Assembly (NCBI RefSeq): GCF_005491205.1
Contig: NZ_CP028035.1
Coordinates: forward strand, 620,001 to 684,000
Source of the DNA: Nissabacter sp. SGAir0207
GTDB taxonomy: Bacteria > Pseudomonadota > Gammaproteobacteria > Enterobacterales > Enterobacteriaceae
Reading direction: 5' to 3'
DNA length: 64,000 nucleotides
Shown: positions 1-64,000 of the stretch, piece after piece
Layout: every line of letters starts with the position of its first letter
Position numbering within the stretch: position 1 is the stretch's first letter
Translations under genes and position numbers: made by a program
The notes under the pieces: model-generated
Database searches by the model: none
Seen by the model: the letters and a program-made list of their open reading frames with translations, nothing else
What the model was told of the DNA's origin: nothing

Positions 1-1311
1 ATCCAGCTCGGCACCTACGACGGCACCGTCTACAACGCCCGGCAGGTGGTGGAGAAGATCGGCCACCTGTGTGACTACATCCTGTTTGACTCCGCGTGGG
101 TCGGCTATGAGCAGTTTATCCCGATGATGCAGCAGTGCTCGCCGCTGCTGCTCGACCTGGATGAAAACGATCCGGGCATTATCGTCACCCAGTCGGTGCA
201 CAAGCAGCAGGCAGGCTTCTCCCAGACCTCGCAGATCCATAAAAAAGATAACCACATCAAGGGGCAGAAGCGCCACGTCAGCCACAAAAAGCTGAACAAC
301 GCCTTCATGCTGCACGCCTCCACCAGCCCGTTCTACCCGCTGTTCGCGGCGCTGGACGTCAACGCGCGGATGCATGCCAACGGCAGCGGCCACCACATGT
401 GGCTCGAGTGCGTCAAAACTGGCATCGAGGCGCGCAAAATGCTGCTCAACCGTTGCAGCATGATCAAGCCCTTCGTGCCGGTGCAGGTGGATGGCACGCC
501 GTGGCAGGATCACGACACCAACCTGATGGCCAATGACGTGCGCTTCTTCGACTTCGTGCCGGGCGAGAAGTGGCACGCCTTCGAGGGCTACGCCGACAAC
601 CAGTACTTCGTCGATCCCTGCAAGCTGTTGCTGACCACGCCGGGCATCGATGCGGCGACTGGCAAGTACACCCCGTTCGGCATCCCGGCCACCATCCTCG
701 CCAACTACCTGCGCGAGAACGGCATCGTGCCGGAGAAGAGCGATCTCAACTCGATCCTGTTCCTGCTGACGCCCGCAGAGAGCATGGCGAAAATGACGCA
801 TCTGGTGGAGGAGCTGGTGCGCTTCGAGCGCTACATCGCCGAAGATGCGCCGCTCGAGGAGGTGCTGCCGACGGTCTACCGCAAGAACGAGGCGCGCTAC
901 CGCGGCTACACCCTGCGCCAGCTCTGCCAGGAGATGCATGACCTCTACGTCAGCTTTGACGTGAAGCAGTTGCAGAAAGAGATGTTCCGCCATGCCCACC
1001 TGCCACAGGTGGAGATGAACACCCAGGACGCGCACAACGAATTTATCCGCGACAACGCCGAGCTGGTGCCGATCGGCGAGGCTGCCGGGCGGGTGGCGGT
1101 GGAGGGGGCGCTGCCCTATCCGCCGGGGGTGCTCTGCGTGGTGCCGGGCGAGGTGTGGGGCGGGGCGGTGCAACGCTACTTCATGGCGCTGGAGGAGGGC
1201 ATCAACCGGTTGCCGGGCTTCTCGCCGGAGTTGCAGGGCGTCTACGTCGAGAAAAAGCCAGAGGGGTGGCGACGCATCATGGGGTACGTGCTGGCGCAGC
1301 CGCCAGCCTGA
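1..1311 (+). CDS. speC: Ornithine decarboxylase, constitutive (5' end cut off by window)
   Basis: Decarboxylates L-ornithine to putrescine in the cytoplasm with PLP. The frame is open from base 1, so about 280 N-terminal residues lie outside the window; 436 codons remain of a family length near 711. The PLP-binding lysine lies in the TQSVHKQQAGFSQ motif (Lys codon at 202-204). The C-terminal part reads GALPYPPGVLCVVPGEVWGG, typical of the large fold-I decarboxylases. The gene converges on mltC, as in E. coli, but nupG, which lies between them there, is absent. The inducible paralogue speF is the alternative; the position next to mltC favours speC. Confidence 0.95.
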   Translation: MQLGTYDGTVYNARQVVEKIGHLCDYILFDSAWVGYEQFIPMMQQCSPLLLDLDENDPGIIVTQSVHKQQAGFSQTSQIHKKDNHIKGQKRHVSHKKLNNAFMLHASTSPFYPLFAALDVNARMHANGSGHHMWLECVKTGIEARKMLLNRCSMIKPFVPVQVDGTPWQDHDTNLMANDVRFFDFVPGEKWHAFEGYADNQYFVDPCKLLLTTPGIDAATGKYTPFGIPATILANYLRENGIVPEKSDLNSILFLLTPAESMAKMTHLVEELVRFERYIAEDAPLEEVLPTVYRKNEARYRGYTLRQLCQEMHDLYVSFDVKQLQKEMFRHAHLPQVEMNTQDAHNEFIRDNAELVPIGEAAGRVAVEGALPYPPGVLCVVPGEVWGGAVQRYFMALEEGINRLPGFSPELQGVYVEKKPEGWRRIMGYVLAQPPA

Positions 1312-1321
1312 TCCCCGCCAT

Positions 1322-1350
1322 AAAAAAAGGCCGCGCAATGCGGCCTTTTT
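1322..1350. terminator. Bidirectional intrinsic terminator speC/mltC
   Basis: Stem GGCCGC/GCGGCC with a 5-nt loop. Seven A precede it and five T follow it, so it can stop transcription from both converging genes. Confidence 0.85.
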
Positions 1351-1362
1351 GTTGGAGAGAGC

Positions 1363-2445
1363 TTAACCGCCGCGGCGGTAGCTCTTCTGCGCGGTGTTGA
1401 CCTTGTAGAGGTAACGGCGCGACTCGCCAGAGGGGTGCTTGGTGGTCAGGGTGGTGTAGACATCCCCCGGCGCCATGCTGTTGATGATGTTCAACGCCCG
1501 CTCCTTGTCGCTGGAGAAGACGCGCAGCACGCTGCCCGCGCCGCCGTTGTAGGCGGTGATCACCGCATAACGGCGGGAGGTCGGGTTGCTGATGCCGCCC
1601 AGATAGTTGTTCTGCAAAATCGCCAGATAGGCGGTGCCGGTGTCGATGTTGTTCGCCGGGTCAAACAGGTAGCTGCGGCTCGGCTTGCCCCATTTCCCCT
1701 GCATCTTGAACACGTCCACGCCCGCGGAGTGCTGCACCACCTGCATCAGCCCCAGTGCGTCGGAGTGGCTGACCGCGTAGGGGTTGAAGCTCGATTCGGT
1801 CTGCATGATTGCCAGGATCAGCGAGGATTCGACGCCATACTTGGCGGCCGCCTGTCGCACCATCGGCAGGTATTTATGCGCACGCTTGTCGAGGTGGTTG
1901 GGTACCAGCTGGATGGTCACTGAGTAGATAACGCGCAGGCCGGACTCGCGCTTTTGCAGGCGGCTCTGCAACAGGTAGTCAGCAAAGCGCGCGGCGCGCC
2001 ACTCCCAGCGGATCGGCTCGCCGGTGTTGTCCAGCACCTGGCCGTAGAGCAGCGGCTCCTTGCTGATCTGGATGTCGTTGGCGTCTGAGTAGAGATCGAC
2101 GCCGCCCGGATCCTCGCCAATCAGCAGGGTGGTGATGATCGCCTGACGCAGGTGCGCCGCGGGATCGGTGCCAGCGATGGTCTCGATGGTGATGGTGCCG
2201 CTATCAAAGTTGATGTGGCTGCGGGTCTGGTACTGGTCGGAATATTTGACGTAATCCTTCGGCCCGGCGATCAGAACCTCGTTCATCCCCCAGATATTTT
2301 CGATATTGTTGGCGAACTGCCCCATCAGGATATCGAAGCCGTTGGTATCCTTCACAAATGCTTCATTGAATTCATTGCTGTTTTTTTTGCCGGAGCAAGA
2401 CACCAGCAGAGGCGCGACAAGGAGCAGCGCTAAAATTTTCTTCAT
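1363..2445 (-). CDS. mltC: Membrane-bound lytic murein transglycosylase C
   Basis: Outer-membrane lipoprotein that cleaves peptidoglycan glycan strands to 1,6-anhydromuropeptides. Starting at the ATG at 2445 gives 360 residues, matching the family. A TTG two codons upstream is in frame but less likely. Residues 1-17 are a lipoprotein signal ending LLVSC (Cys17 lipidation). The catalytic glutamate of the SLT domain is Glu217 in [13 protein letters not shown], followed by the GLMQV and AYNGGAGSV motifs. Last gene of mutY-yggX-mltC. Confidence 0.97.
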
Positions 2446-2510
2446 CTTCAAAGCCGTGTCGTGATGAAAGAAGCAGGGCCAATCCAGCCCTGAAAATGTG
2501 ATGTCCCGGA

Positions 2511-2783
2511 CTATTCGCTCGGCGGGGTGTAGCCTTCGATGTGGACGTCCTGTCCCTCAAACAGGAAGTTGATCATCTCCTGCTCCAGCAGTTTGCGGTC
2601 GGCCACGTTGATCATGTTGAGTTTTTTCTCGTTGATCAGCATGGTCTGCTTGGTCTGCCACTGCGCCCACGCCTCTTTGGAGATCTCGTTATAGATGCGC
2701 TTGCCCAGATCGCCCGGATAGAGCTGGAAGTCCTGGCCCTCGGCCTCGCGTTTTAAAAAGGTGCAATAGATGGTTCTGCTCAT
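2511..2783 (-). CDS. yggX: Fe(II)-trafficking protein YggX
   Basis: Small cytoplasmic protein (90 residues) that protects iron-sulfur clusters and is implicated in iron trafficking under oxidative stress. The start MSRTIYCTF, with the conserved Cys7, and the block [20 protein letters not shown] are diagnostic. It begins 2 nt after the mutY stop, so the two are cotranscribed. That is functionally apt because MutY carries a [4Fe-4S] cluster. Confidence 0.97.
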
Positions 2784-2785
2784 GC

Positions 2786-3877
2786 TTATTCCTCATCGGC
2801 GGCGTGATGGCCAAATAGTGTGTGCTGTGTGGGCGCGTGGCGCGCCAGCTGGGCCAACAGGCGCTCAACCGGGGCGGCCAGCCCCACAGAGGGCGGTTGC
2901 GCTAAGTTATACCAGAGACCGGAGCCGGCATCCATGCCACCCGGCGCGGATGCGCTGGTTATGTGCACCGGTACGATATCCAGGTGGAAGTGGCTGAATG
3001 TATGGCGAAAGGCGACCAGCTGCTCGCGCGGCGCGCCCTGGAGCTGGTGCCCGGCCAGCCACGCCACCAGCGCGCTCTCCTCCTCAAACTGCGGGAAGCA
3101 GTATAGCCCACCCCACAGCCCGGAGGGCGGGCGCTTCTCCAGCCAAACGTGCCCCTGCCGCTCCACCAATGCCAGCCAGCCGGTGCGCACCGGCAGCACT
3201 TTTTTCGGCTTCTTGCCGGGGTACTCGGCCCAGCTATGGTGGGCGTAGGCTTCGCAGCCACGGTTCAGCGGGCAGATCTCGCACTTGGGCTTGGAGCGGG
3301 TACAGACCATCGCCCCGAGATCCATCATCGCCTGATTGAACTTCTGCACGCCAGCGGCTGGCGTCACCTGTTCGCTAATCTGCCACAGGCGGTTCTCGAC
3401 GCGCTTCTCGCCCGGCCAGCCAGCCACCGCGTAGCAGCGCGCCAGCACGCGCTTCACGTTGCCGTCGAGGATCGGGTAATGCTGCCCCAATGACAGCGAC
3501 AGCACCGCGCCAGCGGTGGAGCGGCCAACGCCCGGCAGGGCCGCGACCGCCTCAAAGGTGGTGGGGAACTCGCCGCCGTGCAGCGTGACCACCTGCTGCG
3601 CCGCCTTGTGCAGGTTGCGGGCGCGGGCGTAGTAGCCCAGCCCGGTCCAGAGGTGCAGCACCTCATCCAGCGGAGCGGCGGCCAGATCGCGCACGTCCGG
3701 GAAGCGCGCCATAAAGCGTTCAAAGTAGGGAATGACGGTTGCCACCTGGGTCTGTTGCAACATCACTTCAGAGAGCCATACTTTGTAGGGAGTTTTTTCG
3801 AGTTGCCACGGCAGGGTCTTGCGGCCGTAGCGCTGGTACCAGTCAAGCACCTGGTGCGCGAACTGTTGCGCTTCCAT
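2786..3877 (-). CDS. mutY: Adenine DNA glycosylase
   Basis: Removes adenine mispaired with 8-oxoG or G in base-excision repair. 363 residues from the ATG at 3877; the adjacent ATG at 3880 is an alternative start. Visible: catalytic Glu37 ([10 protein letters not shown]), the helix-hairpin-helix [10 protein letters not shown] at about 114-123, catalytic Asp138 in ILDGN, the [4Fe-4S] ligands Cys192, Cys199, Cys202 and Cys208, and a C-terminal NUDIX-like 8-oxoG recognition domain. First gene of its operon and divergent from trmB across about 190 bp. Confidence 0.97.
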
Positions 3878-4069
3878 CATAGGCGGGTTCGATAGTCATC
3901 AGATAATGAGTAGCCAGCGATTCCAGCACAGACGCTGGCCGGAGTAAACCGGAAGTTGCCGACTATGGGCACCATAACGGCGACAATCTCAACGCGGCGC
4001 TTGCTAAAGCAGGGTATCTTTGGATAATGCGCCTTTCTTTTATTCACAGCCAAACAGACGATAAGCACC

Positions 4070-4789
4070 ATGATTAATGACGTCATTTCACCGGAATTTG
4101 ATGAAAACGGCCGCCCGATGCGCCGTATCCGCAGCTTTGTCCGCCGCCAGGGCCGCCTGACCAAAGGGCAGCAACTCGCGCTGGACAACTACTGGCCGGA
4201 AATGGGCGTGGAGTACCAGACGTCGCCGGTCAGCCTGGAGACACTGTTTGGCCGTGAGGCACCGACGGTGCTGGAGATCGGCTTTGGCATGGGCACCTCG
4301 CTGGTGACCATGGCGCAGAACAACCCGCACCAGAACTTCCTCGGCATTGAAGTGCACTCGCCGGGCGTCGGCGCGTGCCTCGGCACCGCCCATGAGGCGG
4401 GTGTCAGCAACCTGCGCGTGATGTGCCATGACGCGGTGGAAGTGCTGGAGAACATGATCCCGGACAACTCGCTGACCATGGTGCAGCTGTTCTTCCCGGA
4501 TCCATGGCACAAGGCGCGCCACAACAAGCGCCGCATCGTGCAGGTGCCGTTTGCCGATCTGGTGCTGCGCAAGCTGAAGCTGGGCGGCGTCTTCCATATG
4601 GCGACCGACTGGGAAGCCTATGCGGAGCACATGCTGGAGGTGATGAACCAGATCGCTGGCTACCGTAACCGCTCCGAGAGCGGCGGCTACGTGCCGCGCC
4701 CGGACTCCCGCCCGCTGACCAAATTCGAAGCGCGTGGCCACCGTCTCGGCCACGGCGTATGGGACTTAATGTTCGAGAGGAAGAAGTAA
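4070..4789 (+). CDS. trmB: tRNA (guanine-N7)-methyltransferase
   Basis: Forms m7G46 in the tRNA variable loop using SAM. 239 residues. SAM-binding motif [11 protein letters not shown] at 68-78; family signature [15 protein letters not shown] at about 141-155; C-terminal [17 protein letters not shown] block. Its stop codon overlaps the yggL start by one base (TAATG), so translation is coupled. Confidence 0.97.
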
Positions 4790-5115
4790 TGGCCACACAA
4801 CGCAGCCGCCGTTTACGCAAAAAATTACATATCGCGGAGTTCCAGGAGCTGGGCTTCTCCGTCAAGTGGGCCTTCCCTGAGGGCACGCCGGTGGATGAGA
4901 TCGACCGCGCGCTGGATGCCTTCATTGATGGGGTGATCGAGCCGAATGGCCTGGCCTTTGATGGCAGCGGCTATTTGCAGTGGGAAGGGCTGGTCTGCCT
5001 GCAAAAGGTGGGCCGCTGCACTGACGAGCACCGCCAGCTGGTGCAGGCGTGGCTGGAGCAGCACAAGATGCAGGACGTGGTGGTCAGCGACCTGTTTGAT
5101 ATCTGGTGGGATTGA
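4789..5115 (+). CDS. yggL: YggL family protein (DUF469)
   Basis: 108 residues beginning [15 protein letters not shown]. Conserved cytoplasmic protein, reported in E. coli to associate with the 50S ribosomal subunit; precise role unsettled. The basic N-terminus and the LAFDGSGYLQWEGLVCLQ block identify it. The ATG inside the trmB stop (TAATG) was chosen over upstream in-frame codons because it matches the family N-terminus and gives overlap coupling. Confidence 0.95.
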   Translation: MATQRSRRLRKKLHIAEFQELGFSVKWAFPEGTPVDEIDRALDAFIDGVIEPNGLAFDGSGYLQWEGLVCLQKVGRCTDEHRQLVQAWLEQHKMQDVVVSDLFDIWWD

Positions 5116-5125
5116 GTCCCGCCTG

Positions 5126-5155
5126 AAAAAAAAAGCGCCTGCGGGCGCTTTTTTT
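5126..5155. terminator. Bidirectional terminator yggL/cysG
   Basis: A-run, then stem AGCGCC/GGCGCT around TGCG or similar, then a seven-T run, between two converging genes. Confidence 0.85.
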
Positions 5156-5162
5156 ATGGGCG

Positions 5163-6533
5163 TCAGGCACCGAACCAGTTGAGCCGCTCACGCAGCGCCA
5201 CCACCCGGCCAACGATGATCAAACTGGGGCTGCGCACCTCCTGCGCCAGCGCCGCCAGTTGCGCCAGCGTGCCGCTCACCACCCGCTGTTGCGTGGAGGT
5301 GCCGTTCTCCACCAGCGCCACCGGCATCGCCGGATCCATGCCGTGGTGGATCAACTGCTGCTGGATGGTGGGCGTCTGGCTCAGCCCCATGTAAAACACC
5401 AGCGTCTGCCGCTCTGCCTCCAGATTGGCCCAATCCAACTCCCCCTCACGCTGGGCATGGCCGGTCACCAGCCGGACACCCTGCGCGTAGTCGCGGTGGG
5501 TCAGCGGGATGCCGCTGTAGGCGGCGCAGCCCGAGGCGGCGGTGATGCCGGGCACCACCGAGAAGGGGATGCCCGCGTCGTGCAGCGTCTCCAGCTCCTC
5601 GCCGCCGCGGCCAAAGATAAAGGGATCGCCGCCTTTCAGCCGCACCACCCGGTTGCCGCTGCGCGCCTGATCCAGCAGGATCTGGTTGATCTGATCCTGC
5701 GGCACGCAGTGGTGGCCAGCGCGCTTGCCGACAAAGATCCGCGTGGCATCACGCCGCACCAGCGCCATGATCTCATCAGAGACCAGCCGGTCATACACCA
5801 CCACATCCGCCTGCTGGATCTGCTGCAACCCCTTCAGCGTCAGCAAACCGGCGTCCCCCGGCCCGGCACCGACCAGCACCACCTCGCCGCGATCCTCCAG
5901 CGGCTGCTCGAACAGCGCCTCGGTCAGTTGCGTGACCTGCTGGGCATCATGGTTAGCCAGCGCCTGCGTCAGCCGACTGTGGCTCAGCAGCTTCTCCCAG
6001 AAGCGCCGGCGCTCGCCTAACGTTTTCCAGTGCGCCTTGGCCCGCTGCCGCAGGCGACCGGCGTGGCTGGCCAGTGCGCCGAGGTGCTGGGGCAGCAGCG
6101 CCTCCAGCTTCTCGCGCAGCAGCCGCGCCAGCACCGGTGCCTGCCCGCCGGAGGAGACCGCCACCATCAGCGGCGAGCGGTCAATGATCGAGGGCATGAT
6201 AAAGCCGCCCTGTTGCGGCGCATCCACCACATTGCAGAAGATGCGCCGCGCCTCGGCGGCCTCGCTCACCTGTTGGTTGACCGCCGGGGTGTGGGTGGCG
6301 GCGATCACCAGCCAGCTTCCTGCCAGCAGCGCTTCGTCAAAGGGACGGGGCACCAGCGTCAGCTCGGCCTGTGCCGCCCAGTGGCGAATCTGCGGCGTGG
6401 CCTCTGGCGCGCAGACGGTCAGCCGCGCGCCAGCCTCCAGCAGCAGCCGGGCCTTGCGCTCGGCCACTTCGCCGCCGCCCACCAGCAGGCAGTCACGCCC
6501 GCGCAGCTGGCAGAAAATCGGCAGGTAATCCAT
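5163..6533 (-). CDS. cysG: Siroheme synthase (trifunctional)
   Basis: Converts uroporphyrinogen III to siroheme: SAM methyltransferase, NAD-dependent dehydrogenase and ferrochelatase in one chain. The ATG at 6533 gives 456 residues starting MDYLPIF, the family start, one base after the nirC stop. N-terminal half: NAD-binding GGGEVAERK at about 19-27, key Asp104 (NVVDAP), and Ser128 in VAVSSGG. C-terminal SUMT domain: [16 protein letters not shown] and [15 protein letters not shown]. It is last in the nir operon and supplies the siroheme needed by NirB. Confidence 0.98.
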
Positions 6534-6534
6534 C

Positions 6535-7335
6535 TCAGGCCACCCGGTGCTTGGTGGCGTTGGCGGAGTGCGGACGCTGGTCACGCGGGGTCACGTACCA
6601 GTAGCCCAGCCCCATAAATACCGCGCCGGAGAAGGTGTTGCCCAGCGTCACCCACAGCAGGTTGTGGCCGATGCCCGACAGGGTGTAGGCCTCGCTGTGG
6701 TGGCCGAGCCAGGAGAGGGCGAACAGCGTCATGTTGGCGATGGAGTGCTCATAGCCAGAGGCGATAAAGGCCAGCAAGCACCACCAGATGGCGATGAATT
6801 TAGCTGAGCCTTCCACCCGCAGCGCCATCCAGATCGCCAGACAGACCAGCCAGTTGCAGAGCGCGCCCTTGAAGAACAGCACCGAGGCCGGTGCGGTGGT
6901 CTTCGCCAGCGCCACGGTGTGCACCAGACTGGTGTCCACCGGCAACAGGCTGCCGCCGCCCCAGCTATAGAGCAGCGCGACCAGCACCGAGCCGAGCAGG
7001 TTGCCCAGCCAGGTTTGCGGCAGGATGGCCCACATCTGCCCGGCACTGAGGGTGCCAGCCTTCACGCCGAGCGTCAGGAACATGGTGTGGCCGGTATACA
7101 GCTCCGAACCGGCGATGATCACCAGCGTCAGCGCGATGCCGAAGGTCGCGCCCATCACCAGCGGGCGCATGGCCGGTTCCAGCAGGTTGCCGAGGGTGAA
7201 GATCAAGATGATCCCCAGCCCGACGTAGGCACCGGCCATCGCGGCGCTGATCCAGAAGCCGAACGGGTTCTCTTGGTTGAGGCGCGCAATGCGGGCGGCA
7301 TTGGCGGCACACTTATTCAGGGTGTCAGTGAACAT
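6535..7335 (-). CDS. nirC: Nitrite transporter NirC (FNT family)
   Basis: Inner-membrane nitrite channel of the formate/nitrite transporter family, importing or exchanging nitrite for NirBD. 266 residues with six hydrophobic segments; the FNT signature around [12 protein letters not shown] lies near residue 80, and [14 protein letters not shown] in the third or fourth segment region. Located between nirD and cysG in the same operon. Confidence 0.97.
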
Positions 7336-7360
7336 ACAGCATTTTCTCAGGGTTAAAAGC

Positions 7361-7376
7361 GGGGCCTTGCGGCCCC
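7361..7376 (-). terminator. Hairpin in the nirD-nirC gap (possible partial terminator or processing site)
   Basis: Perfect stem GGGGCC/GGCCCC with a GCAA tetraloop on the transcript. It is followed only by GCTTTTAACC, so full termination is unlikely. It could attenuate nirC-cysG relative to nirBD or stabilise the upstream mRNA end. Confidence 0.45.
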
Positions 7377-7383
7377 AAAAAAG

Positions 7384-7710
7384 TCAGAGGTTAATCTCGA
7401 TGCGGCCAGCGCGGACGCGCACCGGGTAGCTGGCGATGGAGCGGCTCTCCTCCTCCATGCACTGCCCGTCACGCAGCCGGAAGCGCTGTTTTTTCAGCGG
7501 GCTGGCGACCCACAGCTCGCCCTGATGCTCGGCGATGATGCCGCGCGACAGCACGCTCGCTTGGGCGAAGGGATCAATATTGCTAATGGCGAACACCCGC
7601 TCGTCACGCCACGGACGGAACAGGGCCACCTGCTCACTGCCAGCCAGCGCGCAGACGCCGCAGCCGGGCAGGATGGCTTCCAAGGGGCAGAGATCGATCC
7701 ACTGGCTCAT
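7384..7710 (-). CDS. nirD: Nitrite reductase (NADH) small subunit
   Basis: Small subunit of cytoplasmic NADH-dependent nitrite reductase. 108 residues with a Rieske-type fold but without the CxH...CxxH iron-sulfur ligands, as usual for NirD. Starts at MSQWIDLCPLE. Its ATG overlaps the nirB stop (ATGA), and a strong Shine-Dalgarno GGAGGTGA lies just upstream, which decides the start. Confidence 0.97.
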   Translation of the reverse strand: MSQWIDLCPLEAILPGCGVCALAGSEQVALFRPWRDERVFAISNIDPFAQASVLSRGIIAEHQGELWVASPLKKQRFRLRDGQCMEEESRSIASYPVRVRAGRIEINL

Positions 7711-10256
7711 TTCGTCACCTCCTGATCCAGCAGTTGCACCGGGATACGCTCCTCCGGGCGCGCCGGGCGGTGCTGGTCGCGCTCCGGCGTCCACTGCACG
7801 TTCGGGTCGCGCAGCGGGCTATTGATAAAGTGGGCAAAGCGCGCCAGTTGCTCTGGGTGCGCCAGCGTTTCTCGCCATTCACAGCTCACCTGACCGCGCA
7901 GGCGCGCCATCTCCTCCTCCAGCTGCGCATTCAGCCCCAGCTTGTCGTCAATGATCACGCTGCGCAGGTAGCCGATGCCGCCCTCCAGGCTCTCCAGCCA
8001 CAGGGAGGTACGTTGCAGTTTGTCGGCGGTGCGCAGGTAGAACATCATGAAGCGGTCGAGGTAGCGCACCAGCGTCTCGCGATCGAGATCGGCCGCCAGC
8101 AGGTCGGCGTGGCGCGGCTTCATGCCGCCGTTGCCGCAGACATAGAGGTTCCAGCCATTTTCAGTGGCGATGATGCCGACGTCTTTGCCCTGTGCCTCGG
8201 CGCACTCGCGGGTGCAGCCAGAGACGCCAAATTTCATCTTGTGCGGAGTGCGGATGCCCTTGTAGCGGTTCTCCAGCGTGACGCCGAGGCTCACGCTGTC
8301 ACCGACGCCAAAGCGGCACCACGCGCTGCCGACGCAGGTTTTCGCCATGCGCAGCGCCTTGGCGTAGGCGTGGCCGGTCTCGAAGCCCGCGTCGATCAAC
8401 CGCTGCCAGATGGCTGGCAGGTCATCTTTCTGCGCGCCGAACAGACCGATGCGCTGTGAGCCGGTGATCTTGGTGTAGAGCCGGTAGTCGCGCGCCACTT
8501 CGCCAATCGCCAGCAGCCCCTCTGGCGTGATCTCGCCGCCAGCGGAGCGCGGGATCACCGAGTAGGTGCCATCTTTTTGGATGTTGCCGAGGAAGATGTC
8601 GTTGCTGTCCTGCAACGGGGTGTGTTGCGGCGCCAGCACATAGTCGTTCCAGCAGGAGGCGAGCAGCGAGCCGACGGTCGGCTTGCACACCTCGCAGCCA
8701 TAGCCGCGGCCATATTTCGCCAGCAGCGCGTCAAAGGAGGTGATGCCCTCCACGCGGATCAGGTGGTAAAGCTCCTGCCGGGAGTAGGGGAAGTGCTCGC
8801 AGAGGTGGTGGTTGACCTCGATGCCCTGTTTGCTCAGCTCGGCGTTCAGCACCTGGGTCACCAGCGGCACGCAGCCGCCGCAGCCGGTACCGGCCTTGGT
8901 TTCGGCCTTCAGGGCGGCGACGGTGTGGCAGCCAGCCTGTACCGCGCGGATGATGTCGCCCTTGGTGACGTCAAAGCAGGAGCAGATCTGCGCCGTCTCC
9001 GGCAGCGACTCCACGCCGATGGCCGGTTTGCCGCCGCTGGCGTGCGCTGGCAGGATCAGCGCGTCCGGGTGCTCTGGCAGCGGGATGGCGTTCAGCGCCA
9101 GTTGCAGCAGGTTGCCGTAGTCGCTGGTGTCGCCCACCAGCACCGCGCCGAGCAGCGTTTTGTTATCCTCGCTGACCACCAGCCGCTTGTAGATCTCCTG
9201 GCGCTCATCCAGATAGACGTAGCTGCGCGCGCCCGGCGTGCGCCCCTGCGCATCGCCAATGCCGCCGACATCCACACCAAGCAGCTTCAGCTTGGCGCTC
9301 ATGTCCGCGCCGGTGAAGGCGTTGTCGCGGCCCAGCAGGTGATCGGCCGCCACCTGCGCCATCTTGTAGCCCGGCGCGACCAGCCCATAGACTTTTTCAT
9401 GCCAGGCGGCGCACTCGCCGATGGCGTAGACGTCCGGGTCGGCGCTCTGGCACTGGCTGTTGATCACGATGCCGCCGCGCGGCGCGGTGGGCAGCCCACA
9501 CTGTTGCGCCAGCTTGTCCTGCGGCCGGATGCCGGTGGAGAAGACGATGAAGTCCACCTCCAGCGCGCTGCCGTCGGCGAACTGCATGGTTTTGCGCGCT
9601 TCACGGCCCTGCTGAAGGATCTCCTGGGTGTTTTTGCTGGTGTGCACCCGCACGCCCATCCGCTCGATTTTCTGGCGCAGCTGTTCGCCGCCCAGCCGGT
9701 CGAGCTGTTCGCCCATCAGCACCGGTGCGAACTCCACCACGTGGGTCTCCACGCCGAGGCTCTTCAGCGCGCCAGCCGCTTCCAGCCCGAGCAGGCCGCC
9801 GCCGACCACCGCGCCGCGCTTGCTGCGGCGGGCGCAGGACTCAATCGCGTTGAGATCCTCGATGGTGCGGTAGACGAAGCAATCCTGCCCCTCCGCGCCC
9901 TTGATCGGCGGCACCCACGGGTAGGAGCCGGTGGCCATCACCAGTTTGTCATACCAGACGGTACGGCCGGTGTTGGAGTGGATCACCTTCTCCTGACGGT
10001 TAAGGGTGATGGCGCGCTCGCCGAGCAGCACCTTGACGCCGTGCTTCTCGTAGAAACCCTCACGAACCAGCGACAGCTCCTCAGCGGTATGGTGGGAGAA
10101 GTAGGAGGAGAGATGGACGCGATCGTAGGCGATGCGTGGCTCCTCACAAAAAACGGTAATTTCGAACTGGCCCGGCTCCGCTTTTTCCATCAACTCTTCG
10201 ATGAAGCGGTGGCCTACCATCCCGTTACCGATCACAGCAACTCTGACTTTGCTCAT
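7707..10256 (-). CDS. nirB: Nitrite reductase (NADH) large subunit
   Basis: Reduces nitrite to ammonium in the cytoplasm. 849 residues from ATG 10256 (MSKVRVAVIGNGMVG). Domains: FAD/NAD(P)-binding pyridine-nucleotide disulfide oxidoreductase (about 1-400; VVGGGLLGLEAAGAL near 150), BFD-like [2Fe-2S] domain with Cys425, Cys427, Cys459 and Cys462, then the siroheme/[4Fe-4S] reductase domain with ligands Cys641, Cys647, Cys681 and Cys685. All cofactor ligands are intact. First gene of nirBDC-cysG, under an FNR/NarL-type promoter. Confidence 0.98.
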   Translation of the reverse strand: MSKVRVAVIGNGMVGHRFIEELMEKAEPGQFEITVFCEEPRIAYDRVHLSSYFSHHTAEELSLVREGFYEKHGVKVLLGERAITLNRQEKVIHSNTGRTVWYDKLVMATGSYPWVPPIKGAEGQDCFVYRTIEDLNAIESCARRSKRGAVVGGGLLGLEAAGALKSLGVETHVVEFAPVLMGEQLDRLGGEQLRQKIERMGVRVHTSKNTQEILQQGREARKTMQFADGSALEVDFIVFSTGIRPQDKLAQQCGLPTAPRGGIVINSQCQSADPDVYAIGECAAWHEKVYGLVAPGYKMAQVAADHLLGRDNAFTGADMSAKLKLLGVDVGGIGDAQGRTPGARSYVYLDERQEIYKRLVVSEDNKTLLGAVLVGDTSDYGNLLQLALNAIPLPEHPDALILPAHASGGKPAIGVESLPETAQICSCFDVTKGDIIRAVQAGCHTVAALKAETKAGTGCGGCVPLVTQVLNAELSKQGIEVNHHLCEHFPYSRQELYHLIRVEGITSFDALLAKYGRGYGCEVCKPTVGSLLASCWNDYVLAPQHTPLQDSNDIFLGNIQKDGTYSVIPRSAGGEITPEGLLAIGEVARDYRLYTKITGSQRIGLFGAQKDDLPAIWQRLIDAGFETGHAYAKALRMAKTCVGSAWCRFGVGDSVSLGVTLENRYKGIRTPHKMKFGVSGCTRECAEAQGKDVGIIATENGWNLYVCGNGGMKPRHADLLAADLDRETLVRYLDRFMMFYLRTADKLQRTSLWLESLEGGIGYLRSVIIDDKLGLNAQLEEEMARLRGQVSCEWRETLAHPEQLARFAHFINSPLRDPNVQWTPERDQHRPARPEERIPVQLLDQEVTK

Positions 10257-10286
10257 TTTTGCCTCAGTTTCTTTTATGCTGCGCTT

Positions 10287-10292
10287 ACGATA
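10287..10292 (-). promoter_or_regulatory. nirB -10 element (predicted)
   Basis: TATCGT on the minus strand. It lies at the distance expected for a promoter with FNR centred near -41.5. Confidence 0.5.
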
Positions 10293-10313
10293 ACGGGTTG
10301 GCTGGCGTGAATA

Positions 10314-10327
10314 TTGATGCAAATCAA
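10314..10327 (-). promoter_or_regulatory. FNR box of the nirB promoter
   Basis: TTGATGCAAATCAA is an exact match to the FNR consensus TTGAT-N4-ATCAA. It is placed about 58 bp upstream of the nirB start, where it can activate a class II promoter under anaerobiosis. Confidence 0.9.
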
Positions 10328-10340
10328 TCTCGCCTTGGGA

Positions 10341-10356
10341 TCACTCTTTAGAGGTA
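10341..10356 (-). promoter_or_regulatory. NarL/NarP 7-2-7 site of the nirB promoter
   Basis: On the minus strand TACCTCT-AA-AGAGTGA: the first heptamer fits TACYYMT exactly and the second is a 5/7 inverted match. Its centre is 28 bp from the FNR box centre, the same separation as the -69.5 and -41.5 sites of E. coli nirB. Confidence 0.75.
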
Positions 10357-10596
10357 TGTGGATGATTTATCACCATATTTATAAGTTGCGGATTATATTC
10401 AACTTTGGCTGAAACGAATCAGTGCCGACGGGCTGGCCGCAATTGCCAACCGCGCCATTTTTGGTCGCTATGGTCAAACTTTCGGCGGAAGGCGGGAATA
10501 GGGCAGTGCGGCATTGCTGAAACCCGGCCCAAGAGGATATTTTGGGGGTGAAAATTTCATGAAGGAGTGGGGACAGTGCGTGAGGCACCCAAGGTG

Positions 10597-11520
10597 ATGA
10601 CAGAATTGGATAACGGCCTGCTGGAGGAGATCGTCAATCTCACCCGCCCGTTGATTGGGCAGGGCAAGGTGGCGGACTATATCCCGGCGCTGGCGGAGGT
10701 GCCGGCGGATCGGCTGGGCATTGCCATCTGTACGGTGGATGGGCGGGAGTACTATGCTGGCGACGCCGCCGAGCGCTTCTCCATCCAGTCGATCTCCAAG
10801 GTGCTGAGCCTGACGCTGGCGCTGACGCGCTACCCGGAGCAGGAGATCTGGCAGCGGGTGGGCAAGGAGCCATCAGGCCAGCCGTTCAACTCGCTGGTGC
10901 AGTTGGAGCTGGAGCAGGGCAAGCCGCGCAACCCCTTCATCAACCCCGGCGCGCTGGTGGTGTGCGACATGCTGCAAACCCGCCTCAGCGCCCCGCGCCA
11001 GCGGATGCTGGAGGTGGTGCGCCAGCTCGCCGGCCAGCCGGACATCGGTTACGACGGGCGGGTGGCGCGCTCGGAGTTCGACCACGGCGACCGCAACGCC
11101 GCCATCGCCTACCTGATGAAGTCATTTGGCAACTTCGAGAATGAGGTGCTTTCGGTACTTCAGACCTATTTTAATTACTGTGCCCTGCGCATGAGCTGCC
11201 GCGAATTGGCGCGCGCCTTTGTCTACCTCGCCAACCGTGGGCAGGCGCTGGATGCGGAGACGGCGCTGCTATCGCCCCGTCAGGCGCGGCAGATCAATGC
11301 GCTGATGGTGACCTGTGGCATGTACAACGGCGCGGGTGAATTTGCCTACCGGGTCGGGATGCCAGCCAAGTCTGGCGTGGGCGGCGGCATCATCGCCGTG
11401 GTGCCGGATGAGATGTGCATCGCCGTCTGGTCACCGGAACTCGATCCGGCAGGGAACTCTTTGGCCGGCACCGCTGCCTTAGAGCATCTGGCGCAGCGTC
11501 TTGGCCGTTCGATATTTTAA
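10597..11520 (+). CDS. glsB: Glutaminase
   Basis: Serine-dependent beta-lactamase-like glutaminase, L-glutamine to glutamate and ammonia. 307 residues from ATG 10597, aligning with the E. coli GlsB N-terminus. Catalytic SxxK is Ser65-Ile-Ser-Lys68 in [10 protein letters not shown], followed by [10 protein letters not shown] and KSGVGGGI. The Shine-Dalgarno AAGGAG at about 10562 better serves a GTG at 10576, which would add seven residues, so the start is uncertain. Divergent from nirB: both neighbours handle ammonium and nitrogen. Confidence 0.95.
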
Positions 11521-11556
11521 GCTGCCGCCCGCCGGGTGGCAGAAGAGGGAGTCAGT

Positions 11557-12291
11557 ATGCAATTGAAGAAGATCGTACAGAGCGGGCTGTGTGCCGCCAT
11601 CCTGCTGGCCGCCGGGCAGGCGCAGGCGGATTACCAGTGCAATGTCAAACCGCAGGATGACATCGTTATCACCCCACAGAGCGTGCAGGTGGTAGGGGCC
11701 AGTGGCAACGTGGTTATCTCGCCGAACGGCGACGTGAACCGTGGCGGCCAGATGGTGAATCTGGACGCCCTGCAACGCCAGAAGGCGGTTGATTATCAGG
11801 CGGCGTTGCGCCGCGACCTGCCGTGGATTGACACCGGCGCGCAGCAGCATCTGGAGAAGGCGCGGGTGGCGCTCGACGGCGTCATCGTCGAGCAGCTCGG
11901 CAGTGGCAGCAACGTGCGCAACCGGCTCACCACGCTTAATGGCCAGCTCAAGCAGCAGATGAACCGCATTCTGGAGCACCGCAGCGACGGGCTGGTGTTC
12001 CACCATCAGGCGATTGATCAGGTGCGGGCAGACGGCGAGCGCATCGTGCAGCAGAGCCTGGGCGGTGTGCTGCAAGACAGCCTGAACGAGATGGGCGTCA
12101 AGCAGGCGGCCGGTGCCTCGGACAGCAACCCGTTGCAGGCGGTGATGGGCAACCTCGGCGGGCTGCAACAGGCGATTCAGGCGGAGTGGAGCAATCAGGA
12201 GCAGGAGTTCAACGCCTTCGGCCATGAGGTGTGCAACCGCGTCACCGCGCTGGAGAACCAGCGGGCCGGGCTGCTCAGCAGCCTGAAGTGA
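11557..12291 (+). CDS. yggN: Periplasmic DUF2884 protein YggN
   Basis: 244 residues with a signal peptide (about 1-25, hydrophobic core then AQAQA-DYQC). Function not established. The start MQLKK follows the Shine-Dalgarno GAGGGAG. The mature part has two cysteines, an alpha-helical Gln/Leu-rich middle, and C-terminal EVCNRVTALENQR. 36 bp downstream of glsB and probably cotranscribed. Confidence 0.9.
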   Translation: MQLKKIVQSGLCAAILLAAGQAQADYQCNVKPQDDIVITPQSVQVVGASGNVVISPNGDVNRGGQMVNLDALQRQKAVDYQAALRRDLPWIDTGAQQHLEKARVALDGVIVEQLGSGSNVRNRLTTLNGQLKQQMNRILEHRSDGLVFHHQAIDQVRADGERIVQQSLGGVLQDSLNEMGVKQAAGASDSNPLQAVMGNLGGLQQAIQAEWSNQEQEFNAFGHEVCNRVTALENQRAGLLSSLK

Positions 12292-12304
12292 TGGGCCAGT
12301 AAAG

Positions 12305-12333
12305 AAAAGGGCGCCTTCGGGCGCCCTTTTTTT
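12305..12333. terminator. Bidirectional terminator yggN/hemW
   Basis: Stem GGGCGCC-TTCG-GGCGCCC with a stable UUCG tetraloop, A-rich before and seven T after. It overlaps the hemW stop by two bases. Confidence 0.88.
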
Positions 12334-13471
12334 ACTCTTCGCTCAGGAACAGCTCCAGCAGCGAGTTGAGGAACAGCTTGCCGTGCGGCGTGATCTGCCA
12401 CATCTCGGCGTTCTCCGTCAGGTAGCCCTGTGCCAGCGCCTCATCGATTTGCGGGCGCACCACGCTCTCCGGCAGGCCGGTGAAGGCGGTGAACTCGGCG
12501 CGCGGCGCTGGCTCCAGCAGGCGGAAGCGGTTCATGAAGAACTCGAACGGCAGCTCTGCCGCCGCCACCGCATACTCTTTGTCGAGGTAGCGCCCCTGCA
12601 TATAGCCGCGCGGGTGTCGGGTCTTGCTGGTGCGCAGCAGGGTGCCGTCAGCCAGCGTGATCTTGCCATGCGCGCCGCAGCCGATGCCAAGGTAGTCGCC
12701 AAAGCGCCAGTAGTTGAGGTTGTGGTGGCACTGGTAGCCCGGCTTGGCGTAGGCCGAGGTCTCATACTGCTGGTAGCCCGCGGCGGTCAACAGGGCATCG
12801 CCCTGCTGGAAGATGTCCCACAGCGCGTCATCATCCGGCAGCACCGGCGGGCGCGAGCTAAACAGGGTGTTCGGCTCAATGGTGAGCTGGTACCAGGAGA
12901 GGTGCGGCGGGTTGAGGGCGATCGCCTGACGCAAATCGTCGAGCGCCTCCTCCAGCGTCTGGTCTGGCAGCCCGTGCATCAGGTCGAGATTGAAGCTGCG
13001 CAGCCCCAGCCCGGCGGCCAGACGCGCGGCGCGTTTCGCCTCCTCCGGCCCGTGGATGCGCCCAAGGCGGGTCAGCTTCTCCGGGCTGAAACTCTGCACG
13101 CCGATGGAGATGCGGTTGACGCCAGCGCGCTGGTAGCCGCTGAAGCGGTCTGCCTCCACGGTGCCGGGGTTGGCCTCCATGGTGATCTCCGCGTCCGCCG
13201 CCAGCGGCAGGCGGGCGCGCACGCCATCCAGCAGCGTCTGCATCGCCTCGGCGCTCAGCAGGCTCGGGGTGCCGCCGCCGATGAAAATGGTGGTAATGGT
13301 GCGTCCTGCAACCTTCGGTACCTCAGTATCCAGATCCGCCAGCAGGTGCGCGACATAGTCGTCATGCGGCACCTCGCCCTTGAGGGCGTGGGAGTTGAAG
13401 TCGCAGTACGGGCACTTCTGCACGCACCACGGGATGTGGATATAGAGGCTCAGCGGTGGCAGTTTACGCAT
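12332..13471 (-). CDS. hemW: Heme chaperone HemW
   Basis: Radical-SAM-family heme chaperone that inserts heme into respiratory proteins. It resembles HemN but lacks coproporphyrinogen oxidase activity in known members. 379 residues from [12 protein letters not shown]; cluster ligands Cys16, Cys20 and Cys23 (CVQKCPYC), then IFIGGGTPS and GVQSF. The start at 13471 overlaps the rdgB end by 8 bp, consistent with coupling. Last gene of the yggS operon. Confidence 0.96.
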
Positions 13472-14057
13472 GTTTAATCGCATCCAGCAGCTGTGACAGC
13501 GCCCTGCCACGGTGGGAAAGCTCGCGCTTCTCCTCGCGGGTCAGGGCGGCGGCGGTCTTGCCGGCTTCCGGCGCGAAGAAGATCGGGTCGTAGCCAAAGC
13601 CGTTGGTGCCCTCGGCGGCGAAGGTGATCTCGCCCGGCCATGCGCCGTGGCAGACCAGCGGCGTCGGGTCATCGGCGTGGCGCAGGTAGACCAGCACGCA
13701 GTGGAAGCGGGCATGGCGACGGCCGGGCGGCACATCCTGCAACGCCACCAACAGCTTCTCCAGATTTTGCTGGTCGCTGGCATTCTCCCCGGCATAGCGT
13801 GCGGAGTAGATGCCCGGCGCGCCGCCCAGCGCGTCCACCGCCAGACCGGAGTCGTCGGCAATCGCTGGCAGGCCGGTCAGGCGCGAGGCGTGGCGCGCCT
13901 TGAGGATGGCGTTTTCAATAAAGGTCAGGCCGGTCTCTTCCGCCGACTCCACCCCGAGATCGGTTTGGGCGACCACATCCAGGCCAAAATCAGCCAGCAG
14001 ATGGGCCAGCTCGCGCACTTTGCCGGCGTTACCGGTGGCGAGAACAACTTTTTGCAT
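13464..14057 (-). CDS. rdgB: XTP/dITP diphosphatase
   Basis: Hydrolyses dITP, XTP and ITP to monophosphates, cleansing the nucleotide pool. 197 residues; TGNAGK at 8-13, ADDSGL with Asp68/Asp69, and [10 protein letters not shown], all family hallmarks. In the yggS-proC-yggT-yggU-rdgB-hemW operon. Confidence 0.97.
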
Positions 14058-14131
14058 GAGGGTATCCTGCTGTCACGAGGGTGCCGCCGCAGCGGCACCG
14101 TAGAGTAAAGAGTGACGCCGCATGGGCGGCG

Positions 14132-14425
14132 TCAGGGGGCGAGCAGTGCCGCGACTTCCGGGGGGATCTGCCGCGGCGCAAGGATGCGAATCTGTTTGTG
14201 GCGTCCCAGCTCGCCCTTTTCGATCACCACCTGGTGCTTGGCGACGCGGAACTGCTTCGCCAGATACTTCACCAGATGGGCATTGGCCTGCCCATCCACC
14301 GGCGGGGCGGTGATGGCGACCTTCAGTTCGTCACCATGCAACCCGACCAGTTGGTCACGGCTCGATTTGGGCTGAATATATAGCCTGAGCAGCAGCCCGT
14401 CCAGTTGCGTGGTGACGGCGGTCAC
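14132..14425 (-). CDS. yggU: YggU family protein (DUF167)
   Basis: 97-residue cytoplasmic protein of unknown function. Family block [16 protein letters not shown] and the C-terminal KHKQIR-type motif (GRHKQIRI) are clear. I chose GTG 14425, which overlaps the yggT stop (GTGA) and matches the known N-terminus; another GTG at 14437 would add four residues. Confidence 0.92.
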
Positions 14426-14976
14426 AGCAGCATCCACAGCTGACCGAAGAGATCCATGCCCAAGTAGTTGAGCAGGTAGAGAACCAGCACCACCACCATC
14501 GCGGAGAAATCAATGCCGCCCATCGCCGGGATCACGCGGCGCACCGGGGCCATCAACGGCTCGGTCAGCTGCATCAGCACATAGTCCATCGGGCCGTTGC
14601 CGCGGCTGACCCAGCTCATGATCGAGCGGATGATGATCATCCAGAACACCAGATAGCCGGCGGACTTGATCACCGAGATCAGGCCGAACAGCAAATTATA
14701 GGGGCTGAGCGACAGCCCGCCCCCCTGAATCAGCAGCAGCAGCGGGTATTTGATGGTCATCAGCAGGAAGGCCAGCAGCAGCGAGGCGCTGTCAACCGGC
14801 CCCAGCGACGGAACCACCCGGCGCAGCGGGCCGACCACCGGCTGGGTGATGCGCACCACAAACTGTGAGAAGGGGTTGTAGAAGTCAGTACGCGCCCACT
14901 GCATCCAGATGCGCAGTAGCAGCACCATTACGTAGAGATCAATCAGCGTTTTGACCAAAAAAGTCAGCGTCAGCAT
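14422..14976 (-). CDS. yggT: YggT family integral membrane protein
   Basis: 184 residues with two YGGT repeats, each about two transmembrane segments (residues near 1-30, 60-90, 95-120, 155-180). Each repeat contains the RIxxWxR/S motif ([18 protein letters not shown] and [18 protein letters not shown]). Family members have been linked to osmotic or potassium stress and to cell-division gene clusters; exact role unsettled. Confidence 0.95.
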
Positions 14977-14996
14977 AAATTACCTTGTTGTTGTGA

Positions 14997-15818
14997 TTAA
15001 AACTGTTTTTCCATGTCCTGCGCGCGGGCAATCGCGGCCTGCATCGCCTCGGCGACGATCTCCGGCAGCTTCTGCTCGTTGAACACCCGCAGCGCCTCCG
15101 CCGTGGTGCCGCCCTTGGAGGTGACGCGTTCGCGCAGCGTGCCGATACCCTCATCCGGGCTGGCCTCCACCAGCGCCGCCGCGCCGCTGGCCGCCTGTTG
15201 CACCAGCAGGCGCGCCTTGTCGGCCGCCATGCCCTGACGCTCCAGCTCCTGCTGCATCGCCTCCATAAACAGGAAGAAGTAGGCCGGGGCGCTGCCAGCG
15301 GCGGCGATCACCTGATTGATGCCCGCCTCCTGCTCGACCCAGCAAATTTTGCCGACCGAGCGCATCAGGTCAGCGGTGAAATCGCGGTCGGCGGCACTGA
15401 CGTAATCGGGCGCGTAGAGGCCGCTCATCCCTTTGCCGACCAGCGACGGGGTATTGGGCATGATGCGCACGATGTTCAAACCCTCGCCCAGCAGCTCGCA
15501 GAAGCGGGTGACGCTGACGCCCGCGGCGATCGACAGCACCAGCTTGCCGTGGAAATCGACCTGCCCGCGCAATGCGTCGCAGACACTGGCCATCAGCTGC
15601 GGTTTCACCGCCAGCACCACCACCTCCGCCGCGGCGGCGCAGGCCGCGTTGTCACTGCTGCTCTTCACGCCATATTGTTCGGCCAGTTGGTCACGGTGGG
15701 TGGCCGACGGCGCACAGACGCTGATGGATTGGGCCGGATAGCCCCCGTCAACCAGACCGGCGACAATCGCGCCAGCCATGTTGCCCGCGCCGATAAAGGT
15801 AATGTTGCGATGTTGCAT
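14997..15818 (-). CDS. proC: Pyrroline-5-carboxylate reductase
   Basis: Last step of proline synthesis, NADPH-dependent. 273 residues. N-terminal Rossmann motif IGAGNMAGAIVAGL; C-terminal P5C signature DEGIGTLRERVTSKGGTTAEAL. Here it sits between yggS and yggT, whereas in E. coli proC is elsewhere on the chromosome. Yersinia/Serratia-type genomes share this arrangement as far as I recall. Confidence 0.97.
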   Translation of the reverse strand: MQHRNITFIGAGNMAGAIVAGLVDGGYPAQSISVCAPSATHRDQLAEQYGVKSSSDNAACAAAAEVVVLAVKPQLMASVCDALRGQVDFHGKLVLSIAAGVSVTRFCELLGEGLNIVRIMPNTPSLVGKGMSGLYAPDYVSAADRDFTADLMRSVGKICWVEQEAGINQVIAAAGSAPAYFFLFMEAMQQELERQGMAADKARLLVQQAASGAAALVEASPDEGIGTLRERVTSKGGTTAEALRVFNEQKLPEIVAEAMQAAIARAQDMEKQF

Positions 15819-15860
15819 GGGACTCCTTGTTGGATGTTATGCAGCAAAAAGGCCGCGCGC

Positions 15861-16571
15861 TCAGCGTGGCTCGCCGTAGTCGCGCGCACCAAAAATGGCG
15901 GTGCCAATCCGCACCAGCGTACTGCCAGCGGCAATGGCGGCTGGCATGTCATCAGTCATGCCCATGGAGAGGGTATCCATCTGCGGGTGGCGCGCCTGCA
16001 TCGCCGCCAGCGCGTCAGCCATCTGGCGGAACACCGCCAGCTGGCGCGCCGGGTCGCTCTCCGGTGCCGGGATCGCCATCAGCCCGCGCAGTTGCAGGCG
16101 TGGCAGCGCTGCCACCGCGTCCACCAGCGCTGGCAGTTCAGCCAGCGTGACGCCAGACTTGCTCGCCTCGTCGCTGATATTGACCTGCACCAGCACATTC
16201 AGCGGCGGCAGGTGCGCTGGGCGCTGCTCATTCAGGCGGGTGGCGATCTTCAGGCGGTCAACGGTATGGCACCAGCCAAAATGCTCGGCCACCAGACGGC
16301 TCTTGTTGGATTGCAGTGGGCCGATGAAGTGCCAGCTCAGCTCGCCAGCCAGCGGGTGGGTGGCGAAATGCTGGATCTTCTCCACCCCCTCCTGCACATA
16401 GTTTTCGCCGAAGGCGCGCTGGCCAGCGGCCATCGCTTCTTCGAGCGCGCTCGCAGGTTTGGTTTTGCTAACCGCAAGCAGCGTAATCTCTTTGGCATCC
16501 CGCCCGCATTCTGATGCAGCAGCGGCGATCCGGCGGCGAACATCCTGTAAATTGTGCTCAATCGTACTCAT
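15861..16571 (-). CDS. yggS: PLP homeostasis protein (YggS/PLPBP)
   Basis: Binds pyridoxal phosphate without known catalysis and affects vitamin B6, amino-acid and CoA balance. 236 residues; PLP lysine Lys36 in LLAVSKTKP, FGENYVQE block, and the C-terminal MGMTDDMPAAIAAGSTLVRIGTAIFG phosphate-binding end. First gene of the operon, divergent from yggR with only 21 bp between start codons. Confidence 0.96.
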   Translation of the reverse strand: MSTIEHNLQDVRRRIAAAASECGRDAKEITLLAVSKTKPASALEEAMAAGQRAFGENYVQEGVEKIQHFATHPLAGELSWHFIGPLQSNKSRLVAEHFGWCHTVDRLKIATRLNEQRPAHLPPLNVLVQVNISDEASKSGVTLAELPALVDAVAALPRLQLRGLMAIPAPESDPARQLAVFRQMADALAAMQARHPQMDTLSMGMTDDMPAAIAAGSTLVRIGTAIFGARDYGEPR

Positions 16572-16592
16572 AGTGGCTCAGAGGTGGTGGAG

Positions 16593-17621
16593 ATGGATAT
16601 CAATGAATGGGTGGCCCTTAGTGTAAAGCATAATGCCTCCGATCTGCACCTCTGTACCGGACATCCGCCCATCTGGCGGCAGGATGGGCGGCTGCGGCGG
16701 GATGAGCGCCAGCCGCGCCTCTCCGCCGCCGCGCTGGCGGCATGGTGTGACCGCTGGCTGGCAGAGCCACAGCGGCAGGCGCTGGTGGCAGAGGGACAGG
16801 TGGATCTGGCGCTGACCCTGCCCGCAGGGACGCGATTGCGGGCGCACCTGTTCCAACAGGCGGAGGGGCTGTCATTGGCGCTGCGCCCCTTGCCGGTAAG
16901 CTGCCCGCAACTCTCGGATCTGGGCGCGCCGCCGGTGCTGGCGGAGTGGGCGCTGGCCGCCGATGGGCTGTTGCTGGTCACCGGCGCGACCGGCAGCGGC
17001 AAATCTACCACGCTGGCGGCGCTGGTTGGGCACCTCAACCGGCAGGCCGCGCGGCACATCATCACGCTGGAAGACCCGATTGAGTTCCTGCACACCAGCG
17101 AGCGTTGCCTGATCCAGCAGCGGGAGATTGGGCCGCACAGCCGCACCTTTGCCGGGGCGCTACGGGCGGCGCTGCGTGAAGACCCGGATGTGATTTTGCT
17201 GGGGGAGCTACGTGATGCCGACACCATCCGGCTGGCGCTAACCGCCGCCGAGACCGGGCATCTGGTGATGGCGACGCTGCACACCCGCGGCGCGGCGCAG
17301 GCGGTGGAGCGGCTGGTGGACACCTTCCCGGCGGAGGAGAAGGCCTTTGTCCGCGCCCAGCTGGCCGGCAGTTTGCGGGCGGTGGTGTCACAGACGCTGT
17401 GCGCCACCGCCGGGGGCGGCCGGGTGGCGCTGTTTGAGACGCTGGCCGTCACGCCAGCGGCCAGCCACCTGATCCGCGAGGGCAAAAGCCACCAGCTGCC
17501 AGCGCTGCTGCAAACCGGCGCGCAGGCCGGGATGCAGACCTTTGCCCAGAGCCGCGCACAGCGGCTGGCACAGGGGGTACGTTTTGAGACGGAAGCGGGT
17601 GGGGCGGGCGTTCAGCCGTAG
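16593..17621 (+). CDS. yggR: PilT-like type IV pilus ATPase (YggR)
   Basis: 342 residues from [13 protein letters not shown] with Shine-Dalgarno GAGGTGGTGGAG. Secretion/retraction ATPase fold: N-terminal PAS-like part, Walker [10 protein letters not shown] at 131-139, Asp box (TLEDPIEF), Walker [11 protein letters not shown], His box [14 protein letters not shown]. Resembles PilT retraction motors, but no other pilus gene is nearby, as in E. coli. Its last 10 bp overlap the end of convergent ruvX. Confidence 0.92.
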
Positions 17622-18034
17622 TGGTTTTCGAACCAGCTCTCAAGGATCACCACTGCGGAGGCGGAGTCAACGCTGCCCTTGTCGAGGGCGCGGAAGCCGC
17701 CACGGTCGAACAGGTGGGCGCGCGCCTCTACGGTGCTGAGGCGCTCGTCATGCAGCTCAACCTGCACGCCGAAACGGCCATGCAGGCGGTTGGCGAACTT
17801 ACGCGCGCGGGCGGTCAGCGGTTGCTCGGTGCCGTCCATATTGAGCGGCAGGCCGACCACCACCAGATCGGGTTGCCACTCTTTCAGCAGCTTCTCGATT
17901 TTGGGCCACTCTGGCGTGCCGTCCTGTGCCTTGAAGGCGGGCAGGGCGCGGGCGGTGCCGGTGATCTCCTGGCCAATCGCCACGCCAATGCTCTTGGTGC
18001 CGAAATCAAAGGCGATCAGGGTGCGGTTGCTCAT
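17612..18034 (-). CDS. ruvX: Holliday junction resolvase-like YqgF/RuvX (pre-16S rRNA nuclease)
   Basis: RNase-H-fold nuclease; in E. coli YqgF is implicated in 16S rRNA 5'-end maturation and transcription anti-termination. 140 residues; acidic residues in [15 protein letters not shown] and in the C-terminal [15 protein letters not shown]. Coupled to yqgE by a TGATG overlap. Confidence 0.96.
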
Positions 18035-18597
18035 CAGGCGTGCCCCGCCTGCGTGGCGATGTTGGCGATGTCGATGCCAAGGCGACGGCCCGCCTCGCGC
18101 CAGCGGTCAGCGATCGGCACGTGGAACAGGATATCTACGCTGGCCTCCGAGGTGAGCCAGGCGTTCTCCAGCAGCTCCTTCTCCAGCTGGCCCTGCTCCC
18201 AACTGGCGTAGCCCAGCGCCACCAGCACCTCTTCCGGCTGGTCTTGGGTGCCGAGCGTCTCCAGCACATCCTTGGAGGTGGTGATCATGGTCTGGTCAGA
18301 GATCAGGATACTGGAGCCAAAACCCTCACGCGGGGTATGCAGGATAAAGCCACGATCTTCCGCCAGCGGGCCGCCGGAGAAGACCGGCTTGTCCAGACGG
18401 ATGGCGGGATCGCGCTCAACGGGGGCGATTTTCAATTTGTTCAGGACACCTTCAACAGTGAACTGCTCAACCGGTTTGTTAATGACCAGCCCCATCGCGC
18501 CTTCTTCATTGTGTTCGCAGATATAGACTACGGCACGTTTGAATTGCGGATCGTCCAAAGAGGGCATGGCAATAAGAAAGTGATGCTGTAAATTCAT
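18034..18597 (-). CDS. yqgE: YqgE/AlgH family protein
   Basis: 187 residues from ATG 18597 ([14 protein letters not shown]), the family start. Function unknown. Hallmarks: [31 protein letters not shown]. Upstream in-frame codons would add an unrelated extension and were rejected. Cotranscribed with ruvX, a conserved pair. Confidence 0.95.
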
Positions 18598-18717
18598 TAT
18601 AGTTTGGAGCTTTCGCGGGGTTAAAGGGTACACAATCTGTAGTATGCGGCGTGCGGCCAGCCAAGTCACTGGCCGCAATCTGAAAAGGCGGCCAGTTTCC
18701 GGGCTTTTTAGCGGGGA

Positions 18718-19668
18718 TTAACGGGCAGCCAGGCGTTTCTCAATTGCATCCATCAACATACCGGTGATGGAGATGGGGAACGCCGCCTCGATCTCGCGAG
18801 CGCAGGTCGGGCTGGTGACGTTGATCTCCGTCAGGCGGTCGCCAATGATGTCGAGGCCGACAAAGATCAGCCCTTTCTGCTTCAGGATCGGGGCCACGGT
18901 GCGGGCGATCTGCCAGTCGGATTCGCTCAGCGGGCGCGCCTCGCCACGGCCACCGGCCGCCAGGTTGCCACGGGTTTCGCCCTGCGCCGGGATACGCGCC
19001 AGACAGTAGGGCACCGGCTCGCCATCCACCACCAGCACGCGCTTGTCGCCGTCTTTAATAGCTGGCAGGTAGTTCTGCGCCATGCAGTAGCGGCTGCCGT
19101 GCTCGGTCAGGGTCTCGACGATGACGGACAGGTTGGGGTCATCCTGCTTCACGCGGAAGATGGACGCGCCGCCCATGCCGTCCAGCGGTTTGAGGATGAT
19201 GTCACCATGCTCCTGATGGAAGCTGCGCAGGTGCGCCTTGTCGCGGCTCACCAGCGTGTCCGGCGTCAGCTCCGGGAACCAGGCGGTGAACAGCTTCTCG
19301 TTGCAGTCACGCAGGCTCTGCGGCTTGTTGACCACCAGCGTGCCCTTGTCCTCGGCGCGCTCCAGAATGTAGGTCGCGTAGACAAACTCGGTATCGAACG
19401 GCGGGTCTTTGCGCATCAGCACGGTGTCGAGCTGGTGCAGCGGGATATCCTGCTCTTCACCGAACTCATACCACTGCTCATAGTTCTGCTCGACGCGCAG
19501 CAGGCGGGTGCGGGCGCGTGCCTCGCCACCGCGCAGGTAGAGGTCGCGCATCTCCATGTAGTGGATTTCCCAACCACGGCGCTGCGCTTCCAACAGCATG
19601 GCGAAACTGGTGTCTTTCTTGATGTTGATGGAGGAAATCGGGTCCATCACGATGCCGAGCTTGATCAT
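18718..19668 (-). CDS. gshB: Glutathione synthetase
   Basis: ATP-grasp ligase joining gamma-glutamylcysteine and glycine. 316 residues starting MIKLGIVMDPI. Visible: MRKDPPFDTE, ILKPLDGMGGASIF (glycine-rich ATP lid), RGNLAAGGRGEA, and the Mg-binding end EINVTSPT. 10 bp after rsmE and likely cotranscribed; yqgE-ruvX follow. Confidence 0.97.
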   Translation of the reverse strand: MIKLGIVMDPISSINIKKDTSFAMLLEAQRRGWEIHYMEMRDLYLRGGEARARTRLLRVEQNYEQWYEFGEEQDIPLHQLDTVLMRKDPPFDTEFVYATYILERAEDKGTLVVNKPQSLRDCNEKLFTAWFPELTPDTLVSRDKAHLRSFHQEHGDIILKPLDGMGGASIFRVKQDDPNLSVIVETLTEHGSRYCMAQNYLPAIKDGDKRVLVVDGEPVPYCLARIPAQGETRGNLAAGGRGEARPLSESDWQIARTVAPILKQKGLIFVGLDIIGDRLTEINVTSPTCAREIEAAFPISITGMLMDAIEKRLAAR

Positions 19669-19678
19669 TGTTTCTCCT

Positions 19679-20410
19679 TTAGCCCAGGTCGCCAAAACGG
19701 ACCTGGAGGGCGGTTATCGCAGTGAGCGCCGTCGTTTCGGTGCGTAAAACGCGCGGTCCCAACAAAATATCGGTAAAGCCAACGGTGGCGGTCATGGCGA
19801 TCTCATCTGCGGAGAGTCCCCCTTCCGGCCCAATCAGCAAGCGAACCTTTTCCACCGGCAGCGGCAGGGTGTTGATGCTCTGGCTGGCGCGCGGGTGCAG
19901 GTTGAGTTTCAGGCTCCCATCCTCCTCCTTACACCAGACGTCCAGCGGCATCGCCTCGCGGATCAGCGGGATGCGGTTGCGCCCGCACTGCTCGCAGGCG
20001 GCGATGGCAATCTTCTGCCACTGCTGGATCTTCTTCGCCAGCCGTTCGCCGTCCAGTTTAACCCCACAGCGCTCGGAAAACAGGGGGGTAATTGTGCTTA
20101 CGCCCAGCTCAATGGATTTCTGGATAGTGAACTCCATCTTCTCGCCCCGTGAAATAACCTGTCCGAGGTGCAAGTCGAGCGGGGACTCCACATCCTCCAC
20201 CACGCCGTCGCCCAAGGTGACGCGGACGCTCTTTTTGTCTACCTGCGCAATCTCTGCCGGGAACACCTGATTACTGCCGTCAAAGAGGTGCAGGTGCTGG
20301 CCTGCGCTCATGCGCAGCACGCGGCCGACGTGGTTGGCCGCCTCATCGCTCAGCATGATGCTGCTGCCGGAGGCCAGTGGCTCCGGATGGTAAATGCGGG
20401 GAATGCGCAT
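19679..20410 (-). CDS. rsmE: 16S rRNA (uracil-1498-N3)-methyltransferase
   Basis: SPOUT-class methyltransferase acting on the 30S subunit. 243 residues; N-terminal PUA-like part and C-terminal knot with [14 protein letters not shown] and [13 protein letters not shown], both diagnostic for RsmE. Confidence 0.97.
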
Positions 20411-20462
20411 AACGTGGGTTCAACTTCCTGTGACATAAGGGGCCGCCAGCTGCGGCATGACG

Positions 20463-20489
20463 AGCGCGCCAGCCACGGGCTGGCGCGCG
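20463..20489 (-). terminator. Strong hairpin downstream of endA
   Basis: GCGCGCCAGCC and its complement GGCTGGCGCGC flank a short loop between endA and rsmE. No T-run follows, so it may be a weak terminator or a 3'-end stabiliser. Confidence 0.45.
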
Positions 20490-20505
20490 GAGTGCCTAGT
20501 GTAGG

Positions 20506-21213
20506 TTAGCCTTTTCGCTGCTGGCAAGCCTGCTGCACGTAGGGGTTGTGGTTGCCCTGCACGGCGGCGATGCGGTTGTCACGCTCGCACTCCCAAGCGG
20601 TGACCGGATACTGACGGTTCCAGACGTCAAACAGCTGGGTCTGCTGGCTGGAGAGGCGCAACTGGTAGCGATCACGCATGTAGAAGTAGGTGCGGGCGAT
20701 GGAGCCACGCGCGCGTGCCGGTGGCTCGGCGCTCTTGTCCTTGAAATCGACCTTCATCTCACAGCGGCCATACTGGCCTTCGCCGCCGCGCCACTGGCTG
20801 TAGAGGAAGTTGCCGCGATCGCCATTCACTTCGCCGACCGCCGGCTGCAAATTGTGCAGGTCGGTTTCAATGCGGCGGTACTCCTTATCTTTCACGCAGT
20901 TTTTGCGGCCGCCCTCCTGCCAGCACTGGCGCTGGTGGCCAAACTGCCAGGCTGGCACCACGTGCTCCCACTCAATGCGGTTGGCGCGCAGGGCGCTTTT
21001 GCGCACCTGATAGCCGCAGGAGGCGAGATCCGGGATCCCTTTCTTGCCCTGCCAGTTGATTTTACAGCCGCAGTAGAAGTCACCGGGCGCGCCCTGATGA
21101 ATCTTGACCGCTTCCGCCTTGGCCTGGCTGAAGTTATTGATCTCTTTTGCGACGCCGCTAAACGGCAGCAGAGCGCCGGTAACAAGGAGGGTAAACCAGA
21201 TTTTGCGAGACAT
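20506..21213 (-). CDS. endA: Endonuclease I
   Basis: Periplasmic non-specific double-strand DNA endonuclease. 235 residues; signal peptide about 1-22 (LLPFSGVA then KEINNF). Catalytic His84 in EWEHVVPAW, then the conserved [19 protein letters not shown] block. Eight cysteines are consistent with disulfide-stabilised export. Confidence 0.96.
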
Positions 21214-21299
21214 ATTCCAAAACTGCCTGAAGAGAAAAGGGGGAGAGTAACGGATGCGTAACAGCGAGGCAAATCAATGGATACATTTTGCCGACAGGC

Positions 21300-21812
21300 T
21301 CACGCGCGCCCCGGCTCATCCGGTTGCAGCAGGCCGCCGCACTGGCGGCAACGGTACTCCGCCTCCTTGCGCTGCACGCGATTGTGGCGGCGCAGCGTCA
21401 GCTCATGTTTCTGGCAGCCGCAGCGGTAGGGGAAGGTCTTGCTCTGCACCGAGGCGATGCCAAACGAGTGGGTACGGTGTGCCGGTACGCCAAGCACCGA
21501 CTCCATCATCCACTGCCACTGCTTGCCATGTGGCGGCACGCGGCCAAAGTGGCGGTGCACCAGCAGGTGCGCCAGCTCATGCGGGATCACCTGATCGATA
21601 AACGCCTGCTGGTTCTCCAGCAGCAGCACCGGGTTGAGGCGAATCTCCCAGCGCTCGAGCCAGGCGGTGCCCGCGGACGTGCCGCGCTGCTGGTAGAGCA
21701 GGGCGGGTTCCGGGTAATCCGTGCCCAGCCGCGCATTGGCCTGCCGCAGTGACTGGCGCAGGCGGAGCATCACGGCCTGTTGCAGGGCGATGGGAAGGCG
21801 GACGGGTTTCAT
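21300..21812 (-). CDS. sprT: SprT family zinc metalloprotease-like protein
   Basis: 170 residues from [14 protein letters not shown]. Zinc site HELAH at 78-82, plus a C-terminal zinc ribbon with CGC and CRQCG. Related to eukaryotic Spartan; bacterial role unclear. The start was chosen from the family N-terminus over an in-frame upstream start at 21848 that overlaps the galP terminator. Confidence 0.94.
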
Positions 21813-21848
21813 AGGCGGCAGGATAGTGAACCTGGCCGGCGCTGGCAA

Positions 21849-21876
21849 TAAAAAAGGGCGCCCCGAGGGGCGCCCT
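21849..21876 (-). terminator. galP intrinsic terminator
   Basis: On the minus strand GGGCGCCCC and GGGGCGCCC form a long stem followed by TTTTTTATTG. Confidence 0.85.
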
Positions 21877-21896
21877 TCACTGGCTGTGGTGCGGAA

Positions 21897-23300
21897 TCAG
21901 TCGCGGGAACCGATGTCACGCAGCTTCTTGCCGGCCATCAGGTTGCGCTCGATGTGCTCCAGCGAGACGTTTTTGGTCTCCGGGATCAGCGCGATGGTGA
22001 TGAAGATGAACACCACGTTCAGCGCGCCATAGACCCAGAAGGTGTTGGCGTTGCCGAGGCTGTCCAGCATGGTCAGGAAGGTCGCGCCGACCACCATGTT
22101 GGCGATCCAGTTGGTCGCGGTGGAGATGGTGATGCCGAAGTCACGCCCTTTCAGCGGCTGGATCTCGGAGCAGAGCACCCAGATCAGCGGGCCGGCGCTC
22201 ATGGCGAAGCCAACGATGAACATCAGCAGCATGGCGATGGCGAAGTACTTGGCGCCCATCGACTCGACACCGATGTGCAGCATGGTGCCCAGGATACCCA
22301 TGCCAACCGCCATCACCATGAAGCCCAGCTTCAGGGTCGGCTTGCGGCCCCAGCGGTCTACCAGACCGATGGCGATGAAGGTCGCCAGCACGTTCACCAG
22401 ACCAACGATCACCGTGCCCCACATCTGCTGGGAGGTGCTGGCGAAGCCCGCCAGGCCGAAGATTTTCGGCGCGTAGTACATGATGACGTTCATGCCGGTG
22501 AACTGCTGCATCACCTGCAACAGGATGCCGAGGAACACCGCGCGGCGGAAGTTCGAGTTGCTCTTGAACAGCGCCCAGCCAGACTGCTTCACCTTCAGGC
22601 TTTCACGGATCTCATCCAGCTCACGCTTGGCCTGCTCGCTGGTGTCACGCAGCTTCTCCAGCACGCGGCGCGCCTTCTCGTTGCTGCCACGGGCCGCCAG
22701 CCAGCGCGGGCTGTCCGGCAGGAAGAAGACCCCTACCAGCAGCAGGAGCGCCGGGATGGTGATCACGCCCAGCATCCAGCGCCATGCGCCGCTGTAGCTG
22801 AAGCCGGTGTCGGAGAGGTAAGCGCCCAGGATGCCGATGGTGATCATCAGCTGGTACATGGAGATCATGCTGCCGCGGATGCGCTCCGGCGCAATCTCAG
22901 AGAGGTAGATCGGCGCGGTATAGGACGCGATGCCAACTGCCAGACCGAGCAGCACGCGTGCGATGATCAGCACGTCCACGTTCGGGGCCAGTGCAGAGGC
23001 CAGAGAGCCAATCACAAACAGCACTGCGCCGATCATCAAACTATATTTACGGCCAATGCGGAAGTTGAGCCAGCCACTGCCGACCGCGCCTACGGCGGCG
23101 CCGAACATCATGGAGCTGACCACCCACTCTTGTTGATGGTTGGTTATCTGGAACTCATCGCTCAAGAACGGCAACGCCCCAGCGATGACGCCGATGTCCA
23201 GGCCAAACAGCAGCCCAGCCAGCGCGGCAAGAAAACAAACAAAGAAGGTGATTCTGGCACTTGAGCCAGTTCCCTCTTTGCTTAGCGTAAGGTTACTCAT
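21897..23300 (-). CDS. galP: Galactose:H+ symporter
   Basis: Major-facilitator sugar/proton symporter importing galactose and glucose. 467 residues with 12 predicted transmembrane segments. Sugar-porter motifs: [14 protein letters not shown] in TM1, GRKYS loop, [57 protein letters not shown], and the end PETKNVSLE. Its promoter region holds GalR/GalS-like operators, agreeing with galactose use. Confidence 0.96.
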
Positions 23301-23333
23301 TGGGCCTCCAAGACGGCATCTATTACTTAGTTA

Positions 23334-23339
23334 ACTATA
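23334..23339 (-). promoter_or_regulatory. galP -10 element (predicted)
   Basis: TATAGT on the minus strand, about 33 bp upstream of the start codon. The CRP-like site centre would lie near -41 to -45. Confidence 0.45.
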
Positions 23340-23363
23340 TTATTTGCCCAGTCGCTCTGATAA

Positions 23364-23379
23364 AGTGCGCCAGATCACA
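23364..23379 (-). promoter_or_regulatory. CRP-like site upstream of galP
   Basis: AGTGC-N6-TCACA: one half perfect, the other 3/5. Adjacent to the GalR operator and at a class II distance from the predicted -10. Confidence 0.45.
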
Positions 23380-23383
23380 CTTA

Positions 23384-23397
23384 TGTAATCGGTTACA
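23384..23397 (-). promoter_or_regulatory. GalR/GalS operator 1 of galP
   Basis: TGTAA-TCGG-TTACA is a perfect inverted repeat fitting the GalR core GTGNAANCGNTTNCAC. Confidence 0.75.
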
Positions 23398-23566
23398 CCT
23401 ATTGTAGCCAGGTATATTACTGATTAATCGACCCTTCCTTACCCCAGCCTCGGGGCAAAAAAGCGTGCGCCAGATTATTTGATGAAGCTCCCTGAAAGAG
23501 CAATCAGATTTTGGCGAAAATTTATAAAGTAAATTTATAAGTTATTGTTATTGGTGCCTCTTTTGC

Positions 23567-23582
23567 GTGTAATCGGTTTCAG
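23567..23582 (-). promoter_or_regulatory. GalR/GalS operator 2 of galP
   Basis: GTGTAATCGGTTTCAG is a second match to the operator core, about 185 bp from operator 1. The spacing would allow looping between repressor dimers. Confidence 0.6.
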
Positions 23583-23693
23583 TTATCAGAGAAATACGCA
23601 GGGCTTTCGCCAGACGTAATAATTTTCTGTTTTGTCGTCAGGTAAACCGCGCTACCCGTGGGGGAAAACTGGCGGGGTGAGTGCAATGCATAC

Positions 23694-23727
23694 AAAAACG
23701 CCCCGGCAGGGTTCCCGGCCGGGGCGC
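23694..23727 (-). terminator. metK intrinsic terminator
   Basis: On the minus strand GCCCCGGC...GCCGGGGC followed by GTTTTTG. Confidence 0.8.
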
Positions 23728-23743
23728 AGAGTAGCGGGAAAAC

Positions 23744-24898
23744 TTATTTCAGGCCAGCGGCATCACGCAGCTGAGCGGCCTTGTCGGTCTTCTCCCACGG
23801 GAAGTGTTCGCGACCGAAGTGACCGTAGGCTGCCGTCTCTTTGTAGATCGGGTGCAGCAGGTCCAGCATCTGGATCAGGCCGTACGGGCGCAGGTCGAAG
23901 AACTCACGCACCAGCAGGGTGAGCTGCTCGGTGGAGACTTTCTCGGTGCCGAAGGTTTCCACCATGATGGAGGTCGGCTCAGCCACGCCGATGGCGTAGG
24001 AGACCTGGATCTCACAGCGGTCAGCCAGACCGGCCGCCACAATGTTTTTCGCCACGTAGCGCGCCGCGTAGGCCGCAGAGCGGTCAACCTTGGACGGGTC
24101 TTTGCCTGAGAAGGCACCGCCGCCGTGGCGCGCCATGCCGCCGTAGGTATCAACGATGATTTTACGGCCGGTCAGGCCGCAGTCGCCCATTGGGCCGCCG
24201 ATCACGAAACGGCCAGTCGGGTTGATGAAGTACTTGGTGGACTCCGTCAGCCACTCAGCCGGCAGCACAGGCTTGATGATCTCTTCCATCACCGCTTCTT
24301 GCAGCTCTTTCTGGCCAATGTCTTCCGCGTGCTGGGTGGAGAGCACCACGGCGTCGATGCCGACAATCTTGCCGCCATCGTACTGGAAGGTGACCTGGCT
24401 CTTGGCGTCCGGGCGCAGCCACGGCAGGATGCCGCTCTTGCGCACTTCAGACTGGCGCTGCACCAGACGGTGCGCGTAGGTGACCGGTGCTGGCATCAGC
24501 ACATCGGTCTCATTGGTGGCGTAGCCAAACATCAGGCCCTGATCGCCCGCGCCCTGCTCCAGTGGATCAGTACGGTCAACACCCTGGTTAATGTCCGGGG
24601 ACTGCTTGCCAATGGCGCTCAGGACGGCGCAGGAGTTGGCGTCGAAGCCCATGTCAGAGTGGACGTAGCCGATTTCGCGCACGGTGTTACGGGTGATCTC
24701 TTCGATATCTACCCAGGCGCTGGTGGTGATCTCGCCACCTACCATCACCATGCCGGTTTTGACATAGGTTTCGCACGCGACGCGCGCTTTCGGGTCCTGC
24801 TCCAGGATGGCGTCCAGGACAGCATCGGAAATCTGGTCAGCGATCTTATCCGGATGTCCTTCTGATACAGATTCGGACGTAAAGAGGTGTTTAGCCAT
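23744..24898 (-). CDS. metK: S-adenosylmethionine synthetase
   Basis: Makes SAM from methionine and ATP. 384 residues from [18 protein letters not shown], equal to the E. coli length; an in-frame upstream start at 24910 was rejected. Motifs: SEGHPDK (about 11-17), [28 protein letters not shown]. Divergent from speA across an 844-bp region; SAM also feeds polyamine synthesis. Confidence 0.98.
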
Positions 24899-25047
24899 TA
24901 TCTTCTTCACCTTGAGAAAACGGGTTAATAACTACTGCATGGCGCAGGGCATGCCGAATTGAATAGAGGTAAGCTTGGCTTCCCCGGGGGTCTGAAATGC
25001 ATCCTGCAATGCCCGCAGACAAGCCGATCGCAGTTCATTGGTTAACC

Positions 25048-25053
25048 AGTATA
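25048..25053 (-). promoter_or_regulatory. metK -10 element (predicted)
   Basis: TATACT on the minus strand, adjoining the MetJ-like boxes on their downstream side. It leaves a metK leader of about 140 nt. Confidence 0.5.
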
Positions 25054-25076
25054 GACGGATTAACATCTGGACGGCT
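25053..25076 (-). promoter_or_regulatory. Tandem MetJ (met box) array
   Basis: Three contiguous octamers AGACGGAT, TAACATCT, GGACGGCT score 6/8, 5/8 and 6/8 against AGACGTCT. Tandem met boxes in front of metK are expected for MetJ-SAM repression. Confidence 0.55.
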
Positions 25077-25189
25077 ATTTTAGGTCAGCTTTTGGCCGGA
25101 TTGCCAGCGCTTTTTTGCAGGCGTGTTGCAGCACAATGGGCGTGACTGCACAAGGCGTAGCCTGACAAAGCCGGGGGCACATTTTCATT

Positions 25190-25218
25190 TTGCAATTTCA
25201 GTCTGATACCGGTATAAC
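25190..25218 (+). promoter_or_regulatory. Predicted speA promoter
   Basis: TTGCAA and TATAAC separated by exactly 17 bp, reading toward speA. The start point would be near 25225, about 520 nt before the speA ATG. Confidence 0.55.
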
Positions 25219-25306
25219 CAGCGCGAATCGGACTGGCGTCCGGCTTATCAACAATTCTCAGAGGCTTGGCTGCTCAAGGGCAGCGTGCGTGGAGGTGGTG
25301 AGTTTA

Positions 25307-25474
25307 ATGACCCGCTGTTTACCGGTTGTTACATTTGTGCAGCTACGGCATCCCATGATGTCACTCGCCACGGCAACCTGCCTTTCTTCCCTCTCTTCAA
25401 CATCTCAACGGTGTTATCCCCCACTGGATGCAACCCAGGATTCCCGGGCCGGCAAGCCTGGTGCCCTGCCTTAA
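25307..25474 (+). CDS. Possible 55-residue leader ORF in the speA 5' region
   Basis: ATG at 25307 preceded at optimal distance (8 nt) by GGAGGTGG, the strongest ribosome site in this intergenic region. The product begins MTRCLPVVTFVQLRHPMM, is rich in Ser/Thr/Pro and has no recognised domain. It could be a translated regulatory leader of speA, or coincidence. E. coli has small ORFs (yqgB, yqgD) in the equivalent gap, but I see no convincing identity with them. Confidence 0.35.
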   Translation: MTRCLPVVTFVQLRHPMMSLATATCLSSLSSTSQRCYPPLDATQDSRAGKPGALP

Positions 25475-25742
25475 CGGCAACGTCTGCGCGCCTGTCCGCG
25501 CGGCTGATTGGGATGCTCTGCGGCGTTACAACCTCCGCTTAACCGGTTTGATACCGGAATAATTCACCTCGTGAGTCGAGGTTTGAACCAGGTGTTTTAC
25601 ACTTATAGGGGTGTTAACGCCCTTACACTGCCGCCATTGCAGCGTTTTATCCTGCGAGCCAGCGCGCGGTGTGGGTTGTTCTCATCTGTTATTACTGTGA
25701 TAGTGGCTGGCCATGTTGTCAGTACAGAACGAGAGGCAAATG

Positions 25743-27722
25743 ATGTCTGATGATATGTTGCACCACCGTCCGTCCGCGTCGGGCGAACCCTTATCTTTGC
25801 GCTCCATGCAGGAGGTTGCCATGAATGATCATAATGCCAGCAAGATGCTGCGCACCTATAACGTCGCCTATTGGGGCAATAACTACTATGACGTCAACGA
25901 ACGGGGCCACATCAGCGTATGCCCGGACCCGGACGTGCCTGAGGCGCGGGTCGATCTGGCAGAGCTGGTCAAGGAGCTGCAACAGGAGGAGGGCCAGCGC
26001 CTGCCCGCGCTGTTCTGCTTCCCGCAGATTTTGCAGCACCGCTTGCGCTCTATCAACGCCGCCTTCAAGCGCGCGCGTGAGTCCTTCGGCTATGAGGGCG
26101 GCTACTTTCTGGTCTACCCGATCAAGGTTAACCAGCACCGTCGCGTGATTGAGTCGCTGATCAACTCCGGCGAACCGCTGGGGCTGGAAGCTGGCTCCAA
26201 GGCGGAGCTGATGGCCGTGCTGGCCCATGCTGGCATGACCCGTTCGGTGATCGTCTGCAACGGCTACAAGGATCGCGAATATATCCGTCTGGCGCTCATT
26301 GGCGAAAAGCTGGGCCACAAGGTCTATCTGGTCATCGAGAAGATGTCCGAGATCAAGATGGTGCTGGAGGAGGCGGAACGCCTGAACGTGGTGCCGCGCC
26401 TTGGCGTGCGTGCGCGTCTGGCCTCGCAAGGTTCCGGCAAGTGGCAGTCGAGCGGCGGCGAGAAGTCGAAATTCGGTCTGGCGGCGATACAGGTGCTGCA
26501 ACTGGTGGAGACGCTGCGCGCGGCGGGCCGCCTCGACAGCCTGCAACTGCTGCACTTCCACCTTGGCTCGCAGCTGGCGAACATCCGTGACATCGCCACC
26601 GGCGTGCGTGAGTCGGCGCGCTTCTACGTCGAACTGCACAAGCTGGGCGTCAACATCCAGTGCTTCGACGTCGGCGGCGGTCTGGGCGTGGACTATGAGG
26701 GCACCCGCTCGCAGTCTGACTGCTCGGTCAACTATGGCCTGAACGAGTATGCCAACAATGTCATCTGGGGCATCGGTCAGGCTTGTAACGAGCACGGCCT
26801 GCCGCACCCGACGGTGATCACCGAGTCTGGCCGCGCCGTGACCGCCCACCACACGGTGCTGGTCTCCAACGTCATTGGCGTGGAGCGCAACGAGTTCAGC
26901 GAGCCGCTGCCGCCGACCGAGGAGGCACCGCGCGCGTTGCAGAGCCTGTGGGGCACCTGGCAGGAGATGCATGACCCGGCCAACCGCCGTTCGCTGCGTG
27001 AGTGGCTGCATGACAGCCAGATGGATCTGCATGACGTCCACACCCAGTACGCCCACGGGATGCTCGACCTGACCAACCGTGCCTGGGCCGAGCAGCTCTA
27101 CCTGAACATCTGTAACCTGATCCAGCAGCAGCTGGACCCGAGCAACCGTGCGCACCGCCCGATTATCGATGAGTTGCAGGAGCGTATGGCTGACAAGTTT
27201 TACGTCAACTTCTCGCTGTTCCAGTCGATGCCGGATGCATGGGGCATTGACCAGCTCTTCCCGGTGCTGCCGCTTGAGGGGCTGCACCAGCCGCCGGAGC
27301 GCCGTGCGGTGCTGCTCGACATCACCTGTGACTCCGATGGCACCATCGACCACTATGTGGATGGCGATGGCGTCGCGGCCACCATGCCGATGCCGCCGTA
27401 TGACCCGGAGAACCCGCCGGTGCTGGGCTTCTTTATGGTGGGCGCGTATCAGGAGATTTTGGGCAACATGCACAACCTGTTCGGCGACACCGCGGCGGTT
27501 GACGTCTACGTCTTCCCGGACGGTAACGTCGAGGTGCAGCAGTCTGATGAGGGCGACACCGTGGCCGACATGCTGGAGTATGTCCAGCTTGACCCGAACG
27601 TCCTGCTGACCCGCTTCCGCGATCAGGTGAAAGAGACCGACCTCGACAGCACGCTACAGGCGGAATTCCTGGCGGAGTTTGAGGCGGGCCTCTACGGCTA
27701 TACCTATCTGGAAGACGAGTAA
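25743..27722 (+). CDS. speA: Biosynthetic arginine decarboxylase
   Basis: Converts arginine to agmatine, the first step of the agmatine route to putrescine. 659 residues from MSDDM, the family start, with GAGAGG upstream; in-frame codons at 25713 and 25740 were rejected. PLP lysine near 128 in [21 protein letters not shown] and [11 protein letters not shown] in the barrel; [12 protein letters not shown] carries the active-site cysteine. speB follows after a strong terminator. Confidence 0.97.
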
Positions 27723-27729
27723 CCTGCCG

Positions 27730-27772
27730 ATCCCCTGGCTGCCGCGCTTGCGGGCGGCCGGGGGATTTTTTT
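27730..27772 (+). terminator. speA terminator
   Basis: Long stem (ATCCCC...GGGGAT with GGC(T)GCCGC/GGGCGGCC inside) followed by a T-run. speB, 62 bp later, therefore depends on read-through or its own promoter. Confidence 0.8.
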
Positions 27773-27833
27773 ATCCCTGAACTGTAGGCGGCCGCCGCGC
27801 GCGGCCCGAATCCATAATAGAAGAGGACGAACT

Positions 27834-28760
27834 ATGAGCACGTTGGGCCATCAAGCCGATAACTCTCTGGTTTCCAATGCGTTTGGTTTTCTGCGTTTTC
27901 CCCTGAACTTCCAGCCGTATGACAGCGACGCGGAGTGGGTCATCACTGGCGTGCCGTTTGACATGGCCACCTCCGGCCGCTCTGGCTCCCGCCTCGGCCC
28001 GGCAGCGATCCGTCAGGTCTCCGTCAACCTCGCGTGGGAAGGCAAGCGCTGGCCGTGGGATTTCGACCTGCGTGAGCGCCTGAAGGTGGTGGATTGCGGC
28101 GACGTGGTGTTCAACTTCGGCGACGCGCAAGACCTGACCGACAAGTTGCAGGCCCACGCGGAGAAGCTGCTGGAGAATGGCAAGCGCCTGCTCACCTTCG
28201 GCGGCGACCACTTCATCAGCCTGCCGCTGCTGCGCGCGCACGCCAAGCACTTCGGCAAGATGGCGCTGGTGCATTTCGATGCCCACACCGACACCTACTC
28301 CAACGGCAGCAAGTTCGATCACGGCACCATGTTCTTCCATGCGCCGAACGAAGGGCTGATCGACCCGGATCACTCGGTGCAGATCGGGATCCGTACCGAG
28401 TTCGACAAGGATCTGGGCTTTACCGTGCTGGATGCCGCGCAGGTCAATGACCGCAGCGTGGATGACATTCTGGCGCAGGTGAAACAGATCGTTGGCGACC
28501 TGCCGGTCTACCTGAGCTTCGACATCGACTGCCTGGATCCGGCCCACGCGCCGGGCACCGGCACCCCGGTGATTGGCGGCCTGACCTCTGACCGCGCGCT
28601 GAAGCTGGTGCGTGGCCTGAAAGATCTGGGTCTGGACATCGTCGGCATGGACATCGTGGAAGTGGCCCCGGCTTACGACCAGTCCGAGATCACCGCGCTG
28701 GCCGCGGCGACGCTGGCGCTGGAGATGCTGCACGTGCAGGCGGACAAGAAGGGCGCCTAA
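27834..28760 (+). CDS. speB: Agmatinase
   Basis: Hydrolyses agmatine to putrescine and urea with a binuclear Mn site. 308 residues. Metal ligands are visible in [15 protein letters not shown] and [18 protein letters not shown]. Completes the arginine route started by speA. Confidence 0.97.
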
Positions 28761-28781
28761 GCCTCTCCCGTCCCAATAAAG

Positions 28782-28809
28782 AAAAAGCAGCCCAAGGGCT
28801 GCTTTTTTT
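28782..28809. terminator. Bidirectional terminator speB/loiP
   Basis: AAAAAGCAGCCC-AA-GGGCTGC then seven T. A-run on one side and T-run on the other, between converging genes. Confidence 0.88.
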
Positions 28810-28821
28810 ATGGGGCTTGGA

Positions 28822-29574
28822 TTACTTGCCGGCGGCGATGCGCTCACGGATATGTTTGGCGCGCGCCTCGGAGGAGGGGTGATCGTCAAACCAGCCGATG
28901 CTGTTGCCCTGTTCCAGCTTTGCCAGCTTCTCAAAGCTGGTGGCGAGGCCATTCGGGTCGATGCCGCGCTGCTTCAGCAGGTCAAAGGAGTAGTCATCCG
29001 CCTCGGACTCCTGCTTCTGGGAGAACTGGGCGTTAACGAACTTCTCGCCGATGTCCGCCAGTTCCGACTGCGAGAGCGCGCCGGTGATGCCGCCCAGCGA
29101 GGAGGCGGCGGTGCGCGCGGCAGTGGTGGCGTAGGCCACCTGCATCGCCTTGCGGGTGTGGCCGAGCGCCACGTGGCCCATCTCATGGCCGAGCACGCCC
29201 TCGACCTCATTGTCATCCATCAAATCCATCAGCCCGCTATAGACGCGGATGCAGCCGTTCGCCATCGCCCAGGCGTTGACGTCCTTGGTCAGGTAGACCT
29301 TGTAGTTGGCTGGCTGGCCGTTGATGTTATCGCCGAGCGCGGCGGCGATTTTGGTCAGCCGCTGGCTGTACTCGCTGCTCGCTGGCGCGATCTGGGCTTT
29401 GCTGTCCATCTCTTCGCAGGACTGGACGCTCAGGGCCTTCACCTGCGCATCACTGAGGGTCGCCGCCTGAAAAGCCTGCGCGCCGGATTGCAGTAAAGAT
29501 TGGGAGTTCATGTTCTGGCAACCCGCCAGCAGGGCGGTGATGCCAATGGCTAACAGCGCAGGGCGCATCTTCAT
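28822..29574 (-). CDS. loiP: Outer-membrane metalloprotease LoiP (M48 family)
   Basis: Lipoprotein zinc protease. 250 residues from MKMRPALL; lipobox LLAGC with Cys19; zinc motif HEMGH at 130-134 and ESEADDYSFD supplying the third ligand. E. coli LoiP cleaves Phe-Phe bonds and works with BepA and YcaL in outer-membrane quality control. Confidence 0.95.
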   Translation of the reverse strand: MKMRPALLAIGITALLAGCQNMNSQSLLQSGAQAFQAATLSDAQVKALSVQSCEEMDSKAQIAPASSEYSQRLTKIAAALGDNINGQPANYKVYLTKDVNAWAMANGCIRVYSGLMDLMDDNEVEGVLGHEMGHVALGHTRKAMQVAYATTAARTAASSLGGITGALSQSELADIGEKFVNAQFSQKQESEADDYSFDLLKQRGIDPNGLATSFEKLAKLEQGNSIGWFDDHPSSEARAKHIRERIAAGK

Positions 29575-29712
29575 ACAATTAACTTCCTGTGAGGTATAAC
29601 AAGGGAACCGGCAAAGCATAACCCAACCGTAAAGAAAACGTTAAGCTATGCGACAGACATGGCCCGGCATAGACCATTTTTCCGAAAATGTGCGGCAAAA
29701 TGGCTGACAAGT

Positions 29713-29728
29713 TGTGATCCCTTTCACA
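29713..29728 (+). promoter_or_regulatory. Perfect CRP box between loiP and tktA
   Basis: TGTGATCCCTTTCACA matches TGTGA-N6-TCACA exactly. It lies 86 bp upstream of the tktA ATG and 140 bp upstream of divergent loiP, so either may be the target. Confidence 0.7.
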
Positions 29729-29813
29729 AATAGTTTTAAGGATTGCCGATTCAATGCGGAGTCTGACAAAATGCCTCACTTATTAGCTTCTTTAATCCGA
29801 CCTGGAGTTGAAC

Positions 29814-31808
29814 ATGTCCTCTCGTAAAGAGCTTGCCAATGCCATCCGCGCGCTGAGCATGGATGGGGTGCAAAAAGCCAAATCCGGCCACCCCGGCGCC
29901 CCGATGGGGATGGCGGATATCGCCGAAGTGCTGTGGCGTGACTACCTGAACCACAACCCGGTCAACCCGCACTGGGCTGACCGTGACCGCTTCGTGCTCT
30001 CCAACGGCCACGGCTCAATGCTGATTTACAGCCTGCTGCACCTCACCGGCTATGACCTGCCGATTGAAGAGCTGGCCAACTTCCGCCAGCTGCACTCCAA
30101 GACCCCGGGTCACCCGGAGTATGGCTATACCGCCGGCGTCGAGACCACCACCGGCCCGCTGGGCCAGGGTATCGCCAACGCGGTGGGCATGGCGATTGCC
30201 GAGCGCACGCTGGCGGCGCAGTTCAACCGTCCGGGCCACGACATCGTTGACCACTACACCTACGCCTTCCTGGGCGACGGCTGCATGATGGAGGGGATTT
30301 CCCACGAAGTCTGCTCGCTGGCCGGCACCATGAAACTCGGCAAGCTGGTGGCGTTCTATGACGACAACGGCATCTCCATCGACGGCCACGTTGAGGGCTG
30401 GTTCACCGACGACACCGCCGCCCGCTTTGAAGCCTACGGCTGGCACGTGGTGCGCGGCGTGGACGGCCACGACGCCGACGCCATCAAGGCGGCGATTGAG
30501 GAAGCGCGCCGCGTGACCGACAAGCCGTCGCTGCTGATGTGCAAGACCGTGATTGCCTTCGGCTCGCCGAACAAAGCTGGCACCCACGACGCGCACGGCG
30601 CGCCGCTGGGCGACGCTGAAGTGGCAGCCACCCGCGAGGCGCTGGGCTGGCACCACGGGCCGTTTGAAATCCCGCAGGACATCTATGCCCAGTGGGACGC
30701 CAAAGAGGCCGGTCAGGCGAAAGAGCAGGCGTGGAACGAGCAGTTCAGCGCCTACCAGCAGGCCCACCCGGAGCTGGCGGCCGAGTTCAGCCGTCGCCTG
30801 AACGGCGAGCTGCCGGCAGAGTGGCAGGCCCAGTCGGACGCCTTCATTGCCAACCTGCAGGCCAACCCGGCCAAGATTGCCAGCCGCAAGGCCTCGCAGA
30901 ACGCGCTGGAAGCCTTCGGCAAACTGCTGCCGGAGTTCCTTGGCGGCTCCGCTGACCTGGCGCCGAGCAACCTGACCATGTGGTCCGGCTCGACCTCGAT
31001 TGGCGATGACCCGGCAGGCAACTACATCCACTACGGCGTGCGCGAGTTCGGCATGACCGCCATCACCAACGGTATCGCGCTGCACGGCGGCTTCCTGCCG
31101 TACTCCGCGACCTTCCTGATGTTCGTGGAGTATGCCCGCAACGCGGTGCGCATGGCGTCGCTGATGAAAATCCGCAACGTCTTTGTCTACACCCACGACT
31201 CCATCGGTCTGGGTGAAGACGGCCCGACCCACCAGCCGGTGGAGCAGCTGGCCAGCCTGCGCGTGACCCCGAACATGAGCACCTGGCGTCCGTGTGACCA
31301 GGTAGAGTCGGCGGTGGCGTGGAAGTACGCCATCGAGCGCAACGACGGCCCGGCGGCGCTGATTTTCTCCCGCCAGAACCTGGCGCAGCAGCCGCGCACC
31401 GACGCCCAGCTGGCGGACATCGCCCGCGGCGGCTACGTGCTGAAGGAGTGCGACGGCACGCCGGAGCTCATCCTGATTGCCACCGGCTCGGAAGTGGAGC
31501 TGGCGGTGAGCGCCTGCGAGCAGCTGACCGCCGAAGGCCGCAAGGTGCGCGTGGTCTCCATGCCGTCCACCGACGCCTTCGACAAGCAGGACGCGGCCTA
31601 CCGCGAATCCGTGCTGCCGAAAGCGGTGAGCGCGCGGATTGCGATTGAAGCCGGTATCAGCGACTACTGGTACAAGTACGTCGGCCTCAACGGCGACGTG
31701 GTGGGCATGACCACCTTCGGCGAATCTGCCCCGGCAGAGAAGCTGTTCGAGCTGTTCGGCTTCACCACCGACAACGTGGTGAACAAGGCGCGCGCCCTGC
31801 TGGGCTGA
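29814..31808 (+). CDS. tktA: Transketolase
   Basis: ThDP-dependent two-carbon transfer in the pentose phosphate pathway; also generates erythrose-4-phosphate. 664 residues from [14 protein letters not shown] (ATG 29814). Motifs: [19 protein letters not shown], ThDP motif beginning [17 protein letters not shown], and [15 protein letters not shown]. Downstream epd uses erythrose-4-phosphate. Confidence 0.97.
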
Positions 31809-31824
31809 GCCGTTCCCCGCTGAC

Positions 31825-31849
31825 AGGCGCCCCCCGGGGCGCCTTTTTT
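31825..31849 (+). terminator. tktA terminator
   Basis: AGGCGCCCC-CC-GGGGCGCCT followed by six T. Confidence 0.88.
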
Positions 31850-32007
31850 ATGGGCGTTGAACCGGCAGGATTGCCCAAGTTGGCGCTATTTTCCCCACCC
31901 TGACGGCAAAAGCGGCGGGTGTTGCTGGTTTTTGCAACGATCGCGCGGCCTTTCACTGACAGCGGCGTCAGATCATTTTCTTTGCGATTGCTTTGGTTTA
32001 TGCTCGG

Positions 32008-32021
32008 CTGAACCGTTTCAG
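32008..32021 (+). promoter_or_regulatory. Cra (FruR) box upstream of epd
   Basis: CTGAACCGTTTCAG, close to the Cra palindrome TGAAACGTTTCA. Cra control of epd-pgk is known in E. coli. Confidence 0.65.
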
Positions 32022-32049
32022 TTCAGGGAAATCCCTGCAAAATGAAGAG

Positions 32050-32065
32050 TGTGACGGCGATCACA
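32050..32065 (+). promoter_or_regulatory. CRP box upstream of epd
   Basis: TGTGACGGCGATCACA, an exact TGTGA-N6-TCACA. CRP activation of the epd-pgk promoter is established in E. coli. Confidence 0.85.
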
Positions 32066-32166
32066 ATATCCATGTGATGATGTAAACGTGACGTGAGGAA
32101 TTCCCCACGGGCGCGCCCTGCATTACTCTATGAAGCTGCTTTCATTACCGCAACTCAGGGAAACGC

Positions 32167-33183
32167 ATGACAATCCGCATTGCGATAAATGGCTTTGGCC
32201 GCATTGGCCGCAGCGTGCTACGCGCGCTGTATGAGTCCGGCCGTCGGGCGGAGATCTCCGTGGTGGCAATCAACGAGCTGGCGCAATCCGAAGGGATGGC
32301 GCACTTGCTGAAGTATGACACCAGCCACGGGCGTTTTGCGTGGGACGTGCGGCAGGAGTGCGACCTGCTGATGGTCGGTGACGATACCATCCGTCTGCTG
32401 CATGAGCCGTCGCTGGCGGCGCTGCCTTGGGGTGAGCTGGGCGTGGATGTGGTGCTGGACTGCACCGGCGTGTATGGCAGCCGCGCCGATGGCGAGGCGC
32501 ACCGCGCCGCCGGGGCGAAAAAGGTGCTGTTCGCCCATCCCGGCGGGCATGATCTGGACGCGACCGTGGTCTACGGCGTTAACCATCTGGCGCTGCACAA
32601 GGAGGATCGGATTGTCTCCAACGCCTCCTGCACCACCAACTGCATCATCCCGGTGATCAAGCTGCTGGACGACGCCTACGGCATCGAGTCCGGCACCGTG
32701 ACCACCATCCACTCTTCCATGAACGACCAGCAGGTGATTGACGGCTATCACCCGGATTTGCGCCGTACCCGCGCCGCCAGCCAGTCCATTATTCCGGTGG
32801 ACACCAAGCTGTCGGCGGGCATCACGCGCATCTTCCCGCAGTTCCAGGATCGCTTTGAGGCGATCTCGGTACGGGTGCCGACGGTCAATGTCACGGCCAT
32901 CGATTTGAGCGTTTTTGTCGGGGCCTGCGTCAGCGTCCGTGACGTCAACCTGCTGTTACAGAAGGCCGCGCAGGGGGCGTTTCGTGGTATAGTTGACTAT
33001 ACGGAACTACCATTAGTCTCGATAGATTTTAACCACGATCCGCACAGCGCCATCGTTGATGGCACCCAAACGCGGGTCAGTGGGCAGCACCTGATTAAGA
33101 CGTTGGTCTGGTGCGACAATGAGTGGGGCTTTGCCAACCGGATGTTAGACACCACCAGGGCAATGGCCGCAAGCGGTTTCTAG
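32167..33183 (+). CDS. epd: D-erythrose-4-phosphate dehydrogenase
   Basis: NAD-dependent oxidation of erythrose-4-phosphate to 4-phosphoerythronate for pyridoxal phosphate synthesis. 338 residues; NAD motif INGFGRIGR, catalytic Cys155 in SNASCTTNC, and [14 protein letters not shown] distinguishing it from GapA. First gene of epd-pgk-fbaA. Confidence 0.96.
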
Positions 33184-33252
33184 TACGGTGCACCGGCCTC
33201 TGCCGGCTCACCGCTCAAGCAACTTTAAAGAGAATCAACGAGAGGGTTCACC

Positions 33253-34416
33253 ATGTCTGTAATTAAAATGACCGATCTGGATCTGGCCGGCAAACGCGTC
33301 CTCATCCGTGCTGACCTGAACGTGCCGGTAAAAGAGGGCAAAGTGACCTCTGACGCACGTATCCGCGCCTCGCTGCCGACCATCGAAGCGGCACTGAAGC
33401 AGGGCGCGCGCGTCATGGTTACGTCCCACCTGGGCCGCCCGACTGAAGGTGAGTATAACGAAGAGTTCTCGCTCCAGCCGGTGGTGGATTACCTGAAAGA
33501 CAAACTCTCCTCGCCGGTACGTCTGGCAAAAGAGTACCTGGAGGGCGTTGAGGTTGCAGAAGGTGAGCTGGTCGTGCTGGAAAACGTCCGTTTCAACAAG
33601 GGCGAAAAGAAAGACGACGAAACGCTGTCGAAGAAATACGCCGCGCTGTGTGACGTGTTTGTGATGGACGCCTTCGGCACCGCGCACCGTGCGCAGGCTT
33701 CCACCCACGGCGTCGGCAAGTTCGCGCCTATCGCCTGTGCCGGCCCGCTGCTCTCCGCTGAGCTGGAAGCGCTGGGCAAGGCGCTGGGCAACCCGGCCCG
33801 CCCGATGGTTGCCATCGTGGGCGGCTCCAAGGTTTCCACCAAGCTGACCGTGCTGGACTCCCTCTCCAAAATCGCTGACCAGCTGATTGTCGGCGGCGGC
33901 ATCGCCAACACCTTCGTGGCGGCGCAGGGCCACAACGTCGGCAAATCCCTGTATGAAGCTGACCTGACGGATGAGGCGAAAAAGCTGCTGGAAACCTGTG
34001 ACATTCCGGTCCCGACCGATGTGCGCGTGGCCACGGAGTTTTCTGAAACCGCCCGTGCAACGTTGAAATCTGTCAACGACATCAAAGATGATGAACAAAT
34101 CCTCGACCTGGGTGACCAGTCCGCGGAGCGTCTGGCGGAGATCCTGAAAAATGCCAAGACCATCCTGTGGAACGGCCCGGTAGGCGTCTTCGAGTTCCCG
34201 AACTTCCGCAAAGGGACTGAAATTGTCGCGCAGGCCATCGCCGACAGCGAAGCCTTCTCCATTGCAGGTGGTGGTGACACTCTGGCAGCAATCGATCTGT
34301 TCGGAATTGCTGACAAAATTTCCTATATCTCCACCGGTGGCGGTGCGTTCCTGGAGTTCGTGGAAGGCAAGAAACTGCCGGCAGTTGTGATGCTGGAAGA
34401 GCGTGCTAAGCAGTAA
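33253..34416 (+). CDS. pgk: Phosphoglycerate kinase
   Basis: Glycolytic ATP-forming kinase. 387 residues. N-lobe [28 protein letters not shown]; hinge [16 protein letters not shown]-lobe [10 protein letters not shown] and [10 protein letters not shown]. 69 bp after epd, same transcript expected. Confidence 0.98.
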
Positions 34417-34528
34417 TTAACTGGCGGGCCGCCGCTGCGGCCCGTTCATGCTGTTCCGTCTGGCACCGCCGGGCGGAGGGGCTTACCGATTCATTTCTCT
34501 ACGGCCGACGAAAACAGGACGACGTAAT

Positions 34529-35608
34529 ATGTCTAAAATTTTTGATTTCGTAAAACCGGGTGTCATCACAGGTGATGACGTTCAGAAAGTGTTCCAAGTT
34601 GCGAAAGAGAACCAGTTCGCACTGCCAGCAGTTAACTGCGTGGGCACCGACTCCATCAACGCCGTGCTGGAAACTGCCGCTAAAGTCAAAGCGCCGGTTA
34701 TCGTCCAGTTCTCCAACGGCGGCGCGGCCTTCATCGCCGGCAAGGGCCTGAAATCTGACCAGCCGCAGGGGGCTGCCATTCTGGGTGCCATCTCTGGCGC
34801 GCACCACGTGCACCAGATGGCGGAACACTACGGCGTGCCGGTAATCCTGCACACCGACCACTGCGCCAAGAAACTGCTGCCGTGGATCGACGGCCTGCTG
34901 GACGCTGGCGAGAAGCACTTCGCTGCCACCGGCAAACCGCTGTTCTCCTCCCACATGATCGACCTCTCTGAAGAGTCGCTGGAAGAGAACATCGAGATCT
35001 GCTCCAAGTACCTGGCACGCATGGCGAAGATCGACATGACCCTGGAGATCGAACTGGGCTGCACCGGCGGTGAGGAAGATGGCGTTGACAACAGCCACAT
35101 GGACGCCTCCGCGCTCTACACCCAGCCGGAAGACGTGGCGTACGCTTACGAGAAGCTGAACGCCATCAGCCCGCGCTTCACCATCGCGGCCTCCTTCGGT
35201 AACGTGCATGGCGTTTACAAGCCGGGCAACGTGAAACTGACCCCGACCATCCTGCGCGACTCTCAGGAGTTCGTCTCCAAGAAATACAACCTGCCGCACA
35301 ACAGCCTGGACTTCGTGTTCCACGGCGGTTCCGGCTCCTCCGCGCAGGAGATCAAAGATTCCGTCAGCTATGGCGTGATCAAAATGAACATCGATACCGA
35401 CACCCAATGGGCAACCTGGGAAGGTATCCTGAAGTACTACAAAGAGAACGAAGCCTACCTGCAAGGCCAGCTGGGTAACCCGAAAGGCGACGACCAGCCG
35501 AACAAGAAATACTACGACCCGCGCGTCTGGCTGCGCGCGGCTCAGGCGTCCATGGTGACTCGCCTGGAGCAGGCGTTCAAAGAGCTGAACGCGGTAGACG
35601 TACTGTAA
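34529..35608 (+). CDS. fbaA: Fructose-bisphosphate aldolase, class II
   Basis: Zn-dependent cleavage of fructose-1,6-bisphosphate. 359 residues from MSKIFDFVKPGV; the 27-codon in-frame extension upstream is intergenic. Metal and catalytic residues in ILHTDHCAKK (Asp110, His111), ELGCTGGEEDGVDN, and FHGGSGSS. Confidence 0.98.
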   Translation: MSKIFDFVKPGVITGDDVQKVFQVAKENQFALPAVNCVGTDSINAVLETAAKVKAPVIVQFSNGGAAFIAGKGLKSDQPQGAAILGAISGAHHVHQMAEHYGVPVILHTDHCAKKLLPWIDGLLDAGEKHFAATGKPLFSSHMIDLSEESLEENIEICSKYLARMAKIDMTLEIELGCTGGEEDGVDNSHMDASALYTQPEDVAYAYEKLNAISPRFTIAASFGNVHGVYKPGNVKLTPTILRDSQEFVSKKYNLPHNSLDFVFHGGSGSSAQEIKDSVSYGVIKMNIDTDTQWATWEGILKYYKENEAYLQGQLGNPKGDDQPNKKYYDPRVWLRAAQASMVTRLEQAFKELNAVDVL

Positions 35609-35629
35609 GGCCATCTGGTCTGAAAGCGA

Positions 35630-35654
35630 GGCTCCCCACGGGGAGCCTTTTTTT
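35630..35654 (+). terminator. fbaA terminator
   Basis: GGCTCCCC-ACG-GGGAGCC followed by seven T. Confidence 0.88.
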
Positions 35655-35902
35655 ATGGGCGAAAAGCAGGCAGATTGCCCCGTTTTTCAGCGTCTGTCGC
35701 CCGATTGCGCCCGCCCGGTTGGCAGAGGCCGATTTTGTTAGTTACCCTTATAGCGAACTGTCAGGGTTGAAAACCTTGACAAACTTTGTGGTTTTAGTGC
35801 GCCGGTAGCTTGCCGGACGCAAGGCCAGGTTTACTCTTGATCGTTAATCGCCCTCTCCGGCAGCAGGGGAGGCCGCGTGTGAAAATAACAAAGGTGGCAT
35901 GA

Positions 35903-36829
35903 ATGGATGATTTGAACGTAGTCGATACTCTTAACAACGCCGGCTCCTGGCTGGTGCGTAATCAGGGGCTGTTGATCCACTATGCGGTGAACATTATTGC
36001 TGCCGTATTTATCCTGACCCTGGGCTTTATGGCGGCGCGCTTTATCTCCTCTGCCATCCGCAAGCTGATGCATGCGCGCGGCATCGATGACACCGTCTCT
36101 GACTTCCTCTCCGCCATCGTGCGCTACGGGGTTATCGCCTTCACCATCATCGCCGCGCTGGGCCGCATCGGCGTGCAGACCGCTTCGGTGATCGCGGTGC
36201 TCGGTGCCGCCGGTTTGGCCGTGGGTCTGGCGCTGCAAGGCTCGCTCTCCAACTTCGCCGCGGGCGTGCTGCTGGTGATCTTCCGTCCGTTCCGTGCCGG
36301 TGAGTACGTGGATCTGGGCGGCGTCGCTGGCACCGTGACAGAGGTGCAGATTTTCCACACCACCCTGCGTACCCCGGATGACAAGGTTGTGGTGGTGCCG
36401 AACGGCAAGATCATCGCTGGCAACATCATCAACACCTCGCGTGAGCCAAACCGCCGTACCGAGATTATCGTGGGTGTCTCCTACGATGCGGACATCGACA
36501 CCGTGAAAAAGGTGCTGGGCGACATCGTGGCCGCCGACAAGCGCGTAATGCATGAGAAGGGCGTGGTAGTACGCCTGAACGAGATGGGTGCCTCCACCCT
36601 GAACTTCGTGGTGCGCTTCTGGACGACCAATGGCGACGCACAGGAGACTTTCTGGGACACGCTGGAGAGCTTCAAGCGCGCGTTGGACAAGCACAACATC
36701 GGCATCCCGTTCCCGCAGATGGATGTGCACCTCTACCGTGCGGACAACGACGACAGCTCCGACGCTGCGCCGCGCAATCTCGACCTGAAAAAGGCAACCA
36801 ATGGGCAGGCCAACGGCCACGCCTCCTGA
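35903..36829 (+). CDS. mscS: Small-conductance mechanosensitive channel
   Basis: Inner-membrane channel opening on hypo-osmotic shock. 308 residues, slightly longer than the 286 of E. coli because of a polar Asn/Asp/Ala-rich C-terminal tail. Three transmembrane helices; the pore helix (about 95-128) has the Gly/Ala-packed [21 protein letters not shown], then beta domain [20 protein letters not shown]. Confidence 0.96.
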
Positions 36830-36848
36830 CGCTTTTTTCGCCTAAACT

Positions 36849-36876
36849 GGGGGTGCCATGCGGCACCCCTTTTTTA
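36849..36876 (+). terminator. mscS terminator
   Basis: GGGGGTGCC-ATGC-GGCACCCC then six T. Confidence 0.88.
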
Positions 36877-37005
36877 TGGCCGATGGGCATTAGCCAGACT
36901 GATAGGGGATAAGTTTTTTGCGTTTCCTCTAATGGCCGCGCCGCCGCATACTGCGCCCATTCGCAGGGCGCACTGGGCGCACTGCCTGTATTGAGGATAG
37001 CGATC

Positions 37006-37620
37006 GTGTTTTCCACCTACCTGCAAGGCTTCCTGTTGGGGGCGGCGATGATTCTGCCGCTCGGCCCGCAGAATGCCTTTGTGCTCTATCAGGGCGTCCG
37101 CCGCCAGTACCACCTGATGATCGCCGCGCTCTGCACCCTGAGCGACGTGCTGCTGATCTGCGGTGGGGTGTTCGGCGGCAGCGCGCTGCTCAGCACCTCG
37201 CCGCTGCTGCTGGCGCTGGTGACCTGGGGCGGCGTGGCCTTCCTGCTCTGGTATGGCTTCGGCGCGCTGCGCCGGGCGGTACAGCCGGGTGAGGAGGCCG
37301 CGCTCGAGGCAGGCGTGAACCAGACCCGCTGGCGGATCGTGCTGACGCTGCTGGCGGTCACCTGGCTCAACCCGCACGTCTATCTGGATACCTTTGTGGT
37401 GCTCGGTAGTCTGGGCGGGCAGTTCGCGCCGGAAGGCCGCCGCTGGTTTGCGCTGGGGGCCGCCTGCGCCTCGCTGCTGTGGTTCTTCGGTCTGGCGCTG
37501 CTGGCGGCGTGGCTGGCACCGGTGCTGCGCACGCCGCGCGCCCAACGCATTATCAATGCGCTGGTGGGGGTGGTAATGTGGGGCATCGCTTTCCAACTGG
37601 CGAGCCAGGCGCTGCACTGA
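37006..37620 (+). CDS. argO: Arginine exporter ArgO (LysE family)
   Basis: Exports arginine and toxic analogues. 204 residues with about six hydrophobic segments; LysE signature [16 protein letters not shown] near the N-terminus and [19 protein letters not shown] start at 37006 is set by the Shine-Dalgarno GAGGA and the family start (VFSTYLQG). Its known activator argP lies two genes downstream. Confidence 0.94.
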
Positions 37621-37817
37621 TTCGAAGTAATCCTATAGGTGGGGCGGTTGGCCGCACGTTATGCTAGCTTTGATGCGTGACACTCTATTTTTATCGGACA
37701 ATGGCTGGCGGCGATGGGTAAACAATTGAAAAGCCTGTTGCCGCCGGGCAGGGGTTAACACTAAATAGGGCGGAAGGGACACTATCCCGGCGTATACCGC
37801 AACCTTAAGGAGAGACC

Positions 37818-38543
37818 GTGAAGTTAAAGGCATTGGCTTTGGCCGCAATCATGGGCGTAGGCAGCGCGGCGACTGCCGCACAGGCCGCAGAACTGCCGGA
37901 AGGGCCGCACGTGGTGACGTCCGGCACGGCCAGCGTGGACGCTACCCCAGACATCGCCACTCTGGCGATTGATGTGAACGTGTCGGCGAAAGAGGCGGCA
38001 TCGGCCAAGCAGCAGGCGGACGCCCGTGTGGCGGAGTACTTCGCCTTCCTGCAAAAGAATGGCATCGACAAAAAAGACATTAACGCCGCCAACCTGCGCA
38101 CCCAGCCGGAGTATAACTACCTGAAAGATGGCCGCTCGGAGCTGAAAGGCTACCGCGCCTCGCGTCAGGTACAGGTGACGCTGCGCCAGCTCGACAAGCT
38201 GAACGATCTGTTGGATGGCGCGCTGAAGTCGGGCCTGAATGAGATCCGCGCCGTGGAGTTGGGGGTGGCGAACCCGGACACCTACCGCGATCAGGCGCGC
38301 CAGAAGGCGATTGATAACGCCACCCAGCAGGCGGGCGCGCTGGCGGCGGGCTTCAAGGCCAAACTGGGGCCGGTCTACAGCATCCGTTACCATGTCGCCA
38401 ACTACCAGCCGATGCCGGTAATGCGCATGTTCAAAACGGCGGAGTCCGCCCCGCAAGGTGACGCGGCGCAAACCTATGAGCAGCAAACCATCCACTTTGA
38501 CGATCAGGTCGATGTGGTGTTTGAGCTACAACGCCCGCAGTAA
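37818..38543 (+). CDS. yggE: Periplasmic SIMPL-domain protein YggE
   Basis: 241 residues starting at GTG with Shine-Dalgarno AAGGAGAG; signal peptide to about residue 23 (ATAAQA-AELPEG). SIMPL (DUF541) domain throughout. In E. coli it reduces oxidative stress effects; molecular function unknown. Converges with argP. Confidence 0.93.
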   Translation: MKLKALALAAIMGVGSAATAAQAAELPEGPHVVTSGTASVDATPDIATLAIDVNVSAKEAASAKQQADARVAEYFAFLQKNGIDKKDINAANLRTQPEYNYLKDGRSELKGYRASRQVQVTLRQLDKLNDLLDGALKSGLNEIRAVELGVANPDTYRDQARQKAIDNATQQAGALAAGFKAKLGPVYSIRYHVANYQPMPVMRMFKTAESAPQGDAAQTYEQQTIHFDDQVDVVFELQRPQ

Positions 38544-38550
38544 TCTCCCC

Positions 38551-38570
38551 GCACGGCCAGCAGGCCGTGC
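38551..38570. terminator. Hairpin between yggE and argP
   Basis: Perfect GCACGGCC-AGCA-GGCCGTGC between converging genes. No T-run, so a possible weak or factor-assisted terminator. Confidence 0.45.
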
Positions 38571-39464
38571 TTAATCCTGCCGCAGTACCTGATGGCCGTA
38601 GGCGATCAGCGCATCCGTCACTTTCCGCATCATGCGGCTCTCCGGCGCGAAACGGTGCCAGAACAGCATCCGCCGTTGGAACAGGCCGGGCGTCAGGTCA
38701 ATCAGCTCGCCGCTCTCCAGTTCACGCTCAATTTGCAGGTGTGGGATCATGCAACAGGTGGTGCCCTGGCGTGCCAGCTGCACAAAGGCTTCCGAGGAGT
38801 TCACGATATGGCAGGGGACGCTGCCGGGTGACAGGTCGAAATTCTGCTGCAAAAACGCCTGATGCATGTCATCCAAGTGATCGAAGGCCACCGCCGGCGC
38901 TTTCAGCAGCGCGCTGCGGGTGACGCCGTTCGGGAAGTAGCGCTCAGCAAACCCCTTTGAGGCGACGAACAGGTAGTCGAGCGCCCCCAGTTGGTCGACC
39001 AGACAACTCGGCAGCGGCTGGGGCTGGATACTCACCGCGCCCACTACCTCACCACGCCGCAGCCGCTCTTGGGTGCGGGTCTCATCTTCCACCTGGAGAT
39101 TGAGGCGAATCGGCGAGTCGGCCAGCACCGGCTTCAGCGCTGGCAGCAGCCAGGTCGCCAGACTGTCGGCGTTGACCGCCAGCGACAGCAGCAGCGGCGA
39201 GTCACTGCCAGTGTCGTTGCCCAGCCACTCCTCTTCCAGCAGCTCCACCTGATGCAGCAGCGCCAGCAGCTTCTGCCCCTGCTCGGTGGGGCGGGGCGGC
39301 ACGGTGCGCACCAGTAGCGGCTGGCCGAACAGGTTTTCGAGTTGTTTGATGCGTTGGGATACTGCCGATTGTGTGATGCAAAGTTTCTGTGCCGCGCGCT
39401 CAAAACCGCGCTCACGGATCACCGCGTCCAGTGCTTGCAACGTTCGGTAGTCTGGGCGTTTCAT
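38571..39464 (-). CDS. argP: LysR-family regulator ArgP
   Basis: Activates argO with arginine and senses lysine; also binds near oriC in E. coli (IciA). 297 residues; N-terminal winged helix with [22 protein letters not shown] at about 21-42, LysR effector domain after residue 90. Divergent from rpiA. Confidence 0.96.
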
Positions 39465-39616
39465 CGACCTTCTATCCCCTGAAAAAAGTGTATCCCTGCA
39501 CTATGCCACAGTTTTTGCCGTTGCGCGGCGGCAAAATCATGCGCGCGCGGCGGCATGGCGTGCGGATCTGTGATCGTCGGCGGCGGATTGCGCGCCCTTT
39601 TCCACGGCGCTTGCTC

Positions 39617-39622
39617 TATAAT
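39617..39622 (+). promoter_or_regulatory. rpiA -10 element
   Basis: Consensus TATAAT, 38 bp upstream of the rpiA ATG. No good -35 hexamer at 16-18 bp. Confidence 0.55.
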
Positions 39623-39659
39623 ACGCACACGTTTTCGCAGCAAGAGCAGTGAATTTACC

Positions 39660-40316
39660 ATGACTCAGGATGAACTGAAAAAAGCGGTTGGCTGGGCGGC
39701 CCTGGACTACGTGACGCCGGGCACGGTGGTCGGTGTCGGCACCGGATCGACCGCCGCGCACTTTATCGATGCGCTTGGCTCCATCAAACACCAGATTGAG
39801 GGCGCGGTCTCCAGCTCCGACGCCTCCACCGCCCGGCTCAAGAGCCTCGGCATCCCGGTGTTCGACAGCAACGAGGTGGACGTACTGGACGTCTATGTGG
39901 ATGGCGCGGATGAGATCAACGGCCATATGCAGATGATCAAGGGCGGCGGCGCGGCGCTGACGCGTGAGAAGATCATCGCCGCGATGGCGCGCAAGTTCGT
40001 CTGTATCGTGGATGCCTCCAAACAGGTCGATGTGCTGGGCCACTTCCCGCTGCCGGTAGAGGTGATCCCAATGGCGCGCGCCTACGTGGCCCGCGAGCTG
40101 GTGAAGCTGGGCGGCCTGCCGGAGTACCGTCAGGGCGTGGTGACCGACAACGGCAACATCATCCTGGATGTGCGCAGCCTCACCATCCTTGACCCGGTGG
40201 CGCTGGAGAACACCATCAACGGCATTCCGGGCGTGGTGACGGTCGGGCTGTTCGCCAACCGCGGCGCGGATGTGGCGCTGATCGGCACGCCAGAGGGTGT
40301 CCGCACCGTAAAATAA
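39660..40316 (+). CDS. rpiA: Ribose-5-phosphate isomerase A
   Basis: Interconverts ribose-5-phosphate and ribulose-5-phosphate. 218 residues from [21 protein letters not shown] at about 27-35, substrate loops VDGADEIN and [11 protein letters not shown]. Confidence 0.97.
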
Positions 40317-40688
40317 GTTTTCGCTATTGCTGCGGCGGCGCGTCACTCAGCCCAATGGGGCTGCCGGGGCGCGCCGCCGGAATGCCGCTTCTGCGTCTCT
40401 CCTCGCGCCATAACCCGGCCTTATGACCGGACATATTTTCCCCGCTGAAATATCTTTTCTTCAGGCCCCCAAATTTGGTGACATCTGTCACAAGCCGCGC
40501 CCGGAATTCTGTAACATTCTGGCTGCCTACGCTTCGCCAGCATTTTTCGCCAGAATCTACTGCCGCCGATAAGCCTTGTGCTGCTCTGCCCGCAATCGTT
40601 TGTATTGCCGCCCGCTGAATATTTGTTATGTTGGAGCGGAGCTGTTATGCAACAGCCGTTTCTGAAGTCTGAACTATAGGGTCGGGTT
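40317..40688. other. rpiA-serA intergenic region
   Basis: 372 bp. Contains a long GC-rich dyad (CGGCGGCGCG/CGCGCCGCCG, about 40331-40378) without T-run after rpiA, and a CRP-like site for serA. No small gene recognised. Confidence 0.6.
40477..40492 (+). promoter_or_regulatory. CRP-like site upstream of serA
   Basis: GGTGACATCTGTCACA, 9 of 10 half-site bases of TGTGA-N6-TCACA. CRP and Lrp regulation of serA is reported for E. coli. Confidence 0.6.
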
Positions 40689-41921
40689 ATGGCAAAAGTA
40701 TCACTGGAGAAGGACAGAATTAAGTTTCTGTTAGTAGAAGGGGTCCATCAGAGCACCATCGAAAGCCTGCGTGCTGCCGGATACACCAACATTGAGTACC
40801 ACAAGGGTGCGCTGGACACTGAGGCGCTGAAAGCCTCGATCCGCGACGCGCACTTTGTCGGCATCCGATCGCGCACCCAGCTGACTGAAGAGGTGTTCGC
40901 CGCCGCAGAGAAGCTGATCGCCGTGGGCTGCTTCTGTATCGGCACCAACCAGGTTGACCTGAAGGCGGCCACCAAGCGTGGCATCCCGGTCTTCAACGCG
41001 CCTTTCTCCAATACCCGATCCGTCGCCGAAATGGTGATCGGCGAACTGCTGCTGATGCTGCGCGGCATCCCGGCGGCCAACGCCAAGGCCCACCGTGGCA
41101 TCTGGAACAAGCTGGCGGTTGGCTCCTTTGAGGCGCGCGGCAAACGCCTCGGCATCATTGGCTACGGCCACATCGGTATGCAGCTTGGCGTGCTGGCCGA
41201 AGGGCTGGGGATGCACGTCTACTTCTACGACATCGAGAACAAACTGCCGCTCGGCAATGCCCAGCAGGTGCGCCACCTGTCGGAGCTGCTCAACATGAGC
41301 GACGTGGTCTCGCTGCATGTGCCGGAAACCCCCTCCACCCAAGAGATGATGGGTGCGGAAGAGTTCAAGCTGATGAAGCCGGGCGCGATCCTGATCAATG
41401 CTTCGCGCGGCACGGTGGTCGATATCCCAGCCCTGTGCGACGCCCTCGCCAGCAAGCACCTGTCGGGTGCGGCCATCGACGTCTTCCCGGTCGAGCCAGC
41501 CACCAACAGCGACCCGTTCATCTCGCCGCTGTGCGAGTTCGACAACGTGATCCTGACGCCACACATCGGCGGCTCCACCCAGGAAGCGCAGGAGAACATC
41601 GGCTCGGAAGTGGCCGGCAAGCTGAGCAAATACTCTGACAATGGCTCCACGCTCTCAGCCGTCAACTTCCCGGAAGTGTCGCTGCCAGCGCATGGCATCA
41701 ACGCCAGCCGTTTGCTGCACATCCACGAAAACCGCCCCGGCGTGCTGACGCGCATCAACCAGATCTTCGCGGAGCAGGGCATCAACATCGCGGCCCAGTA
41801 CCTGCAAACCAGCCCGGAGATTGGTTACGTGGTGATCGACGTGGAGAGCGAAGGCGTGGAGACCGCGCTGCAACTGATGAAAGAGATCCCGGGCACCATC
41901 CGTACCCGCTTGCTCTACTGA
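40689..41921 (+). CDS. serA: D-3-phosphoglycerate dehydrogenase
   Basis: First step of serine synthesis. 410 residues, the E. coli length. NAD motif IIGYGHIGMQLG near 155-166; INASRGTVVDI; catalytic His in LTPHIGGSTQEAQ; C-terminal ACT domain from about 339 for serine feedback (HENRPGVLTRIN). Confidence 0.98.
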   Translation: MAKVSLEKDRIKFLLVEGVHQSTIESLRAAGYTNIEYHKGALDTEALKASIRDAHFVGIRSRTQLTEEVFAAAEKLIAVGCFCIGTNQVDLKAATKRGIPVFNAPFSNTRSVAEMVIGELLLMLRGIPAANAKAHRGIWNKLAVGSFEARGKRLGIIGYGHIGMQLGVLAEGLGMHVYFYDIENKLPLGNAQQVRHLSELLNMSDVVSLHVPETPSTQEMMGAEEFKLMKPGAILINASRGTVVDIPALCDALASKHLSGAAIDVFPVEPATNSDPFISPLCEFDNVILTPHIGGSTQEAQENIGSEVAGKLSKYSDNGSTLSAVNFPEVSLPAHGINASRLLHIHENRPGVLTRINQIFAEQGINIAAQYLQTSPEIGYVVIDVESEGVETALQLMKEIPGTIRTRLLY

Positions 41922-41938
41922 TTGGCTTGCTCTTTACG

Positions 41939-41963
41939 ACGGGCGCCTTAGGGCGCCCGTTTT
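41939..41963. terminator. Terminator between serA and fau
   Basis: CGGGCGCC-TTAG-GGCGCCCG then TTTTCGTT; stops serA. Confidence 0.8.
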
Positions 41964-41968
41964 CGTTG

Positions 41969-42577
41969 CTACCACTGCCAATGTTTGGCGGGGGTGAGGA
42001 TCTCTGGCAGCGGCACGTCCCAGACTTCCGCCGGAATGGCCGCCACCTGTTGGCACTCATGCGCCAGACCAATCGGGTAGGGGCCATGCGCCTGCCACGT
42101 CGCCAACGTGCGGTCGTAGAAACCGCCGCCCATACCGAGCCGCTGGCCGCTGTCGTCAAAGGCCACTAAAGGGGTGAGGATCACATCGAGTTGTTGCAGC
42201 GGCAGAAGGTGGCGCACATCCAGCGGCGGCTCCAGAATGCCAAGGCGGTTGGCGGCCAGCGCCGTCTGCGGCGCATAATCCAGGAACAGCAGATGCCCCG
42301 GCGAAAAGGGGTGCAGCACCGGCAGTACCACCCGTTTGCCCAGCGACCACAGCGCCTCAATGGTGGGGCGGGTCGGTAGTTCGCCATCAAAGGAGAGAAA
42401 CACCGCCACGCTCTGCGCCGCCACAATGCGCGGATGATTCATCACCCGTTCGGCCACCTGTTGGCCCGCCCGCCGTTGCTGACCGGCGCTCAGGGCGCGA
42501 CGACGCTGCCGCACTTCAGTGCGCAGTTGCTGGCGTAATACAGGGATGGAGAGCGCGCTGTCGTCTGCGAATTTCAT
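41969..42577 (-). CDS. fau: 5-formyltetrahydrofolate cyclo-ligase
   Basis: ATP-dependent conversion of 5-formyl-THF to 5,10-methenyl-THF. 202 residues; N-terminal RQRRRAL, VAVFLSFDGELPTRP, and the signature TPLVAFDDSGQRLGMGGGFYDR. Located just downstream of 6S RNA on the same strand, the conserved ssrS-ygfA unit. Confidence 0.95.
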   Translation of the reverse strand: MKFADDSALSIPVLRQQLRTEVRQRRRALSAGQQRRAGQQVAERVMNHPRIVAAQSVAVFLSFDGELPTRPTIEALWSLGKRVVLPVLHPFSPGHLLFLDYAPQTALAANRLGILEPPLDVRHLLPLQQLDVILTPLVAFDDSGQRLGMGGGFYDRTLATWQAHGPYPIGLAHECQQVAAIPAEVWDVPLPEILTPAKHWQW

Positions 42578-42636
42578 AAGAAACGTGAAACGATTGGGCT
42601 AACAGTGACAGGGTAAACCGCTGCCAAATAAAGAAG

Positions 42637-42820
42637 GGAATCTCCGAGATGCCGCCGCAGGCTGTAACCCTTGAACCCTTGGTTCAAGGTGAACGTAGCG
42701 TCGTAACCTTAAGGCTTCTCGGACGGACCGAGCATGCTCACGGGCAACGGAGCGCCACATTCTTGTGGTATGAAATATCGGCTCAGGGGACTGGCCCGCT
42801 GACAAACATCTCAGAGAAAT
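42637..42820 (-). ncRNA. ssrS: 6S RNA
   Basis: 184 nt that mimics an open promoter and binds sigma70-RNA polymerase in stationary phase. On the minus strand it runs from ATTTCTCTGAGATGTT to GGCATCTCGGAGATTCC; these two ends pair in the closing stem. The conserved central part, including GAGCATGCTCGGTCCGTCC and CTTGAACCAAGGGTTCAAGG, and the length match E. coli 6S RNA. fau lies 59 bp downstream. Confidence 0.97.
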
Positions 42821-42904
42821 TTTTAACTCGCTGCTGACTTTACTGGCCTAACCAAGAGAAATCAACTGCTTAAGTGATCATTTTTTCGAATTAACCTGGT
42901 TGGC

Positions 42905-43234
42905 TCATTCGAAGGGCGCGCCCTGACGTTCAGAGATACGACCTTGCTCCAGCAACGCCTGTTCGATGGTCTGTTGCAGCATCCGGATACGTTGTTCCAT
43001 ATTGGCGGCATAGTCACGGGTTTTCAAGCGCTCTTGCGCCAGTTCGTGACAAACGTTCAATGCCGCGATGAAAACTAGCTGTTCCGTATTTGTGACTCTA
43101 GTGCGAACTTTAAGATCTTGCAACCGTTGGTTCAGATCTTCTGCGGCCAGATTCAATGCATCCTGTTGCTCTGGCGGGCAGTTCACCCGTAATGAACGGC
43201 CAAAAATTTGAATGTCTACCGGTTGTGCAGCCAT
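42905..43234 (-). CDS. zapA: Cell division protein ZapA
   Basis: Crosslinks FtsZ filaments at the Z-ring. 109 residues: N-terminal globular part ([22 protein letters not shown]) and a C-terminal coiled coil (about 55-100). Confidence 0.97.
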
Positions 43235-43476
43235 GCCACCTTCCTGCTCAATTTCCGCGTCCGCTTACCGCACCGGTCAAAGCGGGCGCCACTATATATA
43301 CCTCAATACCAAGATACAACCCCCTTTTCTTCAGGGGGTTCCCCATGTTAGAGAGCTTACTCTACTAAGCTGTCAGGGAGAATCAACCCTTAACCGGGCA
43401 TTTGCGAATCTGGTACAGCGACGGATCTTGGTGGTAGCATACCATGAACTTATCCTGCCAACGATGACCAATACGT

Positions 43477-44052
43477 ATGTCGATAAATAATAGCTACCCC
43501 ACCTATGACACCATCAATCAGGCGCTGCGCCAGCAGGCCGTCGCCCTGACGGCCGCCGAGATGCACGGCCTGATCAGCGGCCTGCTGTGTGGCGGCAACC
43601 ACGATGCCAGCTGGCAGACGCTGGTGCATGATCTGACCAACGAGGGCATCGCCTTCCCGCAGGCGCTGAGCGCGCCGTTGCAGGCGCTGCATCAGGCGAC
43701 CCGCGAGTCGCTGGAGGATGATGGCTTCCAGTTCCGGATGCTGATGCCAGATGATGACGCCAGCGTGTTTGACCGCGCTGACGCACTGGCCGGCTGGGTC
43801 AACCACTTCCTGCTGGGTCTGGGCATGGTGCAGCCGAAGCTCAACCAGGTGAAGGATGAAGTGGGCGAGGCGATCGATGACCTGCGCAACATCGCCCAGC
43901 TTGGCTACGATGAGGATGAGGACCAAGAGGAGCTGGAGCAGTCGCTGGAGGAGGTGGTGGAGTACGTGCGCGTCGCGGCGATCCTCTGCCACTCTGAGTT
44001 TGGCCAGCAAGGCCCGACCGCGCCGGAAGTGCGCAAGCCGACGCTGCACTAA
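43477..44052 (+). CDS. ygfB: UPF0149 family protein YgfB
   Basis: 191 residues, acidic; no catalytic motif. Family blocks [15 protein letters not shown] and [13 protein letters not shown]. Function unclear in enterics; Pseudomonas YgfB is linked to resistance regulation. Starts the ygfB-pepP-ubiH-ubiI operon. The 242-bp gap to divergent zapA carries a dyad AACCCCCT/AGGGGGTT near 43316-43341. Confidence 0.94.
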
Positions 44053-44094
44053 GCGGCGGGCAGTGCGCCGTTAACAGACTTTCAGGAGAAGGTA

Positions 44095-45408
44095 ATGACC
44101 CAACAGGAGTATCAGAACCGCCGCCAGGCGCTTTTGGCGAAGATGGCGCCGGCCAGTGCGGCCCTCATTTTTGCCGCCCCGGAAGCTGTCCGCAGCGCCG
44201 ACAGCGACTACCCGTACCGTCAGGACAGCGACTTCTGGTATCTCACCGGCTTCAACGAGCCGGAAGCGGTACTGATCCTGATCAAAAGCGACGAGACGCA
44301 CAACCACAGCGTGCTGTTCAACCGGGTGCGCGACCTGACGGCCGAGATCTGGTTTGGCCGTCGGCTTGGGCAGGAGGCGGCCCCCGCCCGGCTCGGGGTG
44401 GATCGCGCCTTGCCGTTCCCGGAGATTGGCGATCAGCTGCACCTGCTGCTCAACGGGCTGGACGTGGTCTACCATGCGCAGGGGCAGCACGCCTACGCCG
44501 ATGCCATTGTGTTCGGCGCGCTGGATAAATTACGCAAGGGCGCACGCCAGAACCTGATCGCCCCCGCCACCCTGACGGACTGGCGGCCGTGGCTGCATGA
44601 GATGCGCCTGTTCAAGTCCGCCGAGGAGCTGGAGATCATGCGCCGCGCTGGCCAGATCACCGCGCAGGCCCACACGCGGGCGATGCAGCAGTGCCGTCCC
44701 GGCATGTTCGAATACCAGCTGGAGGCGGAGATCCACCACGAGTTCACCCGCCACGGCGCGCGTTACCCCTCCTACAACACCATCGTCGGCAGCGGCGACA
44801 ACGCCTGCATCCTGCACTACACCGAAAATGAGAGCGAGATGCAGGCGGGCGATCTGGTGCTGATTGACGCTGGCTGCGAGCTACAGGGCTACGCTGGCGA
44901 CATCACCCGCACCTTCCCGGTCAATGGCCGCTTCAGCCCGGCGCAACGCGCTATCTATGATCTGGTGCTGGCTGCCGAGTACCGCGCGCTGGCACTGTTC
45001 CGCCCCGGCACCAGCATCCGTGACGTCACCGAGCAGGTGGTACGGGTGATGATCGAGGGGCTGGTGGCGCTCGGCATCCTGCATGGCGAAACCGACCAGT
45101 TGCTGGCGGAGCAGGCGCACCGCCCGTTCTTTATGCATGGCCTGTCGCACTGGCTGGGGCTGGACGTGCATGACGTCGGCCGTTACGGCGTCGATCGTGA
45201 CCGGGTGCTGGAGCCGGGCATGGTGCTGACCGTCGAGCCGGGGCTGTATATCGCGCCGGATGCCGACGTACCGGCCGAGTACCGCGGCATTGGCGTGCGC
45301 ATCGAGGATGACATCCTGATCACCGAGGAGGGCAATGAGATCCTCACCGGCGGCGTGGTAAAAGAGGCGGATGAGATTGAGGCATTGATGGCGGCGGCAC
45401 GGCAATGA
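44095..45408 (+). CDS. pepP: Xaa-Pro aminopeptidase
   Basis: Mn-dependent aminopeptidase P releasing residues N-terminal to proline. 437 residues. N-terminal creatinase-like domain; pita-bread catalytic part with VLIDAGCELQGYAGDITRTFPV (two Asp ligands), HGLSHWLGLDVHDVG (His), and the late Glu ligands in TVEPGLYI and GVRIEDDILIT. Overlaps ubiH by 4 bp (ATGA). Confidence 0.97.
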   Translation: MTQQEYQNRRQALLAKMAPASAALIFAAPEAVRSADSDYPYRQDSDFWYLTGFNEPEAVLILIKSDETHNHSVLFNRVRDLTAEIWFGRRLGQEAAPARLGVDRALPFPEIGDQLHLLLNGLDVVYHAQGQHAYADAIVFGALDKLRKGARQNLIAPATLTDWRPWLHEMRLFKSAEELEIMRRAGQITAQAHTRAMQQCRPGMFEYQLEAEIHHEFTRHGARYPSYNTIVGSGDNACILHYTENESEMQAGDLVLIDAGCELQGYAGDITRTFPVNGRFSPAQRAIYDLVLAAEYRALALFRPGTSIRDVTEQVVRVMIEGLVALGILHGETDQLLAEQAHRPFFMHGLSHWLGLDVHDVGRYGVDRDRVLEPGMVLTVEPGLYIAPDADVPAEYRGIGVRIEDDILITEEGNEILTGGVVKEADEIEALMAAARQ

Positions 45409-46583
45409 GCATCATTATTGTAGGCGGCGGCATGGTCGGGGCCACGCTGGCGCTGGCGGTGTCGGCGCTGAGCGGCGGCAGGCTGCCGGTGGATCTGATC
45501 GAGGCGATGCGTCCCGAGGATCGCCGCCACCCCGGTTTTGACTCCCGGGCGCTGGCGTTGGCGCAGGGCACCTGCCAGCAACTGGCGCGTATCGGCATCT
45601 GGCCAGCGCTGCGCGACCTCGCTACCCCGATTACCCACGTCCACGTCAGCGATCGCGGCCATGCCGGGTTTGTGAACCTGCACGCCCGCGATTTCAACGT
45701 CACCGAGCTGGGCAACGTGCTGGAGCTGCATGACGCTGGCCGACGGCTGTTTGACCTGCTGCGCAAGGCGCCCGGCGTGCGGCTGCACTGCCCGGCGAAA
45801 GTGGTGGAGGTGACCCGCAGCGCCGACCACGCCAGCGTGACGCTGGAGAGCGGCGAGACGCTGACCGCCAGCCTGCTGGTGGCGGCGGATGGCTCCCACT
45901 CGGCGCTGGCGAAAGCCTGTGGCGTGGAGTGGCAGGTGAGCGACTACCCGCAGGTGGCGGCCATCGCCAACGTCACCACCGCGCTGCCGCACCAAGGGCG
46001 CGCCTTTGAGCGCTTCACCGAGCACGGGCCGCTGGCGCTGCTGCCGATGTCGCAGGGGCGCAGTTCGCTGGTGTGGTGCCACCCGCGTGACCAGCAGGCG
46101 GCGGTGCGTGGCTGGGATGACGCCGAGTTCAGCGCGCGCCTGCAACAGGCCTTCGGCTGGCGGCTCGGCAAGATCCTCCAGGTCGGCAAGCGTGACTGCT
46201 ACCCGCTGCAACTGCGCGCCGCCCACAGCCACATCAGCCACCGGCTGGCGCTGGCTGGCAACGCCGCCCAGACGCTGCACCCGATTGCCGGGCAGGGCTT
46301 TAACCTCGGCCTGCGTGACGTAATGACGCTGGCGGAGACGCTGGCCGACGCCGCCGCGCGCGGGCAAGACCCCGGCAGTTGGGCAGTGCTGAGCGCCTAT
46401 CAGGCACGCCGCCAGCCAGACCAGCAGGCCACCGTCGGTGTGACGGATGGCCTGATTCACCTTTTCGCCAACCGTTATGCGCCACTCGCCGTGGGGCGTA
46501 ACCTCGGCCTGATGGCAATGGAACAGACCCCACTGCTGCGTGACGCCTTTGCCCGCCGTACCCTGGGATGGGTGGCGCGCTGA
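45405..46583 (+). CDS. ubiH: 2-octaprenyl-6-methoxyphenol hydroxylase
   Basis: FAD mono-oxygenase of aerobic ubiquinone synthesis (C6 hydroxylation). 392 residues. FAD motif IIVGGGMVGATLALAV at the start, AADGSHSALAK (DG motif), and LAGNAAQTLHPIAGQGFNLGLRD. Translationally coupled to pepP. Confidence 0.96.
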   Translation: MSIIIVGGGMVGATLALAVSALSGGRLPVDLIEAMRPEDRRHPGFDSRALALAQGTCQQLARIGIWPALRDLATPITHVHVSDRGHAGFVNLHARDFNVTELGNVLELHDAGRRLFDLLRKAPGVRLHCPAKVVEVTRSADHASVTLESGETLTASLLVAADGSHSALAKACGVEWQVSDYPQVAAIANVTTALPHQGRAFERFTEHGPLALLPMSQGRSSLVWCHPRDQQAAVRGWDDAEFSARLQQAFGWRLGKILQVGKRDCYPLQLRAAHSHISHRLALAGNAAQTLHPIAGQGFNLGLRDVMTLAETLADAAARGQDPGSWAVLSAYQARRQPDQQATVGVTDGLIHLFANRYAPLAVGRNLGLMAMEQTPLLRDAFARRTLGWVAR

Positions 46584-46602
46584 GGCCAACAGGAAACTAA
46601 TT

Positions 46603-47814
46603 ATGCAATCTTTTGATGTGGTCATCGCCGGTGGCGGCATGGTCGGGCTGGCGCTGGCATGTGGCCTGCACGGCACCGGCCTGCGCATTGCGGTATTGGA
46701 GCACCGGGCGGCGGAGCCTTCGCCGCTACCGGCGCAGCACTCGGTGCGCGTCTCGGCAATCAACGCCGCCAGCGAGCGCCTGCTGCGGCATATCGGCGTC
46801 TGGGATGAGATCGTGGCGCGCCGCGCCAGCCCCTACGCCGGTATGGAAGTGTGGGATCGCGACAGCTTCGGCAGCATCGCCTTCCGCGCTGACGACTACG
46901 GCCACGCCCATCTGGGTCACATCATCGAGAACCCGGTGATCCAGCAGGCGCTGTGGCAGCGCGCCGCCAGCCTGCCGGAAGTGACGCTGATGGCCCCGGC
47001 GCAGCTTAAAAGCGTGGCGTGGGGCGAGAATGAGGCGTTCATCAACCTGGAGGATGGCCGGATGCTGACCGCCCGGCTGGTGGTTGGCGCGGACGGTGCC
47101 AACTCCTGGCTGCGCCGCCACGCTGACATCCCGCTCACCTTCTGGGACTACGGCCACAGCGCGCTGGTCGCCACCATCCGCACCTCTGAGCCGCACCACG
47201 GTGTGGCGCGGCAGGCGTTCCACGGCGACGGCATTCTGGCCTTCCTGCCGTTCTCCGATCCACACCTCTGCTCCATTGTCTGGTCGGTGCCACCGGCGGA
47301 GGCGACCCGGCTGATTGAGCTGGATGAGGCGGCGTTCAACCGCGAACTGGCGCTGCATTTCGACATGCGCCTCGGCCTCTGCCAGTTGGAGAGCGAGCGC
47401 CAGAGCTTCGCGCTGACCGGCCGCTACGCCCGCAGCTTTGCCGGTCACCGGCTGGCGCTGGTGGGTGACGCCGCCCACACCGTCCACCCACTGGCCGGGC
47501 AGGGCGTCAACCTCGGCTTTATGGATGCCGCCGAGCTGGCCGCAGAGATCCGCCGCCTGCAACATGAGGGCAAGGATTTCGGCCAGCACCTCTACCTCAA
47601 GCGCTATGAGCGCCGCCGCAAGCACAGCGCCGCGCTGATGCTGGCGGGGATGCAGGGTTTCCGCGACCTGTTCGCTGGCCAGAACCCGGCGAAAAAACTG
47701 TTGCGCGACATCGGCTTGACGCTGGCGGACAGCCTGCCGGGCGTCAAGCCGCGTCTGGTGCGTCAGGCGATGGGCCTCAACGATCTGCCTGACTGGCTCA
47801 ACCCGCCAGCCTGA
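46603..47814 (+). CDS. ubiI: 2-octaprenylphenol C5 hydroxylase
   Basis: FAD mono-oxygenase of ubiquinone synthesis, formerly VisC. 403 residues from MQSFDVVIAGGGMVGLALA; an upstream in-frame start at 46540 lies inside ubiH and was rejected. Motifs VGADGANSWLRR and LVGDAAHTVHPLAGQGVNLGF. Paralogous to the preceding ubiH. Confidence 0.96.
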   Translation: MQSFDVVIAGGGMVGLALACGLHGTGLRIAVLEHRAAEPSPLPAQHSVRVSAINAASERLLRHIGVWDEIVARRASPYAGMEVWDRDSFGSIAFRADDYGHAHLGHIIENPVIQQALWQRAASLPEVTLMAPAQLKSVAWGENEAFINLEDGRMLTARLVVGADGANSWLRRHADIPLTFWDYGHSALVATIRTSEPHHGVARQAFHGDGILAFLPFSDPHLCSIVWSVPPAEATRLIELDEAAFNRELALHFDMRLGLCQLESERQSFALTGRYARSFAGHRLALVGDAAHTVHPLAGQGVNLGFMDAAELAAEIRRLQHEGKDFGQHLYLKRYERRRKHSAALMLAGMQGFRDLFAGQNPAKKLLRDIGLTLADSLPGVKPRLVRQAMGLNDLPDWLNPPA

Positions 47815-47820
47815 TCCTCG

Positions 47821-47852
47821 GGGCGGCACTCTGCCGCCCTTTCTCTTTCTTT
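47821..47852 (+). terminator. ubiI terminator
   Basis: GGGCGGCA-CTC-TGCCGCCC followed by TTTCTCTTTCTTT. Confidence 0.82.
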
Positions 47853-48156
47853 CCCTCCGCCATGCCCCAAAACAGGGCAGGCCCGCGCTCGTTTGAATTA
47901 TTCTAATTCCACCTACTGTTTCGCATTACTTATTATTATCCGAAGCGCTTTTCTGGCACGGCGGGTTTTCCCAGCGTTGGCCGTTTTTGTTACATAATCT
48001 CGTACATTGTCTGTGCTTATTGTTAATTATGTGCCACGGGGCGCAGTTTTTTAGCGGAATCTGCTACAGACTTTGGTCGCACCCTTCTGGTGCCAACGCG
48101 GCAAGGCCTATTTCAGCTTATGGAAAGGCGTTGGGAACGGTGATAACTTCACCAAA

Positions 48157-48172
48157 AGGTTAACGTTTGCGT
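48157..48172 (+). promoter_or_regulatory. PurR-like operator of gcvTHP
   Basis: AGGTTAACGTTTGCGT matches ACGCAAACGTTTGCGT at 13 of 16 positions, including the whole right half. It lies immediately before the -10-like TATACT at 48176. PurR repression of gcv is known in E. coli. Confidence 0.7.
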
Positions 48173-48240
48173 CGCTATACTTGCCCAGTGGATGGCGTAA
48201 AAAACCACCACCGGCAGACGCAAACCTTGGAGAGGGAAAC

Positions 48241-49338
48241 ATGGCGAAGCAGACCCCGTTGTATGAGCAACACCTCGCGTGCGGCGCGCGCATGGTGGAC
48301 TTTCATGGCTGGATGATGCCGTTGCACTACGGCTCGCAGCTGGAGGAGCACCACGCGGTGCGCCATGACGCTGGCATGTTTGACGTCTCCCACATGACGA
48401 TTGTCGATCTCACGGGCGCGCGCGTGCGCGACTTCCTGCGCTACCTACTGGCCAATGACGTTGGCCGCCTGACCCAGCCGGGCAAGGCGCTCTACAGCGC
48501 CATGCTGAACGCTTCCGGCGGCGTTATTGATGACCTGATTGTCTACTTTCTGGCGGAGGATCACTTCCGGCTGGTGGTCAACTCCGCGACCCGTGAGAAA
48601 GATTTGGCGTGGATCAGCCGCCACGGCCAGGAGTATGGCATCACGCTCACCGAGCGTGACGATCTGGCACTGATCGCGGTGCAGGGGCCGCAGGCGCAGG
48701 AGCGCGCCGCCACCCTGCTGAGCGCGGAGCAGCGTCAGGCGGTGGCGGGCATGAAACCCTTCTTCAGCGTGCAGGCAGGTGACCTGTTTATCGCCACCAC
48801 CGGCTACACCGGCGAGGCGGGCTATGAGATCGCCCTGCCGAACGCGCAGGCGGCAGAGTTCTGGCAGCGTCTGCTGGCGGCGGGCATCAAGCCCGCTGGC
48901 CTTGGCGCGCGTGACACCCTGCGGCTGGAGGCGGGCATGAACCTCTACGGGCAGGAGATGGATGAGGGCGTCTCGCCGCTGGCAGCCAACATGGGCTGGA
49001 CTATCGCGTGGCAGCCGGAGGATCGTGATTTCATTGGCCGCGAGGCGCTGGTGCGTCAGGGCGAGCTGGGCACTGACCAGCTGGTCGGGCTGATGATGAC
49101 CGAGAAGGGCGTATTGCGTGGCGGCCAGACCGTCTGCTTCACCGATGCCGCTGGCAGCCCGCAGCAGGGGGTGATCACCAGCGGCAGCTTCTCGCCAACG
49201 CTGGGCTTCAGCATCGCGCTGGCGCGGGTGCCAGCCGGTATCGGCGAGCAGGCCATTGTGGAGATCCGCAACCGCGAAATGCCGGTGCGGGTAACAAAAC
49301 CTGTCTTTGTGCGCGCCGGCAAGCCGGTCGCCCAGTGA
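48241..49338 (+). CDS. gcvT: Glycine cleavage system T protein (aminomethyltransferase)
   Basis: Transfers the methylene group from H-protein to THF. 365 residues from [11 protein letters not shown] with Shine-Dalgarno GGAGAGGG; the in-frame upstream extension from 48073 is control region. GMFDVSHM and [12 protein letters not shown] blocks; catalytic Asp in [17 protein letters not shown]. Confidence 0.97.
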
Positions 49339-49363
49339 CGGATAACAAAGAGAGAGGGTGGCG

Positions 49364-49750
49364 ATGAGCAATGTACCAACAGAACTGAAATACGCCGCAT
49401 CCCATGAGTGGGTGCGTGACGAAGGCAATGGCATCTACTGCATCGGCATCACCGAGCACGCGCAGGGGCTGCTGGGTGACATGGTGTTCATTGACCTGCC
49501 GGCGGTGGGCCGCCAGTTGCAGGCCAATGAAGAGTGTGCGGTGGCGGAGTCGGTGAAGGCCGCCTCAGACATCTACGCGCCGATTGCCGGTGAGATTGTC
49601 GAAGTGAACGAAGAGTTGAATGACTCGCCAGAGCTGATCAACGAGCAGCCCTATGCCGCAGGTTGGATCTGCAAAATCAAGGCCGCCGATGACGCTGGCC
49701 TGGAAAACCTGCTGGACGCCGCTGGCTATCAGGCCAGCATCGCCGAGTGA
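49364..49750 (+). CDS. gcvH: Glycine cleavage system H protein
   Basis: Lipoyl carrier shuttling the aminomethyl group among P, T and L proteins. 128 residues from [10 protein letters not shown]; lipoylated Lys65 in [13 protein letters not shown]. 25 bp after gcvT. Confidence 0.97.
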
Positions 49751-49827
49751 TCCCCACGGCCCGGCCACGCGCCGGGCCGCTGCGCCACCCCCCAGACCCC
49801 CATGCATGACTTCAGGAATCTGTAGCA

Positions 49828-52707
49828 ATGACCCAGACGCTTAGCCAACTTGAACACCGTGATGCCTTTGTTGAACGCCATATCGGCCCGGACGCGCGCC
49901 AGCAGCAGCAGATGCTCGACGCCGTGGGCGCGGCCTCGCTGGAGGCGCTGATCCAGCAGATCGTACCGGCCGACATCCAGTTGCCGGGGCCGCCAGCGGT
50001 GGGCGAATCGGCGACCGAGCATCAGGCGCTGGCAGAGCTGAAAGCGATCGCCGCCCGCAACCAGCGCCACCGCAGCTACATCGGCATGGGCTACAGCGCG
50101 GTGCTGACGCCGCCGGTGATCCTGCGCAACATGCTGGAGAATCCCGGCTGGTACACCGCCTACACCCCCTACCAGCCTGAGGTGTCGCAGGGGCGGCTGG
50201 AGGCGCTGCTCAACTTCCAGCAGCTATCGCAGGATCTGGCCGGGCTGGATCTCGCCTCCGCTTCGCTGCTGGATGAGGCAACCGCCGCCGCCGAGGCGAT
50301 GGCGATGGCCAAGCGCGTCAGCAAGCTGAAGCAGGCCAACCGTTTCTTTGTCGCCGAGGATATCCACCCGCAGACGCTGGACGTGGTGCGAACCCGCGCC
50401 GCGACCTTTGGTTTTGAGCTGATCATCGACCGCGCCGAGCGGGCGCTGGAGCATGAGGGGGTGTTCGGTGTGCTGCTGCAACAGGCTGGCACCACCGGCG
50501 AGCTGCATGACTACGGCGCGCTGCTGGCGGCGCTGAAAGCGCGCGGCGTCATCAGCGCGGTGGCGGCTGACATCATGGCGCTGGTGCTGCTGACCGCGCC
50601 GGGCAGCCAGGGGGCGGACATCGTGTTCGGCTCCGCCCAGCGTTTTGGCGTGCCGATGGGCTACGGCGGCCCGCACGCCGCCTTCTTCACCTGCCGTGAC
50701 GAGTTCAAGCGCGCGATGCCGGGGCGCATCATCGGCGTCTCCCGTGACGCGGCGGGCAACACCGCGCTGCGCATGGCGATGCAGACCCGCGAGCAGCATA
50801 TCCGCCGTGAGAAGGCCAACTCCAACATCTGCACCTCGCAGGTGCTGCTGGCGAACATCGCCAGCCTCTACGCGGTGTACCACGGGCCAGAGGGGCTAAA
50901 GCGCATCGCCACGCGCATCCACCGCCTGACCGACATCCTCGCCGCTGGTCTGCGGCAGGGCGGCCTGACGCTGCGCCACGCCAGCTGGTTTGACACCCTG
51001 ACCGTCGAGGTGCCGGACAAGGCGGCGGTACTGGCGCGCGCGCTCAGCTTCGGCATCAACTTGCGCACCGACATCCACGGCGCGGTCGGCATCACGCTGG
51101 ATGAGGCCACCACCGGCGAGGAGGTGCTGGCGCTGTTCGCGGTGCTGCTGGGCGAGGGGCATGGGCTGGAGATTGAGGCGCTGGATCGGGCGGTCGCGCT
51201 GGAGAGCACCTCGATCCCTGAGGCGCTGCGCCGCCAGACGCCGATCCTCACCCATCCGGTGTTCAACCGCTACCACAGCGAAACCGAGATGATGCGCTAC
51301 ATGCACCGGCTGGAGAAGCGCGATCTGGCGCTCAATCAGGCGATGATCCCGCTCGGCTCCTGCACCATGAAGCTGAACGCCGCCGCCGAGATGATCCCAA
51401 TCACCTGGCCGGAGTTCGCCGACCTGCACCCCTTCTGCCCGCCGGAGCAGGCCGCCGGTTACCAGCAGATGATCGGCCAGCTCTCCCAGTGGCTGGCGCA
51501 GCTCACCGGCTATGACGCCATCTGTATGCAGCCGAACTCCGGCGCACAGGGCGAATATGCCGGGCTGCTGGCGATCCGCCACTACCATGAGAGCCGCCAG
51601 CAGGGCCACCGTACCCTCTGCCTGATCCCCAGCTCCGCCCACGGCACTAACCCGGCGTCGGCGCAGATGGCGGGCATGGAGGTGGTGGTGGTAGCTTGCG
51701 ACAAACGCGGCAACATCGACCTGAATGACCTGCGCGAGAAGGCGGCGCAGGCGGGCGATCGCCTCTCCTGCATCATGGTGACCTACCCCTCGACCCACGG
51801 CGTCTATGAGGAGACCATCCGCGAGGTGTGCCAGATCGTCCACCAGTATGGCGGGCAGGTCTACCTCGACGGCGCGAACATGAACGCGCAGGTAGGCATC
51901 ACCACGCCGGGCTACATCGGCGCGGATGTTTCACACCTCAACCTGCATAAAACCTTCTGCATCCCGCACGGCGGCGGCGGGCCGGGCATGGGGCCGATTG
52001 GCGTGAAGGCGCATCTGGCACCGTTCGTGCCCGGCCACAGCGTGGTGGCGATTGACGGCGTGCTGACGCAGAACGGGGCAGTCTCCGCCGCGCCGTTTGG
52101 CAGCGCCTCCATCCTGCCGATCAGCTGGATGTATATCCGCATGATGGGCGCGGAGGGGTTGAAGCGCGCCAGCCAGGTGGCGATCCTGAGTGCCAACTAC
52201 ATTGCGACACGCCTTCAGGGGGCTTTCCCGGTGCTCTACACCGGCCGCGACGGCCGGGTGGCGCACGAGTGCATCCTCGACATCCGCCCGCTGAAGGAGC
52301 AAACCGGCATCAGCGAGATGGATATCGCCAAGCGCCTGATTGATTACGGTTTCCATGCGCCAACCATGTCCTTCCCGGTGGCGGGCACCCTGATGGTGGA
52401 GCCGACCGAGTCCGAGGGCAAGGCCGAGCTGGATCGCTTTATCGAGGCGATGCTGGCGATCCGCGCCGAGATTGGCCGCGTGGCGGCTGGTGAGTGGCCG
52501 CAGGATGACAACCCGCTGGTCAACGCGCCGCACACCCAAGCGGAGCTGCTGGTGGAGTGGCAACACCCCTACAGCCGCGAGCGGGCGGTATTCCCCAGCG
52601 CCGCCACGCAGGAGAACAAGTACTGGCCAGCGGTGAAGCGTCTGGATGATGTCTACGGCGACCGCAACCTGTTCTGCGCCTGTGTGCCGGTCAGCGACTA
52701 CCAATAA
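49828..52707 (+). CDS. gcvP: Glycine dehydrogenase (decarboxylating), P protein
   Basis: PLP enzyme decarboxylating glycine. 959 residues, full length; single-chain form with two homologous halves. PLP lysine Lys708 in [17 protein letters not shown]-half blocks YIGMGY and [10 protein letters not shown]. Third gene of gcvTHP. Confidence 0.98.
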
Positions 52708-52730
52708 GCAGCAGGAAACCCTACGCTGTA

Positions 52731-52757
52731 AAGGCCCGGAAAACCGGGCCTTTTTTA
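52731..52757 (+). terminator. gcvP terminator
   Basis: AAGGCCCGG-AAAA-CCGGGCCTT then a T-run. Confidence 0.88.
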
Positions 52758-52768
52758 TGGAGGAAAAG

Positions 52769-53515
52769 ATGGAGAGAGTGGCATTGGTGACCGGCGGCAG
52801 CCGGGGCATTGGGCGCGCCACGGCGCGGTTGCTGGCGCAGGAGGGCTACCGGGTGGCGATTAACTACCGGCAAGACCACGCGGCAGCGGCGTCGCTGGTG
52901 GCGGAGATTGTGGCGGCCGGTGGGACGGCGCAGGCGTTTGCCGCCGACATCGCCGAGGAGGCGCAGGTCATGGCGCTGTTCGCGGCGGTGGACGCGGCCT
53001 TCGGCCCGCTGACGGCGCTGGTCAATAACGCGGGCATCCTGTTCCAGCAGGCGCGGATTGAGGAGCTGGATGCCACGCGCATCAACCGCGTGCTGGCCAC
53101 CAACGTCACCGGCGCGTTCCTCTGCTGCCGCGAGGCGGTGAAGCGCATGGCGCTGCGCCACGGCGGGCGCGGCGGGGCAATTGTTAATGTCTCGTCGGCG
53201 GCGGCGCGGCTGGGCGCACCGGGTGAGTATGTGGACTACGCCGCCTCCAAGGGGGCGCTGGATACCCTGACCACCGGCCTGTCGCTGGAGGTGGCGGCGG
53301 AGGGCATCCGCGTCAACGGCGTGCGCCCCGGTTTCATCTACACCGAGATGCACGCCGACGGCGGCGAGCCGGGCCGGGTTGACCGCGTCAAGGCGCAGTT
53401 GCCGATGCGGCGCGGCGGCCAGCCGGAGGAGGTGGCGGCGGCCATCAGCTGGCTGCTCTCTGACGCCGCCTCCTACGTCACCGGCAGCTTCCTCGATCTG
53501 GCTGGCGGCAAGTAG
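52769..53515 (+). CDS. ygfF: Short-chain dehydrogenase YgfF
   Basis: NAD(P)-dependent SDR of unknown substrate. 248 residues from MERVALVTGG with GGAGG upstream; an ATG at 52757 overlaps the terminator. TGGSRGIG near 8-15, NNAG near 86-89, Ser143, Tyr157 and Lys161 form the catalytic set. Close to E. coli ygfF, which also lies just beyond gcvP; bglA, between them there, is absent. Confidence 0.9.
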   Translation: MERVALVTGGSRGIGRATARLLAQEGYRVAINYRQDHAAAASLVAEIVAAGGTAQAFAADIAEEAQVMALFAAVDAAFGPLTALVNNAGILFQQARIEELDATRINRVLATNVTGAFLCCREAVKRMALRHGGRGGAIVNVSSAAARLGAPGEYVDYAASKGALDTLTTGLSLEVAAEGIRVNGVRPGFIYTEMHADGGEPGRVDRVKAQLPMRRGGQPEEVAAAISWLLSDAASYVTGSFLDLAGGK

Positions 53516-53756
53516 CGGTCTTGGGCAGATGCCTGAAAAAGTGCCGGTCGTTGGCGGGTAATCCTGTTCATCTGCCTGATGTGTCGCGTGGCGGTGCTTG
53601 CCTATACTGCGCCGTCCGCCGGAGGCCCGGCGGCGATTTGCTATGCTGAAAGCGTAGCGCATGAGCGGGCCTGCCCACTGCCACCCCCGGCAACCGGCAG
53701 GCGCAATGGGGCAGGCAACTCCTGCCAACAGACAGGATGTGGAGGGAAGGGCAGAG

Positions 53757-54899
53757 ATGAAAATCGTCATTGCACCAGATTCTTATAAAGAGAGCCTGAG
53801 CGCGCTGGAGGTGGCCAACCAGATTGAGGCGGGCTTCCGCGAGGTGTTCCCGCAGGCCGAGTATGTGAAGCTGCCGGTCGCCGACGGCGGCGAAGGCACG
53901 GTGGAGGCGATGGTGGCCGCCACCCACGGGCGCGTCGTCAAGGTCAAGGTCACTGGCCCGCTGGATAAGGAGATTGAGGCGTTCTACGGCCTCTCCGGCG
54001 ACGGCGACACCGCCTTTATTGAGATGGCCGCCGCCAGCGGTCTGGAGCAGGTGCCCGCCAAACAGCGCAACCCGCTGCACACCACCAGCTACGGCACCGG
54101 CGAGCTGATCCGCCACGCGCTGGAGCAGGGCGTGCGCCACATCATTATCGGCATCGGCGGCAGCGCCACCAATGATGGCGGCGCGGGCATGGTGCAGGCG
54201 CTGGGCGCGAAGCTGCTGGATGGCAACGGCCAGCCCATCGCGCGCGGCGCGGCCGGGCTGGCGGATCTGGATCGCATCGACGTAGGCGAGCTGGATGAGC
54301 GGCTGAAGGCGTGCCGCATTGAGGTGGCCTGCGACGTCACCAACCCGCTGACCGGCGACAAGGGGGCCTCGGCGGTGTTCGGCCCGCAGAAGGGCGCGAC
54401 GCCGGAGATGGTGAAGCAGCTTGACGGCTATCTGGCGCACTACGCGCAGCTTATCCAGCGCGATCTTCAGGTCGAGGTCGATCAGGTGCCGGGCGCGGGC
54501 GCGGCCGGTGGCATGGGCGCCGGGCTGCTGGCCTTCTGCGGCGCGGATCTGCGCCGGGGCATTGAGATTGTCACCGAGGCGCTGGGGCTGGAGGCACTGG
54601 TCAAGGACGCCGATCTGGTGATCACCGGCGAGGGGCGCATCGACAGCCAGACCATCCACGGCAAGGTGCCGATTGGCGTGGCACAGGTGGCGAAGCGCCA
54701 CGATAAACCGGTGATCGCCATCGCTGGCAGCCTGACCGCCGATGTCGGCGTAGTGCATGAGCATGGGCTGGATGCGGTGTTCAGCGTGCTCTATACCATC
54801 TGTAGCCTCGACGAGGCGCTGGAGAACGCTGGCGACAACGTGCGCATGACGGCGCGCAACGTCGCCGCCACCCTGAAACTGGCGCGCGGCCTGCACTGA
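53757..54899 (+). CDS. garK: Glycerate 2-kinase
   Basis: Phosphorylates D-glycerate to 2-phosphoglycerate. 380 residues from MKIVIAPDSYKESLSA. Motifs VADGGEGTVEAM, IGIGGSATNDGGAGM, CDVTNPLTG, VFGPQKGAT and ITGEGRIDSQTIHGKVP. It resembles E. coli GarK more than GlxK in the blocks I can compare. No other galactarate/glucarate gene (garD, garL, garR, garP) is in the window. Confidence 0.88.
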   Translation: MKIVIAPDSYKESLSALEVANQIEAGFREVFPQAEYVKLPVADGGEGTVEAMVAATHGRVVKVKVTGPLDKEIEAFYGLSGDGDTAFIEMAAASGLEQVPAKQRNPLHTTSYGTGELIRHALEQGVRHIIIGIGGSATNDGGAGMVQALGAKLLDGNGQPIARGAAGLADLDRIDVGELDERLKACRIEVACDVTNPLTGDKGASAVFGPQKGATPEMVKQLDGYLAHYAQLIQRDLQVEVDQVPGAGAAGGMGAGLLAFCGADLRRGIEIVTEALGLEALVKDADLVITGEGRIDSQTIHGKVPIGVAQVAKRHDKPVIAIAGSLTADVGVVHEHGLDAVFSVLYTICSLDEALENAGDNVRMTARNVAATLKLARGLH

Positions 54900-54910
54900 T
54901 TGCCTCTTCT

Positions 54911-54936
54911 GACGCCTGCCGTCCCCGGCAGGCGTC
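54911..54936 (+). terminator. Hairpin after garK
   Basis: GACGCCTGCCG-TCC-CCGGCAGGCGTC, a very stable stem but followed by ACCTTCCTG rather than a T-run. Confidence 0.55.
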
Positions 54937-55123
54937 ACCTTCCTGAAAAATTACACTCCCTTGTCCTGATTGCGGATTAACCGCGCCACGCCCGCCTGTG
55001 CCGTTTTCCCTGCTTGCTGCGCCTACAGGCCTGCCGATATGTTAAATCGCGATCTTTTTATTAACCGGTTTACCTGGCGTCGCTGCGCGATTTTTGCTCT
55101 TTTGGTAGGGGTGCCACAGACAA

Positions 55124-55189
55124 AAACGGTCATTTCCACAGAAACGGTCAGTAACGGTCAGCGGGACGGGTGAGGGAATGTGACCGTTT
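55124..55189. promoter_or_regulatory. Operator-like ACGGTCA repeat cluster
   Basis: AAACGGTCA at 55124 and 55142, TAACGGTCA at 55152 and the inverted TGACCGTTT at 55181. Repeated short direct elements are typical of DeoR-family operators; here they precede the deoR-type gene, so autoregulation is likely. Confidence 0.5.
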
Positions 55190-55285
55190 GCAAATTTGCC
55201 TCCGCTGGCGAGACGCCAAAAGGGGCGTTATCTGCACGCCATGCCTCAGATCAGTTCTTTAACATTTCATTAGCTTTCTCTTTTT

Positions 55286-55301
55286 TGTGCGAAATATCAC
55301 A
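55286..55301 (+). promoter_or_regulatory. CRP-like site upstream of the sugar locus
   Basis: TGTGCGAAATATCACA, 9 of 10 half-site bases. Fits catabolite control of a sugar operon; about 110 bp before the regulator start. Confidence 0.6.
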
Positions 55302-55402
55302 GCCGGTCGCGGACGCCCGATTCGCACCGGTGGCTTTGACCGTCGGCGCAAAACCATTCCGGTTAAGCCCGTATCTTAAAAAACATCAGGAAGGAGAAGA
55401 CC

Positions 55403-56224
55403 ATGCTGCCTGCAGAACGCCATCGCTTTATCGCCGACCTCCTCAGCCAACGGGGGCGGGTATTGGTTCATGAAGTGGCCGCGCTGTGCCAAATCTCACT
55501 GGAGACCGCACGTCGCGACCTGACGCTGCTGGAGAGAAAGGGCGTGCTGTTGCGCAGCCACGGCGGCGCAATCTACTTAGACAGTCCGGGGCCGGAGAAG
55601 CGCACCCTGCCGGCGCAGATTGAGCAGGGGGAGTCATTCCGCCAGCGCAGCAACGAGTCGCCGGAGGCCAAAACGCGCATTGCCAAGCGGGCGCTGGAGT
55701 TTATCTCGCCGGGTGACTGCCTGTTGCTGGACAGCAGCTCCACCAGCTGGTTCCTGGCCCGGCAGTTGCCGGACATCGAGCTGGTGGTGCTGACCAACTC
55801 GCTGCACATCATCCAGACGCTGGCGGTGAAGGCCAATGTGCGCACCATCGGCCTTGGCGGCGAGTACTCCGCCAAGTATGAGGATTTCATCGGCGTGCTG
55901 GCGGAGCAGATGCTCAAGGAGTTCGTCATCAACAAGATGTTCTTCTCCTGCCACGGCCTCAGTCTGGAGGGGGGGATCCGCGAGAGCAACGAGCACCACG
56001 CGCGGCTGAAACAGCAGATGCTGCTGGCCGCCGAGCGCAAGTTCCTGCTGGTGGACGCCAGCAAGATTGGCCGCCGCTCCTTTGCCCGCATCTGCCACTA
56101 CCGCGAGATCGACACGCTGATCACCGACCGGCTGGTGGACGAGGAGTTCCGGCAGGAGCTGGCCTGGAACAACGTCAATGTGGTGGAGGCCGCGCCCGCC
56201 AACCGGCGGCGCGGCGAGCCGTAG
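55403..56224 (+). CDS. DeoR/GlpR-family transcriptional regulator
   Basis: 273 residues from ATG 55403 with Shine-Dalgarno AAGGAG. N-terminal winged helix with the DeoR signature (about 6-58: VHEVAALCQISLETARRDL, LLERKGVLLRSHGGA); C-terminal sugar-phosphate-sensing domain (from about 85: DSSSTSWFLARQL, VVLTNSLHI, VDASKIGRRSF). Likely repressor of the downstream transport and catabolic genes, relieved by a phosphorylated sugar. Target sugar unknown. Confidence 0.85.
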   Translation: MLPAERHRFIADLLSQRGRVLVHEVAALCQISLETARRDLTLLERKGVLLRSHGGAIYLDSPGPEKRTLPAQIEQGESFRQRSNESPEAKTRIAKRALEFISPGDCLLLDSSSTSWFLARQLPDIELVVLTNSLHIIQTLAVKANVRTIGLGGEYSAKYEDFIGVLAEQMLKEFVINKMFFSCHGLSLEGGIRESNEHHARLKQQMLLAAERKFLLVDASKIGRRSFARICHYREIDTLITDRLVDEEFRQELAWNNVNVVEAAPANRRRGEP

Positions 56225-56246
56225 GGGTGTGCGCCAAACACCTGAC

Positions 56247-56307
56247 CGTCTGTCCCAATAACCATCTGTCCAATAACTGTCTGTCCAATAACTGTCTGTC
56301 CAATAAC
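56247..56307 (+). repeat. 15-bp tandem repeat, four copies
   Basis: Unit TGTCTGTCCAATAAC: two exact copies (56278-56307), one with a two-base change (CATCTGTCCAATAAC), and one 16-bp variant with an extra C. It lies between the regulator stop and the binding-protein Shine-Dalgarno. It could change copy number by slippage and alter leader length or regulator spacing. Confidence 0.85.
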
Positions 56308-56345
56308 AACAAGTGGCGTGGAGCCACCCTGAAGGAGAGAACACC

Positions 56346-57329
56346 ATGAAGAGATCTGTACTGGCCTGCCTGTTTGCCACGGCGCTGCTCTCTGTGTCAG
56401 CGCATGGCGCGGAGAAGCTCCGCATGGGCGTGGTGGTCAAGATTGGCGGCATCCCGTGGTTCAACGCGATGGAGGCCGGCATCAAGAGCGAGGCCGCCAA
56501 GCGTGGCATCGACGCCTGGCAGGTTGGCCCGACCGCCGCCGACCCGGCGTTGCAGGTGCGGGCGATTGAAGATCTGATCGCGCAGAAGGTGGATGTGATC
56601 GGCGTGGTGCCGAACGACGCCAAGGTGCTGGAGCCGGTGCTGAAGCGCGCGCAGGCGGCGGGCATCAAGGTGATTGTGCATGAGTCGCCGGGGCAGCAGT
56701 ACGCCGACTGGGACTTTGAGCTGGTGGACGCCAAGGTGCACGGTATCAACCACATGAAAGCGCTGGCCGCCTGCATGAAAGAGCAGGGCAAGTACGCGGT
56801 CTACGTCGGCAGCCTGACGGTGCCGCTGCACAATTTGTGGGCCGACTCGGCCATCAACTACCAGAAAGAGCACTACCCGAACATGCAGATGGTGGCCGAC
56901 AAGTTCGGGGTGGCGGAGTCGCTGGATGAGACGCTGCGCACCACCAACGACCTGATGGCCAAGTACCCCGACCTGAAGGGCATCGTCGCCTTCGGCTCGC
57001 AGGGGCCAATCGGTGCCGGTCGCGCGGTGATGAACCGTGGCAAGACCAATGATATCTGCGTCATCGGCCCGTTCAGCCCCGGTCAGGGCGCGTCGCTGGT
57101 CAACCGCGGTGCCATCAAGGGCGGCTACATCTGGAACCCGATGGTGGCCGGTGAGGTATTTGTCCGGCTGGCGGACATGATGCAGAAGGGCGAGAAGATC
57201 ACCGACGGCATGACCATTGAGGGCATGGGTCAGGTGAAGGTCGATGAGGCCACCCACACCATTCTGGGCAACGAAACCGAAAGCCTGGATAAGACCAACC
57301 TGCCGAAACTGGTGAAAATGGGGCTGTAA
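56346..57329 (+). CDS. Sugar ABC transporter periplasmic binding protein
   Basis: 327 residues from MKRSVLACL with Shine-Dalgarno AAGGAGAG; signal peptide about 1-22 (SVSAHG-AEKL). Type I periplasmic binding fold of the ribose/LsrB/RhaS class (Peripla_BP_4): GVVVKIGGIPWFNAMEAGI at the start, IGVVPNDAKVLEPVLKRA, and an LsrB-like C-lobe (AFGSQGPIGAGRAV). No lipobox. Two bp before the ATPase gene. Substrate not assignable; an LsrB-like AI-2 role is unlikely because lsrF, lsrG and lsrK are missing. Confidence 0.85.
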   Translation: MKRSVLACLFATALLSVSAHGAEKLRMGVVVKIGGIPWFNAMEAGIKSEAAKRGIDAWQVGPTAADPALQVRAIEDLIAQKVDVIGVVPNDAKVLEPVLKRAQAAGIKVIVHESPGQQYADWDFELVDAKVHGINHMKALAACMKEQGKYAVYVGSLTVPLHNLWADSAINYQKEHYPNMQMVADKFGVAESLDETLRTTNDLMAKYPDLKGIVAFGSQGPIGAGRAVMNRGKTNDICVIGPFSPGQGASLVNRGAIKGGYIWNPMVAGEVFVRLADMMQKGEKITDGMTIEGMGQVKVDEATHTILGNETESLDKTNLPKLVKMGL

Positions 57330-57331
57330 CC

Positions 57332-58870
57332 ATGGCGATCTCCGAGACACTCCCAACCGCAACGCCCGCCGCGCCCACCGTCGGCCAGCCGCTGATCGAC
57401 GTGCAGCACCTGTCGATGACCTTCGGCGGCCACCGGGCGCTGGATGAGATCTCCCTGACCCTGATGCAGGGCGAGGTGCACTGTCTGGCCGGCACCAACG
57501 GCTGCGGCAAAAGCACGCTGATCAAGGTGATCTCGGGGGTCTACCAGCCGGATGCCGGCTGCCGCATCACCCTGAATGGCGAAACCTTCCGCCGGCTGAC
57601 GCCGGATCAGGCCCGCGCCTTCGGCATCCAGGTGATTTACCAGGATCTGTCGCTGTTCCCCAACCTGACGGTGGCGGAGAACATCGCCTTTGAGCACAAC
57701 CTGCATGGCCTGCTGGGCTGGTTCCGGCCCGGCAAGCTGCGCGCCACGGCGCAACGCATTCTTGATGAGCTGAACTTTACCCTCGATCTCGACAGCAAGG
57801 TGTCGGAGCTGCCGATCGCCCAGCGCCAGCAGGTGGCCATTTGCCGCGCGCTGGTGGCCGACGCCCGGCTGGTGATCATGGATGAGCCGACCGCCTCGCT
57901 GACCCGCACCGAGGTCAACCAACTGCTGCGCACCGTGCACTACCTGAAGGGGCGCGGCATCAGCGTGGTGTTCGTCAGCCACCGGCTGGATGAGGTGCTG
58001 GAGATCTCCGACCGCGTGACGGTGATCCGCGACGGCAAAAAGGTCGGCACCTTCCCGGCCAGCGAGGTGAGCAGCGCCCGCCTGACGGAGCTGATGACCG
58101 GCCTGACCCTCGACTACCGCCTGAAGGCGGCCAACCGCCACAACCCGCGCGTGATGCTGGAGGTGGACAACCTCAGCCGCCCCGGCCAGTACCATGACGT
58201 CAGCTTCAAACTCCATCAGGGCGAGGTGCTGGGGCTGTGCGGCCTGCTCGGCTCCGGCCGCACCGAGCTGGCGCTCAGCCTGTTCGGCATGACCCGGCCG
58301 GAGAGCGGCAAGATCTACCTCGACAGCAAGCCGGTGCGCTTCCGCAGCCATGAGGACGCCATCAAGGCTGGCATCGGCTACGTCTCGGAGGATCGCCTGA
58401 CGCTCGGGCTGGTGTTGCAGCAGTCGGTGGCCGACAACACGGTGCTGGCGATCCTCGACCAGCTGCGCGGCCGCTTCCACCTGATTGATGAGTACCGCAA
58501 GAACAAGCTGATCATGCAGTGGATCGAGCGGCTCGGCGTCAAGGTGAATGACCCGGAGCAGGCGATCTCGACGCTCTCCGGCGGCAACCAGCAGAAGATC
58601 GTGCTGGCGAAATGGGTGCTGACCCAACCCAAGATTTTGATCCTCGACTCGCCCACCGTCGGCGTGGATGTCGGTGCCAAGGCCAGCATCTATCAGCTGA
58701 TCCACCAGCTGGCCGACGAGGGGATCTCGGTGCTGCTGATCTCCGACGAGGTGCCGGAGGTCTACTTCAACTGCGACCGGGTGCTGCACTTCAGCGAAGG
58801 CAGCGTCATCGGCGAATACCTGCCACACGGCATCAGCCAGCAACAACTCGCGGAGGCGGTCAATGCTTGA
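57332..58870 (+). CDS. Sugar ABC transporter ATPase (two nucleotide-binding domains)
   Basis: 512 residues of the RbsA/LsrA type. NBD1: Walker A GTNGCGKST at 54-62, signature-like PIAQRQQ at 161-167, Walker B VIMDEP with Glu185. NBD2: Walker A-like GLLGSGR at 304-310 without lysine, as usual in this family, signature LSGGNQ at 415-420, Walker B LILDSP in which the catalytic Glu is replaced by Ser440. It overlaps the next gene by 8 bp. Confidence 0.92.
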   Translation: MAISETLPTATPAAPTVGQPLIDVQHLSMTFGGHRALDEISLTLMQGEVHCLAGTNGCGKSTLIKVISGVYQPDAGCRITLNGETFRRLTPDQARAFGIQVIYQDLSLFPNLTVAENIAFEHNLHGLLGWFRPGKLRATAQRILDELNFTLDLDSKVSELPIAQRQQVAICRALVADARLVIMDEPTASLTRTEVNQLLRTVHYLKGRGISVVFVSHRLDEVLEISDRVTVIRDGKKVGTFPASEVSSARLTELMTGLTLDYRLKAANRHNPRVMLEVDNLSRPGQYHDVSFKLHQGEVLGLCGLLGSGRTELALSLFGMTRPESGKIYLDSKPVRFRSHEDAIKAGIGYVSEDRLTLGLVLQQSVADNTVLAILDQLRGRFHLIDEYRKNKLIMQWIERLGVKVNDPEQAISTLSGGNQQKIVLAKWVLTQPKILILDSPTVGVDVGAKASIYQLIHQLADEGISVLLISDEVPEVYFNCDRVLHFSEGSVIGEYLPHGISQQQLAEAVNA

Positions 58871-59906
58871 CATCAACTCACACCTGCCGAAGAGCGTCCC
58901 GGCCCGCCGCGTCGGGCCACACGGCCTGCGCCGCCTGCTGCCGCGCCACAACGAGGGCTACCTCGCGTGGGTGGTGCTGGTGGTGATGGTCACCTTCTCG
59001 CTGCTCAGTGACCAGTTCCTCACCGTGCAGAACCTGCTCGACCTGACCGAGAGCTATGCGGTCAGCGGCATCTTTGCCCTCGGGCTGTTCGTGGTGCTGG
59101 TGACCGGCGGCATCGACATCTCCTTCGCCGCCGTCGCCTCGGTGGTGCAGTACCTGATCGCCTCGCTGTTCCTGCATCTGGGGCTGACCAGCCCGGTGCT
59201 TAGCATCGCGCTCGGCATCGGCGCGGGGATGCTGCTCGGCATGTTCAACGCCCTGCTGATCTACGGCCTGCGCATCGTCTCGATCATCGTCACCATCAGT
59301 ATGCAGGCGCTGCTGTTCGGCATGCTGATGTGGCTGACCAACGGCCGCAGCCTGTATGACCTGCCGGAGTGGTGGACGCTGCCGCGCAGCGTGCTGCCGT
59401 TCAGCCTCGGCGACCAAAGCTACCAGATCGGCCTGCCGCTGGTGGTGATGCTGGCGGTGGCGCTGCTCACCTGGCTGCTGCTCAACCGCACCCACCTGGG
59501 CCGCCAGCTATTCGCGATGGGCGGCGATCAGGAGTCAGCGCGCCGCATCGGCATCCGCGTCGGGCTGCTGCACCTGTTCGCCTATGGCTACCTCGGCGCG
59601 ATGGCGGCGGTCGGCGGGCTGGTGCAGGTCTACCGCGTCGGCGAGGTGGTGCCTAACGCACTGGTCGGCGGCGAGCTGGACGTGCTGGCGGCGGCGGTGC
59701 TGGGCGGGGCCAGCCTCAACGGCGGCAAGGGGAGCGTGGTGGGCACCCTGATGGGGGTGTTCCTGATCGGCATGTTGAAGAACGGCCTGAACCTGATCGG
59801 CGTCTCCAACTACTTCATGAATGTGGTGATTGGCGTGGTGATTGTCGCCGCCATCACCGTCACCCACTACAAAAAACGCAAAGAGACGGACGTCGGCTTC
59901 GTCTGA
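58863..59906 (+). CDS. Sugar ABC transporter permease 1
   Basis: 347 residues, about nine hydrophobic segments, BPD_transp_2 family (RbsC/LsrC-like). Recognisable VTGGIDISFAAVASV near the middle of the first half and the cytoplasmic coupling end GGASLNGGKGSVVGTLMG. Overlaps both neighbours (8 bp with the ATPase gene; TGATG with the next frame). Confidence 0.92.
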   Translation: MLDINSHLPKSVPARRVGPHGLRRLLPRHNEGYLAWVVLVVMVTFSLLSDQFLTVQNLLDLTESYAVSGIFALGLFVVLVTGGIDISFAAVASVVQYLIASLFLHLGLTSPVLSIALGIGAGMLLGMFNALLIYGLRIVSIIVTISMQALLFGMLMWLTNGRSLYDLPEWWTLPRSVLPFSLGDQSYQIGLPLVVMLAVALLTWLLLNRTHLGRQLFAMGGDQESARRIGIRVGLLHLFAYGYLGAMAAVGGLVQVYRVGEVVPNALVGGELDVLAAAVLGGASLNGGKGSVVGTLMGVFLIGMLKNGLNLIGVSNYFMNVVIGVVIVAAITVTHYKKRKETDVGFV

Positions 59907-59926
59907 TGGCCAGCGCGGGAGAGCTT

Positions 59927-60955
59927 ATGTTTACGCGGATCAAAAAAGTGGATAGCACCACCCAGGGGCTGCTGCTGTTGCTGGTACTGGTGGTGGTGGG
60001 CTTCAGCGTGGCGCTGCCGGGGCGCTTCTTCAACGGCGGCACCTTTATGAGCATCGCCTTCCAGCTGCCGGAGCTGGGGCTGCTGACGCTGGCAATGTTT
60101 ATCCCGATCCTTAGCGGCGGCCTGAACCTGGCGATCATCGCCACCGCCAACCTCACCAGCCTGCTGATGGCCTGGGTGTTCCTCACCTGGATGCCACCGG
60201 AGGCCGCGCTGGCGCTGCAGGCGCTGTGGCTGGCGGTGGCTCTGGTGGGCGCGATGCTGCTGGCGATGGTGATTGGCCTGTTCACCGGCGCGCTGGTGGC
60301 CTACGTCGGCGCGCACCCGATTCTGGTGACGCTGGCGACCATGACCATCGTCAACGGCCTCGGCATCTACCTGACGCGCGGTGCGGCCCTGAGCGGGATG
60401 CCGGAGATTGTGCGCTACATCGGCGCGGAGACGCTGCTCGGCGTGCCGGTGCCGCTGATCCTGTTTCTGGTGACGGCGCTGCTGCTGGCGCTGTTTTTGG
60501 AGAAGACCCGCCTCGGCAAGACCATCTACATGAGCGGCAGCAACATCAACGCCACCCACTTCAGCGGCGTGAACACCCACCGCGTGCTGATGGCGATCTA
60601 CATGATCTCCAGCCTGCTGTGCGTGATCGCCGGGCTGGTGATGATGGCGCGCTTCAACTCGGCGCGCATGGGCTACGGCGACTCCTATCTGTTGCTGACC
60701 GTGCTGGCGATCATCCTCGGCGGCACCGACCCGTTCGGCGGCTTTGGCCGCGTCAGCGGCGTGGTGCTGGCGCTGGTGGTGCTCCAGGTGATTGCCACCG
60801 GCCTCAATTTGCTCAACGTCAGCCCGCACTTCAGCCTGGCGATGTGGGGCGCGGTACTGATTCTGGTGCTGGCTGGCAAGTTCTTCCGCCAGCGTTACCA
60901 GCAGCGGCGTGCGGCGCGGCTCAGCGCCCTGCGCGCCCGGCAGGCACGCCCCTGA
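59927..60955 (+). CDS. Sugar ABC transporter permease 2
   Basis: 342 residues from MFTRIKKV (ATG 59927, preceded by GGGAG); an ATG at 59906 overlapping the previous stop would add seven residues. BPD_transp_2 family with SGGLNLAIIATANLTSLL and GGTDPFGGFGRVSGVVLA. Diverged from permease 1, so the channel is probably a heterodimer as in Lsr, YtfT-YjfF or rhizobial RhaPQ systems. Confidence 0.9.
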   Translation: MFTRIKKVDSTTQGLLLLLVLVVVGFSVALPGRFFNGGTFMSIAFQLPELGLLTLAMFIPILSGGLNLAIIATANLTSLLMAWVFLTWMPPEAALALQALWLAVALVGAMLLAMVIGLFTGALVAYVGAHPILVTLATMTIVNGLGIYLTRGAALSGMPEIVRYIGAETLLGVPVPLILFLVTALLLALFLEKTRLGKTIYMSGSNINATHFSGVNTHRVLMAIYMISSLLCVIAGLVMMARFNSARMGYGDSYLLLTVLAIILGGTDPFGGFGRVSGVVLALVVLQVIATGLNLLNVSPHFSLAMWGAVLILVLAGKFFRQRYQQRRAARLSALRARQARP

Positions 60956-60988
60956 TTCTTTTTTCCCCTTAACCTCAGGATACGGACC

Positions 60989-61660
60989 ATGGACTACAAA
61001 ATTTCGCCCTCGCTGATGTGCATGAACCTGATGGAGATCCGCCAGCAGCTGGCGGTGCTCAATCGCCGCGCCGACATGCTGCACATCGACATCATGGATG
61101 GGCACTTTGTGAAAAACATCACCCTGTCGCCCTTCTTTATTGAGCAGATCCGCCCGCACACGCCGCTGGTGCTGGACGTGCACCTGATGGTGGAGCACCC
61201 GACCGACTTTATCGTGCCGATTGCCGAGGCCGGGGCGGACTTCATCTGCCCGCACGCCGAAACCATCAACCGCGACGCCTTCCGCGTGATCAACCAGATC
61301 CGCTCGCTTGGCAAAAAGGTGGGCGTGGTGCTCAACCCGGCGACGCCGGTGGAGTACATCCGCCACTACATCCACCTGCTGGACAAGATCACCGTGATGA
61401 CGGTCGATCCCGGCTACGCTGGCCAGCCCTTCATCCCAGAGATGCTCGGCAAGATCCGCCAGTTGCGCGACCTGAAGCGCGAGCAGGGCCACCGCTACCT
61501 GATAGAGATTGATGGCTCCTGCAACAGCCGTACCTACCACGACCTGATGGGCGCGGGCGCGGAAGTGCTGATTGTCGGCACCTCCGGGCTGTTCAATCTG
61601 GACAGTGATTTGGATGCGGCGTGGGAAAAGATGCTCGATCAGATGCGCCAGGCGGCGTAA
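60989..61660 (+). CDS. alsE: Allulose-6-phosphate 3-epimerase-like protein
   Basis: 223 residues, ribulose-phosphate 3-epimerase fold. Metal and substrate residues: SPSLMCMNL, LHIDIMDGHFV (His32, Asp34), DVHLMVEHP, VDPGYAGQPFIP, and IDGSCN with the catalytic Asp. The MCM start and GSCN end resemble E. coli AlsE rather than Rpe, suggesting D-allulose-6-phosphate to fructose-6-phosphate. Other 3-epimerisations are possible. Confidence 0.75.
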   Translation: MDYKISPSLMCMNLMEIRQQLAVLNRRADMLHIDIMDGHFVKNITLSPFFIEQIRPHTPLVLDVHLMVEHPTDFIVPIAEAGADFICPHAETINRDAFRVINQIRSLGKKVGVVLNPATPVEYIRHYIHLLDKITVMTVDPGYAGQPFIPEMLGKIRQLRDLKREQGHRYLIEIDGSCNSRTYHDLMGAGAEVLIVGTSGLFNLDSDLDAAWEKMLDQMRQAA

Positions 61661-61674
61661 ACGCGGAGAGGCGT

Positions 61675-62583
61675 ATGCAGCAATTTCTTGGGGTCGATAT
61701 CGGCGGCACACACACCCGCCTGATGGTAATGGATGAGCAGCAACGCTTTAGCGGCTACCGCAAAGTGCCGACCGCCAGCTGGGCGCGGCAGGCCGATCCA
61801 TTGCAGGGGCTGACAGAGCTGATCGCCGCCGCGCGGCCAGACGGGCCGCTGGCGCGGGTGATGCTCGGGCTGCCCGGCATTCTGTCACGCGACCGGCGGC
61901 AGGTGCTCTCGCTGCCCTTCATCCCGGCGCTGGACAACCAGCCGGTGGCGGCGCGCCTCAGCCAGGCGCTGGGGGTGGAGGTGGCGATGGACAAGGACGT
62001 CAACCACCTGATGTGGTGGGACTTAACCCGCCTGCCGCAGCTGCCGCGCGTGGCGGTCGGGGTCTACCTCGGCACCGGCATGGGCAACAGCCTGTGGCTG
62101 GAGGGGGCGTTCTACCACGGCGCGCACGGGGCCGCTGGCGAACTGGGCCACATGCCGTGGCCGGGCGAGACCACCGCCTGCCGCTGCGGCAACATTGGCT
62201 GCGTGGAGAGCGTCACCGCTGGCCACTGGCTGGCGGACTGGGCCACCGCCCACGCCGCGCAGACGCCGATTGGCGAGCTGTTTCTGCACCACGCGGCGCA
62301 CCCGGATTTGCAGGCGTTCATCACCCGGCTGGCGCAGGCGATTGCCGCCGAGATGAACATCCTCGACCCGGAGCATCTGGTGCTGGGCGGCGGGGTGCTG
62401 GCGATGCCCGGCTTCCCGCAGGCGGCGCTGATTGCGCAGATCCGTCGCCATCTGCGCGCGCCACAGCCGGCCGGCGGGCTGGCGATCACCCTGAGCGACG
62501 TCACTGACGAGACCGGCTGCCGTGGTGCCTGTCTGGCCGCCGCGCGTGACCTTTCCTTTGCCGGCAGCAGGAGGCAGGCATGA
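61675..62583 (+). CDS. ROK-family sugar kinase (AlsK-like)
   Basis: 302 residues from MQQFLGVDIGGTHTR; an in-frame codon at 61621 inside the previous gene was rejected. ATP motif DIGGTHTR at 8-15; catalytic Asp near 108 (MDKDVN); AGELGHMP with His159 and zinc ligands Cys169, Cys171, Cys176. Resembles D-allose kinase AlsK in YLGTGMG and the zinc block. Its stop overlaps the next start (ATGA). Confidence 0.82.
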   Translation: MQQFLGVDIGGTHTRLMVMDEQQRFSGYRKVPTASWARQADPLQGLTELIAAARPDGPLARVMLGLPGILSRDRRQVLSLPFIPALDNQPVAARLSQALGVEVAMDKDVNHLMWWDLTRLPQLPRVAVGVYLGTGMGNSLWLEGAFYHGAHGAAGELGHMPWPGETTACRCGNIGCVESVTAGHWLADWATAHAAQTPIGELFLHHAAHPDLQAFITRLAQAIAAEMNILDPEHLVLGGGVLAMPGFPQAALIAQIRRHLRAPQPAGGLAITLSDVTDETGCRGACLAAARDLSFAGSRRQA

Positions 62584-63503
62584 GCAATAAAGTGTGTGTG
62601 TTTGGATCGTTCAACCTGGACATCGTCGCGGGCATGGCGCGCTTCCCCCAGCCGGGCGAGTCGCTGATTGCGCGCAACAGCATGATGGGCGCGGGCGGCA
62701 AGGGGGCCAACCAAGCGATTGCCGCGCTGCGCGCCGGTGCGCGCGTCCACTACATCGGCAAGGTGGGGCGGGATGATTTCGGCCAGTTCGCCCGCCGCCA
62801 CCTCGACAGCGCCGGTTTTGATGCCGTGACGCTGTTCACCACCGGCGAGCGGCCGACCGGCAACGCGCTGATCTACGTGGCGGGGGAGGATGCGGAGAAC
62901 ATGATCGCAGTAGACCCCGGCGCGAACCTGACGGTCAGCGAGCAGGAGATTGATCAGTGCCGCCCGGCGATTGCCGCGGCCGACATCCTGCTGACCCAAT
63001 TGGAGAACAACTTGCCAGCGGTGGAGCGCGCCATCGCGCTGGCGCGTGAGGCGGGCACCTCGGTGATCCTCAACCCGGCGCCGTTCCAGCCGGTGCCGGA
63101 CGCGCTGCTGCAACAGGTTGACCTACTGACGCCCAACGCCACCGAGTGCTCGCTGCTCAGCGGCGTGACGGTGACGGACGTGGCCTCGGCGCGTGAGGCG
63201 GCGGCGGTGCTGCACCGCAAGGGGATTGCGCGGCTGATCGTCACCCTCGGCACCCAGGGGGCGCTGCTGTCGCTGGAGGGGGAGACCACGCTGGTGCCAG
63301 CCTGCCGCGCCACGCCGGTCGATACCACCGGCGCGGGCGATGCCTTCAACGGCGCGCTGGCGGCGCAACTGGCGGCCGGCAGTGGGCTGGCGCAGGCGGT
63401 GCGGTTTGCCACCGCCTATGCGGCGGTGTGCGTCGAGCGGCCGGGGGCGGCGGCCTCCATGCCGAGCCACGCAGAGGCGCTGGCGCGACTGCAGGCGGGG
63501 TAG
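62580..63503 (+). CDS. Ribokinase-family (PfkB) carbohydrate kinase
   Basis: 307 residues. GAGGKGANQA at 37-46 (first PfkB signature) and DTTGAGDAFNGAL with catalytic Asp254. Overall closest to ribokinase RbsK. Translationally coupled to the ROK kinase, so it belongs to the same pathway. Substrate may be ribose or another ketose/pentose; not decided. Confidence 0.82.
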   Translation: MSNKVCVFGSFNLDIVAGMARFPQPGESLIARNSMMGAGGKGANQAIAALRAGARVHYIGKVGRDDFGQFARRHLDSAGFDAVTLFTTGERPTGNALIYVAGEDAENMIAVDPGANLTVSEQEIDQCRPAIAAADILLTQLENNLPAVERAIALAREAGTSVILNPAPFQPVPDALLQQVDLLTPNATECSLLSGVTVTDVASAREAAAVLHRKGIARLIVTLGTQGALLSLEGETTLVPACRATPVDTTGAGDAFNGALAAQLAAGSGLAQAVRFATAYAAVCVERPGAAASMPSHAEALARLQAG

Positions 63504-63507
63504 GGGG

Positions 63508-64000
63508 TTACTTCAGCCAGCCCTGACGCTGGGCGTCTTGCAGGTGGCCTTCCAAATGCCGCCACAGCTCCGGGTGGATCTCGCCGATGAAGGCGTTGCG
63601 GCTCAGCACCTGCTCCAGCCGGATGCCATTCTCCACCCAGCTCTGCCCTTGGTTATTGAGGTTCATCAGCACCGGCAGGACGCGGTCGATTACTAGCGCG
63701 AAGCGCGCCTCCGGCGTTTCGCCCGCCTCATACTCCTGCCACAGGCCGAGGAAGCGCTCGCGCTGCGGCGACGGCAGCAGGCCAAACAGCCGCTGTGCGG
63801 CAGCCTGCTCCTGTTCCTGTACCGCGGCGCGGCCCGCCAGGTCATACACCAGCACGTCGCCCGCGTCGATCTCCACGATGTCATGCAGCAGCGCCATCTG
63901 GATCACCTTCTGCACGTCCAGCCCCTCGTCGGCGTAGGGAGCCAGCGTCATCGCCGCCACCGCAAAGTGCCAGCTATGTTCGGCGGAGTTCTCCTGCCGG
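63508..64000 (-). CDS. HD-domain hydrolase (5' end beyond window)
   Basis: Frame is open to the window end; the visible part begins RQENSAEHSWHFAVAAM and continues with ALLHDIVEIDAGD, the HD metal-binding pair. Resembles the YfbR/HDDC2 group of 5'-nucleotidase-like HD proteins. About 163 residues are visible; the N-terminus, probably about 30 residues, is missing. Converges with the kinase gene 4 bp away, with no terminator seen. Confidence 0.8.
   Translation of the reverse strand, partial: RQENSAEHSWHFAVAAMTLAPYADEGLDVQKVIQMALLHDIVEIDAGDVLVYDLAGRAAVQEQEQAAAQRLFGLLPSPQRERFLGLWQEYEAGETPEARFALVIDRVLPVLMNLNNQGQSWVENGIRLEQVLSRNAFIGEIHPELWRHLEGHLQDAQRQGWLK

Follow-up and report, generated by a model that had tools for sequence, protein, structure and literature searches.

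Gene content and upstream sites of the operon

The window, by which we mean the whole stretch of 64,000 nucleotides that was analysed, carries eight genes on one strand at 55403–63503. The first, deoR (55403..56224, + strand), encodes a DeoR-family regulator of 273 aa with PF08220 and PF00455 above cut-off. It is followed by the genes of an ABC sugar importer: a periplasmic sugar-binding protein of the AauA/RhaS/LsrB-like type (56346..57329, +; 327 aa; PF13407), a double ATPase (57332..58870, +; 512 aa) with PF00005 in two stretches, which is XylG/AraG/RbsA-like but scores below those cut-offs, and two different permeases, permease 1 (58863..59906, +; 347 aa) and permease 2 (59906..60955, +; 349 aa), each with PF02653. 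Three enzyme genes complete the operon, encoding AlsE, a D-allulose-6-phosphate 3-epimerase (60989..61660, +; 223 aa; NF007266 at 369.9 bits, cut-off 271), an AlsK-related ROK sugar kinase (61675..62583, +; 302 aa; NF007251 at 347.6 bits, cut-off 253) and a PfkB-family kinase (62580..63503, +; 307 aa), which passes the ribokinase model TIGR02152 and is, from the kinship described below, a predicted D-allulose 6-kinase. These genes and their order agree with the initial annotation, apart from its count: it spoke of a seven-gene order, whereas eight genes are present and its own list names eight.

Coordinates and sequence place a gap of 121 nt between deoR and the binding-protein gene, and one of 2 nt between the latter and the ATPase gene. 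The ATPase and permease 1 genes overlap by 8 nt, the two permease genes by 1 nt, and the ROK and PfkB genes by 4 nt, with alsE lying 33 nt from permease 2 and 14 nt from the ROK gene. The start of the ROK gene was taken as the ATG at 61675, as the listed GTG at 61621 would run into alsE. A sigma-70 promoter scan of positions 54900–63700 found none, and a terminator scan of the same interval returned 5 terminator-like sites, compared with 5.1 in shuffled sequences.

Upstream of deoR lies a predicted DeoR operator (55124..55189, no strand assigned), in which three direct AAACGGTCA-type half-sites at 55124, 55142 and 55152, spaced 18 and 10 nt, are accompanied by an inverted copy at 55181. AACGGTCA occurs four times in the 64-kb window, always within these limits, a number reached in 3 of 100 shuffles, and the pair AACGGTCA-N3-30-AACGGTCA is found once in the genome, at the predicted operator. 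With at most one mismatch, the AAACGGTCA motif has at least two copies before deoR in all 49 upstream regions of 450 nt, against an average of 0.10 in single-base shuffles. A candidate CRP-like site, TGTGCGAAATATCACA (55286..55301, no strand assigned), is situated 117 nt upstream of the deoR start and carries one mismatch to the CRP consensus; best matches with one mismatch or fewer were present in 32 of the 49 upstream regions of 350 nt, at varying positions, and in approximately 1% of shuffles.

The AAACGGTCA motif, within one mismatch, also precedes the deoR genes of two type B loci (two copies in L096, one in L097), which are probably L-ketopentose loci, and the motif was found before the psicose-type loci L142 and L143. 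The promoter region of the Klebsiella pneumoniae psicose locus, which we took by its gene set to be L162 of CP125156.1, holds no copy within one mismatch. The regulator itself is 48.7–50.4% identical to the type B DeoR proteins, 46.6% to the DeoR encoded beside alsE in K. pneumoniae and 31% to the second DeoR there. Because the regulator is nearer to type B, and the motif is also found before type B deoR, the two do not single out a substrate, and the evidence that the regulator region provides for D-allulose in particular is weak.

Conservation of the gene order and kinship of the enzymes

A search for the gene order across genomes, as proposed in the initial annotation, showed that the arrangement recurs. 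Among the loci of named genomes found with the ROK kinase, the complete eight-gene order is present in 48 of 49, a count in which six loci (L040, L042, L045, L049, L050 and L060) had one gene aligned in two pieces and counted as present from the alignment alone. Given this recurrence, the arrangement is not a product of chance. When loci were picked by AlsE instead (36 genomes with AlsE at 75% identity or above, among 392 searched), permease 2, alsE, ROK and PfkB were found together in all 30 loci inspected; alsE likewise adjoins the ROK gene in 49/49 loci picked by ROK. In two relatives the PfkB kinase is followed by an additional binding protein and a nucleoside hydrolase; a second binding protein was seen in 1 of 48 cluster loci. 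Among the literature matches listed, no paper was recognisably on this cluster.

The PfkB kinase, which keeps the ribokinase-type motifs, is 63.5% identical to the kinase of the K. pneumoniae psicose locus, 63–66% to psicose-locus kinases and 42% to Escherichia coli RbsK. In a midpoint-rooted tree, from which three of the 49 kinase rows (L042, L045 and L049) were dropped as shorter than 250 aa, three psicose kinases and 44 of 46 cluster kinases fell together with a support of 0.997, separate from the only two RbsK proteins included; the finer placement of the psicose kinases had a support of 0.296. Although it passes TIGR02152, the cluster kinase does not group with characterized RbsK, and a separate rbsK, 75% identical to that of E. 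coli, lies elsewhere in the genome. A PfkB match on a Salmonella plasmid (52%) was set aside, as its gene context differs.

AlsE is 61% identical to the AlsE of the K. pneumoniae psicose locus, compared with 57.5% to E. coli AlsE, and in the AlsE tree its grouping with psicose AlsE had a support of 0.63, the als plus PTS side of the same split having 0.966. The protein clears the allulose-6-phosphate model NF007266 and fails the rpe equivalog cut-off; an Rpe-like gene distinct from alsE is present in the genome and is 38% identical to the query. AlsE is described as converting psicose-6-phosphate to fructose-6-phosphate (PMC10576766). The ROK kinase is 34–38% identical to AlsK proteins, its nearest solved chain is 3htv, a D-allose kinase, and public annotation names the gene alsK in Pantoea.

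Candidate substrates

The best solved relative of the binding protein is 9i1m, AauA with D-ribulose, to which it is 43.8% identical and scores 288.9 bits, as against 26.9 bits to the D-allose-binding chain 1gub. The six AauA residues that contact D-ribulose (K37, W43, E118, H167, E196 and S223) correspond to K32, W38, E113, H162, E191 and S218 in the window and are kept in 48/48 relatives, whilst in one loop, AauA 249–253, the cluster proteins have smaller residues than AauA. D-Allulose and D-ribulose have the D-ribo-2-ulose configuration in common. AauA, which binds D-ribulose at 1.98 µM (PMC12307932), is the closest relative for which a ligand has been measured, and that ligand is D-ribulose, not allulose.

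Of 11 als-type loci, 10 contain RpiB, whereas none of the 48 cluster loci does, and it is also absent from the window. Of the 48 cluster genomes searched, 23, including that of the window, lack a full-length RpiB, and 25 have one elsewhere in the genome. The use of allose needs RpiB, since allose-6-phosphate requires an isomerase.

Taken from sequence, our data point to an operon that probably serves the inducible import of D-allulose (D-psicose) and its conversion to fructose-6-phosphate. D-Allulose is the best-supported substrate because PfkB and AlsE are related to those of a psicose locus, the pocket is of the D-ribulose type and RpiB is lacking at the locus; the DeoR and motif results lower our confidence in it. 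The same three lines of evidence favour the core of the initial annotation, which had proposed ketose import, phosphorylation and 3-epimerization, with the interpretation as a whole being only partly supported. In the model, the DeoR-family regulator, acting at the repeated AAACGGTCA sites, would respond to the sugar or its phosphate, and the AauA-family ketose importer, with its binding protein, double ATPase and two permeases, would take up D-allulose, as its pocket suggests. The PfkB kinase, judged by its relationship to the Klebsiella psicose-locus kinase, would form D-allulose-6-phosphate, and AlsE, a family assignment above the curated cut-off, would epimerize this at C3 to fructose-6-phosphate. 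The ROK kinase may be a second hexose or hexulose kinase.

A lesser but appreciable possibility is that a single importer serves the D-ribo-2-ulose family, both D-ribulose (C5) and D-allulose (C6), with the kinases divided by chain length or sugar and AlsE acting for C6 only. If so, it would be an ABC-driven system with its own DeoR operator, of a kind not described in the literature cited here. An importer mainly for D-ribulose, with PfkB or ROK yielding D-ribulose-5-phosphate for the pentose phosphate pathway, seems unlikely. The ligand of AauA and the six conserved contacts would suit it, as would the type C stretches, since 13 of the 18 that were fetched have a gene for an FGGY-type kinase after the importer (families assigned from L100, L112 and L113). 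Against it, none of the eight genes encodes an FGGY kinase, AlsE clears the cut-off for allulose-6-phosphate but fails that for rpe, and AlsE would be superfluous given the separate Rpe-like gene, yet its gene adjoins ROK at all 49 loci picked by ROK.

More doubtful still is a D-allose operon of the E. coli als kind, in which ROK would phosphorylate allose and AlsE would act downstream. Both proteins exceed the respective cut-offs, the Pantoea name alsK agrees, and many of the genomes encode a full-length RpiB elsewhere; however, the distribution of this isomerase, in no cluster locus and missing from almost half of the genomes, led us to reject D-allose as the main reading, the binding protein is AauA-like, and the PfkB kinase is left without explanation. 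It is equally improbable that the true substrate is another D-ribo-configured ketose or a rare plant sugar, for example a heptulose or a branched sugar: some of the carrier genera are plant-associated and the ROK kinase has no explanation under D-allulose, but PfkB and AlsE are related to psicose-locus enzymes, which argues against it. A second ribose or nucleoside-ribose operon, despite the match to the ribokinase model and the nucleoside hydrolase and second binding protein of two relatives, is very improbable, as AlsE would have no role and a second binding protein was seen in 1 of 48 loci, and in its plain form it was rejected on account of the canonical rbsK elsewhere and the grouping with psicose kinases.

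D-Allulose is sold as a non-nutritive sweetener (PMC10576766), and which bacteria can use it is a practical question. If the D-allulose reading is true, uptake by an ABC importer would join the MFS route of Klebsiella, further Enterobacterales would be predicted to use the sugar, and the operator motif and the binding pocket would offer specific targets for study. The public names of the cluster genes, such as allose kinase and ribokinase, may be misleading.

Comparison with known sugar loci

The D-ribulose importers Aau of EHEC and Rbl of Citrobacter rodentium share their binding-protein family and pocket residues with the cluster, but as described have no AlsE at their loci; Rbl has an FGGY D-ribulokinase and a KpsF-like isomerase, and Aau borrows AraB (PMC12307932). 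Neither the D-ribulokinase nor the KpsF-like isomerase of Rbl is among the eight cluster genes. The type B loci resemble the cluster in their importer, in a binding protein 61–65% identical and in the closest DeoR found, but have a UlaE-like 3-epimerase and an FGGY kinase in place of AlsE, ROK and PfkB, and in their binding proteins Val replaces the His that in AauA contacts the C2 and C4 hydroxyls.

With the als locus of E. coli K-12, which serves D-allose, the cluster has in common an ABC importer, AlsE and an AlsK-family ROK kinase. Unlike the cluster, als has an RpiR-type regulator, AlsR, one permease, an AlsB-type binding protein and an adjacent rpiB, and lacks a PfkB kinase; the contrast with als drawn in the initial annotation (an RpiR-type regulator, one permease and AlsE/AlsK) was correct, the regulator family being read on the als-type locus L144.

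The cluster had also been called uncharacterized, but a characterized relative exists in the psicose locus of K. pneumoniae, where deletion of the permease (not of the kinase or AlsE) is described as impairing growth on psicose (PMC6020474). When part of the psicose-type locus L143 was searched against E. coli genomes at near identity, no match was obtained. DeoR, AlsE and PfkB are encoded in the same order in K. pneumoniae as in the cluster, and are 46.6, 61 and 63.5% identical. The Klebsiella locus differs in having a FucP-type MFS permease (annotated in NZ_CP091979, with the family read on the similar locus L142) where the cluster has an ABC importer, in lacking a ROK kinase between AlsE and PfkB, and in possessing a divergent deoC and DeoR arm. 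Measured against this locus, it is the ABC importer and the ROK kinase that are extra in the cluster, and not the PfkB kinase that had been regarded as such. Overall, the cluster seems to represent not a novel type of system but a new form, equipped with an ABC importer, of the sugar locus already examined experimentally in Klebsiella.

Gene content and conservation

Eight genes on the forward strand fill positions 55403–63503 of the window. The first encodes a regulator of the DeoR family; the next four encode an ABC importer, made up of a periplasmic sugar-binding protein (sbp), a double ATPase and two BPD_transp_2 permeases; the last three encode a member of the ribulose-phosphate-3-epimerase family and two kinases, one ROK and one PfkB. 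The epimerase scored above the NCBIfam cut-off for AlsE, the ROK kinase above that for allose kinase, and the PfkB kinase above one of two ribokinase cut-offs. No NCBIfam equivalog was shown above its cut-off for the regulator, the binding protein or the permeases, nor for the ATPase among 25 of 191 families listed. The most probable start codon of the ROK gene is ATG 61675, 14 nt past alsE. The gap that separates deoR from the binding-protein gene contains a 15 nt tandem repeat of about four copies (56245–56307); in the three other Chimaeribacter this gap is 63 nt long and lacks the repeat.

The initial annotation had proposed looking for the gene order across Enterobacterales, where it does recur. 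Searching named genomes with the ROK kinase yielded 49 loci, 48 of which kept the full order deoR–sbp–ATPase–perm1–perm2–alsE–ROK–PfkB; the lone exception was a Spirochaetota metagenome-assembled genome (MAG) with alsE and ROK only. Carriers include Chimaeribacter, Rahnella, Rouxiella, Ewingella, Hafnia, Pantoea, Mixta, Dickeya, Tolumonas and some MAGs, with single records from Serratia, Raoultella, Erwinia and Enterobacter. Because this set had been chosen by ROK, we added a sampling by AlsE: 36 of 392 genomes encoded an AlsE at least 75% identical, and perm2–alsE–ROK–PfkB was kept in all 30 of the loci inspected among these 36. The eight-gene cluster is a conserved unit, sparsely distributed across the bacterial order: of 394 genomes, six had a ROK match with an E value no higher than 1e-60, and these six were also the ones with a binding protein at least 77% identical. 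In a Pantoea plasmid (L163, 10902–12860) and an Enterobacterales genome (L033, 10965–12934), the genes immediately after PfkB encode an additional related binding protein and a nucleoside hydrolase.

The importer pocket and other settings of AlsE

Among solved structures, that of AauA of EHEC (9i1m; 43.8% identity over 315 positions) is the best match to the binding protein; it was reported with D-ribulose, bound at 1.98 µM, in the available text of PMC12307932. All six contact residues named in that text are kept in the window and in 48/48 relatives. The pocket is consistent with a D-ribo ketose and does not discriminate ribulose from allulose.

Twenty stretches around other members of the binding-protein family were compared, 18 designated type C and two type B. 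Downstream of the importer, 13 of the 18 type C stretches carry an FGGY-type kinase gene (families read on L100, L112 and L113), and none was called there in L102, L104, L108, L110 or L111. The type B loci (L096, 5788–13807; L097, 6449–14479) share the cluster's regulator and importer type, with genes for a UlaE-like 3-epimerase and an FGGY kinase downstream. At the pocket position whose His touches the C2 and C4 hydroxyls, type B has Val and 48/48 cluster loci keep His, and the type B loci look like an L-ketopentose uptake system.

We also compared the neighbourhoods of 20 of 46 AlsE matches at 53–63%. Eleven were als-type, each containing a regulator along with AlsB, AlsA, AlsC, AlsE and AlsK groups (that the regulator is RpiR-type was read on L144 only). 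Seven were PTS-type, all with an EIIC-type gene ahead of AlsE and six with EIIA- and LacI-type genes (families read on L146). In L146 (5501–9486) and six similar loci, AlsE lies behind a PTS EIIC-GAT, possibly a PTS route for a hexulose. L142 and L143 were psicose-type, with DeoR, AlsE, PfkB and a FucP-like permease in that order, and deoC, an FGGY kinase and DeoR divergent (families read on L142); alsE of L143 is known from the AlsE match, as an opposite-strand ORF masked its frame in gene calling.

Kinship to the Klebsiella psicose locus

K. pneumoniae CP125156.1 carries DeoR–alsE–ribokinase–VOC with deoC and DeoR divergent, in an incomplete gene table with unlisted gaps at the expected permease and FGGY positions; in NZ_CP091979 the permease carries the annotation fucP. 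These genes agree with the psicose locus listed in the available text of PMC6020474, the match being by gene set rather than locus tags. According to that text, permease deletion impaired growth on psicose, and complementation gave partial rescue.

The window PfkB kinase is 63.5% identical to that of K. pneumoniae versus 42% to E. coli RbsK, and AlsE 61% versus 57.5% to E. coli AlsE; a separate RbsK in the window's own genome is 75% identical to E. coli RbsK. In a midpoint-rooted kinase tree, from which 3 of 49 cluster rows were left out as short, the three psicose kinases cluster with 44 of 46 cluster kinases (support 0.997; the two outside are Tolumonas), and the psicose and cluster kinases as a whole stand apart from the two RbsK included (0.933), the finer position of the psicose kinases having a support of 0.296. 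Cluster AlsE proteins form one clade (0.90), joined with psicose AlsE (0.63) against the als plus PTS types (0.966).

DeoR is 46.6% identical to that of the K. pneumoniae locus and 31% to a second K. pneumoniae DeoR, but the closest found were those of type B (48.7 and 50.4%), which counts against the psicose reading. All 49 of the 450 nt regions ahead of deoR (48 relatives plus the window, related sequences rather than 49 independent cases) hold two or more copies of the predicted operator motif AAACGGTCA with no more than one mismatch, and 48 hold an exact copy; single-base shuffles averaged 0.10 copies (maximum 2). In the window, predicted DeoR half-sites lie at 55124, 55142 and 55152 (direct) and 55181 (inverted), with a predicted CRP-like site at 55286. 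All four copies of AACGGTCA in the 64 kb window precede deoR (1.17 expected by chance; at least four in 3/100 shuffles), and this is the only site in the genome with the paired pattern. Psicose-type L142 has two copies upstream, one exact and the other with one mismatch, at a spacing of 10 nt (12/5000 shuffles reach two), and L143, with the deoR start placed by eye, has three one-mismatch copies (0/5000); no copy within one mismatch was found upstream of the K. pneumoniae locus. Since type B deoR genes have one-mismatch copies upstream as well (two in L096, one in L097), the motif marks this DeoR lineage rather than the substrate.

Proposed pathway and comparison with known systems

An E. coli RpiB match was present in 10/11 als-type stretches and absent from the window, all 48 cluster loci (some end at contig ends), 3 psicose-type and 7 PTS-type stretches. 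Genome-wide, with PF02502 (full-length at ≥100 bits; E. coli as positive control; L034 left out), 25/48 cluster genomes had a full-length RpiB and 23 had none by this model, although drafts may miss a gene; 18 of the 23, the window's own genome included, had a partial match of about 62–72 bits in a longer protein and five had no match. This distribution rules out a general dependence of the cluster on the D-allose route via RpiB. The partial RpiB/LacAB match in the window's genome (C1:1326884–1327219) belongs to a 236 aa frame, recurrent in many relatives and not a canonical RpiB.

The sequence itself shows which genes are present and in what order, how far they are conserved, the families they belong to, the residues of the pocket and the motif. 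D-allulose is moderately favoured as the substrate, slightly less firmly than we first judged, and two rival readings gain a little, because the DeoR identities and the type B motif weaken the argument from the regulator. The importer would bind D-allulose, the PfkB kinase would act as a D-allulose 6-kinase, and AlsE, whose E. coli counterpart catalyses a reaction yielding fructose-6-phosphate (as stated in the available text of PMC10576766), would feed the product in as fructose-6-phosphate; DeoR would act at the repeated motif sites.

Among the literature matches listed, we recognised no published work on this eight-gene order. We rate the cluster as a probable psicose-type function in ABC-importer form with an extra ROK kinase. 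It is neither an als operon nor an Rbl operon; its working would resemble that of the Klebsiella psicose locus, from which it is distinct because its transporter is of another class and a ROK kinase has been added.
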